Part shown: positions 1-64,000 of the stretch, one piece after another
Position numbering within the stretch: position 1 is the stretch's first letter
How the letters are laid out: each line of letters opens with the position of its first letter
Assembly (NCBI GenBank): GCA_012862575.1
Contig: BLSF01000014.1
Location: 372,001-436,000 of the forward strand
Length of the DNA stretch: 64,000 nt
Direction: 5' to 3'
Origin: Parietichytrium sp. I65-24A
Lineage: Eukaryota; Sar; Bigyra; Thraustochytrida; Thraustochytriidae
Made by a program: the position numbers and the translations under genes
Notes under the pieces: generated by a model
What the model saw: only the letters and a program-made list of their open reading frames with translations
Database searches by the model: none
Told to the model about the DNA's origin: nothing

Positions 1-189
1 GAAAGCGCACGTTCTGCCTCGTCGCCGCTCGCAAGTCGCAACTCTCTGCCGAGTTGGAAAAGATTGCAAGCCTTGCCGCATGAGCTGCTCGTCGGACGAG
101 TCTCTTGAGAGAAGGCAAATTGTGAAAAGGACCGCGGAGAAGACGCTTGAAGGGAAGCCAGGGCGGGAGTCTCGGTCGCGCGAAAAGAA

Positions 190-2991
190 ATGGGCGCGGC
201 TGCCAGTGCCGCATCGGAAGCCCCATCGGAGAAGCTTGCCAAGTCTCTGGGTGGACTAGCCAAGTTTGGTCAAAAGTCCGGGTCATGGAAGAAAGTGCAG
301 CATAGTAAACGCCACGAAAGCGATGCGAATTGTGCCAAGCAGGAGAGCCGGGAGGAGGCTGTCGAGGATGAAGGTAAAGCTCAGCCCGAGTTGGAGAGTG
401 TAGACGCCACAAATCAGGCTAGTGAAGAGCTCGAACAAGAGGAAATCACTGCTGTTCAAGAGGAGGCGGGGCCAGAGGAGGATGAGGAAGCGAAGGACGA
501 GGAGCTTGTGTCCAGGGTGGAAGACTTCGTGGAGGCATTTGACAATGATGACCACCATCTACACCGTGAGAAGAACTCTCCAAGAGCTAAAACGCTCTCG
601 ATTTGCACCAGCGCGCCAGCGCTAATGAGCGCGAAGCAGCTCCTTGCCTCGCTTGATGCAATTGGCGACAGGAAAAGTGTTACGTTGAAGACTCCACAGG
701 AGGAAGACGAAGATATGTTTGCTAATGCTTTGTCACCCAAAGAAGAAGCGAAAGACGGCCTGGCGTCACCAGCCCCCCCGCCAATGTCGCCAACTCTGAA
801 CGGCTTCTACTCCCCCGCATCACCAGACGATATTCATGGTCCCATGCTCAAAGGACAATCGTTGGTCGCCGTGGGCGGCACCAAGCTTGGGGATGCTGGT
901 TATTATTCTACGAGTGAAAGCGCGCCAAAATGGCAATTTTGGACGTTTGATTTCCTAAATGGGTGGTCCTTAATTGCCGATTGCCTGTCACCCTCAAGAT
1001 GTGCTCCGGTGGAGTCAGACATTGATCTTGACGCAAAATTCGAGGAGTGTTTTGGTTCTGCCACAGCGAAATGCGACACCTCAAATTCAGACAAGCTGTT
1101 CAGTCTGATTCCAAAATACGGCGATGGAGACTCGGAGGTAGACAAGATGGTGGAGGAACTCATAGAGAAACCTGGTTTTGAAATTGAAGAGCGGGACGAT
1201 GAAGGCAACTCGTATTTGATCCGCGCAGCTGAGTTTCAAAAGGCCGGTTTGTGCAGGATTCTCTTGCAGAAGGGTGTCTCGACGAGCACCAAAAACGACT
1301 ATGGTTTTGCGGCCTTACACTACGCGTGCTATTCGTCCTCTGCATCGTTTACGATCACCAAGCTGCTCCTCGAATTTGGCGCGTTTCCTGACCTCCCGGA
1401 TTGCAGTGGATGCACAGCACTGCATTATGCTGCAGCGGAGGGTCGGTCTCGGCTCGTCGCGATTCTACTTCACCACAAAGCGAGAATTGACCTCTTTGAT
1501 TGCAACGGCTGCACAGCGCTGCACTATGCAAACGAGCAAGGTTGTTCCACCTGCACCTCGCTGCTGAGATCTTCGGCACAAAGTACACAGGAATGGAAAG
1601 AATGCCTGGATCCATCGACAAACTATGTCTACTATTACAATCTCATCACTGGAGCGACACAATGGGAAAAACCCAAGGACTTCTCCAACGAGAAGTCTTC
1701 GGCACAAAAAGGCGGGCATTCAATTTTGAGTAAGGCACAACTTCAAAGCGAGCTTTTGCGCATCATCAACGATGAATCATCAACAGAGGAAGACCGCGAT
1801 ACTGTGCGTGGCGACTTGATGTCAACTATACCGCATGGTCCAGTGGACGTAATGGAGCTTGCAGAGGCACTTTTCGAGCCATCTGTGATCGAGACAGATG
1901 GTGGTTTGCCAAGTGCCGATGGAGATGCCGGTCCCCAAACTCTGTTTGAGGAAGAGGACGACATGTCTCGCTTGATGAATGAGCTGATTCGAGAAAACGA
2001 GGCCCTCAAGAAAAAAGTGGAGCGAGGTAAGAAGCATAAAAAGCGCACCACCTCGAAGCGCGAGGTTAAAATCTCGTGCGTCTTTGATGAGACACTGGAG
2101 GACGTGAATGTCGACCCAGAAAAGAGCACGATTGAGCTCACGAAATGGCGCGGTAAAGGTTCGAAGGTGTTTCGCTTCGCAGACCGCATTAGCTTTGAAG
2201 GCGAGACTGTCAAGTCCATGGAATACTTGTGCACCATCGCAGAGAAAAGGGAAAATGCGTTATTGATCATTGCGGATGCAAACGCTTCCGAAAAATCAAA
2301 TCGTGCTGTCCAACTATGTGAGATAGTTGCGCGCGCAGCGATCAAGGGTGAACTAGGTTGCAAGATTGAGCTAAGCATGCTTGAGGTGGGATCCTCTGGC
2401 GTGTTTGATGTGCTATCGTCTTTATCCAAGCTAGATGTGGTCTGGGATGCAGGGCAGAAAAGGTGCAGAGAGCATCGCAAGATAGAGTACATCGTAGACG
2501 CCGAGGGTGTTGCAAGAACTTTGGAGAAGGGGTACGAGCAAAGGGAGCTGTTTTCTGTGCACAATAGTGCAGAAGACCCCGGGACACTTTCTCATTTAGT
2601 TTGCACCTTGAAGGTCTACTCAAAGAACTCAAAATTTGCGGAGGCGGCCAAGTGTGTAACAATTGTCGACCTTGGCTTTTCCGCGGAACCAGGCGATGAG
2701 CTGCAGCACGCCAAATCCACGAACCATCTGGCGTATGTGGAGAGATCGTTGTCCAGCTTGCAAAATTTGCTCAAACTCACTATTCGCAAAAGAGTGGGGC
2801 TGAACACACAGGTCCAGGAGCTGATTGAAAGTGATTCACTTTGTACACTTGTGGCTGAAACAGCTCTCAACGATCCTTCGTTGGGACTTTGGATGAATTT
2901 CTCTGGAGCCGACCTTAGGGATCGGTCGGCCCGTGCGCTGGAGAGGCTGACGCACTTTGCTGAGAAAATAAAGCCGAATCATCAAAGGTAG
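190..2991 (+). CDS. Ankyrin-WW protein with C-terminal degenerate kinesin-like motor
   Basis: Intronless, 933 aa, starting at ATG 190. The N-terminus begins MGAAAS, which fits the N-myristoylation pattern (Gly2, Ser6). Residues about 40-300 are acidic and low-complexity. Ankyrin repeats lie at about 328-465 (two copies of CTALHYA), and a WW domain at about 469-497 (W..YYYN...T.WEKP). After a short charged helix (about 605-625), residues about 627-925 follow the kinesin motor order: KISCVF strand, FRFADRISFEG, a switch-I-like stretch (about 788-805), IVDLGFSAEPG in place of VDLAGSE (about 824), and ERSLSSLQNLL in place of NKSLSALGNVI. The P-loop position reads ADANASEKSN (about 693-703), not GQTGSGKT, so ATP binding is unlikely. 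A motor after a coiled coil resembles kinesin-14. A membrane-tethered, motor-dead microtubule binder is inference. Ankyrin and WW calls are firm; the kinesin call is moderate. Confidence 0.75.
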   Translation: MGAAASAASEAPSEKLAKSLGGLAKFGQKSGSWKKVQHSKRHESDANCAKQESREEAVEDEGKAQPELESVDATNQASEELEQEEITAVQEEAGPEEDEEAKDEELVSRVEDFVEAFDNDDHHLHREKNSPRAKTLSICTSAPALMSAKQLLASLDAIGDRKSVTLKTPQEEDEDMFANALSPKEEAKDGLASPAPPPMSPTLNGFYSPASPDDIHGPMLKGQSLVAVGGTKLGDAGYYSTSESAPKWQFWTFDFLNGWSLIADCLSPSRCAPVESDIDLDAKFEECFGSATAKCDTSNSDKLFSLIPKYGDGDSEVDKMVEELIEKPGFEIEERDDEGNSYLIRAAEFQKAGLCRILLQKGVSTSTKNDYGFAALHYACYSSSASFTITKLLLEFGAFPDLPDCSGCTALHYAAAEGRSRLVAILLHHKARIDLFDCNGCTALHYANEQGCSTCTSLLRSSAQSTQEWKECLDPSTNYVYYYNLITGATQWEKPKDFSNEKSSAQKGGHSILSKAQLQSELLRIINDESSTEEDRDTVRGDLMSTIPHGPVDVMELAEALFEPSVIETDGGLPSADGDAGPQTLFEEEDDMSRLMNELIRENEALKKKVERGKKHKKRTTSKREVKISCVFDETLEDVNVDPEKSTIELTKWRGKGSKVFRFADRISFEGETVKSMEYLCTIAEKRENALLIIADANASEKSNRAVQLCEIVARAAIKGELGCKIELSMLEVGSSGVFDVLSSLSKLDVVWDAGQKRCREHRKIEYIVDAEGVARTLEKGYEQRELFSVHNSAEDPGTLSHLVCTLKVYSKNSKFAEAAKCVTIVDLGFSAEPGDELQHAKSTNHLAYVERSLSSLQNLLKLTIRKRVGLNTQVQELIESDSLCTLVAETALNDPSLGLWMNFSGADLRDRSARALERLTHFAEKIKPNHQR

Positions 2992-3141
2992 GCATTTTCT
3001 TGGATTCTCTTGATCAGTATATTTAGTTGCAAAGAAAAGTAAAATACAGGCCCTTGCCTTTTTCCTTCGTGTGGCCTTTCGAACGGGCAAATCTGACTCG
3101 ATGAAGTGACATTTTAAAAAGACTAAGACACTCTGAGGCAC

Positions 3142-4932
3142 CTACTCTTCGTCGCTACTACTGCCACTTTCGGCATGTTCACTCGATTGGGCGATACGGC
3201 GAGACGTGCGCGGAGGCTTGTAATCCACCACATTCAGCTGCTTGCCATTCTCTAGAGACTTTTCGACCTCTGCTATGCGATTTTCGGTTTGGGTGACGTC
3301 CAGAGTATCGTGCAACACACTTAATGCGGGATACACCGCCGCAAACCGACGACGTTCCTCGTTTTCAAGCCCTTCAGGCAAGCCTGCAGATACAAAGGGA
3401 TCATCATACTCTGGGGCCCCTGTCTGTCTCTTCGTCCTCTGTCCTGCCGAGCGAACCATTCTGGCTGCCTCCTCAATCCATAATGCATCCTCCAAAGACT
3501 GGCGAGAAGGGTGTGCGGGCGGCTCCTTCGGTATTGGAGCTAAGGAGGTCCTCCTTAGAATCTCCTCCTCTAGCTCATCCTTGGTAGGATACGAGAAGAG
3601 AGGACGCTTTGATGCATGCCACCAAGAAGATTTGTGAGCGCTCGACTTGGTGGCAAAAGTCCCAGAAAAGTACATTCGCGGAGCCTTACGGTGGCTATAA
3701 ATGCCCCATTCTGTCACCTTGCTGGAAAGTTCTAAAGCCCGCAAATCATCCCGGTCCATCTTTTTCTCTTCCGCACCATCAGCAGATGATACCTTGGGCT
3801 CATCATTCGGGGCGGTTGTCTCTAGCTTCTTGCTCTCTGCGGCGACTTTGTTTGTAGCAGCTACGGCCGTGCTAACAGAATTGGCTAGCGCAAGATTTCG
3901 TTCATGAAGGCGTTGCGAACGAGTCGCTCCGAAGATAACATCCGGTTCGTTCTCTAAAAAATCGTTCCAGCGGCTTGAAATGTGTCCATTTTGTAGAACA
4001 AGTCGAAACATTCTCGCTGGCATACCTTCCATAAAGCTCGACCCCTGCGGGGGTTCCAAAGGAAGTAGGCCAACCCTAGTGCGACAGGAGTCGTCCCAGC
4101 GAATGAAGTTATCTTTGAACAAGCCCAAACTTTTTTGCTCAAGTTGATTTGCCTCATAATCCAGGTACCGACTTCCGGCAGTATCGCGTTCTTCTATGTC
4201 GCTTCGCAACTTGACCATACCCAATGTTTTGCCGAGCTGAGGGGAAGCGCCGTCGGCTTGCGAGACAGAATTTGTCCTTCGCTTCCCAGTGGTTGCGCCA
4301 GCGCCAGACGATGCCTCAGGGATCTGTTGCGAAGCTGCCTTTGAGCCTTTCTGGGTCGCTGCTTGGTCATCTAATGCGTCAACATCTTCCAGCTCCGTAT
4401 CTATTTCTTTCTTTGAAAGCTGATGCACTTGCTTCAAATGCCGAATAAGTTTCTCGCGAGCCTGGAAGACGCGCTTACATGGCAACACCGGGCAAGCGAT
4501 TCCCCCGCTCGCCTTAGATGCCGTCGACACTCCAGCGACAGAGCGCATCGTCTCATTCTCTAATTCTTCCAGCCTCGCCTTGTGTTCTTGCATCGTCCAG
4601 CCGCCCTTGGCGCACGCGCGCGCTGTAGCTCCCCAACGAAACTGACTAGACACACTATCCCGTAAAATAGACCACCCACAGTTGTCGCATGGCCGAGTTT
4701 TCAACTTCTTATTCGCTGCGCTTGCGGCGGAGGTACCCGCTGGATTCGACGCGCCGCCCGTCGTGCTGTTGCTTGCTGTCCGGCCCAGGTCTCGGCGACG
4801 CCCACGCTTTGCTGCACCTCCGACCCTCCGCCGCCGCTGCTGATGCTGAGAGCCGTCATCGTCCTCTCCGTCCTCTGATTCGTCTCCGCGACGTCTTTTG
4901 GAAGAGCTTTCCTCCGAGCTCTCGCGACCCAT
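3142..4932 (-). CDS. Nuclear C2H2 zinc-finger protein, unknown function
   Basis: Intronless, 596 aa, ATG at 4932, convergent with the gene before it (150 bp between stop codons). The first 80 residues are very basic and Ser/Glu-rich with Arg clusters typical of nuclear localisation signals. A CxxC pair at residues 82-85 (CDNCGW) followed by a Cys near 107 may be a small zinc ribbon. A single C2H2 finger sits at 147-170 (CPVLPCKR...RHLKQVH). The rest is acidic and low-complexity with conserved-looking patches (WGIYSHRKAPRMYFSG near 415, and LEDALWIEEAARMVRSAG near 495). It ends in an acidic tail SGSSSDEE. No named family was recognised. A nuclear DNA- or RNA-binding role is inferred from the finger and basic N-terminus. 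Confidence 0.75.
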   Translation of the reverse strand: MGRESSEESSSKRRRGDESEDGEDDDGSQHQQRRRRVGGAAKRGRRRDLGRTASNSTTGGASNPAGTSAASAANKKLKTRPCDNCGWSILRDSVSSQFRWGATARACAKGGWTMQEHKARLEELENETMRSVAGVSTASKASGGIACPVLPCKRVFQAREKLIRHLKQVHQLSKKEIDTELEDVDALDDQAATQKGSKAASQQIPEASSGAGATTGKRRTNSVSQADGASPQLGKTLGMVKLRSDIEERDTAGSRYLDYEANQLEQKSLGLFKDNFIRWDDSCRTRVGLLPLEPPQGSSFMEGMPARMFRLVLQNGHISSRWNDFLENEPDVIFGATRSQRLHERNLALANSVSTAVAATNKVAAESKKLETTAPNDEPKVSSADGAEEKKMDRDDLRALELSSKVTEWGIYSHRKAPRMYFSGTFATKSSAHKSSWWHASKRPLFSYPTKDELEEEILRRTSLAPIPKEPPAHPSRQSLEDALWIEEAARMVRSAGQRTKRQTGAPEYDDPFVSAGLPEGLENEERRRFAAVYPALSVLHDTLDVTQTENRIAEVEKSLENGKQLNVVDYKPPRTSRRIAQSSEHAESGSSSDEE

Positions 4933-6010
4933 AGTCGCCTAGCTCCGAAGAGTCAAGCAGCAAAGAAAAGTGAATCCTCTTCTTCCTTTTCCACCGGCTG
5001 GCCAGTCCTTATGCTTTCGGCGGCCGAGCCAATATCCAAGCGGATGAGGAGCTCGAATTCCTTTCCAGTAGCTCAAATTGTTGAAAGCCTGATATCTCCA
5101 AGCCTCGCTCCGAACTAAAACCCGGAGATTCTCGAAGGGCGCACTTGACTATAGATATGAAGCGATTGCCGGTCTCGCGTTCGCCGCCAGATACTCAAAC
5201 ACTTTAGCACGAGCTCAAGAAGAGGATCTCCGCACCCACCCACACTGGCACTGACTCAGCATACAGTGCGTCACAGTGCAGCAACGAAATACTAAAAGTC
5301 TGCACCGTGTCGCGATGTGATCTACTCTACCAAAGCGTTGTTGCGTCGCGTATGCTGGCCAAGACGGATTGTGTATTCGGCCTCGCCCAACCCTTACTTA
5401 ACTAACTTGACTGACCAAACGCTGCTGGCGGCGTCAAGTCCTTGTCCACTTTCAAGACTTTGTTCAACGCCGGGATCTTGGCGATTATGGCGGCACATAT
5501 ACTATACTATAGTGCCCAATGCGCCGTCCCCGCGGACGAATTTCCTCTCAATTTCGTTAGTCCGCGTATGTCCGTATGAACCCAACTATCCTAAGCTAAG
5601 CAAACAGGCAGTGCCTTACGACATCGCCTAAGAGTAGTATTAGCACTGGGGTCCTACGCGATTGTTACGATGCATTAATGTGGACGTATAAGTCTGCTAC
5701 TCGGGAGTGTTCGGCTAGAGCTGCTGATACACGCATAGGGCAGTGGACATGGTAGGAGTCGTTACCGCTACTGCGTGTACGCGGAGTAGTGTTAGCGACT
5801 AAGAGCGGTATGCGCCATCATAGGCCTTTAATTAGGAATACCACCGGAGAGTTTTGGAGGAAGCTAGCAGTCACATAGCTTGCCTTTTTTTCCCCTTCGC
5901 TCGGGATGCTATATAAGACAATAGTCAGACTTGGTAGAAGTCTAACTATAGTTTGACGTAGCTTGTTGCTTGTAGTAGTAGCGAGAACGAATAGTTGTCG
6001 CGACGAGCGT

Positions 6011-6066
6011 CAAGTTCTGAATTTTCAAGTTCCGAATTTTCAAGTTCTGAATTTTCAAGTTCTGAA
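6011..6066. repeat. 15-bp tandem repeat, about 3.7 copies
   Basis: Unit CAAGTTCTGAATTTT repeats head to tail from 6011 with one substitution in the second copy, then degenerates into GAATTC-rich sequence to about 6090. The core TTCTGAATT recurs in other intergenic regions of the window. Confidence 0.9.
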
Positions 6067-6116
6067 GCTCTGAATTCGAGATTCGAATTCGTAAGAACAT
6101 CCACGATGTTGATTTC

Positions 6117-6160
6117 TCCTCCTGCCTCCTGCCTCCTGCCTCCTGCCTCCTGCCTCCTGC
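6117..6160. repeat. 7-bp tandem repeat (CCTCCTG)n, about 6 copies
   Basis: Perfect or near-perfect heptamer array, polypurine on the minus strand, about 460 bp before the FANCD2 start. No associated gene feature is visible. Confidence 0.9.
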
Positions 6161-6551
6161 AAATGTGAAAACTAACAACTCCCACCCCAACAAACAAATA
6201 GTTCACAGCAAACGCGTTTTGGTACGACGATCTTACCGTATCCAGTTGCTAGGCGAATTCCTACAAAATTTGAAATCTCAAAAGAACCAGAATACATTTT
6301 CTTTTACAACTTTGCGAAGTGGTAATTGAAAAAAGCATACTCGAGGACCAGCGAAAGTGAACGCGTACGCAAAACTTCTGGTCGGTGTATGTCTATCCTA
6401 TCGTAATTTCTATTCCTCGAGCGTCCGCCCAACGCTCCCTTCAAGAATTTCCAGTGAGGCCGAACACTCTCGTTCGATCTCGCCTGTCCGCGTCGGAACG
6501 GCCCAGACCGTGAAAGAAGTGGCGAGGACAGCGAGGAGCAGAGAGTAGGGA

Positions 6552-6590
6552 ACCGAGTTCCGAGTTCCGAGGACCGAGGACCGAGAGGGG
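6552..6590 (+). repeat. 7-bp tandem units just upstream of FANCD2 start
   Basis: Consecutive units CGAGTTC, CGAGTTC, CGAGGAC, CGAGGAC and CGAGAGG lie about 30-65 bp before the ATG at 6619, probably in the 5' UTR or core promoter. Several other genes here have a different short tandem array in the same place. Confidence 0.7.
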
Positions 6591-6618
6591 ACCAGGAACC
6601 GGAGCATCGTTGGCGAGT

Positions 6619-9600
6619 ATGGCGGAGAACCGGGAGCCGCTGGCGGAGCTGGGCGCGGCAACCCAGGAGGATCTGCTGACGGCGACGCTGGGGCGATGCG
6701 GCGTGCGAGCTGTGGGAGACGCGTACGTGTGCGCGAACAGTAATAGAGCGCTGGTAGCGATGGAGCGCGAGCTGGAGCGTTCGGGCAAGGGAAAGGAGCT
6801 GGTGAGAGCGCTGGAGAAGAGGGTGGCAAGCGGGGATGCGAGGGCTCTGAGGGCGATGCTGAAGCCGTTTAGGAAAGTGGCAGACGAGGGCGGAACTGAG
6901 GACGGCGCAATTCAGGTGGTGGGCGTGCAGAAACATAGCCTTATGCGACTGCTTCTGCACGTGCGTGCAATTCAGACACAGGTCATCGGCCTACTTTGCG
7001 ACTCGTTTATAACGTACAGCACATCAGAGGACGAGAACCAAGGGTTGAGCGAGGACGTGGCGAGGATGCTGCTCTATCAATTTCGCTTCTTGAACTTTGT
7101 GGAGGATGGAAACGCGCTTGCTACGCACCTTACCGAAACGCTCGAGACGATTTGCTCGATGGGCCTGCCCACAAACAGGCTTCCTCAGGAGATCATCAAC
7201 ATGTTTCCAGAAATCCTTGAGGACTCGCAGCACTCGATGGTGGTGGACAAGCTTCAGCAGCTTCTGGCAGAGGAAAGGGAGCTGACCGTGCCCATAATTG
7301 AAAGTCTTGGAAACTTGCGCGTGCCAAACTCGAGTCTCGCAAACATCAGGCAGACTGTTCTCGGGGTTCTTGGCTCGGCACCATTCACCGATCTCCCTGT
7401 CGCGATTCGGTTTCTCCTCGAGTCTCTGGGAAATGGCAACGATGCACTATCAAAGCAGACGAGGGCCAAAGTCATTGGAGAGTTGCGGAATCGTTTTGCT
7501 GAAATTTCCCGAAACGACATATCGCTAAACGCTGTGGAGCCTACTGCTTGCACAGAGATCAGCGAATCACAGCGCGCGTACGAAGTACGCACCACTTGTG
7601 TGCAAGCCATTCTGAAGACATTGTCATCGTGCTTGGTGATCCGAAATGACCTCGCGCAAGCGTACCTAGAAAGCATCGATGTTTCCACGGAAGTGTCCGT
7701 GATCGACTTTTGGGTGCTGGTCACGCTCACCGGAAGTTCCTCCCATTCAAAGCAGGCGCTGGGGAAGATCAAGAATCTCGTCTCCAAGAATGAAGAAAAC
7801 ATGTGCGAGCTCATTGACGCATCCATCATTGGCCACCAAGCAGTGCTTGAGTTCATGTTTAAGAACTTTTTGGATCTTGCCTCAGCCCTCATGGAAGGAG
7901 TTGGTATGTCCATCGCGGCCAAAGCGAATGGCTCACAGATTCAGCAACGCGAAGTAGCAAGTTTTCTTTATAGGATACTTTTCCAAGAGTTCAATCAACC
8001 GTTTCATCGCCAAGAGGTCATTGTGGCGCTTGTGATGCACTGTGGCAACAGCGGGGCGCCTTCTGGCGAAGTCGATGCTGCGCTGCTGGCACTTGACCAA
8101 CTCGCGAGTGAAGAAGGGAATATAGCTGCCATGGAGCCTTTCATTGAGTTTTTGAAGACGCTTATGCACAACTGCCATCAACTTCAACCTAGTCAAACGC
8201 GCCTGGTATTCAGCTTACTGAGCAAGTTTGCCATCGAACAAACCTTCCGCGATGAGGCCGCAAGTGCTTGGTTCCACATTATGCTTAAAAAACTGCTCAC
8301 GCACGCGAACGAGTCATCTCGTTGTGCCGGAGCGATCGGTGCAGCTCAGTTCCTCAAGTCGTGGTGTGTCATGAAAGAGGCTGGGCGATCTTTGTCGCAG
8401 AACGATGGCAGGGCGGGAATGGAGCTTGATATGGAGTTTGACGAAGACCGTATCTGGAAGGACGTATTTGACCTTGCTTTCGGAACGTGCCGAAACTCGT
8501 CCGTCGCAATGGCGACGGTTTGTGAGGAATTAGCAAGCGAAATTGGTGAGAAAGTTTTCGCCAAGACTTTCTTTGAAAACAAGTCTGAAAGATACAAGAA
8601 GGACGTGGAGCGAGTGGCAACTTATTGCGCCAATGAAATCGTGAACGAATTTTTGACACGCTTTGCAGACACCCTCGCAGAGCCAAAGATGGGGAAACAA
8701 TCCTCGTCCTCCTCATCGTCTTCATCGCTCTCTTCTGCTCCTGCCTCGCTGGGGGGAATGTCTACACAGCCCGCGGGGCTCAGTAAAGGCAAGGTCCCGT
8801 GTTTTAACGACATGATGTTTGCTACCTATCAGTTCAACTTGGACGGGGACGATGCCCCTCTTGCAATTCGACTCTTTCCAAATCTTGCACAGGCTAACGT
8901 GGACCCAAGGCAACAAGAGCGCCATACGTATCTGTGCTCGATTCTTCGCTGCGCGACCATATTTACAAACGCGATCGGGCAGGAATTTGATGCGGTCCTT
9001 GGCTGCCCACTTCTTCTCCCCGACGAAGCATCCATATCTACCGCGTTTGAGGATTCGCCGGAGGCAGCAGAGGAGTCCAACGACAACACAGACGAGGTCA
9101 AACTTGCGATGCGTTCGGCTGTATTTCTCAGCATTTTCCACGCGGTGAACTGGATACGCGAGGTCATCAGCAGCTTTGCGCACCGCATTGAGGTTGAAGG
9201 GTATCGTGCAAAACTGCTGGCTCGCTTCGATCACCTTGAATATCTGGAGTCCGCATTGGAGAAGCTTGTCATGAACAAGCACAGCCGAAAACTCCTTTTT
9301 CTGCTCCCCAGCTTTCAGAGCCAGAGTGTATTATGTGGAGACCTGGGATCTGCAAAAGTGAAGAAGTCCTCTAGTCGGCCCACTGATACAGGCGCAACAG
9401 TGAAGGACACTTTGGAGCTGCTTCGGAGTAACTACCGCCCATTTCGCGTAGGGGTGCTTGAGATACTCAGATGTGGGCGATCGCTTACGGAGCATCAGTG
9501 CGCCCTGCGGATGTCTCTGTTGACAATGCGCGACTGCTTGCGGCTGACTCTAAACCCGCCCAAAAACATTGGAACGAAGAAACGTGCCGCCAAGACCGTG

Positions 9601-11208
9601 CCAGAAATCCAAGTACCAAGTGAAGAACTCAAAATGGACGAGTTGATTTCCTTGGTGTGCTCGAAGATGGAGAATCTAAGAGAAATTTGTGAGGTTTTGT
9701 ACGATGGGTATGTGAGGCGTGTAGATGAACTTGGAGCCGATGACGTGGACGACAGCGAAGATGGTGAGCACGTGCAAGACTGCTTGCACACCAGCGTGAA
9801 TATCTTTCGTGAGATGATACGCTCGAGCGCGGTGCGTTCAAAGCGAAATTTGAAGAAGGTTGTGTTGGATTGTGCCGAGCAATTTTGTGCAAAGAGACTT
9901 GTTCAAGAGAACTGTTTACGTAGCCAGACGCAGTCGGATGGGATCTCGGATGAGGTGCTGGCTATTGAAAGACTGAGCGAGGTTTTCCGAGAGTGGTCGG
10001 ATCGGTGCAGCGGGTCTGATTTAGCTCTCAAAATGACGGTAGTGGAGACATTTGTGGACATGAAGAGGTTCCTTGGCAAGAAATCCATCGAGGTGGACCT
10101 CGATCAGAAAATTTCCTTTCGCTGCAACCAAATTCTTTCCGATTCATGCAATGTGACAAAACTGAGCAAAGCACTCGTTGGAAATCTGGTGGAGCTCCAT
10201 ATAAGTCTTCACAAGGAGCCCATTCAAAGGTGTGCTGATGTTGCCGTCGACTTGGAAAACGTCGCATCAGGATTAGGAGACCAGGGTGAGATTTTTGGAA
10301 CGCTGAGCAAGACCAATCTCGTGCACTTTTATGAGCCCCTCTTCAAATGTCTGTCCGCTAAGCTTGAAGCCATTAAGTTTGCTGTGTGTATGCCTGGGAA
10401 GGGGGCGAAGAGAAAGCGCAGCAAGCTGCAATCGAAAAAGGCTGCCAAACAAAAGTCAGCCAAGAAGCAGAAATCGACGGGCAAAGGAAAGGCAAAACGA
10501 AAAACCGTCGGCGACTCTGACGAAGACGTGAACGAGAGTGAGCAGGACGACGAGTCTGGAAACGAGGACGGGGACGAAGCTGGAGATGGACTAGTCCACG
10601 AGGGCGAAAACAGCGACGACGAAATCGGCGACAAGGATGAAGATGCTGAAGAGCAGGCTAAAGCTAACGGCGACTCCATCGATTTGTTTGAAGACGAGGG
10701 CGAGAGCGAGAGTGCCGAAGGACAGGCATTGACTCCGGAGGTCATTTTCGACATGACTCTAGAAGTTATCCTTGGCGTTAAGCAGCTCATCTCAATTACC
10801 CGCGTGTGTGGAGAGAAGAAGCCTGTGCTTCATACTGCTGCGAAGCAAGGTTGTGCATTCCTCGAAAAGGCCATGAAGACAGCTGTGCCGTTCTTCGAAA
10901 TGTACTTTCAAAAAAAGCCAGGGCACGTTCGGAAGGCGCTGAAAGCTATCCAGGGAAGTACTCGGCAGCTTCAGAGCATCTGCGAGTTTGGCAAGAAGAA
11001 TGGCGACTCAATTTTGCTTAGTGCTGTGCCCAAGCTTCGAAGAATCATGGAGAACCTCACTTATGGTGCGAAGCGGATGTGTGTTGCGAATAATTGCACC
11101 GATCTCTTCAGTACAGGAAAGCTCAAGCGAAGAAATGTTGATGGAACTGAGATTCTGGATGACGAAGAAGAAAATGAGGAAGACCAGGAGGAAGGAGGTG
11201 ATGAATGA
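6619..11208 (+). CDS. FANCD2: Fanconi anemia group D2 protein homologue
   Basis: Intronless, 1529 aa. The open frame begins at a TTG at 6610, but the first ATG is 6619 (MAENREPLAEL). FANCD2 pairs with FANCI as the DNA clamp that is monoubiquitinated in interstrand-crosslink repair. Diagnostic blocks are PEILEDSQH followed by LTVPIIESLGNLR (about residues 200-240), NWIREVISSFAHRIE (about 850), and the C-terminal run VKQLISITRVCGEKKPVLH ... GKLKRRNVDGTEI. This matches the vertebrate order (FDSHPVLH ... GNLKNRDLQGEEI). The length is close to the human protein. A Lys-rich then acidic linker (about 1260-1365) and an acidic tail are present. By eye, the human Lys561 position aligns with Ser566 (HANESSRCAGAIGA against STVFKYKLIGIIGA). 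Family assignment is firm; loss of the lysine needs a proper alignment. Confidence 0.96.
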   Translation: MAENREPLAELGAATQEDLLTATLGRCGVRAVGDAYVCANSNRALVAMERELERSGKGKELVRALEKRVASGDARALRAMLKPFRKVADEGGTEDGAIQVVGVQKHSLMRLLLHVRAIQTQVIGLLCDSFITYSTSEDENQGLSEDVARMLLYQFRFLNFVEDGNALATHLTETLETICSMGLPTNRLPQEIINMFPEILEDSQHSMVVDKLQQLLAEERELTVPIIESLGNLRVPNSSLANIRQTVLGVLGSAPFTDLPVAIRFLLESLGNGNDALSKQTRAKVIGELRNRFAEISRNDISLNAVEPTACTEISESQRAYEVRTTCVQAILKTLSSCLVIRNDLAQAYLESIDVSTEVSVIDFWVLVTLTGSSSHSKQALGKIKNLVSKNEENMCELIDASIIGHQAVLEFMFKNFLDLASALMEGVGMSIAAKANGSQIQQREVASFLYRILFQEFNQPFHRQEVIVALVMHCGNSGAPSGEVDAALLALDQLASEEGNIAAMEPFIEFLKTLMHNCHQLQPSQTRLVFSLLSKFAIEQTFRDEAASAWFHIMLKKLLTHANESSRCAGAIGAAQFLKSWCVMKEAGRSLSQNDGRAGMELDMEFDEDRIWKDVFDLAFGTCRNSSVAMATVCEELASEIGEKVFAKTFFENKSERYKKDVERVATYCANEIVNEFLTRFADTLAEPKMGKQSSSSSSSSSLSSAPASLGGMSTQPAGLSKGKVPCFNDMMFATYQFNLDGDDAPLAIRLFPNLAQANVDPRQQERHTYLCSILRCATIFTNAIGQEFDAVLGCPLLLPDEASISTAFEDSPEAAEESNDNTDEVKLAMRSAVFLSIFHAVNWIREVISSFAHRIEVEGYRAKLLARFDHLEYLESALEKLVMNKHSRKLLFLLPSFQSQSVLCGDLGSAKVKKSSSRPTDTGATVKDTLELLRSNYRPFRVGVLEILRCGRSLTEHQCALRMSLLTMRDCLRLTLNPPKNIGTKKRAAKTVPEIQVPSEELKMDELISLVCSKMENLREICEVLYDGYVRRVDELGADDVDDSEDGEHVQDCLHTSVNIFREMIRSSAVRSKRNLKKVVLDCAEQFCAKRLVQENCLRSQTQSDGISDEVLAIERLSEVFREWSDRCSGSDLALKMTVVETFVDMKRFLGKKSIEVDLDQKISFRCNQILSDSCNVTKLSKALVGNLVELHISLHKEPIQRCADVAVDLENVASGLGDQGEIFGTLSKTNLVHFYEPLFKCLSAKLEAIKFAVCMPGKGAKRKRSKLQSKKAAKQKSAKKQKSTGKGKAKRKTVGDSDEDVNESEQDDESGNEDGDEAGDGLVHEGENSDDEIGDKDEDAEEQAKANGDSIDLFEDEGESESAEGQALTPEVIFDMTLEVILGVKQLISITRVCGEKKPVLHTAAKQGCAFLEKAMKTAVPFFEMYFQKKPGHVRKALKAIQGSTRQLQSICEFGKKNGDSILLSAVPKLRRIMENLTYGAKRMCVANNCTDLFSTGKLKRRNVDGTEILDDEEENEEDQEEGGDE

Positions 11209-11777
11209 AGTCTGGCCTGCGTCGGACAACGGCTTTTGAAAGGAACAAAAGCGAAACAATTCTTAATTTTCATTCTTTCATTCTTTCCTTTAACTTATGA
11301 CCCGTGGAATGAGGAATGAGGACGAGTCAGCGCGCGGCCGGGTCTGTCGACCGGGCTGGAGTGCTTCCTCTTCGCCAGATTGTCACCTCGAATTACATCG
11401 GTGCTGGTTACACACTTGCCATAATACTTTGACTGGTTGTCTGACTCCAGAGTCAGCGAGTGCACTGGTACCAGATAGCACTCGTCCACCACCATTACCA
11501 CCATAGCAATAGCAGCAATTGGTATGTGGTCAAAGTGTGTCTCCGCAAAGGAAGAGTGCTGTGCAAAGTGCGAAGAGGGGCGAGTGAGTCATAGTGAGTC
11601 AGAGAGAAAGAAAGAAAGAAAGAAAGAAAGAATTAAAGAAAGAGCTGAGAGAGAGAGAGAGAGAGAAATATATAGAGGGAGGAGCCGTGGTAGTGTGTTG
11701 TCGTTGAAGCGTTTGCTTGGTGGCCACGTGCGTGACCTCTTCGTCGGGAACTGTGCGGTGGCGAAAGAAACTGACTA
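11209..11777. other. Intergenic region after FANCD2
   Basis: No coding frame is supported. The first part is the probable FANCD2 3' UTR (AT-rich, ATTCTTTC repeats at 11270-11290). The second part holds the AAAG/GA array in front of the next gene. Confidence 0.5.
11604..11668 (+). repeat. (AAAG)n then (GA)n microsatellite
   Basis: About seven AAAG units (11605-11632), a short interruption, then about ten GA units (11646-11667). It lies roughly 110 bp upstream of the ATG at 11778. Confidence 0.95.
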
Positions 11778-12680
11778 ATGGAGCGACGGAAGCAAGGCAA
11801 GGCGCACAAGAAGAATGGCCCCGGAAAGCTGAAGCAGCAGCCAAAGTGGAAAGGGAAAGCAGGGGGGTCGCTGGCCTCGCGGATTGGGAGTCGCGGGGAC
11901 GCTGCTTCTTCCGGGACAGGGCTGAAGAAGAAGAGGGCAAGGACTGAGGCCTCGAACAATGTGGCCGCGGAGTTGATGCTGGGTTTTGCTTCCGCGAGTA
12001 GGAAGGCGAGAGGCGATGGAACAAAGAGGGCAGCGGCCGCCGCGCCGAAATCTTCCTACGGGTCTAGTTTCCAGGCGCCAACATTTCTCGCGCCAGTTAT
12101 GAAGAGTACCGCGAGCGAGGAGATTGCGAACGAGGAGTTCCAGTATGGTGTAGCCAAGGGCACTCTGTCCGGAGATCTCATGCTTTCTCTGGAGGCTGCC
12201 CATCAGGACGTTCTTAAGGAGCAAGAGGAGGAGAAGACTCGAAGGTTTTTGGAGAGATTTCAGGACACCCAGCAGTCTAGAGAAGGAAACCAATTTCAAT
12301 TGCTGGAAGACGATGACGATGAAGAGGAGGATGGCCGAGGTGGAGGAGGGGCGCGCAAAAGGCAAAAGGGAGATGCCGGTGCTTTTTTCGCGCCTCGAAC
12401 ATTTTTCCCAAATGCCAACGTGGCAGTGTTTGGGAGCTTTGCTGGTAAAGCGATCGCCAAGAGCCCGCCATCGTCTGTGCGCCCGAAAGAGCCAGCTCCC
12501 GCAAAGACGAACGCCGCAAAGCCCGAAGTAGATGCCAGCGGATTTGTCAAGGCTACCTTCATGTTTGGTAACGCCTCGTCTGCGAAGACGCCGTCTGAAA
12601 ATGCAGTGAAGGATAAAGAGTCTACACCAAACATCGTGCCAGCTGATTTTGGCAAGCCGCTCTTTGCGCCAGGAAAGTAG
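11778..12680 (+). CDS. Lysine-rich nuclear-type protein with FG-like C-terminus, unknown
   Basis: Intronless, 300 aa, ATG at 11778. The first 60 residues are Lys/Arg/Gly-rich (KAHKKNGPGKLKQQPKWKGK, then KKKRAR) and look like a nuclear or nucleolar targeting region. The middle holds a predicted helix (LSLEAAHQDVLKEQEEEK ... FLERFQDTQ, about 137-165) followed by an acidic DDDDEEED run. The C-terminal third carries spaced FG-containing motifs (AVFGSFAG, FMFGNASS, DFGKPLFAPGK), reminiscent of nucleoporin or transport-adaptor tails. No named family was recognised. A nuclear role is inferred from composition alone. Confidence 0.75.
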   Translation: MERRKQGKAHKKNGPGKLKQQPKWKGKAGGSLASRIGSRGDAASSGTGLKKKRARTEASNNVAAELMLGFASASRKARGDGTKRAAAAAPKSSYGSSFQAPTFLAPVMKSTASEEIANEEFQYGVAKGTLSGDLMLSLEAAHQDVLKEQEEEKTRRFLERFQDTQQSREGNQFQLLEDDDDEEEDGRGGGGARKRQKGDAGAFFAPRTFFPNANVAVFGSFAGKAIAKSPPSSVRPKEPAPAKTNAAKPEVDASGFVKATFMFGNASSAKTPSENAVKDKESTPNIVPADFGKPLFAPGK

Positions 12681-13002
12681 TTCCATCCCATTGTAGCCGC
12701 CGTCTGTCTAGTAGGCTAGAGCGAAGTGTGTGTATCCTGTGGTTGTAATTGATTTGAGAAGAAACGAAGTAATCTGAAGATTTTTGTCTCGGGTGTGTGT
12801 GTTGTTGAAGTTCATTCTTGTGTAAATATTCAGTCGAAATATTTTATTTTGGAACGAGAAAAGAAGAAAGCTGCAAGGTCAAAAAGAGAATATATATTGT
12901 TGAAAGAAAGGACAGTGGCAAAAATAGAAGCAACGTACGACGTACAACTTGTGCTCAGTTTGAGGTCAAAATTTTGCATGTACACATGCACATGCTCAAA
13001 GT

Positions 13003-14241
13003 CTACGAGGAGTTCAATGGATCCTCGGGTTTTGGTTCGCTGGCAAGAAAGCGATCAATGAGAGGAGTTGTCTTGCAAGCAATCGCACCGCTTTCCAGCT
13101 CAGCAGTGTAATCCGCAAGAAACTCCTTCAAATTATCACAGGTAATATGAGGGAGCATGATGATTTGAGCATTCTCGTCGACAGTCATGAGCTGATATTT
13201 GGCGCACATTTCGTCGCTAGGCTTGGGAAAGAGGCAGTTGATGCTTTGCATGGTACAGGAGACACCAAGCTTCTGAAAAGAATCTTTCAAAAACTCCATT
13301 TGTTTCTCACAGTGCCTGAATTCCTCCTTCCAGTCGAATTGAAGAAGGCGTGCAGTCCACAACACTGCAACCTCGCCATTTCGCGAACCGGAGAGCATCT
13401 TATCCACCATCTTGACGTATTTGATGGACGAGCCATGCTCCTCTGGCTTGGCAAGCATGATCATTCCGCCAATGAACCCGCCAAACCATTTGTGCCCAGA
13501 CACACTCAAGGAGTCAATGTCTTGGCCAATTTGGTATTTTGGCGTGGAGTCTGAGTAGTGCCACCAGCCACCATTCAAAGCAGCGTCCGCGTGGACGTGG
13601 ACGTGGTCCCGAGAGATGCCGTACTTCTCAATGCAAGCCAGAATTCCTCGAATGTCGTCATTAGCGCCCATGAATGTTGTTCCAAGCGTTGCCATCACGA
13701 TGTAGCCATCGACGCCCATAAAACGCGATGATTTTAGCACGTCATCGAGGACCTCCAAGGACATCTCCCCGCGCCCATTTGCCGGGATGACCGAGGTCAC
13801 GGCACCTACAGTATTGATCATTACGGCTGCTTTTTCAATTGAGTAGTGAGCCATCTCACTCCAGATAATCATCAGCTTTCGAGAATTCTCTCTGAGCCGT
13901 CTCAGACCCACAAGCATTCCCTTGGTGACCCCTTCCGTGCCACCTGTTGTCACGTAACCCCATGCTTGCTCGCCACCGCCCCAAGGTTTCATGAGTTTGC
14001 ACAGCAACTTTCGCTCTGTCTCCAGAGTATTTCCTCTCCACGGTCGTGGGGTTTGGTCGAACGGGTCGCCACAGTTGTTGACAACATGCCTATTCATGAT
14101 GCAGCGCAGCTCCTGCAAGTCTTCGATACCTTTCTCATTCAATGGATAGCCCATCAGAACTTGGCCATCCAGCGCCTCATGCGCGGCGCGGTCTACCTCT
14201 CGCACATACGCTTCGAATTCTGGTCGCACGTTGCGTTGCAT
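13003..14241 (-). CDS. PLP-dependent group II decarboxylase, serine/histidine decarboxylase-like
   Basis: Intronless, 412 aa, ATG at 14241. This is a fold-type I pyridoxal-phosphate enzyme removing the carboxyl group from an amino acid. The PLP-stacking His is H132 in SEMAHYS, the pyridine-contacting Asp is D219 in HADAALNGG, and the Schiff-base Lys is K251 in SVSGHKWFGG. TTGGTEG at about 98-104 is the phosphate-binding loop. The sequence lines up best with plant serine decarboxylases and bacterial-type histidine decarboxylases (GYPLNEKG near 31, GDPFDQTP near 58) rather than DOPA or glutamate decarboxylases. Length is normal for that subgroup. The substrate cannot be read from the sequence. 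If serine, the product would be ethanolamine for phospholipid synthesis. No signal peptide is seen, so it is probably cytosolic. Confidence 0.93.
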   Translation of the reverse strand: MQRNVRPEFEAYVREVDRAAHEALDGQVLMGYPLNEKGIEDLQELRCIMNRHVVNNCGDPFDQTPRPWRGNTLETERKLLCKLMKPWGGGEQAWGYVTTGGTEGVTKGMLVGLRRLRENSRKLMIIWSEMAHYSIEKAAVMINTVGAVTSVIPANGRGEMSLEVLDDVLKSSRFMGVDGYIVMATLGTTFMGANDDIRGILACIEKYGISRDHVHVHADAALNGGWWHYSDSTPKYQIGQDIDSLSVSGHKWFGGFIGGMIMLAKPEEHGSSIKYVKMVDKMLSGSRNGEVAVLWTARLLQFDWKEEFRHCEKQMEFLKDSFQKLGVSCTMQSINCLFPKPSDEMCAKYQLMTVDENAQIIMLPHITCDNLKEFLADYTAELESGAIACKTTPLIDRFLASEPKPEDPLNSS

Positions 14242-15155
14242 TGTTCCTGCTACTTGCTGGTGAAAGTGTCTCGCTTTGCTCTCCTTTTGCGGATGTGTTC
14301 AGTCTCCTCTTCAGGCTCTGTTGTGAGTGTTTGGGGTCTGCACAGTCTGCACATCAACTTTTTCTTTCCATGATGACGGAGACGCTGACGCTGAGCGAAA
14401 CGATCTGCCTACAAACTCGTAAAGCGTGTCCATGCATGTCATGCAATCCATGCAGAGTGTGTCCAGAGAAACGTGCAGAAACTGCGACGTGATGTTCTGT
14501 CTGTCCCCAATAGCCGACGATCAGCGTTATCACTCGAGCGACAATCTCCACCGCGGCGCATATCGCAAATGTCGGCCGTTGCAGCCAACTTTCTGTCATG
14601 CTCGCACAGGGGTCGGCAGTCGGCCGATAGGGTCCGGGCGTCCTATTCGCATTACCTTCGCGAGTTCAAGTTCTCATTGCACTTTCGCGTCATATTATTC
14701 GCTTCTCTAGTCGTCCAGGCAATTTGTAATTGGCAGAAGAATCCAGGACAGCCGTCACTGTCAATCAAAATTCTCGGTTAAAATAGATCAAGTTGTGAAA
14801 TTTGCATTTTGCAAATGATCTGTGATTCCAAAAATGTTTCGCGAAACAGCTCCATTACTGATTACCGGTACTACCTGCTCGGAGCGCGTCTGCGAATGCC
14901 GCTTCCTGGCTTTGGTATTCTTAGAGTATAGAGCTCCAAGAGTTTTCAAGGCTGCCAAAAATCACTAAACGGAATCACGTGAAAAACGTTTGATTGCTGA
15001 TGATACAATGTGATAATGCAATGTGATACATGTGATCATGTCATGATGTGTGCGTGCTCGAACTTGACTGCGAACCCGTGGAGAGGCGTCCAAGGGCGCC
15101 AGAGTGCGCAATCTCTGGGGACTCGTAGGTCGACAAGGACGATTTAGGAAGAGCG
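14242..15155. other. Divergent intergenic region, decarboxylase / CEP19-like
   Basis: About 0.9 kb with no supported gene. Frames at 13846-14373 and 14426-14781 read antisense or out of frame and are not protein-like. At 15000-15052 there is a degenerate ATGTGAT tandem stretch, about 105 bp before the CEP19-like start. Confidence 0.5.
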
Positions 15156-15650
15156 ATGGCAAAGGTGGTCAGAGTGTTTGGAAAGGCGCACCCCGCCACT
15201 GTGGCGCTGGAGCTGGAGCAGGAGGACGGCCGCCGAGTGCTGGCCAGGTACAAGCTCGGAAGCGGATACAGCAAAACGTCGTGGGATGCGGACGCTGTCG
15301 CCCGCAATGTGCGGGAGCTCTTGGAGGCAAGGGGAGTGGACCTCAGCGCCCGCGAAAGACGGTGCCTGGCTTCTGTCACTCAAGCAGTGTGCGATGTTGT
15401 CCGGGCTGAAGCGGCGCTGGAGAAAGGGGATGACCTCAATGGAGTCGCCCCAGGTGTGCTGGATCAGGCGAAGAGAGTCATGGATGTCGGATTCGATAAG
15501 AACAAGCTGCGACCTGGGGATGATGGGTACGTGTATGATAAGCGAGTCGACTTTGAAGAGGCGATGAGTGATAATTCGTGGGATGATGACGAGGACGACG
15601 ATGAAGAGCAACTTGGCGATGAAGGGGAAGCCGCTGGTGCCGACGAATAG
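15156..15650 (+). CDS. CEP19-like centrosomal/ciliary protein
   Basis: Intronless, 164 aa, ATG at 15156. It resembles CEP19, a small centriole-associated protein that recruits the RABL2-IFT machinery at the ciliary base in animals. The match covers most of the length. An N-terminal strand pair (PATVALELEQEDG...ARYKL) is followed by LNGVAPGVLDQAKRVMDVGF, which parallels [20 protein letters not shown] of human CEP19. YVYDKRVDFEEAM then SWDDDEDD parallels FVYDIEVEF ... GWDTESADEF. The total length matches human CEP19 (about 163-167 aa). The acidic C-terminal tail is longer. The next gene is convergent. Identification is by remembered family pattern, fairly confident. Confidence 0.8.
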   Translation: MAKVVRVFGKAHPATVALELEQEDGRRVLARYKLGSGYSKTSWDADAVARNVRELLEARGVDLSARERRCLASVTQAVCDVVRAEAALEKGDDLNGVAPGVLDQAKRVMDVGFDKNKLRPGDDGYVYDKRVDFEEAMSDNSWDDDEDDDEEQLGDEGEAAGADE

Positions 15651-15951
15651 AGTGCGACAACGGTGCTTGCACAAACCCTTACGCAAACGTTTGTACTTAC
15701 CTAACATGCAGTAAATATTTTATTTGTTGAGTCACTGTTAATTGAGAATAACTGCTGTTCCACAGTGGACCTGAAATGAAATGCGCACCGTTGCTATCAT
15801 GTTTTGCAGAAGGACGATGCACCTTGAGGATAATCGGCTAAAAGCGGGTCAACAACCACCAAGCCTCCCAGTCCAGCTAAGAATTTAAATGGCAGCGCAA
15901 CAAAACGGAAATTATCCTTATTTTTCATATGTTCAGACACAGAGGATGGTA

Positions 15952-17097
15952 TTAACGAAGGTCTGCAAAGCGAAATCCTTCAGACTCTTGCTTCAGCGCA
16001 AGCAGCTCCTTCACGGAGATGCCGGCTTCAGAAGAGTTTACCTTGTTGAACTCTGGCTCGGATAGTCCGACGATTATCAAAAAATCCGTGCGTCCGTGCA
16101 CATCCTGAAAAGGAGTCCAGAGATCACTGGTAGCTGTGAACTGTGGTTCACAAAATGCAACGCCACACACTTTCTGTGGCGCCGGTACAGACGAGGGGAC
16201 AGGCTGAAGTTGTAAATGCTCATAAGGAGCATTGGGAGTTTGAACAGCCTCCTTCATTAGGGTAACTAAAAGCTCGCGAGGCCAGCTCGGGTGGACAGCT
16301 CGGTGGCCCAATCTTTTTGCCTCGCGATCTTTGCTGATGCGAATCACAAGCTCGTGGCCGGGCTTGCGGCGAGCCTTTCTCTTGCATCCTGTCGTTGCTT
16401 GCTGGACTAGGTAGAGATTCGCAAGCCCAGACGTCACATAAATGAAGTCCTCTGGGGTTTGAATCTGTACGACAGACAGTGCGCAAGTGATGCCATTCAC
16501 TGTTGCAAAGCGGCTGCGCGGCGAGAGTTGCAAGTCGTGCTCAGAGAAAACCTGGAATCTCTCGACGATGTACTGATAAATCAGGGTTTTAAGCTTCCAC
16601 TCCATAGCGTCGCAAACTTGCTGCGACTGAGCAGTTTCACTGGAGGCAGAGCTTGCAGATGGCTTTGTCGAGCTTCCGAAGCTTTTCCTGATAGACATAG
16701 ACGCCGAGCTGAAGCTACGAGTCAGCGTTCCGACAGACCTGGCGGAAAGCGACCTCTTGAGTGTTTCACTGAACACTGGGCCCCTCGATTTTGCTTTGGC
16801 TTCAGAAGTGACAGACGACTCGGAAGCAGGCCTCGTCATCTTCCTCTTCAAGGTCATGGAGATTTTCTGCGTCAGAGAGAGTTTCTTGCCGGATGTGCTG
16901 TCGCCGCCGCCGCTGCTGCTGCTGCTGCTGTGAATTGTTGGGTTACTTGCCCAGCTTTCTGAGCTGCTCGGTCGCGCACCAAAGAGCTCTGGGCTGCTCT
17001 CCTGCTTCATCATGCGTTTCTTCCGCATCACCTGCCGTCTGTTTTTCATCAGCTCCATTCTGTGCTCATCATCGAGCGCCACCAGCGGAGTCTGCAT
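15952..17097 (-). CDS. SUFU-domain protein with Ser/Lys-rich N-terminus
   Basis: About 381 aa, intronless. The open frame reaches 17277 only through a TTG; the first in-frame ATG is 17097. Residues 1-150 are Ser/Lys/Arg-rich and probably disordered, including a Ser run encoded by GCT repeats at 16897-16930. The C-terminal 220 residues look like a Suppressor-of-fused domain: a strand GHELVIRISK, then HPSWPRELLVTLMKEAV (family pattern PPxWPxxLLxxLA), and after it WTPFQDVHGRTDFLIIVGLSEPEF (family pattern TPFGxVxFLQIVGxxxEE). In animals SUFU restrains Hedgehog transcription factors; protist and bacterial SUFU domains have unknown roles. It is convergent with the CEP19-like gene. The domain call is moderate. 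Confidence 0.68.
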   Translation of the reverse strand: MQTPLVALDDEHRMELMKNRRQVMRKKRMMKQESSPELFGARPSSSESWASNPTIHSSSSSSGGGDSTSGKKLSLTQKISMTLKRKMTRPASESSVTSEAKAKSRGPVFSETLKRSLSARSVGTLTRSFSSASMSIRKSFGSSTKPSASSASSETAQSQQVCDAMEWKLKTLIYQYIVERFQVFSEHDLQLSPRSRFATVNGITCALSVVQIQTPEDFIYVTSGLANLYLVQQATTGCKRKARRKPGHELVIRISKDREAKRLGHRAVHPSWPRELLVTLMKEAVQTPNAPYEHLQLQPVPSSVPAPQKVCGVAFCEPQFTATSDLWTPFQDVHGRTDFLIIVGLSEPEFNKVNSSEAGISVKELLALKQESEGFRFADLR

Positions 17098-20000
17098 GAT
17101 TGAGCTTGCGTTGATCGTTCGCTCTGCCTTTCGCGATCGCGGCCGACACAGACAGGCGAGGCTGATGCAACTGCAATTGTGTCGGTCGCTCGCTCTTGTG
17201 CGTTTCCCTGCCAGCACCGGTGCAATCGAGGCCTGCCCCAAGCCTTTCCATTCCTTTTTGTGATCCAGACTTTCCAAAGTTCCAAACCTTGCCTAGCAAT
17301 AGATTTCCCTTCACTCGAGTATGATAACTTCTGTTCAACCATCACATTTTGTACCGCACTGACCTGAAAGCGCACACACTGGCTTGTGCTGACACTGACA
17401 GAGAGTACTGTACTCAGTACTCAGTACAAACTTACTTTTTCACGTGAACAAGACTTCAGTTGACATTTGACAACGGTGAACGAGACATGACATGACGAGA
17501 GTTGTGTTGTTGTGTTTATCTATCTCAGTCAAAGCGCAATCGAAGGATCTCAGCTCAAATGGGCGAGAGACACCGAGCTACTCGCATCGCAGACAGCTGT
17601 GATCGAGTGTCGACTCGACCCAAAGTTGCAAACACCCTTCCTTCCCTTTCCTCTTCCTACGAACGAAAAGCTCGCAACACGATGCTTTCCCTCTCGATCG
17701 ATTCTTTCACCCCTAGTTTTCATTCACAGTCAGTAGAAAACAGCGAAAGCATGCACACAAACACGCACACTCCCAGTCTTTCGCAATCTCCGCTAATTGC
17801 GCATCAACACTCTGAGAGTTCCTCCGATCTCTTGTTTCCCATTTCCCATTCACGGTAAGCGCGGTGGTTCCAAGTAAATATACTCCATGCTTTGATTGAA
17901 CTTATTCCATCTCAACCGCCGTCCTGCGCTTCCAGGATTCATTGTGCTCTCACAAAACGTCTCGCTCGTGAAGCGTAATCAGTCCTTTGTAACTTCCAAA
18001 CTATTTCACAAAGCAACCTTCGGCAGCCGCGAAGACAAGTTGGTCAAGATTCGCTTTCGAAAAGCATTCGCAATACTCAAAACCAGTCGCATCGAAATTT
18101 TCTGGCACACATGGTTTTGGTTGGGTACTAGAGTTAGTAACTAGCTAGCTGTGGCCTCCAGGAGTGGCACAGGTCATCCAGTCAGTTAGTCTTCTTCTTT
18201 CCTTCCTCCTTTGCATGTTCCAAGAGAGCAGTCAGCGTTTATCATAGGAAGGGTGTGCTCTCGTTTCCACCATCAGCCAAGACCAATTGCTCCGTAAGAT
18301 CTACTTACGACGGCTCGTAGCGATATCATTCGATGATCGCGAATTGTAGGATTTTGAAAATTCGAGCACACTCCCATCCCACTCCATCAAAATTCAACTG
18401 ACTTTTCTTTCTTTCTATCAATTGCTTGATTGATTGATTGATTGATTGATTGAGATCGATCAACAAATGAAATGAGAGAAGAATGAATGAATGAAATGAG
18501 ACAAACTTTGAACAATAATGATTAAGAAACTATGCATGACGGGTGCCAAGAATTCTAAGAATGCCAAGTCACAGAATTCAGGCCATGGTCTCTGGCTTTG
18601 GTCGAGGCTTTGGACGTGAGGCGCATCGAAATGGGTGAAGGTGGCTGTCTTACTTCTCGGCAAGAAGCGGCAAGAAGCAGCGCAGTCGGACGTGTGAAGA
18701 AAAGGGGAAATCAAAATTACAGTTCAACTTTCGAGATTCAGGAGATCCGGGTATCCGCTTGGATCTCAGCTTGACAGTGTGGGTCTCGACGCAGAAGAGT
18801 ACCACGTGGAGTGGAAGGAGATAGGAAATCCTCGAAGCGGAGATAAGCGAAGGGGGCCAACTGGATGTGCTGCTGGAACCTCTCTCTGCTGTTAGCGGCG
18901 TTCATGTTTGGCAACTTTCTATCAGTCAAGACTCGCACAGCCGACTGCAGTCTTCCAGCAGTCAGCTACTCGCTCACTCACTCAAACTCCACTGCTGTTG
19001 ACTGCTGTCCGGCGCCTGTGTGGGGACAGCAGCCACCACAACATAAGCATCCTGTCAGCTCTTTCGCTTCGAACTCCACGATCATGGCCAGCCAAGCCAA
19101 TCATCTCGGCATCTTCAACCTCCCAAAATCCCAACTTTTTGACATTTGACATCAGTTGACAATGATCTTGTTCTATTTTGAAACGTCAAATCTCGTTGTC
19201 CTTCCTCTTCATTAATAAGAATCTAGTCAGCGAAACGCCTAATGTGAAGCGGACCAAAAGACAGATTCCCATTTGTTCATTCGAGTCGTTACAACTTATT
19301 GAAGCACTAACTACTACTATGGTTGGCGTTTGAGTTGAGTTTGGAACCGGTGGAAGAGGGATTTATTTCCCTGACTCACTCTGCGTTCAGTAGCGGCCCA
19401 ATAGTTGAGTTGACGAGTGGGGGGGGGAGGGTCGTCAAGCGCTCTTCTTCTACGCATAAACTCATGTCGCGATGAACAAATAAATCAATGTGGCGATGCA
19501 GAGAATGCAGAGAATACAGCGCGATGCGAAGGGACGAAAATTGCCGAGAATGGCTCGTTTCCGGCATCGAGTGACTGTAAATTACTGAACTGTTAATTAG
19601 AATGGGTAAAAGGACTATTAGTGGGTGCAATAGCATGCAATTGGCGCTCTGAGAAGAGACTGAGAGTGTCAGTCACACTATTCCCGAATCGTGTTGGCCA
19701 CGTGGTCGATGTTCCTGAGGTACTCAATACTCAGTACGTATTGTCGTTTTCGGCACTGGAAGCACTCACGACCCTGACACCTGTACTCAACCAACAACTA
19801 AAAATGGTGCTGTGTACTCTGTGTACTTTCTCCAGCAGCACTCTTTCGACGCACGTTGCGAAAGGCTAGCGGGAAGTAGCAGTTTAGCTAGCTAGCTAGT
19901 AGGTACAAGCGGAGTTGTCTATAGGCAGGTAGGTGCAACTTGGAAGCAAAGAAAACGGGTCAGATTTCCTTTGGCTGGTTCAAAACTTACTCAGAACTCA

Positions 20001-20333
20001 AAAGCAAAGCCAATAAATTGGTACCGAAAATTTTTTTGTCCGTGAGATTCCGAGGTACATTGCCTCACAAAAGAGGGCCATTGAAAGCCATGTAGGTCCG
20101 TTCATGTAAATTTCGGACTCCTGGCGAACACCAGAAAAGCCAAGCAATCAACCCAAGGACAAATATTAGGCGAGCGCTGTCGTCTAGCCAATGCGTTTTC
20201 GACATGCCGAGTCGGCGTGATAGCCTTGATTTTGAAAGAAGAGATTAGAACAGCAAATTTATCTGCCAAGTGTTAAAGAGTATCCTTTCAACTATACGAT
20301 GATTCTGAACAACATTTCGGACTCGCGAGCTAC
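17098..20333. other. 3.2-kb intergenic region without supported gene
   Basis: All frames are short and lack protein-like composition. It contains TACT/AGTACT-rich palindromic words (17405-17428, 19717-19740), CTAG-rich stretches (18140-18150, 19885-19905), a TTGA microsatellite (18425-18452) and a G-run at 19417-19430. No RNA gene was recognised. Confidence 0.5.
18425..18452. repeat. (TTGA)n microsatellite, about 7 copies
   Basis: Perfect tetranucleotide run in a gene-free region, not close to any recognised start codon. Confidence 0.95.
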
Positions 20334-21371
20334 CTACAGCTCTTCGAGCTCCGCTTTGCTGATGTACAGTGGAAGCCACAAAACGTGGAACGGAGCCGAC
20401 CAGCGCGTATAATCATCCGATTCTCGAGCCCGGTCCAGACAACTTGCAGCAACAAAGAGCGAGGTCTCGTCCGTAGCCAACCCAACCGGCCAACGCAAGA
20501 GCCCGGCATCACGCGCAATTAATACCCGCTTCCAGCCCTGATTCGGCAAAAGAGCAAATACTGCAGAATCGAGTGGGTCCGTCATATACAGCACATCGTT
20601 AAACATTAAGATGGAGTTGGTTCTCGGAATTGTGACTAGACGTTCCAGGAATGCCCTCCCTTCGCCCCTCTGGAGCGCACCGAGGCTGAGCTCGTACAGG
20701 GCATACTCACGGACAGACGCAAGAATAATGCGCTTTCCAGCTTTGTCGATAGTTATGCCTGCGAATCCTTCAATAGTTTTTTCAAGCAACGGGTGGTTGA
20801 AGAGAAGTCTTTGAGCTTTCCACGTATGCAGATCCACGAGTACCAAGAATGGCGTGCGATCATGTGCTAAAATTATATATCTGCCACGCGGGTCCACTGC
20901 AGCACTGAAACTTGCACTGTATTGGCAGCTCTCTGGTGAGCCGGACACGTGGCTCGGTATAACTTTCCTCCGCACCACTTTATCATGGACAAGATCACGG
21001 ACCACGACAACCCACTGTCCAGTCTCGGAGCAGCCCACTACAAAGACCCAGTTCCTCCCAGCATCTAAAGCCAGGCCTGGATGCGCTCCGCTGCAAAGCC
21101 CTCCCATGTCTACACGGGCATATCTCGCATCCTCCCACATCCACTCTATCATGCATTCCCTCCTGTCGCCCTGTTGCCTTCGAGAACTTGCTAAAGTGCT
21201 CAAGATGAATCGCCCAGAAGGGGTCAAAACAACTCGTACAGGCGCCTCAGGCAAGGTTACAACTACTCGCGCAACTCCGACGGCGCCATCTTCGTCTCCG
21301 CTCGCAACGCATGCGCAATACATGAGCATGAACGCGCATTGCAACCATGACGCCCATACTCTAGCGTGCAT
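20334..21371 (-). CDS. Secreted yellow/major-royal-jelly-like beta-propeller protein
   Basis: Intronless, 345 aa, ATG at 21371. The first about 24 residues form a signal peptide (WLQCAFMLMYCACVASG). The rest follows the order of the yellow/MRJP family, a six-bladed propeller found in insects, some bacteria and scattered protists. There is an opening blade with LTPSGRFILST, then AAVDPRGRYIILAHDRTPFLVLVDL. FAGITIDKAGKRIILASVREYALYEL corresponds to the family pattern GIALSPDGxxLYYSPLxxxxLYxV. LMFNDVLYMTDPLDSAVFAL and LRWPVGLATDETSLFVAASCL are the usual final blades. There is no transmembrane segment, so it should be secreted or vacuolar. The biochemical role is unknown for most members. Confidence 0.7.
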   Translation of the reverse strand: MHARVWASWLQCAFMLMYCACVASGDEDGAVGVARVVVTLPEAPVRVVLTPSGRFILSTLASSRRQQGDRRECMIEWMWEDARYARVDMGGLCSGAHPGLALDAGRNWVFVVGCSETGQWVVVVRDLVHDKVVRRKVIPSHVSGSPESCQYSASFSAAVDPRGRYIILAHDRTPFLVLVDLHTWKAQRLLFNHPLLEKTIEGFAGITIDKAGKRIILASVREYALYELSLGALQRGEGRAFLERLVTIPRTNSILMFNDVLYMTDPLDSAVFALLPNQGWKRVLIARDAGLLRWPVGLATDETSLFVAASCLDRARESDDYTRWSAPFHVLWLPLYISKAELEEL

Positions 21372-22240
21372 CAGCTAGCTACCACCCGTCGCTGTGCTCT
21401 GACGAGGCGGGAAACAGGGATCGCAACCCCTCTGCCCCTCTCCCTCTCCACCCCAAAGTAGCTCTACGATTACAAAAGTCTCTTTTGGCGCAACTGAAAA
21501 CAATTTCGCTTGTCTTGATCAGCTCACGTTTAGCTCACGCTCTTTCCTCTTACCGAGTCAGATTTCACGTAAAAGAGAATGCCCGCTGCTTACCGTTAAC
21601 CCCGACATATGCGAGTACGGCGCACGGTTTTCTTTCTCTCCTCAGAGCTCCGTTTCTAGCCGTTTCCGCAGCTCCAACGCCTGCTACAAAACATGGGGCC
21701 TCACTGTCAGTTGCAGCGAAACGGCATCCATGCGGTTTCTAGCCGTTTCGAGTAAGAGTCTCACGCAGTTCATAACGAGTCCTACAGAACGGCTGAGGTG
21801 GCCGTACAAAAACCATAGGATAACACCGAAGGTGTATTAGCAGACAACGTGGTACCGTGTAACTATATACAATCTAGAAATGCAGGGGTCTTGTTCTAGA
21901 GGCACTCAAGTCGTTTTGGCGTTTCGGGCTGGCGGGACGGTACTCAGTACTACTGTATGTACTCATACTGTCAGAGCTGAGCGCGAGTACCCTCGCGAGT
22001 ACACCAGCCAGTGCGATTTTGGCAAACCAGCAGCTGATCTCACCATAGCGCCACGTATTCGGGCAGTAGCGAGCGGGCCTGCGGGTTCACCGTGTTGACT
22101 CAGGCGGTTTGAGACCTGCGCTGGCGACTCTCACGGACGTGCGCATACACAACACAACTGCACGGTCAAGTGTGCGCGCAAGCCGGTTCGGCGGAGACAG
22201 GGAGTGCGCGTTGATTGGGATCGTCATCAGGTGAGACGAG
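21372..22240. other. Divergent intergenic region, MRJP-like / ABHD17-like
   Basis: No gene is supported. A TACTCAGTACTACTGTATG palindrome-rich stretch lies at about 21940-21970. No ncRNA was recognised. Confidence 0.45.
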
Positions 22241-23182
22241 ATGGGTGGAGTGATATCGCAACTGTGCATGCTGCTGGCGCAGCACAGGTGCAGGCCGTCG
22301 TCTGTAGCGTCGTCGCTGACCTTCGCCCCCCCTGATCCGCCGTACTATGAACTGAGGGACGTAGGGGAAGGAAGGCTAGAGTGGTCGGTCGACCCAATGG
22401 TGCTGGAGACGCCGTTCCCGCAAGTACATGTGTGCCGCATGCGGACGAGCCGGGGAAGCGTAATTCCAGGGTTTCTATTTCGGCACCCGCAAGCGCAGCT
22501 CACGATTCTTTTTAGCCACGGGAATGCAGCAGACTGCGGCGCCATGCGGGAGAGATATGTCCAATTAGTCCAGCTGCTGCATGTGAATGTCTTTGCTTAT
22601 GACTACACCGGCTATGGCGCAGCTACGGGCACACCGAGCGAAGCTGATACGTATGCCGATATCTGTGCTGCTTACGACTACATCCTGGCGGAGAATATTT
22701 GCTCTGATCCCGCAAAAGAAATTGTTTTGTACGGGCAGTCTGTCGGCAGCGGGCCATCGTGCAAGCTTGCGGCAAGCAAGTCGCGTCCGATTCGCGGTAT
22801 GGTGTTGCACAGCCCCATCTTGTCTGGAATCCGCGTTCTGGTGGACAACCGTGGCCCTCTAGCCTGCTGCGACATTTACCCAAACATCAGTCGCATTCCC
22901 CATGTCAACGCGCCAGTGCTTATTATTCACGGGGACGCCGATGAGGAAGTCGGATTCCATCATGGCGTTCGGCTGCAAGAGAAAGTCCCGCAAAAATATA
23001 GAACAGATCCCTGCTGGGTTCGAGGCGGAGGGCATAATGACATTGTTCAAGAGTTCCCAAATGAATATTACTCTGCAGTGGGCCGCTTCATTAGGTTCTT
23101 GGAGGCTGACGAGGAGGCTGAACCGGGAGTCACTGAACTACAATTGCCGCTGCGTAGCTCGCAAGAAATTAATGTCGTTTGA
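22241..23182 (+). CDS. ABHD17-like alpha/beta hydrolase
   Basis: Intronless, 313 aa, ATG at 22241. ABHD17 proteins are membrane-attached serine hydrolases that remove palmitate from proteins such as Ras. The catalytic triad is visible: S167 in GQSVGSG, D234 in HGDADEEVGF and H265 in GGGHNDI. The oxyanion region FSHGNAADCG is at about 91-100 and the YDYTGYGAATGTPSE block at about 120-134. LTFAPPDPPYYEL near 26-38 is the characteristic N-terminal motif. Animal members anchor through an N-terminal Cys cluster. Here the start MGGVIS fits N-myristoylation, with Cys9 and Cys17 as possible palmitoylation sites. It is convergent with the ARM-repeat gene. The family call is firm; the depalmitoylase role is inferred from homology. 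Confidence 0.93.
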   Translation: MGGVISQLCMLLAQHRCRPSSVASSLTFAPPDPPYYELRDVGEGRLEWSVDPMVLETPFPQVHVCRMRTSRGSVIPGFLFRHPQAQLTILFSHGNAADCGAMRERYVQLVQLLHVNVFAYDYTGYGAATGTPSEADTYADICAAYDYILAENICSDPAKEIVLYGQSVGSGPSCKLAASKSRPIRGMVLHSPILSGIRVLVDNRGPLACCDIYPNISRIPHVNAPVLIIHGDADEEVGFHHGVRLQEKVPQKYRTDPCWVRGGGHNDIVQEFPNEYYSAVGRFIRFLEADEEAEPGVTELQLPLRSSQEINVV

Positions 23183-23388
23183 AACTCTGGATTAAGCGAA
23201 AAGAGAATGTTAAATAGCTGCTCAAGTCCAAGCTTGAAGATGAATATTTGCTTGCAGTTCTTCCTCGGCTCTGCACTCGGCAGCGCAACGCGAAAAGTTC
23301 TCGCAGCGTTCTGAATATAAGCGAGAGCAAAAAGTAAAAAGTTTCATACTAGTCAAGCACTCTAAGGCTTCACTTTTTGGTCAGCAAC

Positions 23389-25401
23389 TCACGAAAAGTT
23401 TTTCAGCACAGCATCTGCGAGAATAGAGACGGCAGTCTCGTCTTTGGAGCCGGAGAGCTCTCTGAGACGGTCCTCTAGCTTGACCAGAACGGGTTCCGAG
23501 TTGCCACTGGCAGGCTGCATATTGAGAGTCGCCGATCGAGCTACTGTCATCAAAGATGGTGAAACTTTGGACATTGCAGTCAACGTTTCCAGATGCAATA
23601 CAGGCTGATCCGACTGCAAAAGGAACGAGATACGAGAGATAACTTGTTCTGTCAAAAGAATGCGAGCCAGTGGATCTGCTTGGTCGAAGCTGTCTGAAGC
23701 GACAACCGTCACCATGTGACAGAGAGCACGAACAAGCTCAACGTGTGCGTGTGGTGGAAGCTTGCCAAACTCCATGCTAACAAAGTTTTTGGCGCTATCG
23801 CCGTCAATCAATCCAGTCATGACCTGTGAATCGTGTGATGCGAGCATCAGACGCAGCAAAGCTGCTGCGATACCGGCCGTGTTCGGATCTCGGGACGTTG
23901 TAGCCACTTTGAGAAGCAAGGTATTGCAGCCAAGACGCTTGAAGGTCTCTGTAATAAAAGAGCGATTTTCTGGGTCTAGCGCGATGTTCCTGATGATGTT
24001 GAGCGAGTACCGTGTGGCTTCAATATCAAAGTCGTAGGACGACTCGCAGACCTTCACGCAACAAGCAACAACAGAAACATCTGGCAGGGAAGAAGTGGAG
24101 TCTGCAGGGCGCGACAGTGCTTTGCAGTTTTCCTTTGTGGAAGCGACGGTGTTAAGCACGCCGAGCAGGTTGAGACGCAAGCGAGCAAACGGAAGGACAC
24201 TTTCGCGTCGTTTATTCTCTTCTTGTTGGTTCAGCGACTTTGCGGACTCCCGGATTCGCTCCACGTGTCTCACAATGACACTAGTTAGGCTATGGACCCC
24301 TTCGACAGCTATCGCGGCGGGCTTCATGATATCAACTTTCGCACTATCCTCCGGTGAAGATGAGCTGGCGAGCAGGTAGGCGACGATCTGTGTAGCCGAA
24401 ATTCTCGCCTCTATTTCTCCAGCCTGGGCTGCAGAAGAGTCGTCGTTCAAAACTGACGAGTGAGCCACGAAAAGACTGCGAACAAACTCTGCCGCCTTGG
24501 AGAGCAAATCTTCGGCTAGAAGAAGGTCTCGCTTTTTGCTGCTCTCTTCGGAAAAGATGGGAGTACCCTGATTTGATACCGGAACAGCAGCCAGTGAGGT
24601 CAGAACCTCAAGGGCCATGGCTCTCTCCTTTGCTCTTTCTCCTTGGCCGGATGCAAGATCAGGCACAAACGCAATTGACTCCATGAGCTTTGGAACGATT
24701 CCGTGTTTGCACAAGCGCTCCAAAATCTCTACAGGAGCGTGTGCTCGCTGCTCACTCAGACTTGTGAGGAGCTGAAGCACCTGTGGCGCTGCATTCCCGT
24801 CAAGCGCAGCAAGAACCGAAGGATACACAAATTCTTGCGCGACCTCGCTATTTCCCATGATTGCGGTCTCAAAAGTCCGAGATCGCTCACACAGGTCGCC
24901 GATGCAGGTCGCCGCATTTTCCCTCACCTTGGCATTCGCAGCCTCGCACATCACGTGCACCACGGCCTCCACAAACCCAGCCTCCACGAGTAACTTGGGC
25001 ACATCTCCTTCCTCCGCGGCCTCGCTCTTTCGCTCTGGGATTTGCAGCGCTAGATTCCGCATTGCCACCATGCACAGCATCTGCTGCTTCGCGTCTCGCG
25101 CCACTCTCGCCAACCGAAACAGAGCTTCCCACGCCGGCAACAGTGTCCTGCAGCCGTCTAGCTGGTCCGAATCGTCCACGGCCAGATTCGCCAAAGCAGC
25201 CACTCCTGCTTCCGCGCCATCAACTGCGCCGTCTCTCTCTCCAGCTCCAGCTCCAGCTCCATTTACACCAGCAACTGACCATAGCAACCCTTGCGCCAAC
25301 CGCGCCGCCACGCTCTCCGTTCGCAGCTCTCCGCGCAGCGTACTGTCGCGTGCGTCCGCGCGTACCTTTTCTGCCCACACCTGCCATCCGTCCTCGGCCA
25401 T
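23389..25401 (-). CDS. Armadillo-repeat protein, possibly SmgGDS-like
   Basis: Intronless, 670 aa, ATG at 25401. It is nearly all helical, with repeated three-helix ARM signatures such as VAALANLAVDD (about 67), MLCMVAMRNLALQ (about 108), VRENAATCIGDLCE (about 160) and TRYSLNIIRNIALDPENR (about 480). The general shape and the final VSMEFGKLPPHAHVELVRALCHMV block recall SmgGDS/RAP1GDS1, a chaperone or exchange factor for prenylated small GTPases, but no diagnostic motif settles this. No signal peptide or transmembrane segment is present. An octamer repeat TTTCTCAC immediately precedes the start codon. Other ARM proteins remain possible. Confidence 0.8.
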   Translation of the reverse strand: MAEDGWQVWAEKVRADARDSTLRGELRTESVAARLAQGLLWSVAGVNGAGAGAGERDGAVDGAEAGVAALANLAVDDSDQLDGCRTLLPAWEALFRLARVARDAKQQMLCMVAMRNLALQIPERKSEAAEEGDVPKLLVEAGFVEAVVHVMCEAANAKVRENAATCIGDLCERSRTFETAIMGNSEVAQEFVYPSVLAALDGNAAPQVLQLLTSLSEQRAHAPVEILERLCKHGIVPKLMESIAFVPDLASGQGERAKERAMALEVLTSLAAVPVSNQGTPIFSEESSKKRDLLLAEDLLSKAAEFVRSLFVAHSSVLNDDSSAAQAGEIEARISATQIVAYLLASSSSPEDSAKVDIMKPAAIAVEGVHSLTSVIVRHVERIRESAKSLNQQEENKRRESVLPFARLRLNLLGVLNTVASTKENCKALSRPADSTSSLPDVSVVACCVKVCESSYDFDIEATRYSLNIIRNIALDPENRSFITETFKRLGCNTLLLKVATTSRDPNTAGIAAALLRLMLASHDSQVMTGLIDGDSAKNFVSMEFGKLPPHAHVELVRALCHMVTVVASDSFDQADPLARILLTEQVISRISFLLQSDQPVLHLETLTAMSKVSPSLMTVARSATLNMQPASGNSEPVLVKLEDRLRELSGSKDETAVSILADAVLKNFS

Positions 25402-27283
25402 CTTTTCTCACTTTCTCACTTTCTCGATGTACAATACAGCCTGATCTCCCTCGAACTTCCCGGGGCGAGTTCCAGCACCTGTCCGCGAGGACCGACGTAC
25501 GCGATATATCGTGCAAGGCGCTGGCTCTGTGGGATGCCACTGACCGCTTCCTTAATTGGCCCTAGATTGAATCAGTAGACAGGTGCGCGCGCACCCCGTC
25601 CTCCTCTCTTGAACCCCCCGAGGACACCGGTTCTGGTAGCATCGGCACACGCAGCGTGATTTGGCGAAGATTGGCCAAGTCTGTGAACGTAAAAGCAAAC
25701 ATACATCTTCTGCAAACTTTGCGGAGTTTAGACGAGACTGGTTGACTGTGAGCCAGCTGCAAATGACGGCCATGAAATGACTTTCTGGTCTGCAAACTCA
25801 CCCGTCAAGAAACGTTTCCCTTTTCCTTACTGCAGTCCTTCAGAGTGTTTGAGCGGTCATTTGCGCGAAGGGAGGAGACTCATAATTCCATAATTCTGGA
25901 GAATCTTGAGAGAGCGGCTACCTATGGCTTTGATGCCGCCCATACTGATCGAGTTTGGAACTATCTGCGCGGTTTATCTAGCTTGAAGCGGCGTTCACGG
26001 GCTACACGCGCGGTGCCGACAATGCGATGTGGATGCTGCACGACAGACTCCACCGTCTAGCACCGGGCCATGCTCGGAACCTTTTGCTCTCATCGACGGT
26101 CCGCTAGGACCAATTCCTCACCTTGCTTTGGGAGACATAGCTTATGTCAACGGCGACACCGCAAAAACGATTTAAAACCGGGCAGCAGGTGCGATTTTTG
26201 GTAACTGGGGGCATCAGCCTGTCTGCCGCGCTCAAGCGAGCTATATAACCTTCGCATGCATGCTTTACAGATGTCTGATTGGGACGTGCCAAGCGATATT
26301 CCAGCCGCGCCGATTAATTTTTAGCGGGCAATGAAAGCGATGGGCACGAGCAGCTACTCTCGCACCTCAACTGGTGAGATGGCGTTTGAAAATCTCTAGA
26401 TACATTCACCCGTACGTCGCAGACTTTCTGTCGTGATCGCTTCATTCCCTGAAGAACACGAGACAAGTGCACTCACACAAAGTTAAGTGGCAAGTCAACC
26501 GACATCGCGGTGAGGATGAGGAGTGCAAAGTTAGGTTAGAGAACAGATCTCCGCTACTGCATCAGACACAGAGCAAACTGCTTCTTTTAGACCTGGAGCA
26601 ACGACAAGAATCCATCCTGTTCCTTCTTCGCGTTCTGAGTTATCATCTGCAATCGACGCAATGGCTCCTCGGTCTCCTCGGTCTCAGCTCTCGGCCATTC
26701 TCTCGTCACCCAGTCCACATCTCCTTTCAACCCCGCTCGTACATCACAGAGTTCCCGGACCCTGCTCACAGCTCAATAACTCTTCCGTTTCCCATTTTTA
26801 GCTTCTACGAGTAGTACCGGTCCTGACCGCGAGTAAGCTTAGTGTACATTCAACATCATTCAACCTTGAATGCGGTTAATGTGGTGAGTGGTACACACCT
26901 ACTGATCTACGCCAACCTCTATCTAGCCTAGCTGCTACTGCTAGTCTAGTTAGCTAGCTTGGAGCTGGAGTTAGTTGCATGGTTACAAAAATCTCGTCGC
27001 CAGTGAATGTATGTGAATTACGTGAATGTAATAGAATTGACTCTGCAGAAACTGTGGATGGGGTTGAACTCGATGCGAATCTCCGAGTACCTCAGCAGGT
27101 GGTGACGGCGAGGACACTGGCATACGCGCAAGTCCTCTTGGTTGCCATCAAAGCTGCGCTGCGAGACATTCTTCCGCAGGGACAGTTGGGAGAGACTCAG
27201 TCCTCAGGGTCATCTCACTCGCGAAGAAAGCGCAGCGGAAGCAGAGTTCGAGTGGCAGCGACAGCTTGGCAAAGAGAGGGACA
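25402..27283. other. Intergenic region with two possible gene relics
   Basis: About 1.9 kb without a firm gene. Two stretches look protein-like over parts of different frames. At about 25900-26110 there is FTGYTRGADNAMW followed by HDRLHRLAPGHARN. At about 27060-27330 there is VLLVAIKAALRDILPQ in one frame, then EFEWQRQLGKERDN and VVFLLDVVRKYT in another. Neither is recognised. They could be decayed host genes or unlinked exons. CTAG-rich sequence lies at 26925-26965 and a TATA-like AGCTATATAA near 26238. Confidence 0.35.
25404..25426 (-). repeat. Short TTTCTCAC tandem repeat at ARM gene start
   Basis: Two to three copies directly adjoin the start codon of the ARM-repeat gene (its 5' UTR). 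Confidence 0.6.
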
Positions 27284-29044
27284 ATGTCCCTGTCGTCTTT
27301 CTCCTGGACGTGGTCCGGAAATACACTTAATGGCTCGGGCCATCTCGCCTTAGGACACCTGCATTCTTCAACGTCCATCTCGAAGCCAGCAGGTGAGCAT
27401 GCTTTTCAGGTGTACGTCGAGCAAAGCTCCGGTCCAACATTGCAATTCTCGCTTACGGGAGGGTGCGGCTCGTGGGCATCGCCGGAGAAAAGAGGATCTT
27501 TTTCCTGGGAAGGCATAAATGTTTGCACAGTTCCTGATCCGGTCGCTGATATTCTGGTGAATCTCGATTGCGACCAGACTTGTCCAGATAACGAGACATG
27601 CATTTTAAAAAGCTGTATTGCGACCGTACGTGTCTCTATGGTCAGAACAGGCTGTGAATCCGGGTACTATCGTACCGCAGAGGCAGATCTTGAAAATCAC
27701 GTGGACTGCGTTTGCGAAAAGTGCCCGGCAGGCTCTGTCTCCGAACCTGGTGCCACGAGTTGCACGCCATGTAATTATTTCGAGTATATTAGCTCGGATA
27801 ATTCCACCTGTTTGACTTGTGAAGATGGCCAAATCACCAACCCCTTGCGCACCGGTTGCCGCAAAGAATGTGAAAACCCTGGCCAAATTGGAGACACCTG
27901 CGACAGCTGCGTGGACACGTTCGACGAACGGACAACACATTACAATGCAGATTGCAGTGCATGCACTCATCCCAACTTCGATTATGGCACATACTGCACT
28001 CTTTGTTCCGGCAATTTTGACCTTGATCAGTTGTGTACCACCTGCTTGGCTTTGCACAACGGATTACCAACCCACTTTGCAGATGACAAGTGCGTTGAGT
28101 GCGAGCCATACTTCAACGCATCAACCCTCTGCACTACCGAATGCATCAGTGTATATAATGGCAAGGAAACTCACTTCTCGCCGCAGTGTGAATCTTGCGA
28201 AGGCAACTACGACTGGGAATCCCAATGCACGACATGCTTGGCTTCGCACAACGGATTGGCAACCCACTTTGCAGATGACAAGTGTGTCGAGTGCGAGCCA
28301 CATTTCAACGCATCAACCCTCTGCACCACAGAGTGCATCAGCTCATATGATGGCAAGGAAACTCACTTTTCGCCGCAGTGCGAATCATGCGAAGGCGGCT
28401 ACGACTGGGAATCTCAATGCACAACCTGCTTGGCTTCACACAACGACTTGCCTACCCACTTTGCAGATGACAAGTGCGTTGAGTGCGAACCACTATTCGA
28501 CACATCATCCCTCTGCACCGAATGCATCAGTTCATATGACGGCAAGGAAACTCACTTCTCGCCGCAGTGCGAATCCTGCGAAAGGGGCTACGACTGGCAA
28601 TTCCAATGCACAACCTGCTTGGCTTCGCACGACGGATTGGCTACCCACTTTGCAGATGAGGACTGCGCGACTTGCACCGGGAACTTTGACATCTCGACCC
28701 TTTGTACTGAGTGCATTAGTTCCCTCAACAACACCAGAACGTGGTACCTCGATGACGGATTTTGCTCCAAATGCGTAGACGGGTTTGATATAGACACTGG
28801 GTGCACTCAGTGCTTGGTTGGATATAACTCGGTCGGTGGTAGATGTGTTTCTTTAGAAGCGACGCAAACAAATGAAAATGGAATCGCAATCGCGGCTAGC
28901 ACTGGTATCGGGTTTTTCGTCGTTGTTGCTTCTATAATAATGGTGGTCTTTGTATATCGGCGCCGCCAAGGAACTCAGAGGTTGCTCAACTCGCGCAATG
29001 AGAGCAAGATGGCTCTGAATCCAGCCCATATTCCTGAAGTCTGA
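27284..29044 (+). CDS. Cysteine-rich single-pass surface protein with tandem repeats
   Basis: At least 586 aa. The frame is open from a TTG at 27266; the first in-frame ATG is 27284. No signal peptide is seen, so an upstream exon may be missing. An acceptor-like TTTTCAG at 27402-27408 precedes the first well-formed domain. The ectodomain has spaced CxxC pairs in EGF/TNFR-like style (CEKCPAGSVSEPGATSCTPC). Four near-identical 63-64-residue repeats follow, with landmarks CTTCLASHNGL, THFADDKCVEC, CISSYDGKETHFSPQC and SCE.GYDW. One transmembrane helix is near the C-terminus (GIGFFVVVASIIMVVFVY), followed by basic RRRQGTQR and a short cytoplasmic tail. It is probably a cell-surface adhesin or receptor-like protein; the ligand is unknown. 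Confidence 0.75.
   Translation: MSLSSFSWTWSGNTLNGSGHLALGHLHSSTSISKPAGEHAFQVYVEQSSGPTLQFSLTGGCGSWASPEKRGSFSWEGINVCTVPDPVADILVNLDCDQTCPDNETCILKSCIATVRVSMVRTGCESGYYRTAEADLENHVDCVCEKCPAGSVSEPGATSCTPCNYFEYISSDNSTCLTCEDGQITNPLRTGCRKECENPGQIGDTCDSCVDTFDERTTHYNADCSACTHPNFDYGTYCTLCSGNFDLDQLCTTCLALHNGLPTHFADDKCVECEPYFNASTLCTTECISVYNGKETHFSPQCESCEGNYDWESQCTTCLASHNGLATHFADDKCVECEPHFNASTLCTTECISSYDGKETHFSPQCESCEGGYDWESQCTTCLASHNDLPTHFADDKCVECEPLFDTSSLCTECISSYDGKETHFSPQCESCERGYDWQFQCTTCLASHDGLATHFADEDCATCTGNFDISTLCTECISSLNNTRTWYLDDGFCSKCVDGFDIDTGCTQCLVGYNSVGGRCVSLEATQTNENGIAIAASTGIGFFVVVASIIMVVFVYRRRQGTQRLLNSRNESKMALNPAHIPEV
28020..28700 (+). repeat. Four tandem coding repeats, period 192/192/189 bp
   Basis: The CACAAC/CACGAC landmark recurs at 28055, 28247, 28439 and 28628. 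The DNA is near-identical between copies, including silent sites, which suggests recent tandem duplication or gene conversion. Confidence 0.9.
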
Positions 29045-30141
29045 CCTTGGCATTCTTTTGAATCTGGCCACAAGAACACACTCATCTCCGAAATCGTTCA
29101 GGGTGTTGCATGAAGGAGAGGACAAGCCAAGACGCCACATCCATAAGCTCGCGCGTTTTGCGTTGAGGGCAAAAACCCGAATGAATTCTGCAAAGTCCAA
29201 GGAGTTGCAGTCCGATGTTTAGGAGACGAAGGACTCAAACGCTGGCTAACTGTCGTCGGGACCCGGGACATCTAGGGTCTGTCGCTTTGTGTCAGTGAGT
29301 CAGGAACCTAATTCCGATTAACAGCGAGGATGTACTTTACATCCCGATGAGAACCAAAAAGAGACCTCGACTACGAGTTGATGTTTGATGGTGCCGAGAT
29401 AGGGAACGAAGGAAAGGAACAAGGAAATATTGTGTTACAAGTGGGTGCTGAAAGAAAAATATCTTTCAAACTGCAGGGTCTGAAGAGCCACAGGTTCACT
29501 TGCTTGATATGCTCTTACCTTTTGTTCCTTTCACATTATCGTGCGATACTCTCTTTAAGAGCGGTGCTCAATCATTGGTATACCTTTTTCACAGAGGTGA
29601 TTTTCAAGATAGAATAACAATAACAAATAACAAAGACAAGAAAAAATTGAAAGAAGAAAGAACACAATGTGAAGAAGGTTTCCCGGAAAATGTTGAACCG
29701 CCCGCCCACCATCGCCCACCTCAGTCTGAGACTCCTCCTCCTCTCAACGCATCAATAATTCGGCTGAAATTTGCGAAGAATAACTACGAATTCGTCGAGT
29801 AAATTCGCCTTCACAGTCCTCTCTTAGTTCCCGCTACGCATCGCTACGCTCCCAATACTCCAACCTGTCTCAAAAATTCTTCTTCGCTCATTCTGTCATT
29901 CTGTTCATTCTGTCCTTCATTCTTCATTTCTTTCAGCGAACACAAGAGACAACGGGACGATCACAGAGGGCAACGGGCGTGGAGAACTTGAAGGACAGGC
30001 GCTTACACCAGCGACAGGACGTATAATCGCGGTGCGAGTACAGAGATCCTCAATTGTGGATCCTGAAAGAGGCGAAGAGGCTCCTGGCTTCTCGGACGGC
30101 ACGTGTTTCGAAGTGGAAAGAAGAGGACATTTAGCTCCAAG
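29045..30141. other. Intergenic region before EMC6
   Basis: No supported coding frame. A degenerate CATTCTGT repeat lies at 29888-29925 and ends in TTTCTTTCAG (to 29936), which could be a 5' UTR intron acceptor for EMC6. Donor and transcript are not visible from DNA alone. Confidence 0.4.
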
Positions 30142-30572
30142 ATGCAGCCGCCACAGCAGGAACCTGGGTCGGAGGGAACGGAGCTCTTCGACGCAAAGAG
30201 CGTGCGCGCGAACATGAAAGTAAGTGGAATTTGTGGCTGGGCTTAGACCTTGCGGGAGATGCTGGAAAAGTAGGATTTCTCATGAATGTGAAATGTGCAA
30301 CACAGGCCGTAACGTACGTGAGAACAATTGCGACCATTGCGATCGGATTTGCGGCTGGAATTCTTGGCATCACTGGTGTGAACGGGTTCATATTCTTCTT
30401 GTTAAGTTATGTGGCAACCTCTGTGGCAATCCTTGCAAAGATGGGTGCATCACCGGAAGTGTTTCTGCCCAAGATGACAACTATGGCTTTCCTGACGAGC
30501 GGCATTGGCGGCGAAGCTCTTGCGTTTGTGCTTTACTGGACGCTAATGTACGCTTTGGTTCACATTTATTGA
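30142..30572 (+). CDS. EMC6: ER membrane protein complex subunit 6, one intron
   Basis: Two exons: 30142-30219 and 30306-30572, giving 114 aa. EMC6 is a small subunit of the ER membrane complex that inserts transmembrane proteins. Exon 1 encodes an N-terminal arm ending FDAKSVRANMK. Exon 2 begins AVTYVRTIATIAIGFAAGI. Together they align without a gap to the human stretch beginning VRGNAAVLDYCRTSV. Three hydrophobic segments follow (TIAIGFAAGILGITGV, FIFFLLSYVATSVAIL, ALAFVLYWTLMYALVHIY). The end ALVHIY matches human GMVHVY. Read without splicing, the second exon opens with unrelated MWLGLDLAGDAGK, so the intron is needed. Length is close to the human protein (110 aa). It is convergent with the GT31 gene, 125 bp apart. 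Confidence 0.93.
30220..30305 (+). other. Spliceosomal intron in EMC6, 86 nt, phase 0
   Basis: Donor GTAAGT at 30220 and acceptor CACAG ending at 30305. Removing it restores the gap-free alignment across the junction. No yeast-type TACTAAC branch site is present. Confidence 0.88.
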
Positions 30573-30697
30573 AATAACTCTTCGGACATGATTAAAATAG
30601 CTGCTTACATACGAGAAACAGAAATCGTGAAGAAAAATAAAAAATGTTTTGAATTGAAAGGTTCCAAGAAAGAAAAAGAAAGATTTTGCTCACTGCG

Positions 30698-32183
30698 CTA
30701 CGTCGATTGGACCGCGAGACTTGATAGCAAGGCGTCCACCTCGGATCTGACATTGTTGTTTTTGGGAGGGCGAGCATACCCGCCGGTGCCCTTTGGCCAG
30801 TCCGTGGCCCCTACTCTACCGGACGAGATTACATTTCGCATGTAAGCTGCAAGCGGTGCTTCAACATAGTGGAAAGTGATTGTGCGCGACGAGCAGCAGC
30901 GCGGCGTTTGCCCCGCGTTCATCTTGTATTCGCGGTACCACTGATCGTAGTTTTTCTCAACTGAGCGCACTGGGTCGTAGACGTTGAAGAGCTCATCTCC
31001 GGTGCCGGCATCCAGCGCGCTCTGCAGCCGGACGTCCGGCAGCGCCAAGGCGATGCACTTTGCGAGGCAAACATCCTCACTGCGCATGAGAAAGGCGTCA
31101 TTCCGGAACTTTTGCATGCAGACCGCGTCCCAAGCGTCAGCCAGGCGCCTTGCGAGGTCGGCGTGCATTACGAAACCCGCTCCACCAGATAGGAATGCGT
31201 CATTTTTGGACATGGCGAGCAAGTTGCCGCCCACGTAGTCCTTCTCGTGCTTCTTCTCCTCGAGCAGGCGCCCGAGATTCTCCGGCACCCAGAACGTCAC
31301 ATCGCTGTCACGCCAACACACGCAAACGCTCTCGTCAGCAACTGGCCGCCTGAAGAAGAAGAACAACAAGATGAAGAAGAAGAACAACAAGATGAAGAAG
31401 AACAACAACAACAAGAAGAAGAAGAAGAAGAAGAGGAACAGGAACAGGAACAACAACAACAGCATCATCATCATCATCATCATCATCATCAACAACAACG
31501 AGCACAACTTACTCTCCTTTGGCCACAAAGTCCAGCTTAGGCCCCCAACGTCGCACGGCAGCCGCGACTGCTCCGAACAGCGCGACACTTCTGCCCAGCG
31601 TTTCACTCTCTTCGTCCACCACCTCCACCACCACGCGCCCGCCCCTCCAGCGCCACTCGCGCGCCAACTGCGCCACGCGCTCTCCGTGCCTTCTTGCGTC
31701 CACCACGCTCCGCATCACCACCAGCACCGCGAGGACCCCGCCGCTCTCTCCATCGTCCCCGCTCCCCCCTCTCCCCACAGTCCCCACAGTCCCCGCAGTC
31801 CCCGCAGTCCAGGGGTCCCCGCTCGTGTCCGCGCTGCTGCCCTTGAGCCTCGGGAGTGTCTGGAGTGTCGGGAGAGTGTCCGTGTCCTCGGCGGGGTCGT
31901 GTGCGGTGGCACCATCAGCGGCAGGGGTGCGCGAGGACAGTGCGGGCCCAGCGTGGTAGAGGTAGAGGGAACCAGGGCGGGAAGTCTCGGTGTGGAGCGC
32001 GGCCACGAGGAGAAGGAGAATAAGGAGGAGAAGGAGGAGAAGGAGGAGGAGCAAGCGGCCAAGCAAGGGAGCGGGCAGAGCGGGTAGAGTGGGCGGTCGA
32101 GCAGAGGAAGAAGAGGGAATTTGAGTTGCTTGAATAGGCGAAGAAGGCGCAAGAAGACGCGGAGGACGAAGGCGCGAAGACAT
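30698..32183 (-). CDS. GT31 (fringe / core-1 galactosyltransferase-like) type II Golgi enzyme, one intron
   Basis: Two exons on the minus strand: 32183-31513 and 31349-30698, about 440 aa. The N-terminus is a type II anchor, with a nearly pure Leu stretch at about 43-60. The GT31 catalytic fold follows: LAVLVVMRSVVDARRHGERVA (about 152-172), VVVEVVDEESE, then across the splice site the DxD-type RDSDVTFWVPENLGRLL, the acceptor-side FLSGGAGFVMHADLARRL, and SEDVCLAKC. These match C1GALT1 and fringe enzymes (DDDT, SGGAG, EDVxxG), which add beta-1,3-linked sugars to glycoproteins in the Golgi. The donor and acceptor sugars cannot be told. Start at ATG 32183 is chosen because the anchor lies downstream. 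It lies 4 bp from the start codon of the divergent phosphatase-like gene. The family call is firm and the exon junction is supported by frame and motif order. Confidence 0.85.
31350..31512 (-). other. Intron in GT31 gene, 163 nt, made mostly of trinucleotide repeats
   Basis: On the minus strand, donor GTAAGT begins at 31512 and acceptor TTCTTCTTCAG ends at 31350. The interior is runs of TTG, ATG/ATC, TTC and CTG triplets. The pyrimidine-rich repeat doubles as the polypyrimidine tract. Exon phases match (2+1). Confidence 0.85.
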
Positions 32184-32187
32184 AGGG

Positions 32188-32688
32188 ATGGCAGGGTTTA
32201 TTCCGCCGTTGAACTACGGGATGGTGGAGGAAGACCTGCACAGGTCGGGCCAGCCGAACGAGCTTAACCTGAGGTATATCGAGAGGCTGGGGTTGCGCAA
32301 GGTGATCTACTTGTCGCCGGACGACCCGGACATTGTGTTCCTGCACTTTCTGGACGACAATGGCATCGAGCTGGTGCACTTGGGCATCAACGAGGCCACA
32401 CGCTCCGCGTGGGCGCCCATTTCCGAGGAGACGGTCCTGGAGGCGCTGAGGATTATCCTGGACCGGAATTCGTACCCGCTGCTTGCATGTGACCATCAAG
32501 GGTCGCACCGCGTCGGGACAGTTCTGGGCTGCCTCAGGAAGGCGCAGCGATGGAGTCTTACATCCATTTTTGAGGAGTACAGGCGTTATGCGGGAAGCAA
32601 AGTTCGGCTTGCGAACGAGCAGTTTATTGAGCTTTTCGACACTGATCTCGTCGATGTCCCTCCAAACCCTCCGGACTGGTTCAACTAG
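32188..32688 (+). CDS. SIW14/OCA/PFA-DSP family phosphatase-like protein
   Basis: Intronless, 166 aa, ATG at 32188. This family comprises atypical dual-specificity phosphatases; yeast Siw14 and plant PFA-DSP cleave inositol pyrophosphates. The opening PPLNYGMVEEDLHRSGQPNE and the later GTVLGCLRKAQRWSLTSIFEEYRRYAG stretch are diagnostic and closest to yeast Oca1. The P-loop reads LLACDHQGSHRVG (C101, R108), which puts six residues between Cys and Arg instead of five. The residue at the usual catalytic position is Asp102. The protein may therefore be inactive or have a distorted loop. No signal peptide is seen; it is probably cytosolic. It is divergent from the GT31 gene with 4 bp between start codons. 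Confidence 0.9.
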   Translation: MAGFIPPLNYGMVEEDLHRSGQPNELNLRYIERLGLRKVIYLSPDDPDIVFLHFLDDNGIELVHLGINEATRSAWAPISEETVLEALRIILDRNSYPLLACDHQGSHRVGTVLGCLRKAQRWSLTSIFEEYRRYAGSKVRLANEQFIELFDTDLVDVPPNPPDWFN

Positions 32689-33975
32689 AGCGTTTCAAAC
32701 ATGGCGCGGTTTGCGAGCTTTGCACCTTTCGCAGTAGGCAGAAAAGTCAGTGGTGAGATCTTGCTCTCGCTCGGCCGCATTGTCTTCTAGAGCGGGCCCA
32801 CATGCCTCGCCCACACTTTACGCTATGTCGCCCCCGAAGCGGCGCGGAATGAATATGTATCTTTCTTCTTGGCTCCAATTGCTCAACAAAATTGTCTCTC
32901 CTCGTTGCGGCGAGGTTTTGCTTCCATTCAGTGTTCGATTCTTTTCTAGTCCTTTTTTTTTCATTTGATTCCTCATGCGCTTTTCTTGGCTTCCATTCAC
33001 TTCCAGTATGTTTATAGTTCTCCGTCTTTTTTGCCTTGGTAACAAAATAGTGGCAAAAACGGGAACGAGAATCCTATGAGTTAAAGATTTTTGGGGACCG
33101 AGACGTTTGAAACCAGCGGAGACGGTTGACGAGAATGCGATTGTAGATGTTACACAAGAGGGCGAATTCTGTGCACGGCTAAGGCAGCCAGAATCTGTGC
33201 TCCTTGAAAGACACATTCCGGATTACATATGCTAAAGTCTCTCTTCATGCTACGATCCATTGCGCGCAAATCGCGAGGAAGGGCCACTTCTGATTGTTCA
33301 AAACGCAAACATATCCACACGATGGCAATACTTGCGATGGCAATACTTGCTGTCTCCAAGTGCCCAAAGATGCATTGTGGTTAGTCTTCTTGGGGTTAGA
33401 ACTCTCTTAGTTCAGTGAACAAAGAAGGGTTCGTAACGGACATCAGCAGCCTTTTTTGGCATTTTTGGCTGTTATAACAATGCGAAATAAATTATGAAAA
33501 TGAGAGCAAGAGGAAGGAAACGAACTCAGAGTTAGAGTCAGGAGAAACAAAACTCACTTCGCAAGAGACCAAGAGATCAAGAGATAAATCATTGACGGTT
33601 TGTTTATTTCTTGAAATGGCAATATACATGTATTACGGTTTACGACTTGGCTGCCTTCCTTGCTCTTTGAGACTTGACCTTCCACCAACCACACCATAGC
33701 CCTTTTAATGCTCGACAAAATTCACGCACATACGAAAGCTCTACGCGGAAGCCTGAGCCCTCTCTGTGCGCGACAAAGAGACGGTAAGCTGCCGTTCCTC
33801 AGGCTGGCACAGGCACAGATTGCGAAAGTCAGAGCTCAGGATTGACAGACAATTGGGCACTTGGATTGTGAACTCCGAGCAACCGAGACGCCAGCAGACT
33901 GGTCGCTGATGTGGAACGGGCAAGCAGAGGGAAGCTCGCGGAGGTCGATTATTGGTAACTAAAGGACCGTGCGAA
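32689..33975. other. Intergenic region before CCDC180-like gene
   Basis: About 1.3 kb with no supported gene or RNA. It holds only a small direct repeat (GATGGCAATACTTGC twice near 33320-33352). Confidence 0.5.
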
Positions 33976-36900
33976 ATGGCTTCGCTGTTGCAGCCGGAGG
34001 TTGACGATGGCGCGGAAGATGAGATGGACGACGGACTGGACATGCTCGCAAGCGACGCTTATGACCATCTTGGAGGCGGAAACCTTGACGGCGAGGAGGA
34101 CGAGGACGAGGACGAGTATGAAATGAACAAGCGAGCGAGCAAGTTTCAGGCGGAGCTCAAGATCCTCGAGTCGCTGGACCAGCCGCGAGTTTCGTATAAA
34201 AAGAGCAAGTTTGGGGTGCAGAATGCAGGAAACGATAAACCATGGCTCACGGCCAAAGAGCGTGAGCGGGAAGAGATCCTTCGGCCAAAGTACCTGGAGA
34301 TGTCCAAGAAAGACCTTGAGTCATTCCGCCAGGAGATTCCACGAGAAGAGTTGGAGAAGATGCAAAACGCCCAGCTCGCAAAAGCGGCTGTTCGAACACT
34401 CCCAAGACAAGTGGTGGCGGCTGAAAATCCGACAAATCATGCCAGACTCAAAGCAACGACTGCTTCCCGCCAAGTGAGACATGATGATGCAGTCAAGGGG
34501 TTCCAAAAAAGTTTGGTCTCGATTAGTGAGGAGCTGGAGCTGGAGGTGATTGAGTGCGGCAGGGCGCTTCGGGACTCGCTGGAGTCCTACGACGAGAGTA
34601 TTTCTCGGGCTATTCTTGCGCTTCAAGACGAGCAAGTGCTGAGGGGCGAAGAGTACAGTTTTGTCGCAGACAGCTGGGACGAGCTCGACAAGCTGTGCTC
34701 CTCGAGAAAAGCTGCTATACAAGGTTTCGACGAGAATATGCAAAACATCGAAAAATCCCGATCACAGAGAGTTTCAGAAAGGCTCGGCGAGCTTGTGGAC
34801 ACCCTGACACATATTGGATACAAACTTCGCGGTGAGATTGAGCGAATGGTGGAGCGGGAAGCACACGAAGTCAATCTCGTTTTAATATCTAATCTGCGCA
34901 TCAAGAGCGATCTAGTGGCGAAGATGCACACAAAGCATGTGCACATTTTTCACGATACAAGAGCAAAGTGGGAGAAGGTGGAAACTAGGTGGCGCCACCT
35001 GCGACACGAGCGAGCTCTGGAAGAGTGGCAGCAGCTATTGAATTCCGAGGTATTCACAAACCCTCCACAGCGAACAGCCTTAATCAAGCAAATGGACGCC
35101 GAGCAGCAATCTCGCCACGAAGACCGGCGTCTCGACCTCCTCAAAAATCTTGCAAAGCTTGCCTCTCAGGAAAATATACAAAGTTGTTGGGAGCAGGCCA
35201 TTTCCACGGCGCCAGGCGAAGAGCCTGAGAACTTCGAAGATGGCAAAATTCCTACGAGCCTACCCATGTTGGTCGAAGATCGCATTCGTGCAATCAGGGA
35301 GCTTTTAATAGCACTTGACGAGGAGGAAGTAGAGCACTGCAGAACGATCTCAAAACAACTGGAGCAGCATCAAGCCCATGTCGAGAAGGAGATGCAGCTG
35401 AAAAGGGAGCAGCTTCGTGCAGAACTTCATCGATACGCAGCTCTGGCGCACGATGGTGACCTCTTTACGTTTGGGAAAAGAGGAGAAGCGGCGATGTTTC
35501 GAATCCGTCTTGACGAAATGATTTCTGATAGCAATTTGGAAGGTTTCTTTCGAAAAGCGGCGGGTCTAAAGAGCGAACTTACCAAAGTTGTGCAGGTTTT
35601 GGCAAAGCCGGAGCTGATTCATAACCACACTGTACAAAATCTTCTGGCCCGAGTGAGATTACTTGTCGATTCAAGCAAGATCGCGGAGATAAAAGAGCGA
35701 GAAGGCAAGGCTTCCCTTGTAAAGAATCTGGAGAGCATGCTGGAAAAAATTAGAACTGCTCGTCACGCGGAACTTGCGCCTCTTGTACCAAAGTTCTATA
35801 ATCTCGTGCGGACCTATAATGAACCTTCAATTGGGCCAATGGCCCAAGCCGAGCTACGAGTCGCCCTGGACATCCTCGAAACCGTTCAGCCTGAACTCGC
35901 GAAAGAGGAGGACTCGGATGTGGTTCAGACTGAAGGCGAAGAAGACCAGGCAGCAATGACTACTGAGGAGAAAAATGACGTAGATGACGAAGAAGAGAGC
36001 GTCGGGAACGCACCAGGCGGAACAGACTCCGCTGAGCTTGCATACCGAGAAAAGCCGCTGAATGCCGTTGATGTCATGAATGCACAAAAAATCGTTGGTA
36101 TTGTGGTTCACTCATCCAATTTGCCAGAGGATATTCTCGCTTCCTTGACGCAGATCACTGAGGCGCTTCAGCAGCAAATTCGCGCAAACGAAACTGTTGA
36201 CCTTGTCGTCGCAGACAATTGCGAACATCTCATCCAACAAAGAGCCGAGGAGCTTAAAGTGGAGCGCGCTGCGGTTGACGTACGTAATACTGAGCAGCAA
36301 ACTAGACTTCGGGATGGTTGTAATAGCTTTTGCCAATTCTACTTAGTTCTTGCGCAGATACTCAAAGCCTGCCGGGAAAGGGAAGAACAAACGGATCTGG
36401 ATTCGGAAGATCAGCTGGAGAAACTGGCCGAGAACTTTAGTCTAACAGACAAATCTCGGAAAGAGGCATTTGGACAGACCGCGCATGCTCTAAGGCATGC
36501 TCCGGGCAAACATGCTCTGGAGCAATTCTTTCGCCAAGCGCTGCACATTCTCTCGGAGATCGAGTCGAATTATCGTGATTATCATCGTGACGCAGTTTCT
36601 ATTTCCAAACAACACCCGATACAGGCTTTGCAAGAAGCGATTGAATTTCACGACAAACTTTCTCTGCATCTAGGCCTGGAGCAAGTCAAAGAAGAGGGCG
36701 CAGCCACATCCCCCGCAGCAATAACTGCTAATGAGGAGACGCAAGAAGAAGAGCAGATTCCTTTGCAGGGCGGTGTCGAAGGCGAGCAGAAGTCTGAGCC
36801 AGATGTAGCTGAAGGGGAGCGCGAACAGATGTCCAATCGCGGGAGCAGTACTGAAACAGATGGTCTTGAACAGAACTCTGAAGAGCATCCAAGTCTAACA

Positions 36901-39537
36901 TCGTCGCGATCCGCTCAAGTTTTGCCGCAGAACGCGACAATCTCCTTTTTTGGACTAATGACGTTTAGAGAAATCAAGTCCTGTGACGATCTAGCTGCCG
37001 AACTGCTGCAGCCAAGAGCAGCCACATCACAAGAAGAGGACAGCGAAGAAGAAGAAGAAGAAGGAGAAGACGAAGAAGAGGAAGAAGAAGGAGAAGACGA
37101 AGAAGAGGAAGAAGAAGTCAGTGAAGACATTACAGAAGGAATGGCCTCGGCCGACGGCGATGAAGAAAACGTCAAGGCGGAAACCGAGGCCGAAGAGAAC
37201 AAGGAAGAAAGCGATGGTGATGGTAATGTTGATGAGGGCAGCATTCAGGAGGACGCTTTATCAAAGAGCTCCAAAACAAGCTTTCGATCAAGCTGCCTGT
37301 CATATGTGACCCCCATCCAAATCGATGCAAAAGAGTGCTCGGAGACATTGGAGCAGCTTCGGCGCGCGGTTCTCTTGACCACCTGTGAGTCTCGCCGACT
37401 ACGGCAAATCGAGCTTGAAACATATTGCAAAGAGCGGTGTGAGGAATTTACTGAGGAGCTGGAGGAGAGATTGAGGCTACATTGGCCACTGAAGGGACGT
37501 ACAGATGTCAAGTATCAGCAGCCGCGCGCCGGAGAGCTTTTACAACACCAGCAAAAGCACGATCGCCATGTCCGGGCTGTGAACCTTAAAAGTAAGGCTC
37601 AAGAAGAGCAGTTCTTGAAGAAGATGGACAAAGCCAAGGAGACCTTGAAGAAATTTCGTCACCACATGAACAGTCTGACCCTTCATCTGGAGGCACAAAA
37701 CACCGTAGCCGCTCTGCAAGGAGTTCTCCGCAAAGGGGTAGATGCAGTCACAACGTTCCGTGTCGGTATGCAGGAGCAAAAAGAGCTACTTTTACCGTTT
37801 GTGCGACGAACCAATGAGCTTCTGGATATGAACAATCAGTTTTTGGCTGTTTGCACTCCCTTTGAAGAGGGCGGCGACTACAACACGGAGGAGATTCAAA
37901 TTGAACAAAAGTCCTTGCATGTGCTGGAAGAAAATCTCATTCAGGAATTCGCTGAAAGGGCGCAACAATTACAGATTCTTTTCGTTGAGGCGAAGGAGCT
38001 TCGCCTTAGCCTCGAGAGCAAATTCACTGCCGATTATGAAAGATGTTTGCAGGCTTTGTCTGTGCGAGAAGGCGTTGGGAAGAAATACGGTGCACCTCGT
38101 CGGGAGGCACAGGAGAAGCTCAGTTCAGAAATCACCTTTTCTGACAATGCTGAACGCTACGTAGCGGGTAAACTGGACTATCTGCGAGGCTTGCTTGACG
38201 GCAATGCTCCAAGAGCAGGAAGTGAGCCGCTGTCGGCTGAGATCACGGATTGCATAGACACAATTCGAAAGTGCCTCTTCTTCCGCGCAAAATATCTGGA
38301 ATGTTTGCAGGAAAATGTGGAGCTCTCTGCGCCGGCTCTTATCGAGCTCCAAGACGACCCTAGAGATAGCCCGCGGTATGGCCAATCGCTTGAAGATGTT
38401 TTGACCAAGTTGGGTTTGAGCAGGGTGGATGACGGCATAGAGAACATCCAAACTTTCTGGGAGAAATTTAAAAGGGCTGATGAGGAATGCAAAGTCCAAA
38501 CGAGGGAGTTGTACGAGAGAGAAGGAATGATGCACGAGTTGAAGGAGACTGGGAAACGACTCACGCCCGACGGGGAGTTGCTGCCCGAGTCTTTGGTCAA
38601 GTTTTTGTGCGAGTTCGAGGTTCGCGCCAGAGGTTTTCGCGATGAATCTTGCAAGCGTTTGCGTGACCAGATTGATGCCTTTCTGGAAACTTGCGCAGAT
38701 GCACCCAAAGTGGTGTTGGGTGACATTCTCAACCGTTGTAAGAAGGAGTATCTCCACGAGGAGGAGTCTGTGTACACGGAATTTGATGCCCTTCTTCGAG
38801 AATCTGCTCAAGTCAAATCGAGGATCGAGAAGGAAATGCGCCCTGCTCTTGGAGATAAAAATCATGTTGCCGAGTTGCAGGCTATCTGCAAATTGGAAGA
38901 GAACCGCTCACTGAACGTTGGGAAACGAATCGTTCTTGCGCATTCAGATGTATTAAGCCATGCAGAGAAAATCGCGAAAACTTTCGTCGCGAGGTTCAGT
39001 CATGGTGCCAACGCACTCGTTTCTATGTTGAACGACTGTATTTTCCCATCGGATCTGTGCGCCTTGCCCGGGGATGAGCTGGTGGTGACGAAAAGAATGG
39101 GTCTCAAGCGTTTGAGAAAAGCAAGAGATCGTTCCCAAGCGGTGGCTCAAAGCCAGGCCTCCACCGACCAGAAGCGTGGATCCTATGAGAAGGAGTGGCC
39201 GGGCGTGGATTTCACCGTTTTGCAAGAGACCATGAAGACCATGGCGGCCGTAAGGTTGGAGCCACCAGCTGATGAAGAGGACAGCACCGAGCAGCCTAAC
39301 GGAAAGTCTCTCTCAACAGACGAGATTTTTTCAATTGATCAGTCGCAGACAACTTCCTCCACCCCTCAACACAAGGCAGTGTTTCAGCACCGGTTTGATT
39401 TATTTGCAGAATTTGCGTCTTGGCACAAAGGTGTTGTTGATAGCAGTACTGCTAAATTTAGCAAGCACATCGAAGAAGAAAAGGCGTGGAAGCGCTTTTG
39501 GGATCAGACCATACGAACGCTCGTATCCCTAAAGTAA
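33976..39537 (+). CDS. CCDC180-like coiled-coil ciliary protein
   Basis: Intronless, 1853 aa. The frame opens at a TTG at 33952; the first ATG is 33976 (MASLLQPEV). The protein is very long, helical and coiled-coil-rich. Residues about 165-400 follow the DUF4455 pattern of human CCDC180: HDDAVKGFQKSLVSISEELE, then a long helix, a conserved Trp region and NPPQRTALIKQM. The final 300 residues follow DUF4456, with FEVRARGFRDES (about 1545), KSRIEKEMRPALGDKNHVAEL (about 1615) and SHAEKIAKTFVARFSHGANAL. A Glu/Asp run lies at about 1020-1055. CCDC180 is linked to motile cilia in animals and is found mainly in flagellated organisms. Its molecular role is poorly known. It is convergent with the CBP20 gene. 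Confidence 0.82.
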   Translation: MASLLQPEVDDGAEDEMDDGLDMLASDAYDHLGGGNLDGEEDEDEDEYEMNKRASKFQAELKILESLDQPRVSYKKSKFGVQNAGNDKPWLTAKEREREEILRPKYLEMSKKDLESFRQEIPREELEKMQNAQLAKAAVRTLPRQVVAAENPTNHARLKATTASRQVRHDDAVKGFQKSLVSISEELELEVIECGRALRDSLESYDESISRAILALQDEQVLRGEEYSFVADSWDELDKLCSSRKAAIQGFDENMQNIEKSRSQRVSERLGELVDTLTHIGYKLRGEIERMVEREAHEVNLVLISNLRIKSDLVAKMHTKHVHIFHDTRAKWEKVETRWRHLRHERALEEWQQLLNSEVFTNPPQRTALIKQMDAEQQSRHEDRRLDLLKNLAKLASQENIQSCWEQAISTAPGEEPENFEDGKIPTSLPMLVEDRIRAIRELLIALDEEEVEHCRTISKQLEQHQAHVEKEMQLKREQLRAELHRYAALAHDGDLFTFGKRGEAAMFRIRLDEMISDSNLEGFFRKAAGLKSELTKVVQVLAKPELIHNHTVQNLLARVRLLVDSSKIAEIKEREGKASLVKNLESMLEKIRTARHAELAPLVPKFYNLVRTYNEPSIGPMAQAELRVALDILETVQPELAKEEDSDVVQTEGEEDQAAMTTEEKNDVDDEEESVGNAPGGTDSAELAYREKPLNAVDVMNAQKIVGIVVHSSNLPEDILASLTQITEALQQQIRANETVDLVVADNCEHLIQQRAEELKVERAAVDVRNTEQQTRLRDGCNSFCQFYLVLAQILKACREREEQTDLDSEDQLEKLAENFSLTDKSRKEAFGQTAHALRHAPGKHALEQFFRQALHILSEIESNYRDYHRDAVSISKQHPIQALQEAIEFHDKLSLHLGLEQVKEEGAATSPAAITANEETQEEEQIPLQGGVEGEQKSEPDVAEGEREQMSNRGSSTETDGLEQNSEEHPSLTSSRSAQVLPQNATISFFGLMTFREIKSCDDLAAELLQPRAATSQEEDSEEEEEEGEDEEEEEEGEDEEEEEEVSEDITEGMASADGDEENVKAETEAEENKEESDGDGNVDEGSIQEDALSKSSKTSFRSSCLSYVTPIQIDAKECSETLEQLRRAVLLTTCESRRLRQIELETYCKERCEEFTEELEERLRLHWPLKGRTDVKYQQPRAGELLQHQQKHDRHVRAVNLKSKAQEEQFLKKMDKAKETLKKFRHHMNSLTLHLEAQNTVAALQGVLRKGVDAVTTFRVGMQEQKELLLPFVRRTNELLDMNNQFLAVCTPFEEGGDYNTEEIQIEQKSLHVLEENLIQEFAERAQQLQILFVEAKELRLSLESKFTADYERCLQALSVREGVGKKYGAPRREAQEKLSSEITFSDNAERYVAGKLDYLRGLLDGNAPRAGSEPLSAEITDCIDTIRKCLFFRAKYLECLQENVELSAPALIELQDDPRDSPRYGQSLEDVLTKLGLSRVDDGIENIQTFWEKFKRADEECKVQTRELYEREGMMHELKETGKRLTPDGELLPESLVKFLCEFEVRARGFRDESCKRLRDQIDAFLETCADAPKVVLGDILNRCKKEYLHEEESVYTEFDALLRESAQVKSRIEKEMRPALGDKNHVAELQAICKLEENRSLNVGKRIVLAHSDVLSHAEKIAKTFVARFSHGANALVSMLNDCIFPSDLCALPGDELVVTKRMGLKRLRKARDRSQAVAQSQASTDQKRGSYEKEWPGVDFTVLQETMKTMAAVRLEPPADEEDSTEQPNGKSLSTDEIFSIDQSQTTSSTPQHKAVFQHRFDLFAEFASWHKGVVDSSTAKFSKHIEEEKAWKRFWDQTIRTLVSLK

Positions 39538-39885
39538 ATTTTATCTGACTGTGAGCGAGCGCGCTTCAGAACTTTAATAGCTTTTAGAAGAGATAAAGAT
39601 ACGGCCAACTGATCGAACGAAACAAGATTTCCCTCTTCCTATGTGCATCAGTCAGGTAATTAGAGTATTTGCAATTCTTTCATGTGGATGTGGGCGTTGA
39701 ATTGCATCGTGGCGGAACACCTCCAATAAAGACGTTGTTCGCCAACGACGCGGCGCGGCGCGCGATGCTCCAAAGAGACCGAGCTCACAACGGCTTAGTG
39801 TCCTCGTGGCGACGGCGAGGGGAACGAAACACCAACACTCACGCCAAAACGCACAGCAAGGTGGCAGAGAACGCAGACAGGCACA

Positions 39886-40992
39886 TCACCAATCAGAATC
39901 GGACGACTCCGAGTCGGAGTCGCGCCGCTGGCGCCTTCTCTTACGCCTGTCCCTGAGCTCCTCAGCGTCCTCTTCCCCCGCGCGGCGGCGATCGCCGCTC
40001 CCATTGCTTTCCGCGCGATGCCTGGCCCCATTCTCGGCGCCGTTTCCATGGTCCCTCTCTCGTTTCCTCCTCTCCGGCGCTCGATCTGCGCTGGGGCTCC
40101 TTCTCCGAGACCAGCTTCTATCTCCTCTGCGCCTGTCTCTGCGACTCGGGCTGCGGCTGCGGCTGCGACTGCGACTTGGGCTTCGTCGACTCCTGGCGTA
40201 CCTGTCGCCGCGGCGATCCTCCTGCCACCTCCTTCTTGGGCTCCTGTCGCGCCTCCTGTCCATGCTGCGGCGGTCCATCGAATCGGGGCTGCGGTCCCTT
40301 CTCCTGTCGTACCTTCCTCTGCCTCTGCCTCTGTCCCAGTCCCGATCCCTGTCCCGGTCCCGTCTGTCCCAATCCCGACGTTCGTCTCTACGCCCCGCCA
40401 CCGCGGCCACCGCGCGCAAGGGCCTGTCTGGCAACGTTCTGCGACCGGCGAGCGCGGGCGCGGGCATGAACGGCGCGACGGGCGGGTGGTGCATTTGGTG
40501 CATGTGGTGCATTTGGTGCATTTGGTGACCAGGGTGGTGCATCTGAGCCCTCTCGCGATCTCTCTCCACGCGCACCTGGCCGCCGCTTCGCGCCCTGCCG
40601 AACTGCCTGCCCTCCACGAACCCCGGGTCCAGGTCCACCTTGAGCCTCGCGCCCTGGAACGCCGCGCCGTCCAGCAGCAATCTCGCGCATTCCGCGGCAC
40701 TTCTTCGCGCGAACTCCACGAAGCAAAACCCGCACGGCGTGCGGTCCACGCGGTGCAGCCCCAGCACCACGCGCCGCACCGTGCCACAGCGCGCGAACAG
40801 GGTCTGCACCTGCGCGTCCAGCGCCTCCGGCGTCTCCAGCGCGCCCGTCTGCGCGACCGCCACTGGCAGGTTTCCCACGTACACCGTGCAGCTCCGCGCC
40901 GCAGCCAAGTCCTGCGCTTCCTGCGAACGAAAGTGAGAGCGATCAAAGTACGCCTTGCCCGCCGGCCGCGCCGCCTGCAGAACGCTCGCCAT
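39886..40992 (-). CDS. NCBP2: Nuclear cap-binding protein subunit 2 (CBP20) with long RS/RD tail
   Basis: Intronless, 368 aa, ATG at 40992. CBP20 binds the m7G cap together with CBP80. The N-terminal 135 residues carry the family signature: AYFDRSHFR with Tyr15, the RRM beginning SCTVYVGNL with Tyr38, RNP1 CGFCFVEF, and the C-terminal clamp PGFVEGRQFGRARSGGQVR. These align with human YVGNLSF, GFCFVEY and GFKEGRQYGRGRSGGQVR. Human Trp of TDWDAGF is Leu here (VDLDPGF). An insert lengthens the loop after beta-1 (residues 43-58). The normal protein ends near residue 156. Here a His/Met-rich stretch (about 150-180) and about 170 residues of RD/RS/SR dipeptides follow, like SR splicing factors. The CTCT array lies just upstream of the start. 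Confidence 0.94.
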   Translation of the reverse strand: MASVLQAARPAGKAYFDRSHFRSQEAQDLAAARSCTVYVGNLPVAVAQTGALETPEALDAQVQTLFARCGTVRRVVLGLHRVDRTPCGFCFVEFARRSAAECARLLLDGAAFQGARLKVDLDPGFVEGRQFGRARSGGQVRVERDRERAQMHHPGHQMHQMHHMHQMHHPPVAPFMPAPALAGRRTLPDRPLRAVAAVAGRRDERRDWDRRDRDRDRDWDRGRGRGRYDRRRDRSPDSMDRRSMDRRRDRSPRRRWQEDRRGDRYARSRRSPSRSRSRSRSPSRRDRRRGDRSWSRRRSPSADRAPERRKRERDHGNGAENGARHRAESNGSGDRRRAGEEDAEELRDRRKRRRQRRDSDSESSDSDW

Positions 40993-40999
40993 CTCCCTC

Positions 41000-41104
41000 T
41001 CTCACTCTCTCTCTCTCACTCTCTCACTCTACAACTCTATAACTCTCTCTCGCAATCCACTCAGACACTGAGACACTGAGACACTGAGACACTGAGACAC
41101 TGAG
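41000..41104 (-). repeat. CT-rich microsatellite and 8-bp array (AGACACTG)5
   Basis: CTCT/CTCACT runs at 41000-41050 adjoin the CBP20 start. Five perfect copies of AGACACTG follow at 41063-41102. Confidence 0.95.
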
Positions 41105-41995
41105 GATTTGGAGAGCAGACAGCGCCGGGGGGTTCCGCGATGATGGTGGCGCCGCAGTTGTTGCCTTTGGAACCGGCCTCGGCGCAATGGTAGGTGGGTT
41201 CTGGAGGTTCTGGAGGTTCTGGATGGGTCGGTGGGTCCCCGCGGCCTATGCGTTTGCTACGGTTTGTCATCGTGAGATACTAGGGCTCGGTACTCGAGGA
41301 CTCTAAGGAGGGACGGGTACACCGATAGCATGGAAGTTTTGAGGGATGGAATGGATTCCGCTCGCGACTCTCTCGCGTTGGAAAGAAAGTGAAAGTGAAA
41401 GCACGTGAATGAAAGTTGATTGAAAGTCGTTTGTTCAACTCTCAAGTTCAGAGATCGAGCGACAAGGTACAAGGTGCGGTTGTTTGAGATTACTCTTGGT
41501 TCTCATATGTTCTCATGGTCGTTGTGAGATTGTGGTTTTTACCCTCTGATGATGACGTCAGATCGAGGTGTTGATAGCGTCACTCATATTGGAGAATTAT
41601 TTAGATATCTTCTTGACTACATTGAGTATTTGTAAAAATATAGAGACCCCACATTTCGACTAGCTAGTCTTTTCGTAAAGAGATGCAAGTATGTTCGTGT
41701 CCCATAAGATTTGTTTTAAAACAATGCATAGTGCGCTCCATTGACTCCTACTCCCTGAGTGTCACGACCCAGCACCTTCTATTTCATAACGAAGTCCTAC
41801 GCCGCAATTTTCCTCGAACTAAGCGACGTAACACCCACTAGCGCTCGCGGCACCCTAACCCTCGCGGGTCAGGGTAGCGTGTGGATGAGTGGGCGGCAGG
41901 AATGATAGGCACATCGCAAACGCTCAAGTCCCCGAGCCGGGCAGAGGGCAAATCGAGGGCAGGGGAGACGCTCAAATCGAGAGATCTGAGATGAA

Positions 41996-42073
41996 TAGAT
42001 AGATAGGTTGATAGATAGATAGATAGTTCGATCGTCTGGACCATCGAGGACCATCGAGGACTAGCGAGGACCG
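41996..42073 (+). repeat. (GATA)n and 10-bp GGACCATCGA tandem units before eIF3L
   Basis: GATAGATA runs at 41996-42028, then GGACCATCGA twice and a variant copy at about 42038-42073. They lie 65-145 bp before the eIF3L ATG. Confidence 0.85.
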
Positions 42074-42139
42074 GGAGGAGGAAGAAGAGGGAGACGAGAG
42101 AGGGAAAGAAAGAAGAAGACAGTCGAGTAGGTTGGCACG

Positions 42140-43720
42140 ATGGGCGACTACGAGGAGGATGACATGGGCTACGGGTACGAGGAGGACGCCATGGCGTCGG
42201 ACTTCAATCTGTTGGACCGCGTGAAGGAGTTCGTGTCCAAGTTTTACCAGAAGATGGCCAACAACAAGGTGGCGGATGTGAGGACGCTGTACTACAAGGA
42301 GTGGACGAATCTGACGAACGCGTACTACAAGGACACCGAGTGGCCTCGTGCTGATGAGATCGCAGGGCTGTGCGACAATAATCACTTTTTCATGCTTTGC
42401 TACACAGAGCTGTACTACAGGCACATTTTCGTGAATGGCGAGCCGCTCATCCACCACCGCTTTGAGTCGTGGAACAACTACAGGAACCTTTTCGACGCAA
42501 TCTTGGAGGAGACCAACACAAGGAACCTCATGCTCCCGTCCGAGTGGATCAACGACATGATTGAGGAGTTTTTGTATCAGTACCAGGACTTTTGCCGGTA
42601 CAAGCACGAGCTGTCTAACCTCTCCCAAGACGAGATCAAGCTCTTGGAAGAGAACACCCACGTGTGGCAGACGGAGACCGTCCTGGGATACCTGACCTCC
42701 TTTGTGCAGCGCTCTAACATCGCTTCCATGCTCGAGTCCAGCAAGGGAGCCATGCACAGCATGCGCGTTCTCCAAGGCTTTGGATACTTCAGCTTGTTTG
42801 GGCTCTGCAGGCTCCAGTGTCTGCTCGCCGACTACCGTCTTGCCGTAGGCGTCCTTAAACCAATTGACATTGATGACAAGCGCGCACAGTTCACCCGCGT
42901 TCCTGCATGCCATGTCAACTTGTTCTATTACATGGGGTTTGCGTTCCTCATGATGAAGCGTTACGCTGATGCGGTTAACGTCTTCTCCTCTGTCCTTCTC
43001 GCGCACAGAGGTTCAAAAGACCGCAACACGTCGTACGCTGACTCGCAGATTTCCAAGCGCTACGACCAGATTCGCGCGCTCGCGGCGATCGCCATCTCCC
43101 TAAGCCCTGGAATCCGCGTCGACCAGCAGGTCCACCACGTGGTGTCCGAGAAGCACGGGGATATTTCGCAGAACCTTGTCCGTCGCGACGAAGGCTTGTT
43201 CGAGAAGCTCTTCTCGTACGCCTGCCCAAAGTTTATCGTGCCAGGCATTCCGGACTTTCATACTATTGTTAACCGCCATCATCAGGCTTACCTGCTTCAG
43301 TTGCGCTGGTTCCTGCATGAGGTGCGTCAGCAGCAGGCTCTTCCAACTATTCGCTCATACTTGAAATTGTACACGTCCATCCAAATCGGCAAGCTGGCTA
43401 AATTCTGCGACATTCCTCAGGAGCGCTTCAGGGAGCACCTCATGTCTCTCAAGGCCTCTGCCCATCAGTTAGTCCACCAGGATGGATCCCCTCCTCTCGA
43501 AGGCGCTAGAATCTCGGTCAACGACATTCACTTTTACATTGTCGGCGATATGGTGCACATTGACGAGTCCAGACAGCCACAAAGGTACAGCCAGTATTTC
43601 CTCACACATGCTCTCAAGTTTCAGCAAGCTATCGACGATCTCGGAGAGCTCAAGAAGCAGGGCGCGGCAGCAGCAGCTCCTGCCGCTCCTGCCAAGCAGC
43701 AAATGGCCTCATCGCGTTGA
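42140..43720 (+). CDS. EIF3L: Translation initiation factor 3 subunit L
   Basis: Intronless, 526 aa, ATG at 42140 (MGDYEEDDMGYGYEED). eIF3L is a PCI-domain subunit of the eIF3 scaffold that loads mRNA on the 40S ribosome. It is absent from budding yeast but present in most other eukaryotes. Near-universal blocks include VKEFVSKFYQKMANNKV (about 30-46), HFFMLCYTELYYRHIF (about 77-92), LPSEWINDMIEEFLYQYQDFCRY (about 133-155), GYFSLFGLCRLQCLLADYRLA (about 215-235) and the PCI region LYTSIQIGKLAKFCD (about 410-425). The length is slightly below the human protein (564 aa). The tail ends Ala-rich. It is divergent from CBP20 and convergent with the RGS-PDZ-DENN gene. Confidence 0.97.
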   Translation: MGDYEEDDMGYGYEEDAMASDFNLLDRVKEFVSKFYQKMANNKVADVRTLYYKEWTNLTNAYYKDTEWPRADEIAGLCDNNHFFMLCYTELYYRHIFVNGEPLIHHRFESWNNYRNLFDAILEETNTRNLMLPSEWINDMIEEFLYQYQDFCRYKHELSNLSQDEIKLLEENTHVWQTETVLGYLTSFVQRSNIASMLESSKGAMHSMRVLQGFGYFSLFGLCRLQCLLADYRLAVGVLKPIDIDDKRAQFTRVPACHVNLFYYMGFAFLMMKRYADAVNVFSSVLLAHRGSKDRNTSYADSQISKRYDQIRALAAIAISLSPGIRVDQQVHHVVSEKHGDISQNLVRRDEGLFEKLFSYACPKFIVPGIPDFHTIVNRHHQAYLLQLRWFLHEVRQQQALPTIRSYLKLYTSIQIGKLAKFCDIPQERFREHLMSLKASAHQLVHQDGSPPLEGARISVNDIHFYIVGDMVHIDESRQPQRYSQYFLTHALKFQQAIDDLGELKKQGAAAAAPAAPAKQQMASSR

Positions 43721-44067
43721 AGAAAAAATACCCAAAAGAAATGACACCCTTTTTTTTGTTATCTTTTGCTCCTTTTTCGAACACTGACATGAGCCCGTCG
43801 ATTCTTGTCAGGTTCGAACGAAGGAAGCTTTGTTGCGCACTACGTTCAAAAGAGCCGACAGTGTAGGACGGCATTCGAGTTTAATCACCTCGGCCCTTCT
43901 GGATCTTTTCATGAACAACGTTGACTGTGAGAAGGAAATATTTCTGATTTCTTCGACTCAGAGTGCTTTACAAGCTCTTCCAATCCTTCGCGAACCGCGA
44001 CCAGCTCTTGGTCAACAAGAAGAGTCTGGAAAGAATATATTCTAAAAGGTTTCTTACAAGCGTTAAA

Positions 44068-47000
44068 TCATACCCAGTCCACACCTTCGTCTTCATCTTC
44101 GGCTCCGCCAGCCTTGCTGCCCGGTACCCCACTCGGGTCATCAATTGCGCAATGCGGTTGTGCTTTCTTCTCCTTCGTTGTCTCGCCGTTTTGTGACTTG
44201 CGTGTTTCCAAGGCTGGGTTGTCGTTTTCCCAAGTACTTACCGGAGGCGCTCTTGGTAAAGGAACCGCGCCGCCGATTTCAGGGATATTGTCCAGCTGAG
44301 GAATTGACTTCCAGTTCGGACTTGATATACTCACTGGAGATACCGCACTACCATAACTCCCGATTGAAAGCGACGATGGTGAGCGTGAAAATGTTGACGG
44401 GAGCCCGGCAGAAAGGTCTCGTCGTGCGAAAAACTCGCACTTGGTGTACACGCTCTCCAGTAAGAAGGCCGAGAAGCTCTTCGTACGGAGAAATACATTC
44501 AGGTATGGCCGATATAGCCGCGGACACTTTAGCAAAAACATGTGCATATCAAAAGCAAGTACATTCTCTTCTGCAGGCCCTTGCTTCTCAAAAGTCAGAA
44601 AATATTCTCGGTACGCAGAAAGCATTGACCCATGAACGCGCATCAGCTTGGAGTGCACAAACTCGAAACTGAGACCCTCGGCGGATCCGGCCCCCCAGTC
44701 TTCCAGAAGTCGGTCTCGAAGCGATTCTGGAAACGTTGGCACGAGGCTCTTCCCTGACCAGGAGGTTCCAGCACTCTGGCCAGGATTTGGAAATGAGCCT
44801 ATCGAGGCTGTCGACGACGTTCTCAGGCGCCTTGGCATAGTGGCAGTCTCTTCGTAACGCAAGAACGGGTGTCCAAATCTCCCCATTGAATTGCGCCTCT
44901 GTAACTCCTCAATACCTCTGGACGAGAAGCCCGGTGACGCCGAGCCATCGCCCCAGGATGACTGTTGCTGGAGCTGGCCTTGCTGCTCACTGAGATTCGC
45001 AGCAGCAATGTCCTGAGCCGAAGGCCTCGGAATTTCCAAGATATCAGAATCAATATCCAAAACAAGGGTACCGTCTTGAACCAATGGAGCAAGGGGCTTG
45101 ATGGACATGAACCGGTCGAACGGCCTTAGACTATCTTGTTCTTGAAGCATATAGTCTTCAATCTCGCTGAATGCGGAGCAATCGCCCAGAGTAGCGTCTC
45201 GAGCCCCAAGCTCAAGCGTGCATATGCCAACTAAAAAGGATGACACAGTGTGCATTGCCCCTCCGGCATCGGCATTGACATCAGCGCTCTTCAAGATCGA
45301 TTCCAAGTCCCGCAAGTGCTCAGCTCGCTTTTCTGCAAACGACCTGGCCAGCGGTATCGGCAACACTGGGTAATATTGGTGCTTCCACACAAAAGGCCAC
45401 AGCAGTGCACGGAATGACTCTGCCACCATGGTAAGCGTAGAAAGGCTGTCAGAGAGAAGAACTACTGGCCGATTAAGGAACAGCGACGCCAATACGTCCG
45501 CAACATGTTCCGTTCGAACAAATCGAAATAACTGCGAAAAATTAAGGTGGAGTGGCGGCGGGCTAGGCCGTTTTGCTGGAGACAGAGTTGGTGGCACATC
45601 CATGCGTTGCTGCGTTGCTAGTTCGTAGCTCCAGTCCCTCACAGCATCGAATAATTTTCTCTCAACGGTCTTACTGTCTACATCGTCTCCCAAGCTCTCT
45701 AATATGGGCCCCGCGCGCGACAATACCTGTCTCATGTCTCCAAATCGGTTCTTCATCATACTCAGCACCGTGAAGGCCCGGGGCACGAATACATACGTTG
45801 GCAAACAAACCAATTTGCTGCAATACGCGCAAGTACGCATAGCGTCGCCCCAACCTCGAATAAATGTGAACTCTAGGGGACCAGAGGATTGCTTGATCTG
45901 CTTGACGACTCCTTCGAAGCGCCGCGAAGCAATTGACTCGCCATTGATTGCCACAAGAACATCGTTCGGCTTAATCACACCGCTCTTCGCAATAGGACTC
46001 TTGGAACCATCAGGGCGATCGACAAAATGGGTGACGGTGATGAAGCCGTGCATGTTGAGCACGAGGTTCAATCCAAGGCCAAAGTCCGGATGGCGGGTAA
46101 GTTTCACGACAATTTCGCTGTAATCAGGACTATGGCCCATGTTACGATATTGGTCTTCGGAGGCTGCGTCCGTAGACCGGCGTCTCCAGCCTAGCGCAGC
46201 AGGTGAAGGCTGACCGGACGTCTCACGAAACTCTCCATCTATAGAACTTTTGGACGGACAATCGATCTTGATCAATTTCCAAGAAACAAGCGAAGCCCCA
46301 TACCAGCGCCGCGAGTTACTGAGTTTCTCCTGTTGCCGAACGCGGGGGCAAGGAAGCGCAAAGCAATGCATGTAGTCGGAAGGACGCAGGGCGGAGATTT
46401 TCTCTTCCAAATCCTTCTCTTTCGCTGGATGAATGCTGGGAACTTCAGAGGCGTTTTCAAGCTCGTGTACATCGTTTCCCTCGCCGACTTGAGCCTGTTG
46501 ATCCAGCGAAGGTGGAGAGGGACCGTTGCAAAGAGTGCTCTCTGTGTCTTGGTCGGTCACCTTCTCAAAACTCTCATTGATCACAGGATGGATGACGAGT
46601 CGATTGTATGGCTCGCCAAGTGGCTTTGGGGGAACCCGCAGGAAACCGCTAACGTTGTCTGGGTCAGAAAGTCGCCTCGTCCGGAAACTGAGGTTCAGGC
46701 GAGCAAGAGTTTCGTGCTCCAGGTCTTCGACGTTTACGACACGGGCTTTAAGGCCTAAGGGGAAAACGGCCGCATGAAGTTCCGCAGGCAAAACTTCCGC
46801 GGGAGCTTTCTTCTCATACGGAGGGACTTTAGTTCGAACGACAGGTTTTTCTAATTCGTCCAGATCTTCTGTGTTTTCCACAATAACGCCCTCGTGACTT
46901 GCCTCGTCTGATTCCCCCATCGAGCTTTCTGCTCGCTGTGAAATCTCGCCTATTTCAGTGCTTGAAGCGAATTCGTCGTCGTCGTCGTCATCATCATCGT

Positions 47001-48894
47001 CTTCGTCCTCCTCTTCGTCCACATTCCTATGGTACATGACTTGCAGCTCCTGAGCGGAAAGTGATGTATTCTCATGTGGCTTGCTGATTTCACAGTCCAT
47101 GACTGTTTTGGAACGGAACAAGAGACCGCCACCTCGAAAGCTCAATGACGGAGAGAAGCAGTTGCATAGGCAGCGGGCTTCTGAGCTCTCGTGATGGCAA
47201 TCGCAGTCACACATTGGATTCGTCGGACGAAACGCTCGTAAGGGGCGCTCGTCGGCAGTAAAAGCACCTTCCAAAAGGAGCATCCGATTGACAACCGGTT
47301 CAGGCTGCGCATCTAAAAGCTGCCCATTCCACAAATAGCTTGCCCTTCGACGAAGCTCTGTGGAGTTTGAATCTCTAATCGAACGTGTCTTCTTCATCCT
47401 CTCCTTCATTGTTTGTAGATCGGTCCCATTCTCCTGCACTGGAGTGGAGGCACTCTGTCGGGCGACGTAGCTGTTCGAAGGGAGGTTGAGCACGAGGTAC
47501 TTGTCGCTGTAGGATTGACCCCGCAACACCGAATTCAGGACGCGCCTCTCGCGGTGAGCCTCCGAGGAATCTTCTTCAATTTTGGACATGAGCGCCGCAA
47601 AGCACTCGGCCTCCTTGAAATGCGGAAACAGCTCATCTTGCATCCAATTGAAGACGCTCTTTTCGGCAACCAGAAACGCACACTCCAGCCTTGTCCGCAG
47701 CGTATCTAGCACGTTGTAGGCAGTCCCGATTGATGCAAAGCCACTAATCGAGGCGAGTTTGCCACTCCCGTCGCCAAGCTCATTGCTAATCTTCTCCAGC
47801 TCCTGCGCCACGGCAAGCCTAATATCGTCTGTGACTCGGGTGGCCTCTAGACGCGAGCTTCTACTTAAAAAATGGTCAAGCAGGTGGTATGCCAGATGGA
47901 GGACCTCGAGCAGGTGCATGCGTTTGGCGCTGAGCTCAGACGCAACGGAAGGTAGAGCGGCACTGACAGGCAACATATCTATGAACGAAACTTGACGCGT
48001 AGAGCCCTGCGCAGAAACAGAAGCAGCGCTTGGCGAGGACGCAACAGACTCGGACACATACGGGGATGTAGGGGTGGGCGACTCCCCAAGCAGACCTAAA
48101 GATTTCCTCGTCCGCAGCTGCTTGCGTTTTTCAGGAAACCCTGGCTTGGCAGAGAGGTTGGGTTCTGACTTTGTCGCCGTGTGCCTTCCACGAACGGATT
48201 TGTCTTCAACTTGGCCAGCCGCTACTTTGGAGTGCCCGTCCTGCAATTTCGTCTTGTAGTTCGTGTTTAGCTCGATGAGGAAGTGCAGATTACCAATACC
48301 TTCGGGAGCGATATCCTGCACATACGCCATAAAATACGGGAGGTAATCAGGGTGCTCCAGAATCTGATGCAGAGTGAGCGGGCGCCTGTTCCGAAGCTCA
48401 TCTAAGAGCGCGCGGTATGATCTGCTTGATTTGAACTTGGGGAAATAAACTTTCAATAGCTCTCTCTCCACAAAATATTGTGCGCGGGTGAACATGTCCA
48501 AAGTTGGCATAGCCTCTTCCAGCTTTTGCTTTACGGCAGTGCGGTCACCCTCGATTTCGTAGTAATCCTCGTCTTCCTCGTCTTCGCCGGCCTCCCCGGG
48601 AAAGGTCAAATGATCAAACACGGTTTCCTCATCTTTCGGAACGTAATACTTGTCAAAAATCTTTTGCGCTTGTGCAAGCAGATCGCCCGTCCTCCCTGTA
48701 AGCTGCTTGTACTCCTCCACTTCCAACCAAAAGAACAGCAGCTCCACCTTTTCTATCTGCGACAAATAATCCAAAAAGTACGGCATCGCCCTCGGGTCGT
48801 GCATAACATGCTGGAACGAGATGATCATACTCTCCAGCCCGGGCGACGAGCCGCCCCGCGCACGAACGCGCCTCCCGCTGCTCCTGCGCTCCAT
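44068..48894 (-). CDS. RGS-PDZ-DENN multidomain signalling protein
   Basis: Intronless, 1608 aa. The frame opens at a GTG; the first ATG is 48894 (MERRSSGRRVR). Residues about 27-165 form an RGS domain (MPYFLDYLSQIEKVELLFFWLEVEEYK ... AQYFVERELLKVYFPKFKSS). Part of a second, split RGS-like domain starts at about 172 (HQILEHPDYLPYFMAYVQ) and seems to resume at about 417 (WMQDELFPHFKEAECFAAL). A Cys/His cluster lies at about 560-580. A PDZ domain covers about 927-1015 (GLGLNLVL, SGVIKPNDVLVAINGESI). A DENN module follows: uDENN about 1018-1060, cDENN about 1115-1285 (LASLFLNRPVVLLSDSLS, LVLDIDSDIL), dDENN about 1398-1498. RGS domains speed GTP hydrolysis on G-alpha; DENN modules are Rab exchange factors. 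A G-protein-to-Rab link is inferred from the domains. Confidence 0.88.
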   Translation of the reverse strand: MERRSSGRRVRARGGSSPGLESMIISFQHVMHDPRAMPYFLDYLSQIEKVELLFFWLEVEEYKQLTGRTGDLLAQAQKIFDKYYVPKDEETVFDHLTFPGEAGEDEEDEDYYEIEGDRTAVKQKLEEAMPTLDMFTRAQYFVERELLKVYFPKFKSSRSYRALLDELRNRRPLTLHQILEHPDYLPYFMAYVQDIAPEGIGNLHFLIELNTNYKTKLQDGHSKVAAGQVEDKSVRGRHTATKSEPNLSAKPGFPEKRKQLRTRKSLGLLGESPTPTSPYVSESVASSPSAASVSAQGSTRQVSFIDMLPVSAALPSVASELSAKRMHLLEVLHLAYHLLDHFLSRSSRLEATRVTDDIRLAVAQELEKISNELGDGSGKLASISGFASIGTAYNVLDTLRTRLECAFLVAEKSVFNWMQDELFPHFKEAECFAALMSKIEEDSSEAHRERRVLNSVLRGQSYSDKYLVLNLPSNSYVARQSASTPVQENGTDLQTMKERMKKTRSIRDSNSTELRRRASYLWNGQLLDAQPEPVVNRMLLLEGAFTADERPLRAFRPTNPMCDCDCHHESSEARCLCNCFSPSLSFRGGGLLFRSKTVMDCEISKPHENTSLSAQELQVMYHRNVDEEEDEDDDDDDDDDEFASSTEIGEISQRAESSMGESDEASHEGVIVENTEDLDELEKPVVRTKVPPYEKKAPAEVLPAELHAAVFPLGLKARVVNVEDLEHETLARLNLSFRTRRLSDPDNVSGFLRVPPKPLGEPYNRLVIHPVINESFEKVTDQDTESTLCNGPSPPSLDQQAQVGEGNDVHELENASEVPSIHPAKEKDLEEKISALRPSDYMHCFALPCPRVRQQEKLSNSRRWYGASLVSWKLIKIDCPSKSSIDGEFRETSGQPSPAALGWRRRSTDAASEDQYRNMGHSPDYSEIVVKLTRHPDFGLGLNLVLNMHGFITVTHFVDRPDGSKSPIAKSGVIKPNDVLVAINGESIASRRFEGVVKQIKQSSGPLEFTFIRGWGDAMRTCAYCSKLVCLPTYVFVPRAFTVLSMMKNRFGDMRQVLSRAGPILESLGDDVDSKTVERKLFDAVRDWSYELATQQRMDVPPTLSPAKRPSPPPLHLNFSQLFRFVRTEHVADVLASLFLNRPVVLLSDSLSTLTMVAESFRALLWPFVWKHQYYPVLPIPLARSFAEKRAEHLRDLESILKSADVNADAGGAMHTVSSFLVGICTLELGARDATLGDCSAFSEIEDYMLQEQDSLRPFDRFMSIKPLAPLVQDGTLVLDIDSDILEIPRPSAQDIAAANLSEQQGQLQQQSSWGDGSASPGFSSRGIEELQRRNSMGRFGHPFLRYEETATMPRRLRTSSTASIGSFPNPGQSAGTSWSGKSLVPTFPESLRDRLLEDWGAGSAEGLSFEFVHSKLMRVHGSMLSAYREYFLTFEKQGPAEENVLAFDMHMFLLKCPRLYRPYLNVFLRTKSFSAFLLESVYTKCEFFARRDLSAGLPSTFSRSPSSLSIGSYGSAVSPVSISSPNWKSIPQLDNIPEIGGAVPLPRAPPVSTWENDNPALETRKSQNGETTKEKKAQPHCAIDDPSGVPGSKAGGAEDEDEGVDWV
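46974..47010 (-). repeat. Aspartate/glutamate codon repeat in RGS-PDZ-DENN gene
   Basis: A GTC/ATC triplet run on the plus strand encodes a poly-Asp stretch between the RGS-like and PDZ parts, a low-complexity linker. Confidence 0.85.
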
Positions 48895-48981
48895 CTTCAC
48901 CACCGCGCTTTACAACTTGTTGCACCTCTCCGACGCACGTGCTCTCTGCTCCTCGTGCCTTCTCCTCCCGTTGCAACCAAC

Positions 48982-49080
48982 CAAGCAAAGTAAGCAAGCA
49001 AGCAAAGTAAGCAAAGTAAGCAAGGGAAGCAATAAACAAAGTCAGCAAAGTAAGCAAAGTGAGCAAGCAAGCAAAGTAAG
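48982..49080 (-). repeat. Imperfect AAGCAAAGT / AAGC tandem array
   Basis: About a dozen variable 4-9-bp units, 90-190 bp upstream of the RGS-PDZ-DENN start. Confidence 0.9.
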
Positions 49081-50187
49081 GAGAAGCCAGTCGGAAGAGA
49101 GCAGAGCAGAGAACGCGCCTCCTAGCCTTCCCAGCTAGTGGCGTACGCGCCTGGTAACGCGCTCTATAGGCATGCACGTAGGAGTGCGTCCGAGTACCGT
49201 GCCAGACTATGCGAGGATTGATAGTGAGTGACAACTGTGGGCTGTGGGCGGGATAGATATTGTAGAGTATCCTTTATGTGCCAGGGTACCTCTCGCTCCT
49301 ATGAGGTCAAGTAGCCGACTGTCAGATCATCAAAATTATCAAAATAGTTGATGCGCATCGGCATCGGTCGTCTAACATTCTCTTTGTTTCGGGAAGAGGT
49401 GCTGACTTGATTCTTTCGATGAGCTGCTCTGCTCTGCCCCGCCTTGTTCTGTTCAGCTCGACGCAACCTTGCCAATCTGACGCACAAAAGCTGTAAAGTT
49501 TCAGTGGTTTTACGCTTCCAAGGTGTTCAAGGGACTCTTACACGTCCCCCCACAAATCATACCCGTCAACTACTGCGACTCCCTAGCACTGATTGGACCA
49601 ATGCTAGTGGAGGATGTGGCAGAATGAGTTCCGCAAGCTCAATGTTTGACGATGTCAGCGCCGTTTTGCGAGTCCAACGGCTAAGATTAGGAGTTAGAAT
49701 TTATAGAGTTAGGTTTGGCGAAGTTGGTAGATACAGACAACACAGACCAGAGCAGATTGAGGCATTCAAAAGTTGGCAAGTCAAATCTTGGGAGATGATA
49801 ATCGTTGTTTCAAGGGCAGGGATCTTCCGTTCTTGAATGACTCAGATCTCGATTGATTAACAGACAGACAGGGTGTGCTGCGGTCACAGGCTCTCGTGCG
49901 TTGCATATATTTGTAGAAGACAACGACAACATCAACAACATCTACAACGACGTGTTTACGCACTGTTGCATTGATTCATCACTGGCGCACCTATTCGTAC
50001 GCTGGGTCTCAGGATGTCTCAGGCTGGGAGCTCGCCAACGCATTACTTGTCAACCGTAACGAGAGCGGTGGTCGCAAGTTACGAGTTCCACCACAAAGAG
50101 GGCGAAAGCACGGTCTAGAGCAGTGGAGAGAGGAGAGAGGAGAGAAGTGTCTGCGCGCGCGGGGCTTTGAGAGGATCGGGGATCGGG

Positions 50188-50214
50188 CAATCAATCAATC
50201 AATCAATCAATCAA
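50188..50214 (+). repeat. (CAAT)n microsatellite before PRA1 start
   Basis: Six to seven CAAT units ending about 22 bp before the ATG at 50236, so almost certainly in the 5' UTR. Confidence 0.93.
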
Positions 50215-50235
50215 ATCGGACACGCTGATTGAAGA

Positions 50236-51207
50236 ATGGACGTGGAAGGCTGGTATTTCCGAGTGATACACTCATACGCAATGGAGGAGCTGCGCGAGAT
50301 GGTTTCCGGAGCAAAGGTGATTGCCACATCAGAGATGCGCGTGTGGTCAGACTTTTTTGAAAAGTTCAATGTGCCCAAAAGGCAGAACACAGTTCTTGCC
50401 AAGCGCGTGATGTTGAACCTCAAATACTATCGCGCGAATTACGCTGCGCTGTTCGCGACGATTGTGCTTGGCGTCTCCGCGGCGTTCAACCTCAGGCTGC
50501 TGCTGGTTGCAGGCTTCGCCCTGGGGCACGCATTTTATATGTTTCACCTTCGCAAGCGCAGGCCGATCGTGACTTTTGGTCATATGTGGACCCTGCGAAA
50601 CAGAGCGTCATGTTACGCTGCATGTGTGTTTGTCTTTGCAACATTTATGGGCGCATTGTTCGCTTCCACTTTTGCAATCTTTGTCTCCGGCGTAACTGTG
50701 ATTGCACATGCAGCATTTCGGCCAAAGTCGACGAAGAGCGAGTTTTCTAGCCTCGGAAAAGACATCAACCTCGAAGCTGGCATCCAGGTTGAGCAAACGT
50801 ACCAGCCCAAGTACAGCGGAAAGCGCAGCCCAGTTACTACTGCAGCTTCGCACAACGCAGCTGCTCCCTTTGCATACCAGAGCAAAGCGAAAAGTAACCC
50901 ATTAGATATAGAGGTGGAAAAGCAGCGACGAGAATACGAGCTTCGGCGAGCTCAGGCGGAAGAGTACTCTCGTCAGCGCCGCAAAGCCTTGGGCAAGCAC
51001 GCACCTGGAGTACCTACTTTCCCGTCTTCCATGGTCGAAGAAAGGAAGGAGTCCGATGACGAGCCGCACTTTGAGGACAGCGACACGAACGAGCGCAACA
51101 TTGCAATGCAGTCTCCCGCCAATGCTTTCAACAAGCGCGGCCCAGTTCACGTCAATCTGCATGTTCCATCTCCAATGGCGGGGTTTAATAGATCGAAACA
51201 AGAGTAA
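50236..51207 (+). CDS. PRA1-family (prenylated Rab acceptor) membrane protein
   Basis: Intronless, 323 aa, ATG at 50236. PRA1 proteins sit in ER/Golgi/endosomal membranes and bind prenylated Rabs. The PRA1 signature is at about 35-80: FFEKFNVPKRQ, then VMLNLKYYRANYAALFATIV. Two hydrophobic hairpins follow (about 62-98 and 120-152), separated by the basic loop HLRKRRP. The C-terminal 165 residues are hydrophilic with a charged helix (EVEKQRREYELRRAQAEEY, about 223-242) and an acidic patch. Typical PRA1 proteins are 180-200 aa, so the long cytosolic tail is an extension. It is convergent with the CASTOR-like gene. Confidence 0.88.
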   Translation: MDVEGWYFRVIHSYAMEELREMVSGAKVIATSEMRVWSDFFEKFNVPKRQNTVLAKRVMLNLKYYRANYAALFATIVLGVSAAFNLRLLLVAGFALGHAFYMFHLRKRRPIVTFGHMWTLRNRASCYAACVFVFATFMGALFASTFAIFVSGVTVIAHAAFRPKSTKSEFSSLGKDINLEAGIQVEQTYQPKYSGKRSPVTTAASHNAAAPFAYQSKAKSNPLDIEVEKQRREYELRRAQAEEYSRQRRKALGKHAPGVPTFPSSMVEERKESDDEPHFEDSDTNERNIAMQSPANAFNKRGPVHVNLHVPSPMAGFNRSKQE

Positions 51208-51553
51208 GCACGTGCTCAAAGTGTTGTAAATCTCTCACCATTCGTTTTTTCCTCTCTGGAACGCACCTACATCCGGTGCTACAACCGCGGACTGAGCGCA
51301 TCACAGCTCGATCTGAGAGCAGTGATGGTTCTTTCTCCGCCGGAAATGAAAAAGCCAAAAATGTTACAAAAGTACTCTTCTCCAATTTATATTTCCAACT
51401 CCACATTTTCTTGTAATACAGACAGGGTAATAATCTCAAAATCTATTGGACCGAACGAACTCCTCCCTCGAACAAAACGTCTCGAATGCGGAATCACGAA
51501 AGAGCATAGGGGTTCGACACGAAGACGCATCAAACACGGGTGGTCAACTTTTT

Positions 51554-52864
51554 CTATTTGGCGGCTGTGCTCCGATAGGTTCCTATTACCTTGGTCTCAT
51601 TGCCATTGACTGTCAGCTCAAGGCGGAGGCGCTCGATAGCCAACTCAAGCTCCTCTTCGGCTACCAAGGACACGTTCGTCGAATACGTGGAGACATTTAA
51701 TAATTGCACACCAACCTCGTACGGGCTGGACATGATGTGAACGATTCCTGTTTCATCAAAGGGGATATCTTTGCCGACCAAACGAATAGCTTTCCAGCGC
51801 TGGGGGCAAACTGCCAGAGAGTCTTCGGGAAAGTCCTGTAGATCCCTCTCGTCCAACAGAAGCGAGATCTCATCAGTGGTGCTAAAGTAGGCCCAGATGT
51901 AGTCGTGCATTGAGAATTTGTTGTTGAAGGCAATCTGCTTTTGCAGAGTCGACGGGGAGACTGAAGCTGAGGCAAAGGCTTCCGACTCCGCTGCACCACT
52001 ACCGGGCTTCGGGCTTGCCTGCAGGCTCATGTTTCGTATGAGCTGCTTCATGAGGCAAAACATGGACGGCTTGAGCATCATGCGCTTGATAGATGTCAAC
52101 ATGAGCGGCGCTTGCAACACTGCGAGGCATGCGCTCGAGATCGTCTCGGAAGAAGTCGAGTTGCTCCGAACTTTTGTAGGCCTCGTGAGAAGTTTGCCGG
52201 CCATTTCTTTCTTCTCAGCAATTTGCTCCTTGAGGCCAATGACCCCTCCCTTGCCGCACTCGGCGAGCAGGTTGCATGCTTTGGGCAGGTCAAAATCTTG
52301 CACCAAGATCAGATCGGCGTCAAAGGTTGAGAAATTGAGGATACTAACGTTCTTTTCGCTCAGCATGGACGAGAGGTACGAGATGATTCCCGGCGAGTCA
52401 GCGCTTGCTGGGCCAAGGTGAATTTGTAACGCTCGCCACGGCACGGGGGCCCATCGCATGCTGTCCACGACCCCGGCGGAGTGGAGGTGCTGATAGTATT
52501 TTTCATTGACAATCACCGTCATCCCGGCCAGATCCTGCACGAGCATCATATTTACCCCAGCGCTTTCCGCCGCTGCGCCGGACTGATGCGAAGCTTCGAG
52601 AAAGCCCCCGCTTCCGCTCAACAAGTCGGCGCTTTTCAAGCTCTCGGCGAGTGAGTTTGGCCGCGCCGACGGGCTGCTCGCCTCTTCTCTCACCACGCCT
52701 TCGTATTCTGCATCCTCTTCCTCCGCGTCCAGGACCAGCAAACGCACCAGCGCATGGGTGCACTGCTTGAGGTTTTCGCTCGCAATGTGGCCAACGCGCA
52801 GTCTCCCCGACAAGAGCGTTGCATCAAAGTGCCCCGTCGTCCAGCTCTCTTCCCCAAACTCCAT
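51554..52864 (-). CDS. CASTOR-like ACT-domain protein (cytosolic arginine sensor family)
   Basis: 436 aa, intronless. The frame opens at a CTG; the first ATG is 52864 (MEFGEESWTTGHFD). Two ACT-type halves match the CASTOR1/2 arginine sensors that bind GATOR2 upstream of mTORC1. First half: WRALQIHLGPASADSPGIIS (about 143-162), then NVSILNFSTFDADLILV (172-188), which lines up with human HVSVLMLSTYQTDFILV. Second half: AYFSTTDEISLLLDERDLQDFP (about 325-346) and IRLVGKDIPFDETGIVHIMSSP (about 360-381), against human VRIGGQPLGFDECGIVAQI. VSTYSTNVSLV (391-401) aligns with ISTFNFDHALV. Pocket positions differ: human Ser111 is kept (Ser174), but Val112 is Ile, Gly274 is Pro368 and Asp304 is Asn397. 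The protein is longer than CASTOR1 (329 aa) through linkers at 50-105 and 210-310. The family call is good; arginine binding is unproven. Confidence 0.82.
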   Translation of the reverse strand: MEFGEESWTTGHFDATLLSGRLRVGHIASENLKQCTHALVRLLVLDAEEEDAEYEGVVREEASSPSARPNSLAESLKSADLLSGSGGFLEASHQSGAAAESAGVNMMLVQDLAGMTVIVNEKYYQHLHSAGVVDSMRWAPVPWRALQIHLGPASADSPGIISYLSSMLSEKNVSILNFSTFDADLILVQDFDLPKACNLLAECGKGGVIGLKEQIAEKKEMAGKLLTRPTKVRSNSTSSETISSACLAVLQAPLMLTSIKRMMLKPSMFCLMKQLIRNMSLQASPKPGSGAAESEAFASASVSPSTLQKQIAFNNKFSMHDYIWAYFSTTDEISLLLDERDLQDFPEDSLAVCPQRWKAIRLVGKDIPFDETGIVHIMSSPYEVGVQLLNVSTYSTNVSLVAEEELELAIERLRLELTVNGNETKVIGTYRSTAAK

Positions 52865-53623
52865 TGCCCTTGCGTGCTCCCCAATCGCCGGCTTTCCCAC
52901 GTCCGTCTGCCGCGTTCTGTCGCTCTTTCGGCCGTAGTTCGCAGCGCCCAAGGGCCGACAGGAGCAGCTGCGACACGCCTTGCCGCTGCACCGACCCCAA
53001 TCACTCTCGATACCCCGCACAAGCCACAGGTCGACCTGCCTCCTAGCCTGTCAACGACAGACACCGACGCCAACGCCAAACGCCAACGACAGACACCGAT
53101 GCCTATGCAATGCCAATGCCAACGCCAACACCACCAACAACACCACCAACAACACCAGCGCAAACACCAGCGATGAAGACGGAGCGACAAGCGCGACTCG
53201 GTTCGTGTCGTATTGCGTAGTATGGCGTGGAGCGCACTGCGCGAGGCAGTGCTGCGAGCTTTTGCAATATCTGTACGAATGTGCTGCGGGCTTGCTTTAG
53301 CGGAGTTGTAGCCTCCGAGAGGAACTGGACACAACGTTGCAACGTCGATCCATTTCCGCTTCATCTGTTCGATGTGTGGGGACTCGGCCATGCGAAGGGG
53401 GCATTGGCATTGGCATTTTCATTTGCATTTTCTTTCATTTGCATTTGCATTTGCACTTGGGGTAAGTAAGAATGGTGGAGTTCGCACGAATGGTGCGGGA
53501 AGTTGTGTGGGTTCCACGGCATTGAAGAAATAGAATCTAAGAACAGAGTCAAACGAAACAGATCTATTCATGGTGTGGGATGGGATGAGCTTGAGGGTAC
53601 AGCATTCACACAAGAAGCAGGGC
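52865..53623. other. Intergenic region, CASTOR-like 5' side / ceramidase 3' side
   Basis: No gene is supported. It contains CCAACG/CAACAC-rich short repeats (53040-53165) and a CATTTG hexamer array (53400-53457), both upstream of the CASTOR-like gene. Confidence 0.5.
53400..53457. repeat. 6-bp array, GCATTG / GCATTT units
   Basis: Nine or so imperfect hexamers, GCATTG changing to GCATTT and CATTTG. Confidence 0.9.
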
Positions 53624-55846
53624 TTAATTGGACTTTTGCTTGGAAGAGGTGGTCTTGGAGGGCCTGCTGCGGAGGACCAGGTAGAGGAGAAAGGAAACCG
53701 TGCACGCGACAATGAGGCCAGCAACAAGCTCATCTGGGACGCCATACTTGTACTCGTGCGCGAGCACCTGACGAGGGGCTACCTGGTCGGTCACCGAGAA
53801 CGGCTCAGTGACTGCCTCGTAGAGATCTGCTTTGCCATACTTGCTGACGGACTTTGCTCCGCGAAAGTGAATGCGGTATTCTCCGTCTTGGGTCTTGAGC
53901 TTGAATCGCAATGGGTCGTCCTCCGGGATAACCCACTCGCACGTGCAAAGGCCAAAAAACAAGTATTTGTTCGAGAATCGGAAGCGAACAGACCAGTCGT
54001 GGTCCGTGAGGACAGTGTCCCAGAACGTGCCACCTCCATCACTCTGTTCAATGTCACAGAAGGAACCAACGGCAATCTGAGAGTTGAGTGGGCGAGAGCA
54101 CCAGAAGCTGGCGGAGACCACCTGATTACGATCCCACTTGGAGCCCTTTTCAACATTTTTCTGAATGTCTCCAAGCTTGCGCCCGGGAAGCATGAAAGGC
54201 CTCTCGTCCACAAGCTGGTCGGCGACGGCGTTAAAGACGTTTCTCGGCTCTTCAACAGTCGGCTTGAGGCGAGGGATGTCCTCGTTCTTGGCAATTCGTG
54301 TAAACATATCTTGGACGGCAAGGAGTTGGTTGGGGCCAAAGTGGGTGCAAGCACCTTCGTAATGCTGAACCTGATACTCCTCCTTGGTGACAAGATACCC
54401 TGCGTATCCGTTGCTGACAGCTGCAACGGCGGTGTGCAAGGGTTCTTTTCCGGCCGCTTTGAGAGCGTTGGTGACGGTGTCAGCGATTCTCCTTCCAGCC
54501 ATGGTGGTCACTTCGAAAGGCAGAGCTGCGAACGCGAAGCTGCCGATCGCGAAAATCTGCATTGGCAGAATCTGTGGCGTGGAGGCAGGGGTGGTCATCC
54601 CGGTAGCGAAGAGAGGAACCTTCGGATAGTGGCACTCCTCGACGTGTTTTGGGATCGTCGCGGGAACAAGCACGGATTTCCCGATAAATTCCAGGAGCCA
54701 GTTGCTCTTGACGCGAAGATGGCCCTCCTCCATACCTTTAACGCCTCTTCCGTCCTCGGTTCCAGCAAGCATGTGCAAGCCAGACAACGCCGGGCAAGTA
54801 GACGTTCCATCGCTGAGTTGGTAGTTTGAAAAGTCAAAGTATGATTTCTTCGCAAAGATTTCGCCGCTGATAGACTTCCACTTGTCATTGCTCCCGTCCA
54901 CAAGGTAGCCGGCCGTGTAGGCTTGGCATTCCCCAATGTCTTCCGCGTTGCCAATGTAGTCCTCACCGTGCCTGCCGGTGAAAGTGCCATCCTCGAGGTC
55001 CACTACATTTGGGCTGATATCCCCGGACTCGGTCTGGAAGAAAGCTGCGACAAAGTCCTTCTTGTCGTGCATATTGGCGTACTTGGTTTCGAGGAGCCAC
55101 TCCGCGTATCCTTTGTTGTCAGAGCTGACAAGAGAGTTGGCGCCGACCAAACTTGTGGTGTGCACTGCGAAGAAGGTCCACATTGCGTGAACGTCTCTTT
55201 CATCTTGAGGATCCGTGAACTTGACAACGGTCATGCGGGTGTTCTTGTCGTGTTCGTACTTTGCACGCTCCTCTGCGGGATTCTGCATGTATGCCTCTGG
55301 TGACCTGTTCGCACTGCAATCAGGAATGAGAGTGTGTGCCACATAGAGGCGACGAGGATGAAGATTCTTCATTGCAATGCGAACTCCGTCGATGATGGAG
55401 TCAATTACCATGGAGTAGTGGATGGGGGTGAAGCCCAGCACGGCGAGATTGTAGAGGTAGTGCTTGTGTAGTCCGCCAGGGCCAGAATGCGTGTGCTGAG
55501 CGTGGAGAAGGGTGTTGTCACGGTTGAACAGTCCCTTAAACTCCCTCTCTGCAAGCCTTGTCAGCAGAGCCTCGTGAAGTTCCAGAGGGATGCTGTGGAT
55601 GTCGCAATGGATGGTCAAGGAGGACTTGTGATTGTGCTCAATGACAAAGATGCGTGCATAGAGGCGGTTCAGGAGCCCAGTTGCGCGCTGCATCGGGTCA
55701 GCGTATCCCATCATGTTGACCTGCGCAACAGGCCCAGTGATGTCCACCTTTTGCACGCCAACGCGGTACAGGCTGTCATCCTGCTCTTGCGCCGCTGCGC
55801 CGTGCGCGCAGGCGAAGAAGCCCAGCACCGCAGTGAAAACCTTCAT
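53624..55846 (-). CDS. Neutral ceramidase, C-terminally membrane-anchored
   Basis: Intronless, 740 aa. The frame opens at a TTG; the ATG at 55846 begins a clear signal peptide (MKVFTAVLGFFACAHGAAAQ). Neutral ceramidases cleave ceramide to sphingosine and fatty acid. Family blocks are present: NMMGYADPMQRATGLLNRLYAR, the zinc-site HAQHTHSGPGG, the nucleophile block SGDISPNV with Ser near residue 272, and the C-terminal Ig-like part (TFWDTVLTDHDWSVRFRF). Most family members are soluble or hold an N-terminal anchor. Here a C-terminal helix (LVAGLIVACTVSFLLYLVL, about 705-724) is followed by a short tail ending KQKSN, which fits the KxKxx ER/Golgi retrieval signal. A GTATC array lies upstream. 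Confidence 0.95.
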   Translation of the reverse strand: MKVFTAVLGFFACAHGAAAQEQDDSLYRVGVQKVDITGPVAQVNMMGYADPMQRATGLLNRLYARIFVIEHNHKSSLTIHCDIHSIPLELHEALLTRLAEREFKGLFNRDNTLLHAQHTHSGPGGLHKHYLYNLAVLGFTPIHYSMVIDSIIDGVRIAMKNLHPRRLYVAHTLIPDCSANRSPEAYMQNPAEERAKYEHDKNTRMTVVKFTDPQDERDVHAMWTFFAVHTTSLVGANSLVSSDNKGYAEWLLETKYANMHDKKDFVAAFFQTESGDISPNVVDLEDGTFTGRHGEDYIGNAEDIGECQAYTAGYLVDGSNDKWKSISGEIFAKKSYFDFSNYQLSDGTSTCPALSGLHMLAGTEDGRGVKGMEEGHLRVKSNWLLEFIGKSVLVPATIPKHVEECHYPKVPLFATGMTTPASTPQILPMQIFAIGSFAFAALPFEVTTMAGRRIADTVTNALKAAGKEPLHTAVAAVSNGYAGYLVTKEEYQVQHYEGACTHFGPNQLLAVQDMFTRIAKNEDIPRLKPTVEEPRNVFNAVADQLVDERPFMLPGRKLGDIQKNVEKGSKWDRNQVVSASFWCSRPLNSQIAVGSFCDIEQSDGGGTFWDTVLTDHDWSVRFRFSNKYLFFGLCTCEWVIPEDDPLRFKLKTQDGEYRIHFRGAKSVSKYGKADLYEAVTEPFSVTDQVAPRQVLAHEYKYGVPDELVAGLIVACTVSFLLYLVLRSRPSKTTSSKQKSN

Positions 55847-55916
55847 TTCCCTGTTTGCTCTTCCTCCCTCTTCGAAGGCGCGCTCGGGCTTGCGATTGAC
55901 AAACACCCTCAACCTC

Positions 55917-55950
55917 TCGTATCGTATCGTATCGTATCGTATCGTATCGT
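55917..55950 (-). repeat. (ATCGT)n pentamer array upstream of ceramidase
   Basis: About 6.5 perfect copies, 70-105 bp upstream of the ceramidase ATG. Confidence 0.95.
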
Positions 55951-58900
55951 CCCGCCCTCCTTCGATCTCCTTTGCTCTCCTTCAAGTTCTCTCACTCATC
56001 AACGCCACCTGCATCATCCTCGATCCGACTGGATTGCAGCGATTCTCGGCACTACCATTTCTCATGTTACGATTGTATCAATTGTATCCTTCTTCCGTGC
56101 ACTACTCCTCCTTTTCCCCCCCCTCTGACTTAAGACCCTCGGAGTTCTAATTCTAGTACTTGTCCTCTCCTTCGCTCCTCTTTCTCTCCCCTGTGTCCTT
56201 GTGCTTGCGCCTAGGACATCCTATGACCGCTGATAGGGTGAGATTAGAGTTATGCCCTGGCGTCGCCTATTCCCTACTCGACGCCTACTACGAACGTTAC
56301 CGGCAGTAGGCATCGCACTGATATCGAGACTATCAAGACACGTAGTGAGCGTTAGCCGACACCTGGCGCCAACTTGAGTGACACGCAAATGCAATGGAAG
56401 TAATTTCTTTGAATGGTACTTTTTATACTAGTTGTTTTTTACAGTGTTTAAAAAACGAATAGCGAGGGGTCCTAGCGGAGGTGTGCGATGCTCGAGTTTT
56501 CGTTTCGAACATCTTCGAACCCGGAAAATTTCGACTCATTTTGGTTCAAGTTTCGAAGTTGAATGAGCGTATTTTCGATGATCAGAGGGTCAGATGGTGA
56601 GATGGCCAGGGCGGCAGTGTTCTCATGTCGGTCGAGGGCGATGGCGACGATGGCTCTTTTTGACTGACGGTGAAGCATTTAGAGCTACCCTGTGCTTGGG
56701 GCAACTGCATGCGAATTGCTCGGATGGCTTTGAACTTGCTATGAGAGAGAGATACTTAGGTAGCGCGCACCTCACTGCTCACTGCTCACTGCTCACTGCG
56801 CTCCGCGTTCTCGCGTTTTCTGCATTGGCTTCCGAGCTGGCGTTAAAGTCGTGCGTGTAGAGTGATTGAGACTCGTGTCTCTGGGTCTTCTTGCACTACT
56901 TGTCTTGATCAAGAAAAGTAATCGAGAATTTCAACTCTGGCTGCCGCTTTTTTTTTGTGCCGACACACTGCCACTGAAGCTAGAGGCTCCGAGCGGTTCA
57001 GAATGTACCGCAATCGCGTTCGCCCGCCGTGAGTCTGCTCTGTTGTTGCACGGACGTGCCAGTCTGCCAGTGCACGAGCAATAGCGTGGGGCAGAATAAC
57101 AGAATCGATCGTCGATCGCCACGGCATGTCGGAAATTGGGAATCGATTGCGGTCATCTGTCGTCCAAGCTTTCTGAATGCGAGCTTTGGCCTTTGCAAGT
57201 TGAATTCTGAACCGCTCAAGAAAGCTCTAGCTAACTAGCTAGCTGGTCGACTGGGAGCTCAGTGCCCCTTCTTCGATCGATGCGCTCCATTCCATGTGAC
57301 GATTGCAACATCGAACACTGAACGTCGTTAAAAAAGACAAAATGGACTTCCGAGGAGGAGGAGATGGGAGGAGCCTAGGGACGCCTACTTTTTAGCAAGA
57401 ATAGTAATAATTGGAACCCATTGCTCGGGACCCTTCCCGGCTGGGTCCTTGCCGAGTTCGGTGGACAGCTCCTCCGACGAGCACGTTTCTCCTGAATCGA
57501 AAGGCGTCCAAGGACTGATTGAAATGAGGAGGAGAAGAAGAGTGTCGGTAAGCAAAGAAAGGTTTTGTTTAGAATTCTTCGGTAATAGGAGCGGACAAAA
57601 TCGAACAAGTGTTCGAGAGTTTCAACAAGAAAAGTGAGAGAGGAAGAGATCAAACTCAGGACATAAATACGAAGAGGCAAACAAAACCAAGCAACAAACA
57701 TGGCAGGCCGAGTAGGAGGACCAGAACATCTGTAACGCCACAGGCCATAATCAAACTGTATCTTACATGGCGAGAATCGGTACACCGCTGCTTCGTTCTC
57801 TTCGAAACAGGTAGATCAATGCGATCGCCCGATCGGGGTCTATATAGCCTGCCTTTACTTTCGCTGGACAGAGCTTGTTGGATCGGGCTTTTGAGTGGTG
57901 TTTGACGATGCTGACGACTGGCTAACGCCGGAAAACGTTGGCAATTCCAAACATGTCAAGAATCGGCGCGTTCTCCTGTGCCCTGGTGTGGGCGGGTCGA
58001 GATGCGAGACCTCGTCCCTATCTTTGCTCTCCTCCTCAACCGTGATGTTTGTGTGTTTGCCTCGCTGGGAGAGCCGTGGCCCTCTTTCGGATGCTGGAGA
58101 GGAGGCGTAACTTTTCGCAGGTCCGCGGCCAGTGTGGCTGTCCCAAATCTCCAACAGCGTTTGGTTCTGCACCATTTTCCACGAGCATACACTTCTGACT
58201 GCCGCGGAAAGAACTTTTTTCTAATCTATGCCGAGTTCAGCACAGTCTATATGTATATGTACAGCAAAGGAGGTGCTGACAGCCTTCCTCGATCTGTCTA
58301 TCTATGTATTTTGCAGCTCGAGTCTCCGCCACGCACTCTTCCAAGTCTTCGATTGGCAGTCCGTTCCACTCGTCCTCCGCCGAGTGTATCTGCACAATTG
58401 CGTCTTCGCGAACCCGTAGCCACTTGGTATCAGGCAGGGATCGGAGGTATCCTCAACCTGTGCGGCAATGGTTTCAAGCGCGTCGCGTACAGTGCACCGC
58501 CTCGCGCACTGTCCCGGGCGGTTGCCTTTTGGGTATCTATTGGGCAAAGGTGCGTGCCGGAGTGCACGCCACCATCAACTGCTCTGGTACCACAAAGACA
58601 GTTTGTCTTTGTCTTTCTTTCCCGTGGGGTGAAAGTTGCAAGCTCTTTCCCAAGCCGCAGGCGCAGGTGGATTGTCGCTTTGCCTGCACCACGCAAACAA
58701 ATCGCAACAGAATCTTGAATCCCAACTATATCTGCAACGAAAGTCTTGAACCAGGGACCCTTTCCTCGCCTGCACACACTGTGTTTTGACAAAACTGAAA
58801 TTCACCACTCACACCCTCCCCGCACGGCCTTGGGTGGAAGGTTGGTTGACTGAACTGCACGTGGCGACTGGCAAGTGGCAAATGGACGCCACGGCGCTTA

Positions 58901-61900
58901 GAAAGGAAGAGTTGGCAGGTGGTTGGATGATCTGAACGATCTCTGAATGATCTGGACGATTGACGATCTCCGATTGCAGAGCAGCGCTTTGGCAGCGCAA
59001 ATGCTTGAATCACAACCTGCTGCTGGAAGACCGTAATTGGTGTCTGACTGTGAGTACGTCTAGGTGTCGTACTCTCTCAGCGCGCCTTGCCAACACTGGC
59101 AACACTGGCAACAGTAAGAACGAACCTTGTACTAGTACTGGTATGTGATATTCAACTTGTCTCACACTCCGCCCTCACTCACACTGCTCACTGCTCACTC
59201 TGTGCGAACCAGCTGCTCACAGCCCTCCTCAGCTGCGGCTGCAGCGAAGAGTAAACTTACTTGCAGAGTCGCGAAACTTTGTAGCCGCTGGCTGTGCATT
59301 CATTCACCGTCGACGATCCAACAACCACTTTCTCACCAGTTTCCTTCTCTCTTTCTTTCTTTCTCTCTCTCTCTCTGTTTGCAAATGCAAAACTTTTCTT
59401 CCATTCTTCCAACTTAGATTTTGGACTTTCGCTACTTTGGCGATCTTACGCACTAGTGCCTCCCCTCCAGCACAGGAGTATCCAGGCGTAGGTAGTTAGT
59501 GTCGCATTCATCCCCTTCCTCCTTCCAGGCTCCGCCCGCTGAAGTAGTTGAGTAGCGGGTACTACGTGCGGCTTGTCAGTGCTAGGGCACGGAAAGAAAG
59601 GAAGGGGAGTACTTGTACGAGCCGGTATGATGTCTATATCTCGCTATGCTCCTCTCCTTCCCTCTGCCTCTCTCCGCCTCTGTTTCTCTCCTCGGTTCCA
59701 TGTTCTGTTCATGGATGTTTGGGAATTTTGGGAATAGGCTTGTCTGTTTTCTCACACACTCTGAATTCTGAATTCTGCAATCACTCGATCCATCACGCTT
59801 ACACAGTCCATGTTTTCATTTGCGGAATGAAATCAGGATTCGAATTGAAATCAATCTATTGCAATGAATGAGCCATTGAATGACAGAGAATGCCTGTGTA
59901 CTCAGTACTCAGCCCTCGTTCTTCTTCATATGCTGCAAAACTGTTGTTCTCCATGACTCACCTCGGCAACAATCGCAACGACGGCTCCAAGTGAGCAACT
60001 GAGCAGCTGAGTAGCTGAGCACGCTGGCCTAGTAGCGTCTCACCGTGACACTCTTCCAAGAGTGGCGAGAGACCAGCGCAATGCTGCTACTGCATGTCAG
60101 TAGGCCACCCCGAAAGAGAGTGAGATCCAGGGACGACTTCGCCACTAGTACGAGCTAGCCTCCCGCGAACCAAAGTTGTTGTTTCGCAAAGCGTCTTTCA
60201 AACTTTATAATGATTGATCAAGATGAAATAATAAGAATAAGAATAACTAAAAAAGGATAAAAAAGCGAATAAGCGAAACTGGCAGAACTGGCAGCAACGA
60301 CTGGGAAAAGAAGAGGAGAGAGAACGGGAATATTCAAGGCTCTCGCGGCGCTTTGACTGTGACGACTCAAGGCCACCTCCACCAGGAGCTCTTCGAAAGC
60401 CGAGCAAATCGAATGAATTCTTGCCAAGTATGTGTCGCAAAGCTCCAGGAAGAATGTCGCATGATCCGCCAAGGGCGAAGGAGCTAGAATCGCATGTAGT
60501 AAGGAAGTCATTTACTCAGGACCTTGTACCTTATACTCTCTCTACATACAAGCATACGAGGGGATGATGACAGGAGATTGGGAGCAGAGCTGAGTACTGA
60601 CTGAGGATGCCTGGTTTGGAGCTGCTCCCCAGAGCCCCGAATGGTCCTGCAGGGTCTGCGCCTTATCCGAATAGTGCTGAGTACCGAGGTCTCAGTTACC
60701 TCTCTCATTAGCGGGTGTTTTTCTGAATTCTGCAAGGGAGAAAGCCGAAGGAGGAGGAGGAGGAGGAGAAGGAGGAGGAGGAGGAGGAAGAAGGAGCCCA
60801 GAGGAGGAGGAAGAAGAGGGCACGACGAGAGACGGGAAGAAGGAGGAGTAGGCGGAAAAGGAAAACAACCGGAAAAGGAAGGAGTGGGACCTGCTCTCCT
60901 CACCAACTATTTGCTTACAGAAGGAGACGCTCCACTCCCAGTTTTACGCTATTAAAGAGTAGAGCTCGGAGCCGTATCATACCGTAGCATACCGTAGTAC
61001 CCCGTGAAATTTTCCACCAGATTGCCTAGGAAGCGTTGCCGGCAATGCTGGCACAGTTGCCTGGTGGGTCTCGTCGTGCGTTAGGCTCCATTAGGTTGTA
61101 ACAATACAAGGCAAAAGTAGTACATGCGGGCAAAAGATTACTGTGAGGGGTGCGCAGTACTGCCTGCCTGCTAGGGTAAAGAGAAAAGAGAAAAGAGAGA
61201 ACAGCTCATGTCGGAAGCAGAGGTCCTCAGCGATTCCCTTCTTTCTTGGGGTCTTGAACCTCTTCAACCACATCGCCATACAACCCTGCGCAAGCTCATA
61301 TGACTTTCAGCCTTTGACGGACGGGATGCTCTGACACTGAACTGTATACTCCACTGCTTTTGCAAAAGAAAAATAACTTGCCCGTCTTTCTCAGGCCTTG
61401 TGGACGTTAACGCTGTACATAGCACATAGTACTGGTACTGACTGTGAGTACTGCAGGGATGAACGGGATAAACTACCGCGAGGGCTCCGGTGAGTCCTGG
61501 CGAATAGGCTGGGTGTGGCGCAGCGATAGAATGGATCCGCCCTCCAATGGCGACTCTTGTGTAAAGAGAGGAAGGCGAAGCACACGAGAGAAAAGAGAAA
61601 GTAGGAAACTCGCTTGATTGACACGTGTTGAACTTGAAAGAAGCTCCCGGGGCTCTCCTTTCAATCAAAGAAATCAAAGCTTGCGCTGCCAAAGAGGATC
61701 GCTCGCACAAGAACTTCAAAGTGACCCATCCAGTGTCACGCAAGTAGTACCGTATTGTGAGTGCTATCCATTTGCCAAATAAGACCTCTTCGTGCGGATT
61801 CTGAGAGACACTTAGTGGAATGAGACTTGAATTTTTGGTCAAGCATCATACCGATTTTCGCTACATGTGCTGACAGTGAGTCAAGCTGCTATGGGGGATG

Positions 61901-64000
61901 GATTGATAATCACGATAAGAGAGCGACTGTGGAGGCTCGTCTCCTCCACAGCAGAGAGGGCGAGGAAGAAAGCAATGAAAATGAAGGGTTGTCTCAGCGT
62001 GCATGCAGGAGAGATCGCCGGAAGAAGGACGTAGGGGAGGGGAGGGCATGTCGCTACGATGTACTCTCTAGCAGCGCTCGAAAAGCAGTAGCTCCAAAAT
62101 ATTAAGGCTTTCGAATACTTCTGGTATCACAGAAAAACAAGTTTCTACCTGGCAGCTAAGCCAAGGTCTCATCAGTATCAGTCAAGCAGCATGCCCTCGG
62201 TCGCACACTGCTAGCAAATGAGGGGCCGAGACCTAGCAGAAGGGATAAGAGTTGTTCAATGAGGAGAAAGATTTGTAGATTGATTGATTTTGAATGATTG
62301 GCAATAATGGAGTGCTCTAGTCTAGTTAGACGAGGAGGAAAGGAAGGAACTCGTGGCGTGGAAGAGAGAAATCGATCATCTTGATCAGAGTAAAACAGAA
62401 CTCAGAATCAGAAGAGTGCATCTGATACACTTCGATCTTATAGATATATCTCCGAAATCCAGAGTCGCAAACTCGAAACACTCGACTTCAAATTGGTTGA
62501 TATTTTCATTCCTTCAAGCTGCTAGCTTTCTCCATTCTGACAAAAAGTTTTTCATGAACACATTTCAGACGAAATGATTCAGGACGCCAGGATACTTAGT
62601 TGTGCCAGGTCTCGCAGTGTCGTCTATTCGGCTTCACACCAAGAGTTCTGAATTCTGGAATCTGTATTCTGTTGTTTGGCACTCGATAAAAATCGACGAA
62701 AGGTGAAATGAACACATGAATGGATAGCCCAGCTTGTGTTAATTCTAACGTACTCGGGCACGGTATCAACGATACCAGCGTCTAAGTTATCGCTCAAGAT
62801 CACTACAAAGCATTCGTTTTTGCTTTTTCCACCCTGCGCTTTTCCACCCGTTCTCGATCCTCAATCCTCGATCCTCGCTCAGAAGAAAAGGCGAATTGGA
62901 AGATCAAAAACACACCGAGGCTTTGCGACGAACCCGTTGAGGAGGGGGGTGTCCAACTTTCAGATCACAGTAAGGCACGTCGACAGACTCTGCACGCGGT
63001 GGCTTCAAGTTGTGCAAACTTGCTCTTTTACTTCTCTTTTCCCTTGCCGCTAGCCAAGGGCTACAAGCTGGCGTTTTGGAAATGCATTTGCACTAACTCC
63101 ATCGTTCTGGCTTACTCTAATCTAGCTAGCACACTGGAAGTACCGTACAGGCTGACTTCTATAAGCTCTAGCTTTAATAGAGGAGATGGGTAGCTCCCAC
63201 CACACGAAGTAGGAAAGTAGGAAAAGCTAGATCTCATTAGATTAAGCACTCGCTCTAATAAAGTCCCGGAATCTCGAAGTTTTGGAGAAATTTTCCTGGC
63301 GGCATTTTGTTTTCACGGTGAATTCAAATCAAACTTTCCATTTCTCTAGCTCTAGAGATTGACAGCGAATGCACAAAACCGAGCTATCAGTTTTACCATG
63401 TTCGCTGTGGAATAAGCAAAGCAAAGCGTAGAATGAAATCAACGCATTAGGACTAACCAAAATCGAAACTATAAATTACGGCAGTGTTTCAACATTCCTC
63501 GACTATAGGTTAGGAGCATTTGGGTCGGTTGGCGGTGTTTCTATCTCCAATGAGCACTAGTTCTCTTCCCTTATTTCTGCTCTTCATTGGCCGACGAAAC
63601 TAAAGATTCACCGTAGTTGGAGTAGTGGAAGTCACGCTTGCTTCCCAACTACTACGGTAATAAGTACTTCTAGTCGAGTCGGGCGAAGATTTGCGACATT
63701 GAGTCTTGACACAAATTCGCGACAACTGCTTCGGATGGAAAAGTTTCAGGACTCCGCCCCGAGAGACCTGGCCTTGAACGAGGAGGGCCAAATGCGTCGA
63801 GCTGTTCGCAGAGTGTCGGAAGTTCCCAGCCCCAAATCTTACTAGAGAAGCCCCCAAGCCCCCAGCCCATGAGAGCTTTGCACGGCTGAGCACATCTGAG
63901 CACATCGCGCGAATCAGAAATCAGTTGGAATCTGAACCCTGCAAATGCGCCGACATGCAAAACTGAGCCGGCCGACCCGTCGCACATCGCACTTTTCCCT
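55951..64000. other. 8-kb gene-poor region
   Basis: No firm gene in about 8 kb. Frames such as 60508-60906 (minus) come from a GGA-repeat run (60745-60805). Frames at 57978-58718 (plus) and 61264-61842 (minus) are open but not recognised, and their codon use is ordinary. It contains CTCACTG repeats (56779-56805, 59186-59200), TACTCAGTA-type words (59893-59912, 61424-61452), TCTGAATTCTG words (59759, 60722, 62645), a TTTC/CT run (59340-59380) and CTAG-rich spots (57225-57245). No rRNA, tRNA or telomere repeat was recognised. Confidence 0.5.
58270..58800 (-). pseudogene. Possible minus-strand gene remnant or split gene, unrecognised
   Basis: Protein-like stretches occur on the minus strand in more than one frame. 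One holds FKTFVADIVGIQDSVAICL and later LGKELATFTPRERKTKTN (about 58755-58590). Another holds TVRDALETIAAQVEDTSD (about 58480-58430). A third holds KWLRVREDAIVQIHSAEDEW followed by LPIEDLEECVAETRAAKYID (about 58430-58300). Codon third positions in the last stretch are GC-leaning, as in the firm genes here. No family was recognised and there is no clear ATG. Alternatives are a multi-exon gene with short introns, a decayed gene, or chance. Confidence 0.3.

Follow-up and report, generated by a model that had tools for sequence, protein, structure and literature searches.

The window analyzed here is a stretch of 64,000 nucleotides within contig BLSF01000014.1 (C14) of the 42.5 Mb genome of the thraustochytrid Parietichytrium sp. 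I65-24A. Near its start lies an open reading frame (ORF) of 933 codons with zero internal stops, whose product joins ankyrin repeats and a WW domain to a C-terminal region that resembles a degenerate kinesin motor. The features of this gene are listed below.

190..2991, + strand: entire reading frame, 933 aa; ankyrin repeats and a WW domain followed by a degenerate kinesin motor (~310 residues)
190..210, + strand: N-terminal MGAAASA, which fits the N-myristoylation pattern
1195..1572, + strand: ankyrin repeats, approximately residues 336-461 (Pfam Ank_2 8.9e-22; best stretch 388-461)
1591..1674, + strand: WW domain, residues 468-495 (Pfam WW 3.6e-11)
1936..2037, + strand: coiled-coil-like stretch, residues 583-616, preceding the motor-like domain (crude heptad scan)
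2170..2202, + strand: FRFADRISFEG, possibly the kinesin F.FD.vF element (alignment with six kinesin pieces; not significant alone)
2272..2301, + strand: ADANASEKSN, residues 695-704, possibly the P-loop place, where GQTGSGKT reads DANASEKS (one alignment; not significant alone)
2347..2775, + strand: statistically supported kinesin-like core, residues 720-862, spanning switch I through helix alpha-4 (hhalign probability 79%, E 1.6e-5)
2554..2598, + strand: degenerate switch I, where N..SSRSH reads SAEDPGTLSH (alignments)
2662..2694, + strand: degenerate switch II, where DLAGSER reads DLGFSAE (alignments)
2740..2772, + strand: ERSLSSLQNLL at helix alpha-4 (NKSLsaLgdVi; alignments)

Elsewhere in the window are genes for FancD2 (6610-11208, + strand; Pfam 1.2e-81), for a DUF4455/DUF4456 protein that we take to be CCDC180-like and that may hint at a flagellated organism (33952-39537, + strand), and for a neutral ceramidase (53624-55912, - strand; Pfam 1.3e-130).

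An original prediction, made from the DNA letters alone, described this protein as a non-motile, microtubule-binding kinesin relative with ankyrin and WW interaction arms. Pfam recovers both arms with the values listed above, and the kinesin-like strings quoted in that prediction lie at residues 661-671 (FRFADRISFEG), 695-704 (ADANASEKSN), 825-835 (IVDLGFSAEPG), and 851-861 (ERSLSSLQNLL). The window protein has no match to the Pfam kinesin model (PF00225) at E values up to 10, and the best Pfam match for its C-terminal 314 residues is a sub-threshold one to fibrillarin (E 0.18). Searched as a single sequence against the PDB with phmmer, it returns a folate enzyme (E 0.82) and the kinesin Klp10A (E 1.2), the latter match being collinear with the window protein from switch I to alpha-4. 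Only profiles built from kinesins of the same genome pick up the motor-like domain. Among the 72 stretches of the genome that match the Pfam kinesin model, the best 30 were combined with the C90 protein into a 31-row kinesin profile, all from the same genome. Residues 627-933 score 24.9 bits against this profile; the best shuffled control reaches 5.5 bits (among 1535 reported of 2000) and the reversed sequence 2.0 bits. The same profile was also used to rank 614 stop-to-stop ORFs of at least 100 aa, drawn from the window and from retrieved loci of this genome. Here the window ORF reaches 22.9 bits (E 1.3e-6). All 12 higher-scoring rows come from kinesin loci, some of which overlap, and the next non-kinesin scores 3.0 bits.

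This signal is unevenly distributed. Residues 715-866 alone score 27.8 bits, and none of 3000 shuffles does as well, whereas the N-terminal third that would contain the P-loop (residues 619-724; 0.3 bits, 494 of 3000 shuffles as good) and the C-terminal end (residues 859-933; -0.5 bits, 671 of 3000) are not significant alone. By sequence comparison, the C-terminal part is a kinesin descendant, with the signal carried by residues 715-866 only.

Within the core, the alignments bear out degenerate switch motifs, with SAEDPGTLSH in place of N..SSRSH and DLGFSAE in place of DLAGSER. In active kinesins, the switch I arginine and the switch II glycine and glutamate pair and sense the phosphate; because both switches are degenerate, these residues are lost. 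The P-loop is harder to place. The alignment with six other kinesin pieces sets NALLIIADANASEKSN opposite KVCLFSYGQTGSGKTH, in agreement with the original placement, and there both glycines are gone and the lysine and serine are kept. Two alignments with eleven kinesin-14s put VFRFADRISFEG at the P-loop place, FRFADRISFEG also falling at the P-loop in an alignment with these eleven, and a four-protein alignment leaves a gap. The identification of ADANASEKSN as the former P-loop rests on position, because the P-loop third is not significant alone; the proposed replacement thus agrees with one alignment and disagrees with the others, and it retains a lysine and a serine. The canonical GxxxxGK[ST] pattern is absent throughout the motor-like domain. 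At the sequence level, nucleotide-site residues are therefore missing at both switches, and at the P-loop by position only. Across the domain, 23 of 80 conserved kinesin-14 columns are kept. The alignments also show the loss of PYRN..LT, the loop-12 motif for microtubule contact, a loss that counts against the predicted microtubule binding, and microtubule contact by the window protein is putative.

Structure prediction adds weak support. AlphaFold without an alignment gives the motor-like domain a mean pLDDT of 33 and a pTM of 0.23, and this model has 0 of 71 PDB matches at E 0.001 and no named kinesin among the 50 matches listed. With the six kinesin pieces aligned, mean pLDDT rises to 46 and pTM to 0.48, with zero residues at or above 70. 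The strand-helix order of this second model reads as kinesin-like, and it has 288 PDB matches at E 0.001, the best 50 of which comprise 47 named kinesins and 3 axoneme structures at a TM of about 0.4. Its support is weak because the kinesin rows steer the model; a motor fold, the check that the original prediction asked for, is at most faintly suggested when kinesin rows are supplied, and no fold is obtained without them.

As to the origin of the gene, the same genome encodes no fewer than three intact proteins with this domain arrangement: P0002 (936 aa; Pfam Kinesin 352 bits), P0003 (1737 aa; 334 bits), and P0004 (976 aa; 330 bits, its WW domain falling under the Pfam cut-off at 21.2 vs 26.9 bits). 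Like the window protein, each has an MG... start followed by ankyrin repeats, a WW domain, and a C-terminal motor in identical order; unlike it, all three are recognized by Pfam as kinesins and retain the P-loop, switch I, and switch II. A coiled coil at residues 583-616 is a weak call, because the heptad scan marks stretches within motor domains too; P0002 and P0004 each have two marked stretches midway along the protein, and P0003 has many.

In BLASTP, the ankyrin-WW part of the window protein matches the three paralogues at E 5e-19, 1.5e-16, and 1e-12, with residues 336-488 covered each time. The motor-like part matches P0003 over residues 765-908 (E 6e-4) and, weakly, P0004 over residues 740-861 (E 0.066); it has no collinear match to the P0002 motor and zero match to L062, an unrelated kinesin-14. 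Identity in the ankyrin-WW part is 28-32% between the window protein and the paralogues and 28-34% among the paralogues themselves, whereas in the motor it is 20-24% and 45-53%, respectively. Because the motor is far more divergent and the ankyrin-WW part is as similar as among the paralogues, the motor alone appears to have decayed. Ankyrin similarity by itself is not specific, and the 28-32% identity partly reflects shared ankyrin-repeat likeness, since the top match elsewhere in the genome is C113, an ankyrin protein that lacks a kinesin motor (E 9.7e-13, residues 334-473) and outranks the C33 and C6 paralogues (4.3e-12 and 1.1e-11) and the C90 paralogue (3.4e-8). Nor does the motor-like domain point to one kinesin family: it scores 21.6 bits against a profile of 20 non-kinesin-14 kinesins, 19.5 against a kinesin-14 profile, and 21.6 against an ankyrin-WW profile. 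In pairwise comparison, L022, a kinesin outside those classed as kinesin-14, shares the same Z (8.1) and reaches the top raw score (90 vs 78), and the kinesin-14 neck motif (L.G.IRV) is absent, the stretch reading KREVKISCVF. The motor-like domain does occupy the C-terminal position, as in kinesin-14. Taken together, descent of the window gene from the ankyrin-WW kinesin-14 build is well supported at the sequence level, and the gene is very probably a decayed paralogue whose motor no longer has its switch motifs or, probably, its P-loop. The original prediction had allowed that orthologues with an intact P-loop might expose a local sequence error; such an error does not fit, because the relatives with intact motifs are genes distinct from this one and more than one motif is altered here, the changes being scattered across several.

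The N-terminus is a further shared trait. The MGAAAS start, named in the original prediction as a possible membrane tether, is of the myristoylation type: the N-myristoylation pattern is matched at residue 2 in 4 of 4 proteins of the ankyrin-WW-motor build and in 1 of 33 other ORFs (those of at least 300 aa from the window and 14 loci). The window protein may thus be anchored to a membrane through its N-terminus.

We propose the following reading: the window gene, a paralogue of the genome's ankyrin-WW kinesin-14 proteins, kept the same front half while its motor decayed. Since intact motors of the same build exist in the genome, the window protein may be their passive partner or tether: its non-catalytic head would pair with an intact ankyrin-WW kinesin-14, in the manner of Vik1 or Cik1, the non-catalytic partners of the yeast kinesin-14 Kar3, while a probably myristoylated N-terminus and the ankyrin and WW arms would choose the membrane or cargo. 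The complex would then carry a passive head and be held at the membrane by the N-terminus. We hold this whole reading with moderate confidence, and the pairing with a catalytic kinesin-14 is suggested by analogy. More tentative, and on balance doubtful, is the extension that a kinesin-14 heterodimer with a dead head was invented a second time, independently, outside fungi: a single non-catalytic protein would serve, jointly or in competition, three or more active motors of a membrane-anchored ankyrin-WW family.

The comparison with Vik1 and Cik1, already drawn in the original prediction, gains support because the intact proteins that share this layout belong, like Kar3, to the kinesin-14 family. 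To our knowledge, Vik1 and Cik1 lack the ankyrin-WW front of the window protein. Vik1 has a motor-like fold without an ATPase site (PMC3544905), the Cik1 head is required for processive movement with Kar3 (PMC4338441), and the two partners confer distinct roles on this yeast kinesin-14 (PMC10281266). The window protein would share with both a motor-like domain without an ATPase site and membership in the kinesin-14 family (PMC3544905, PMC4338441). Searches of the open literature, which covers few of the subscription journals, for ankyrin-WW kinesin-14s and for inactive kinesin motors brought up no protein of this kind among the titles listed, and a word search of the main text of one kinesin survey returned neither ankyrin, WW domain, nor Vik1 (PMC2867816). 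Non-catalytic motor heads are already well studied in the Kar3 complexes of yeast. With intact sisters of the same build for comparison, a dead paralogue would test, naturally and independently, what purpose a motor head serves when ATP hydrolysis is removed, and also whether ankyrin-WW kinesin-14s act at membranes.

Two other functional readings are improbable, to about the same degree. In the first, the dead motor acts alone as a free-standing, static tether that links microtubules to the membrane without an active partner. KIF26, named in the original prediction, is a kinesin with an inactive motor, and kinesins of its type provide the comparison. The myristoylation-type N-terminus, the ankyrin and WW arms, and the absence of a clear long coiled coil in the crude heptad scan would all suit such a tether, but the loss of PYRN..LT argues against it. 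In the second, the motor fold is kept as a scaffold for protein contacts and the microtubule connection is gone; this would accommodate the loss of loop-12 along with the switch motifs and the conservation of the ankyrin-WW part to the level of the paralogues, but is at odds with the retention of kinesin-like sequence in the core between switch I and alpha-4. It is very unlikely that the motor-like strings arose by chance in an unrelated domain: the lack of a Pfam kinesin match, the insignificance of the P-loop third and C end, and the empty single-sequence fold would allow it, but the distance between 22.9 bits and 3.0 for the next non-kinesin, and the architecture shared with three intact kinesin-14s, speak against it. 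Least probable of all is a decaying pseudogene, which the divergence of the motor-like domain relative to the paralogues' motors might suggest, but which conflicts with 933 open codons, a probability of ~4e-8 (from base composition alone) that the last 314 would be free of stops, and a codon score that is highest in the annotated frame in 6 of 6 stretches of the ORF.

The genome also encodes further kinesin-related sequences. L081 (G000:C96:74000-78700, 374-4573; 1399 aa), which as L013 ranks third in pairwise Z, is a kinesin-14 that resembles the window protein in having a WW domain, here near the N-terminus, and a C-terminal motor; it differs in its intact P-loop and in having zero ankyrin among the matches listed. 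Two long ORFs, L051 (G000:C4:161000-169500; 1374 aa) and L049 (G000:C3:202000-210000; 1130 aa), fit parts of the kinesin profile only, not the P-loop part; several kinesins of this genome may thus be non-catalytic. L050 (G000:C3:740500-748500) is a divergent kinesin that keeps GSGKT and reads DLAGTEP at switch II. Finally, 22 loci in bacterial assemblies (L059-L080) contain relatives of the kinesin motor and probably represent eukaryotic contamination.
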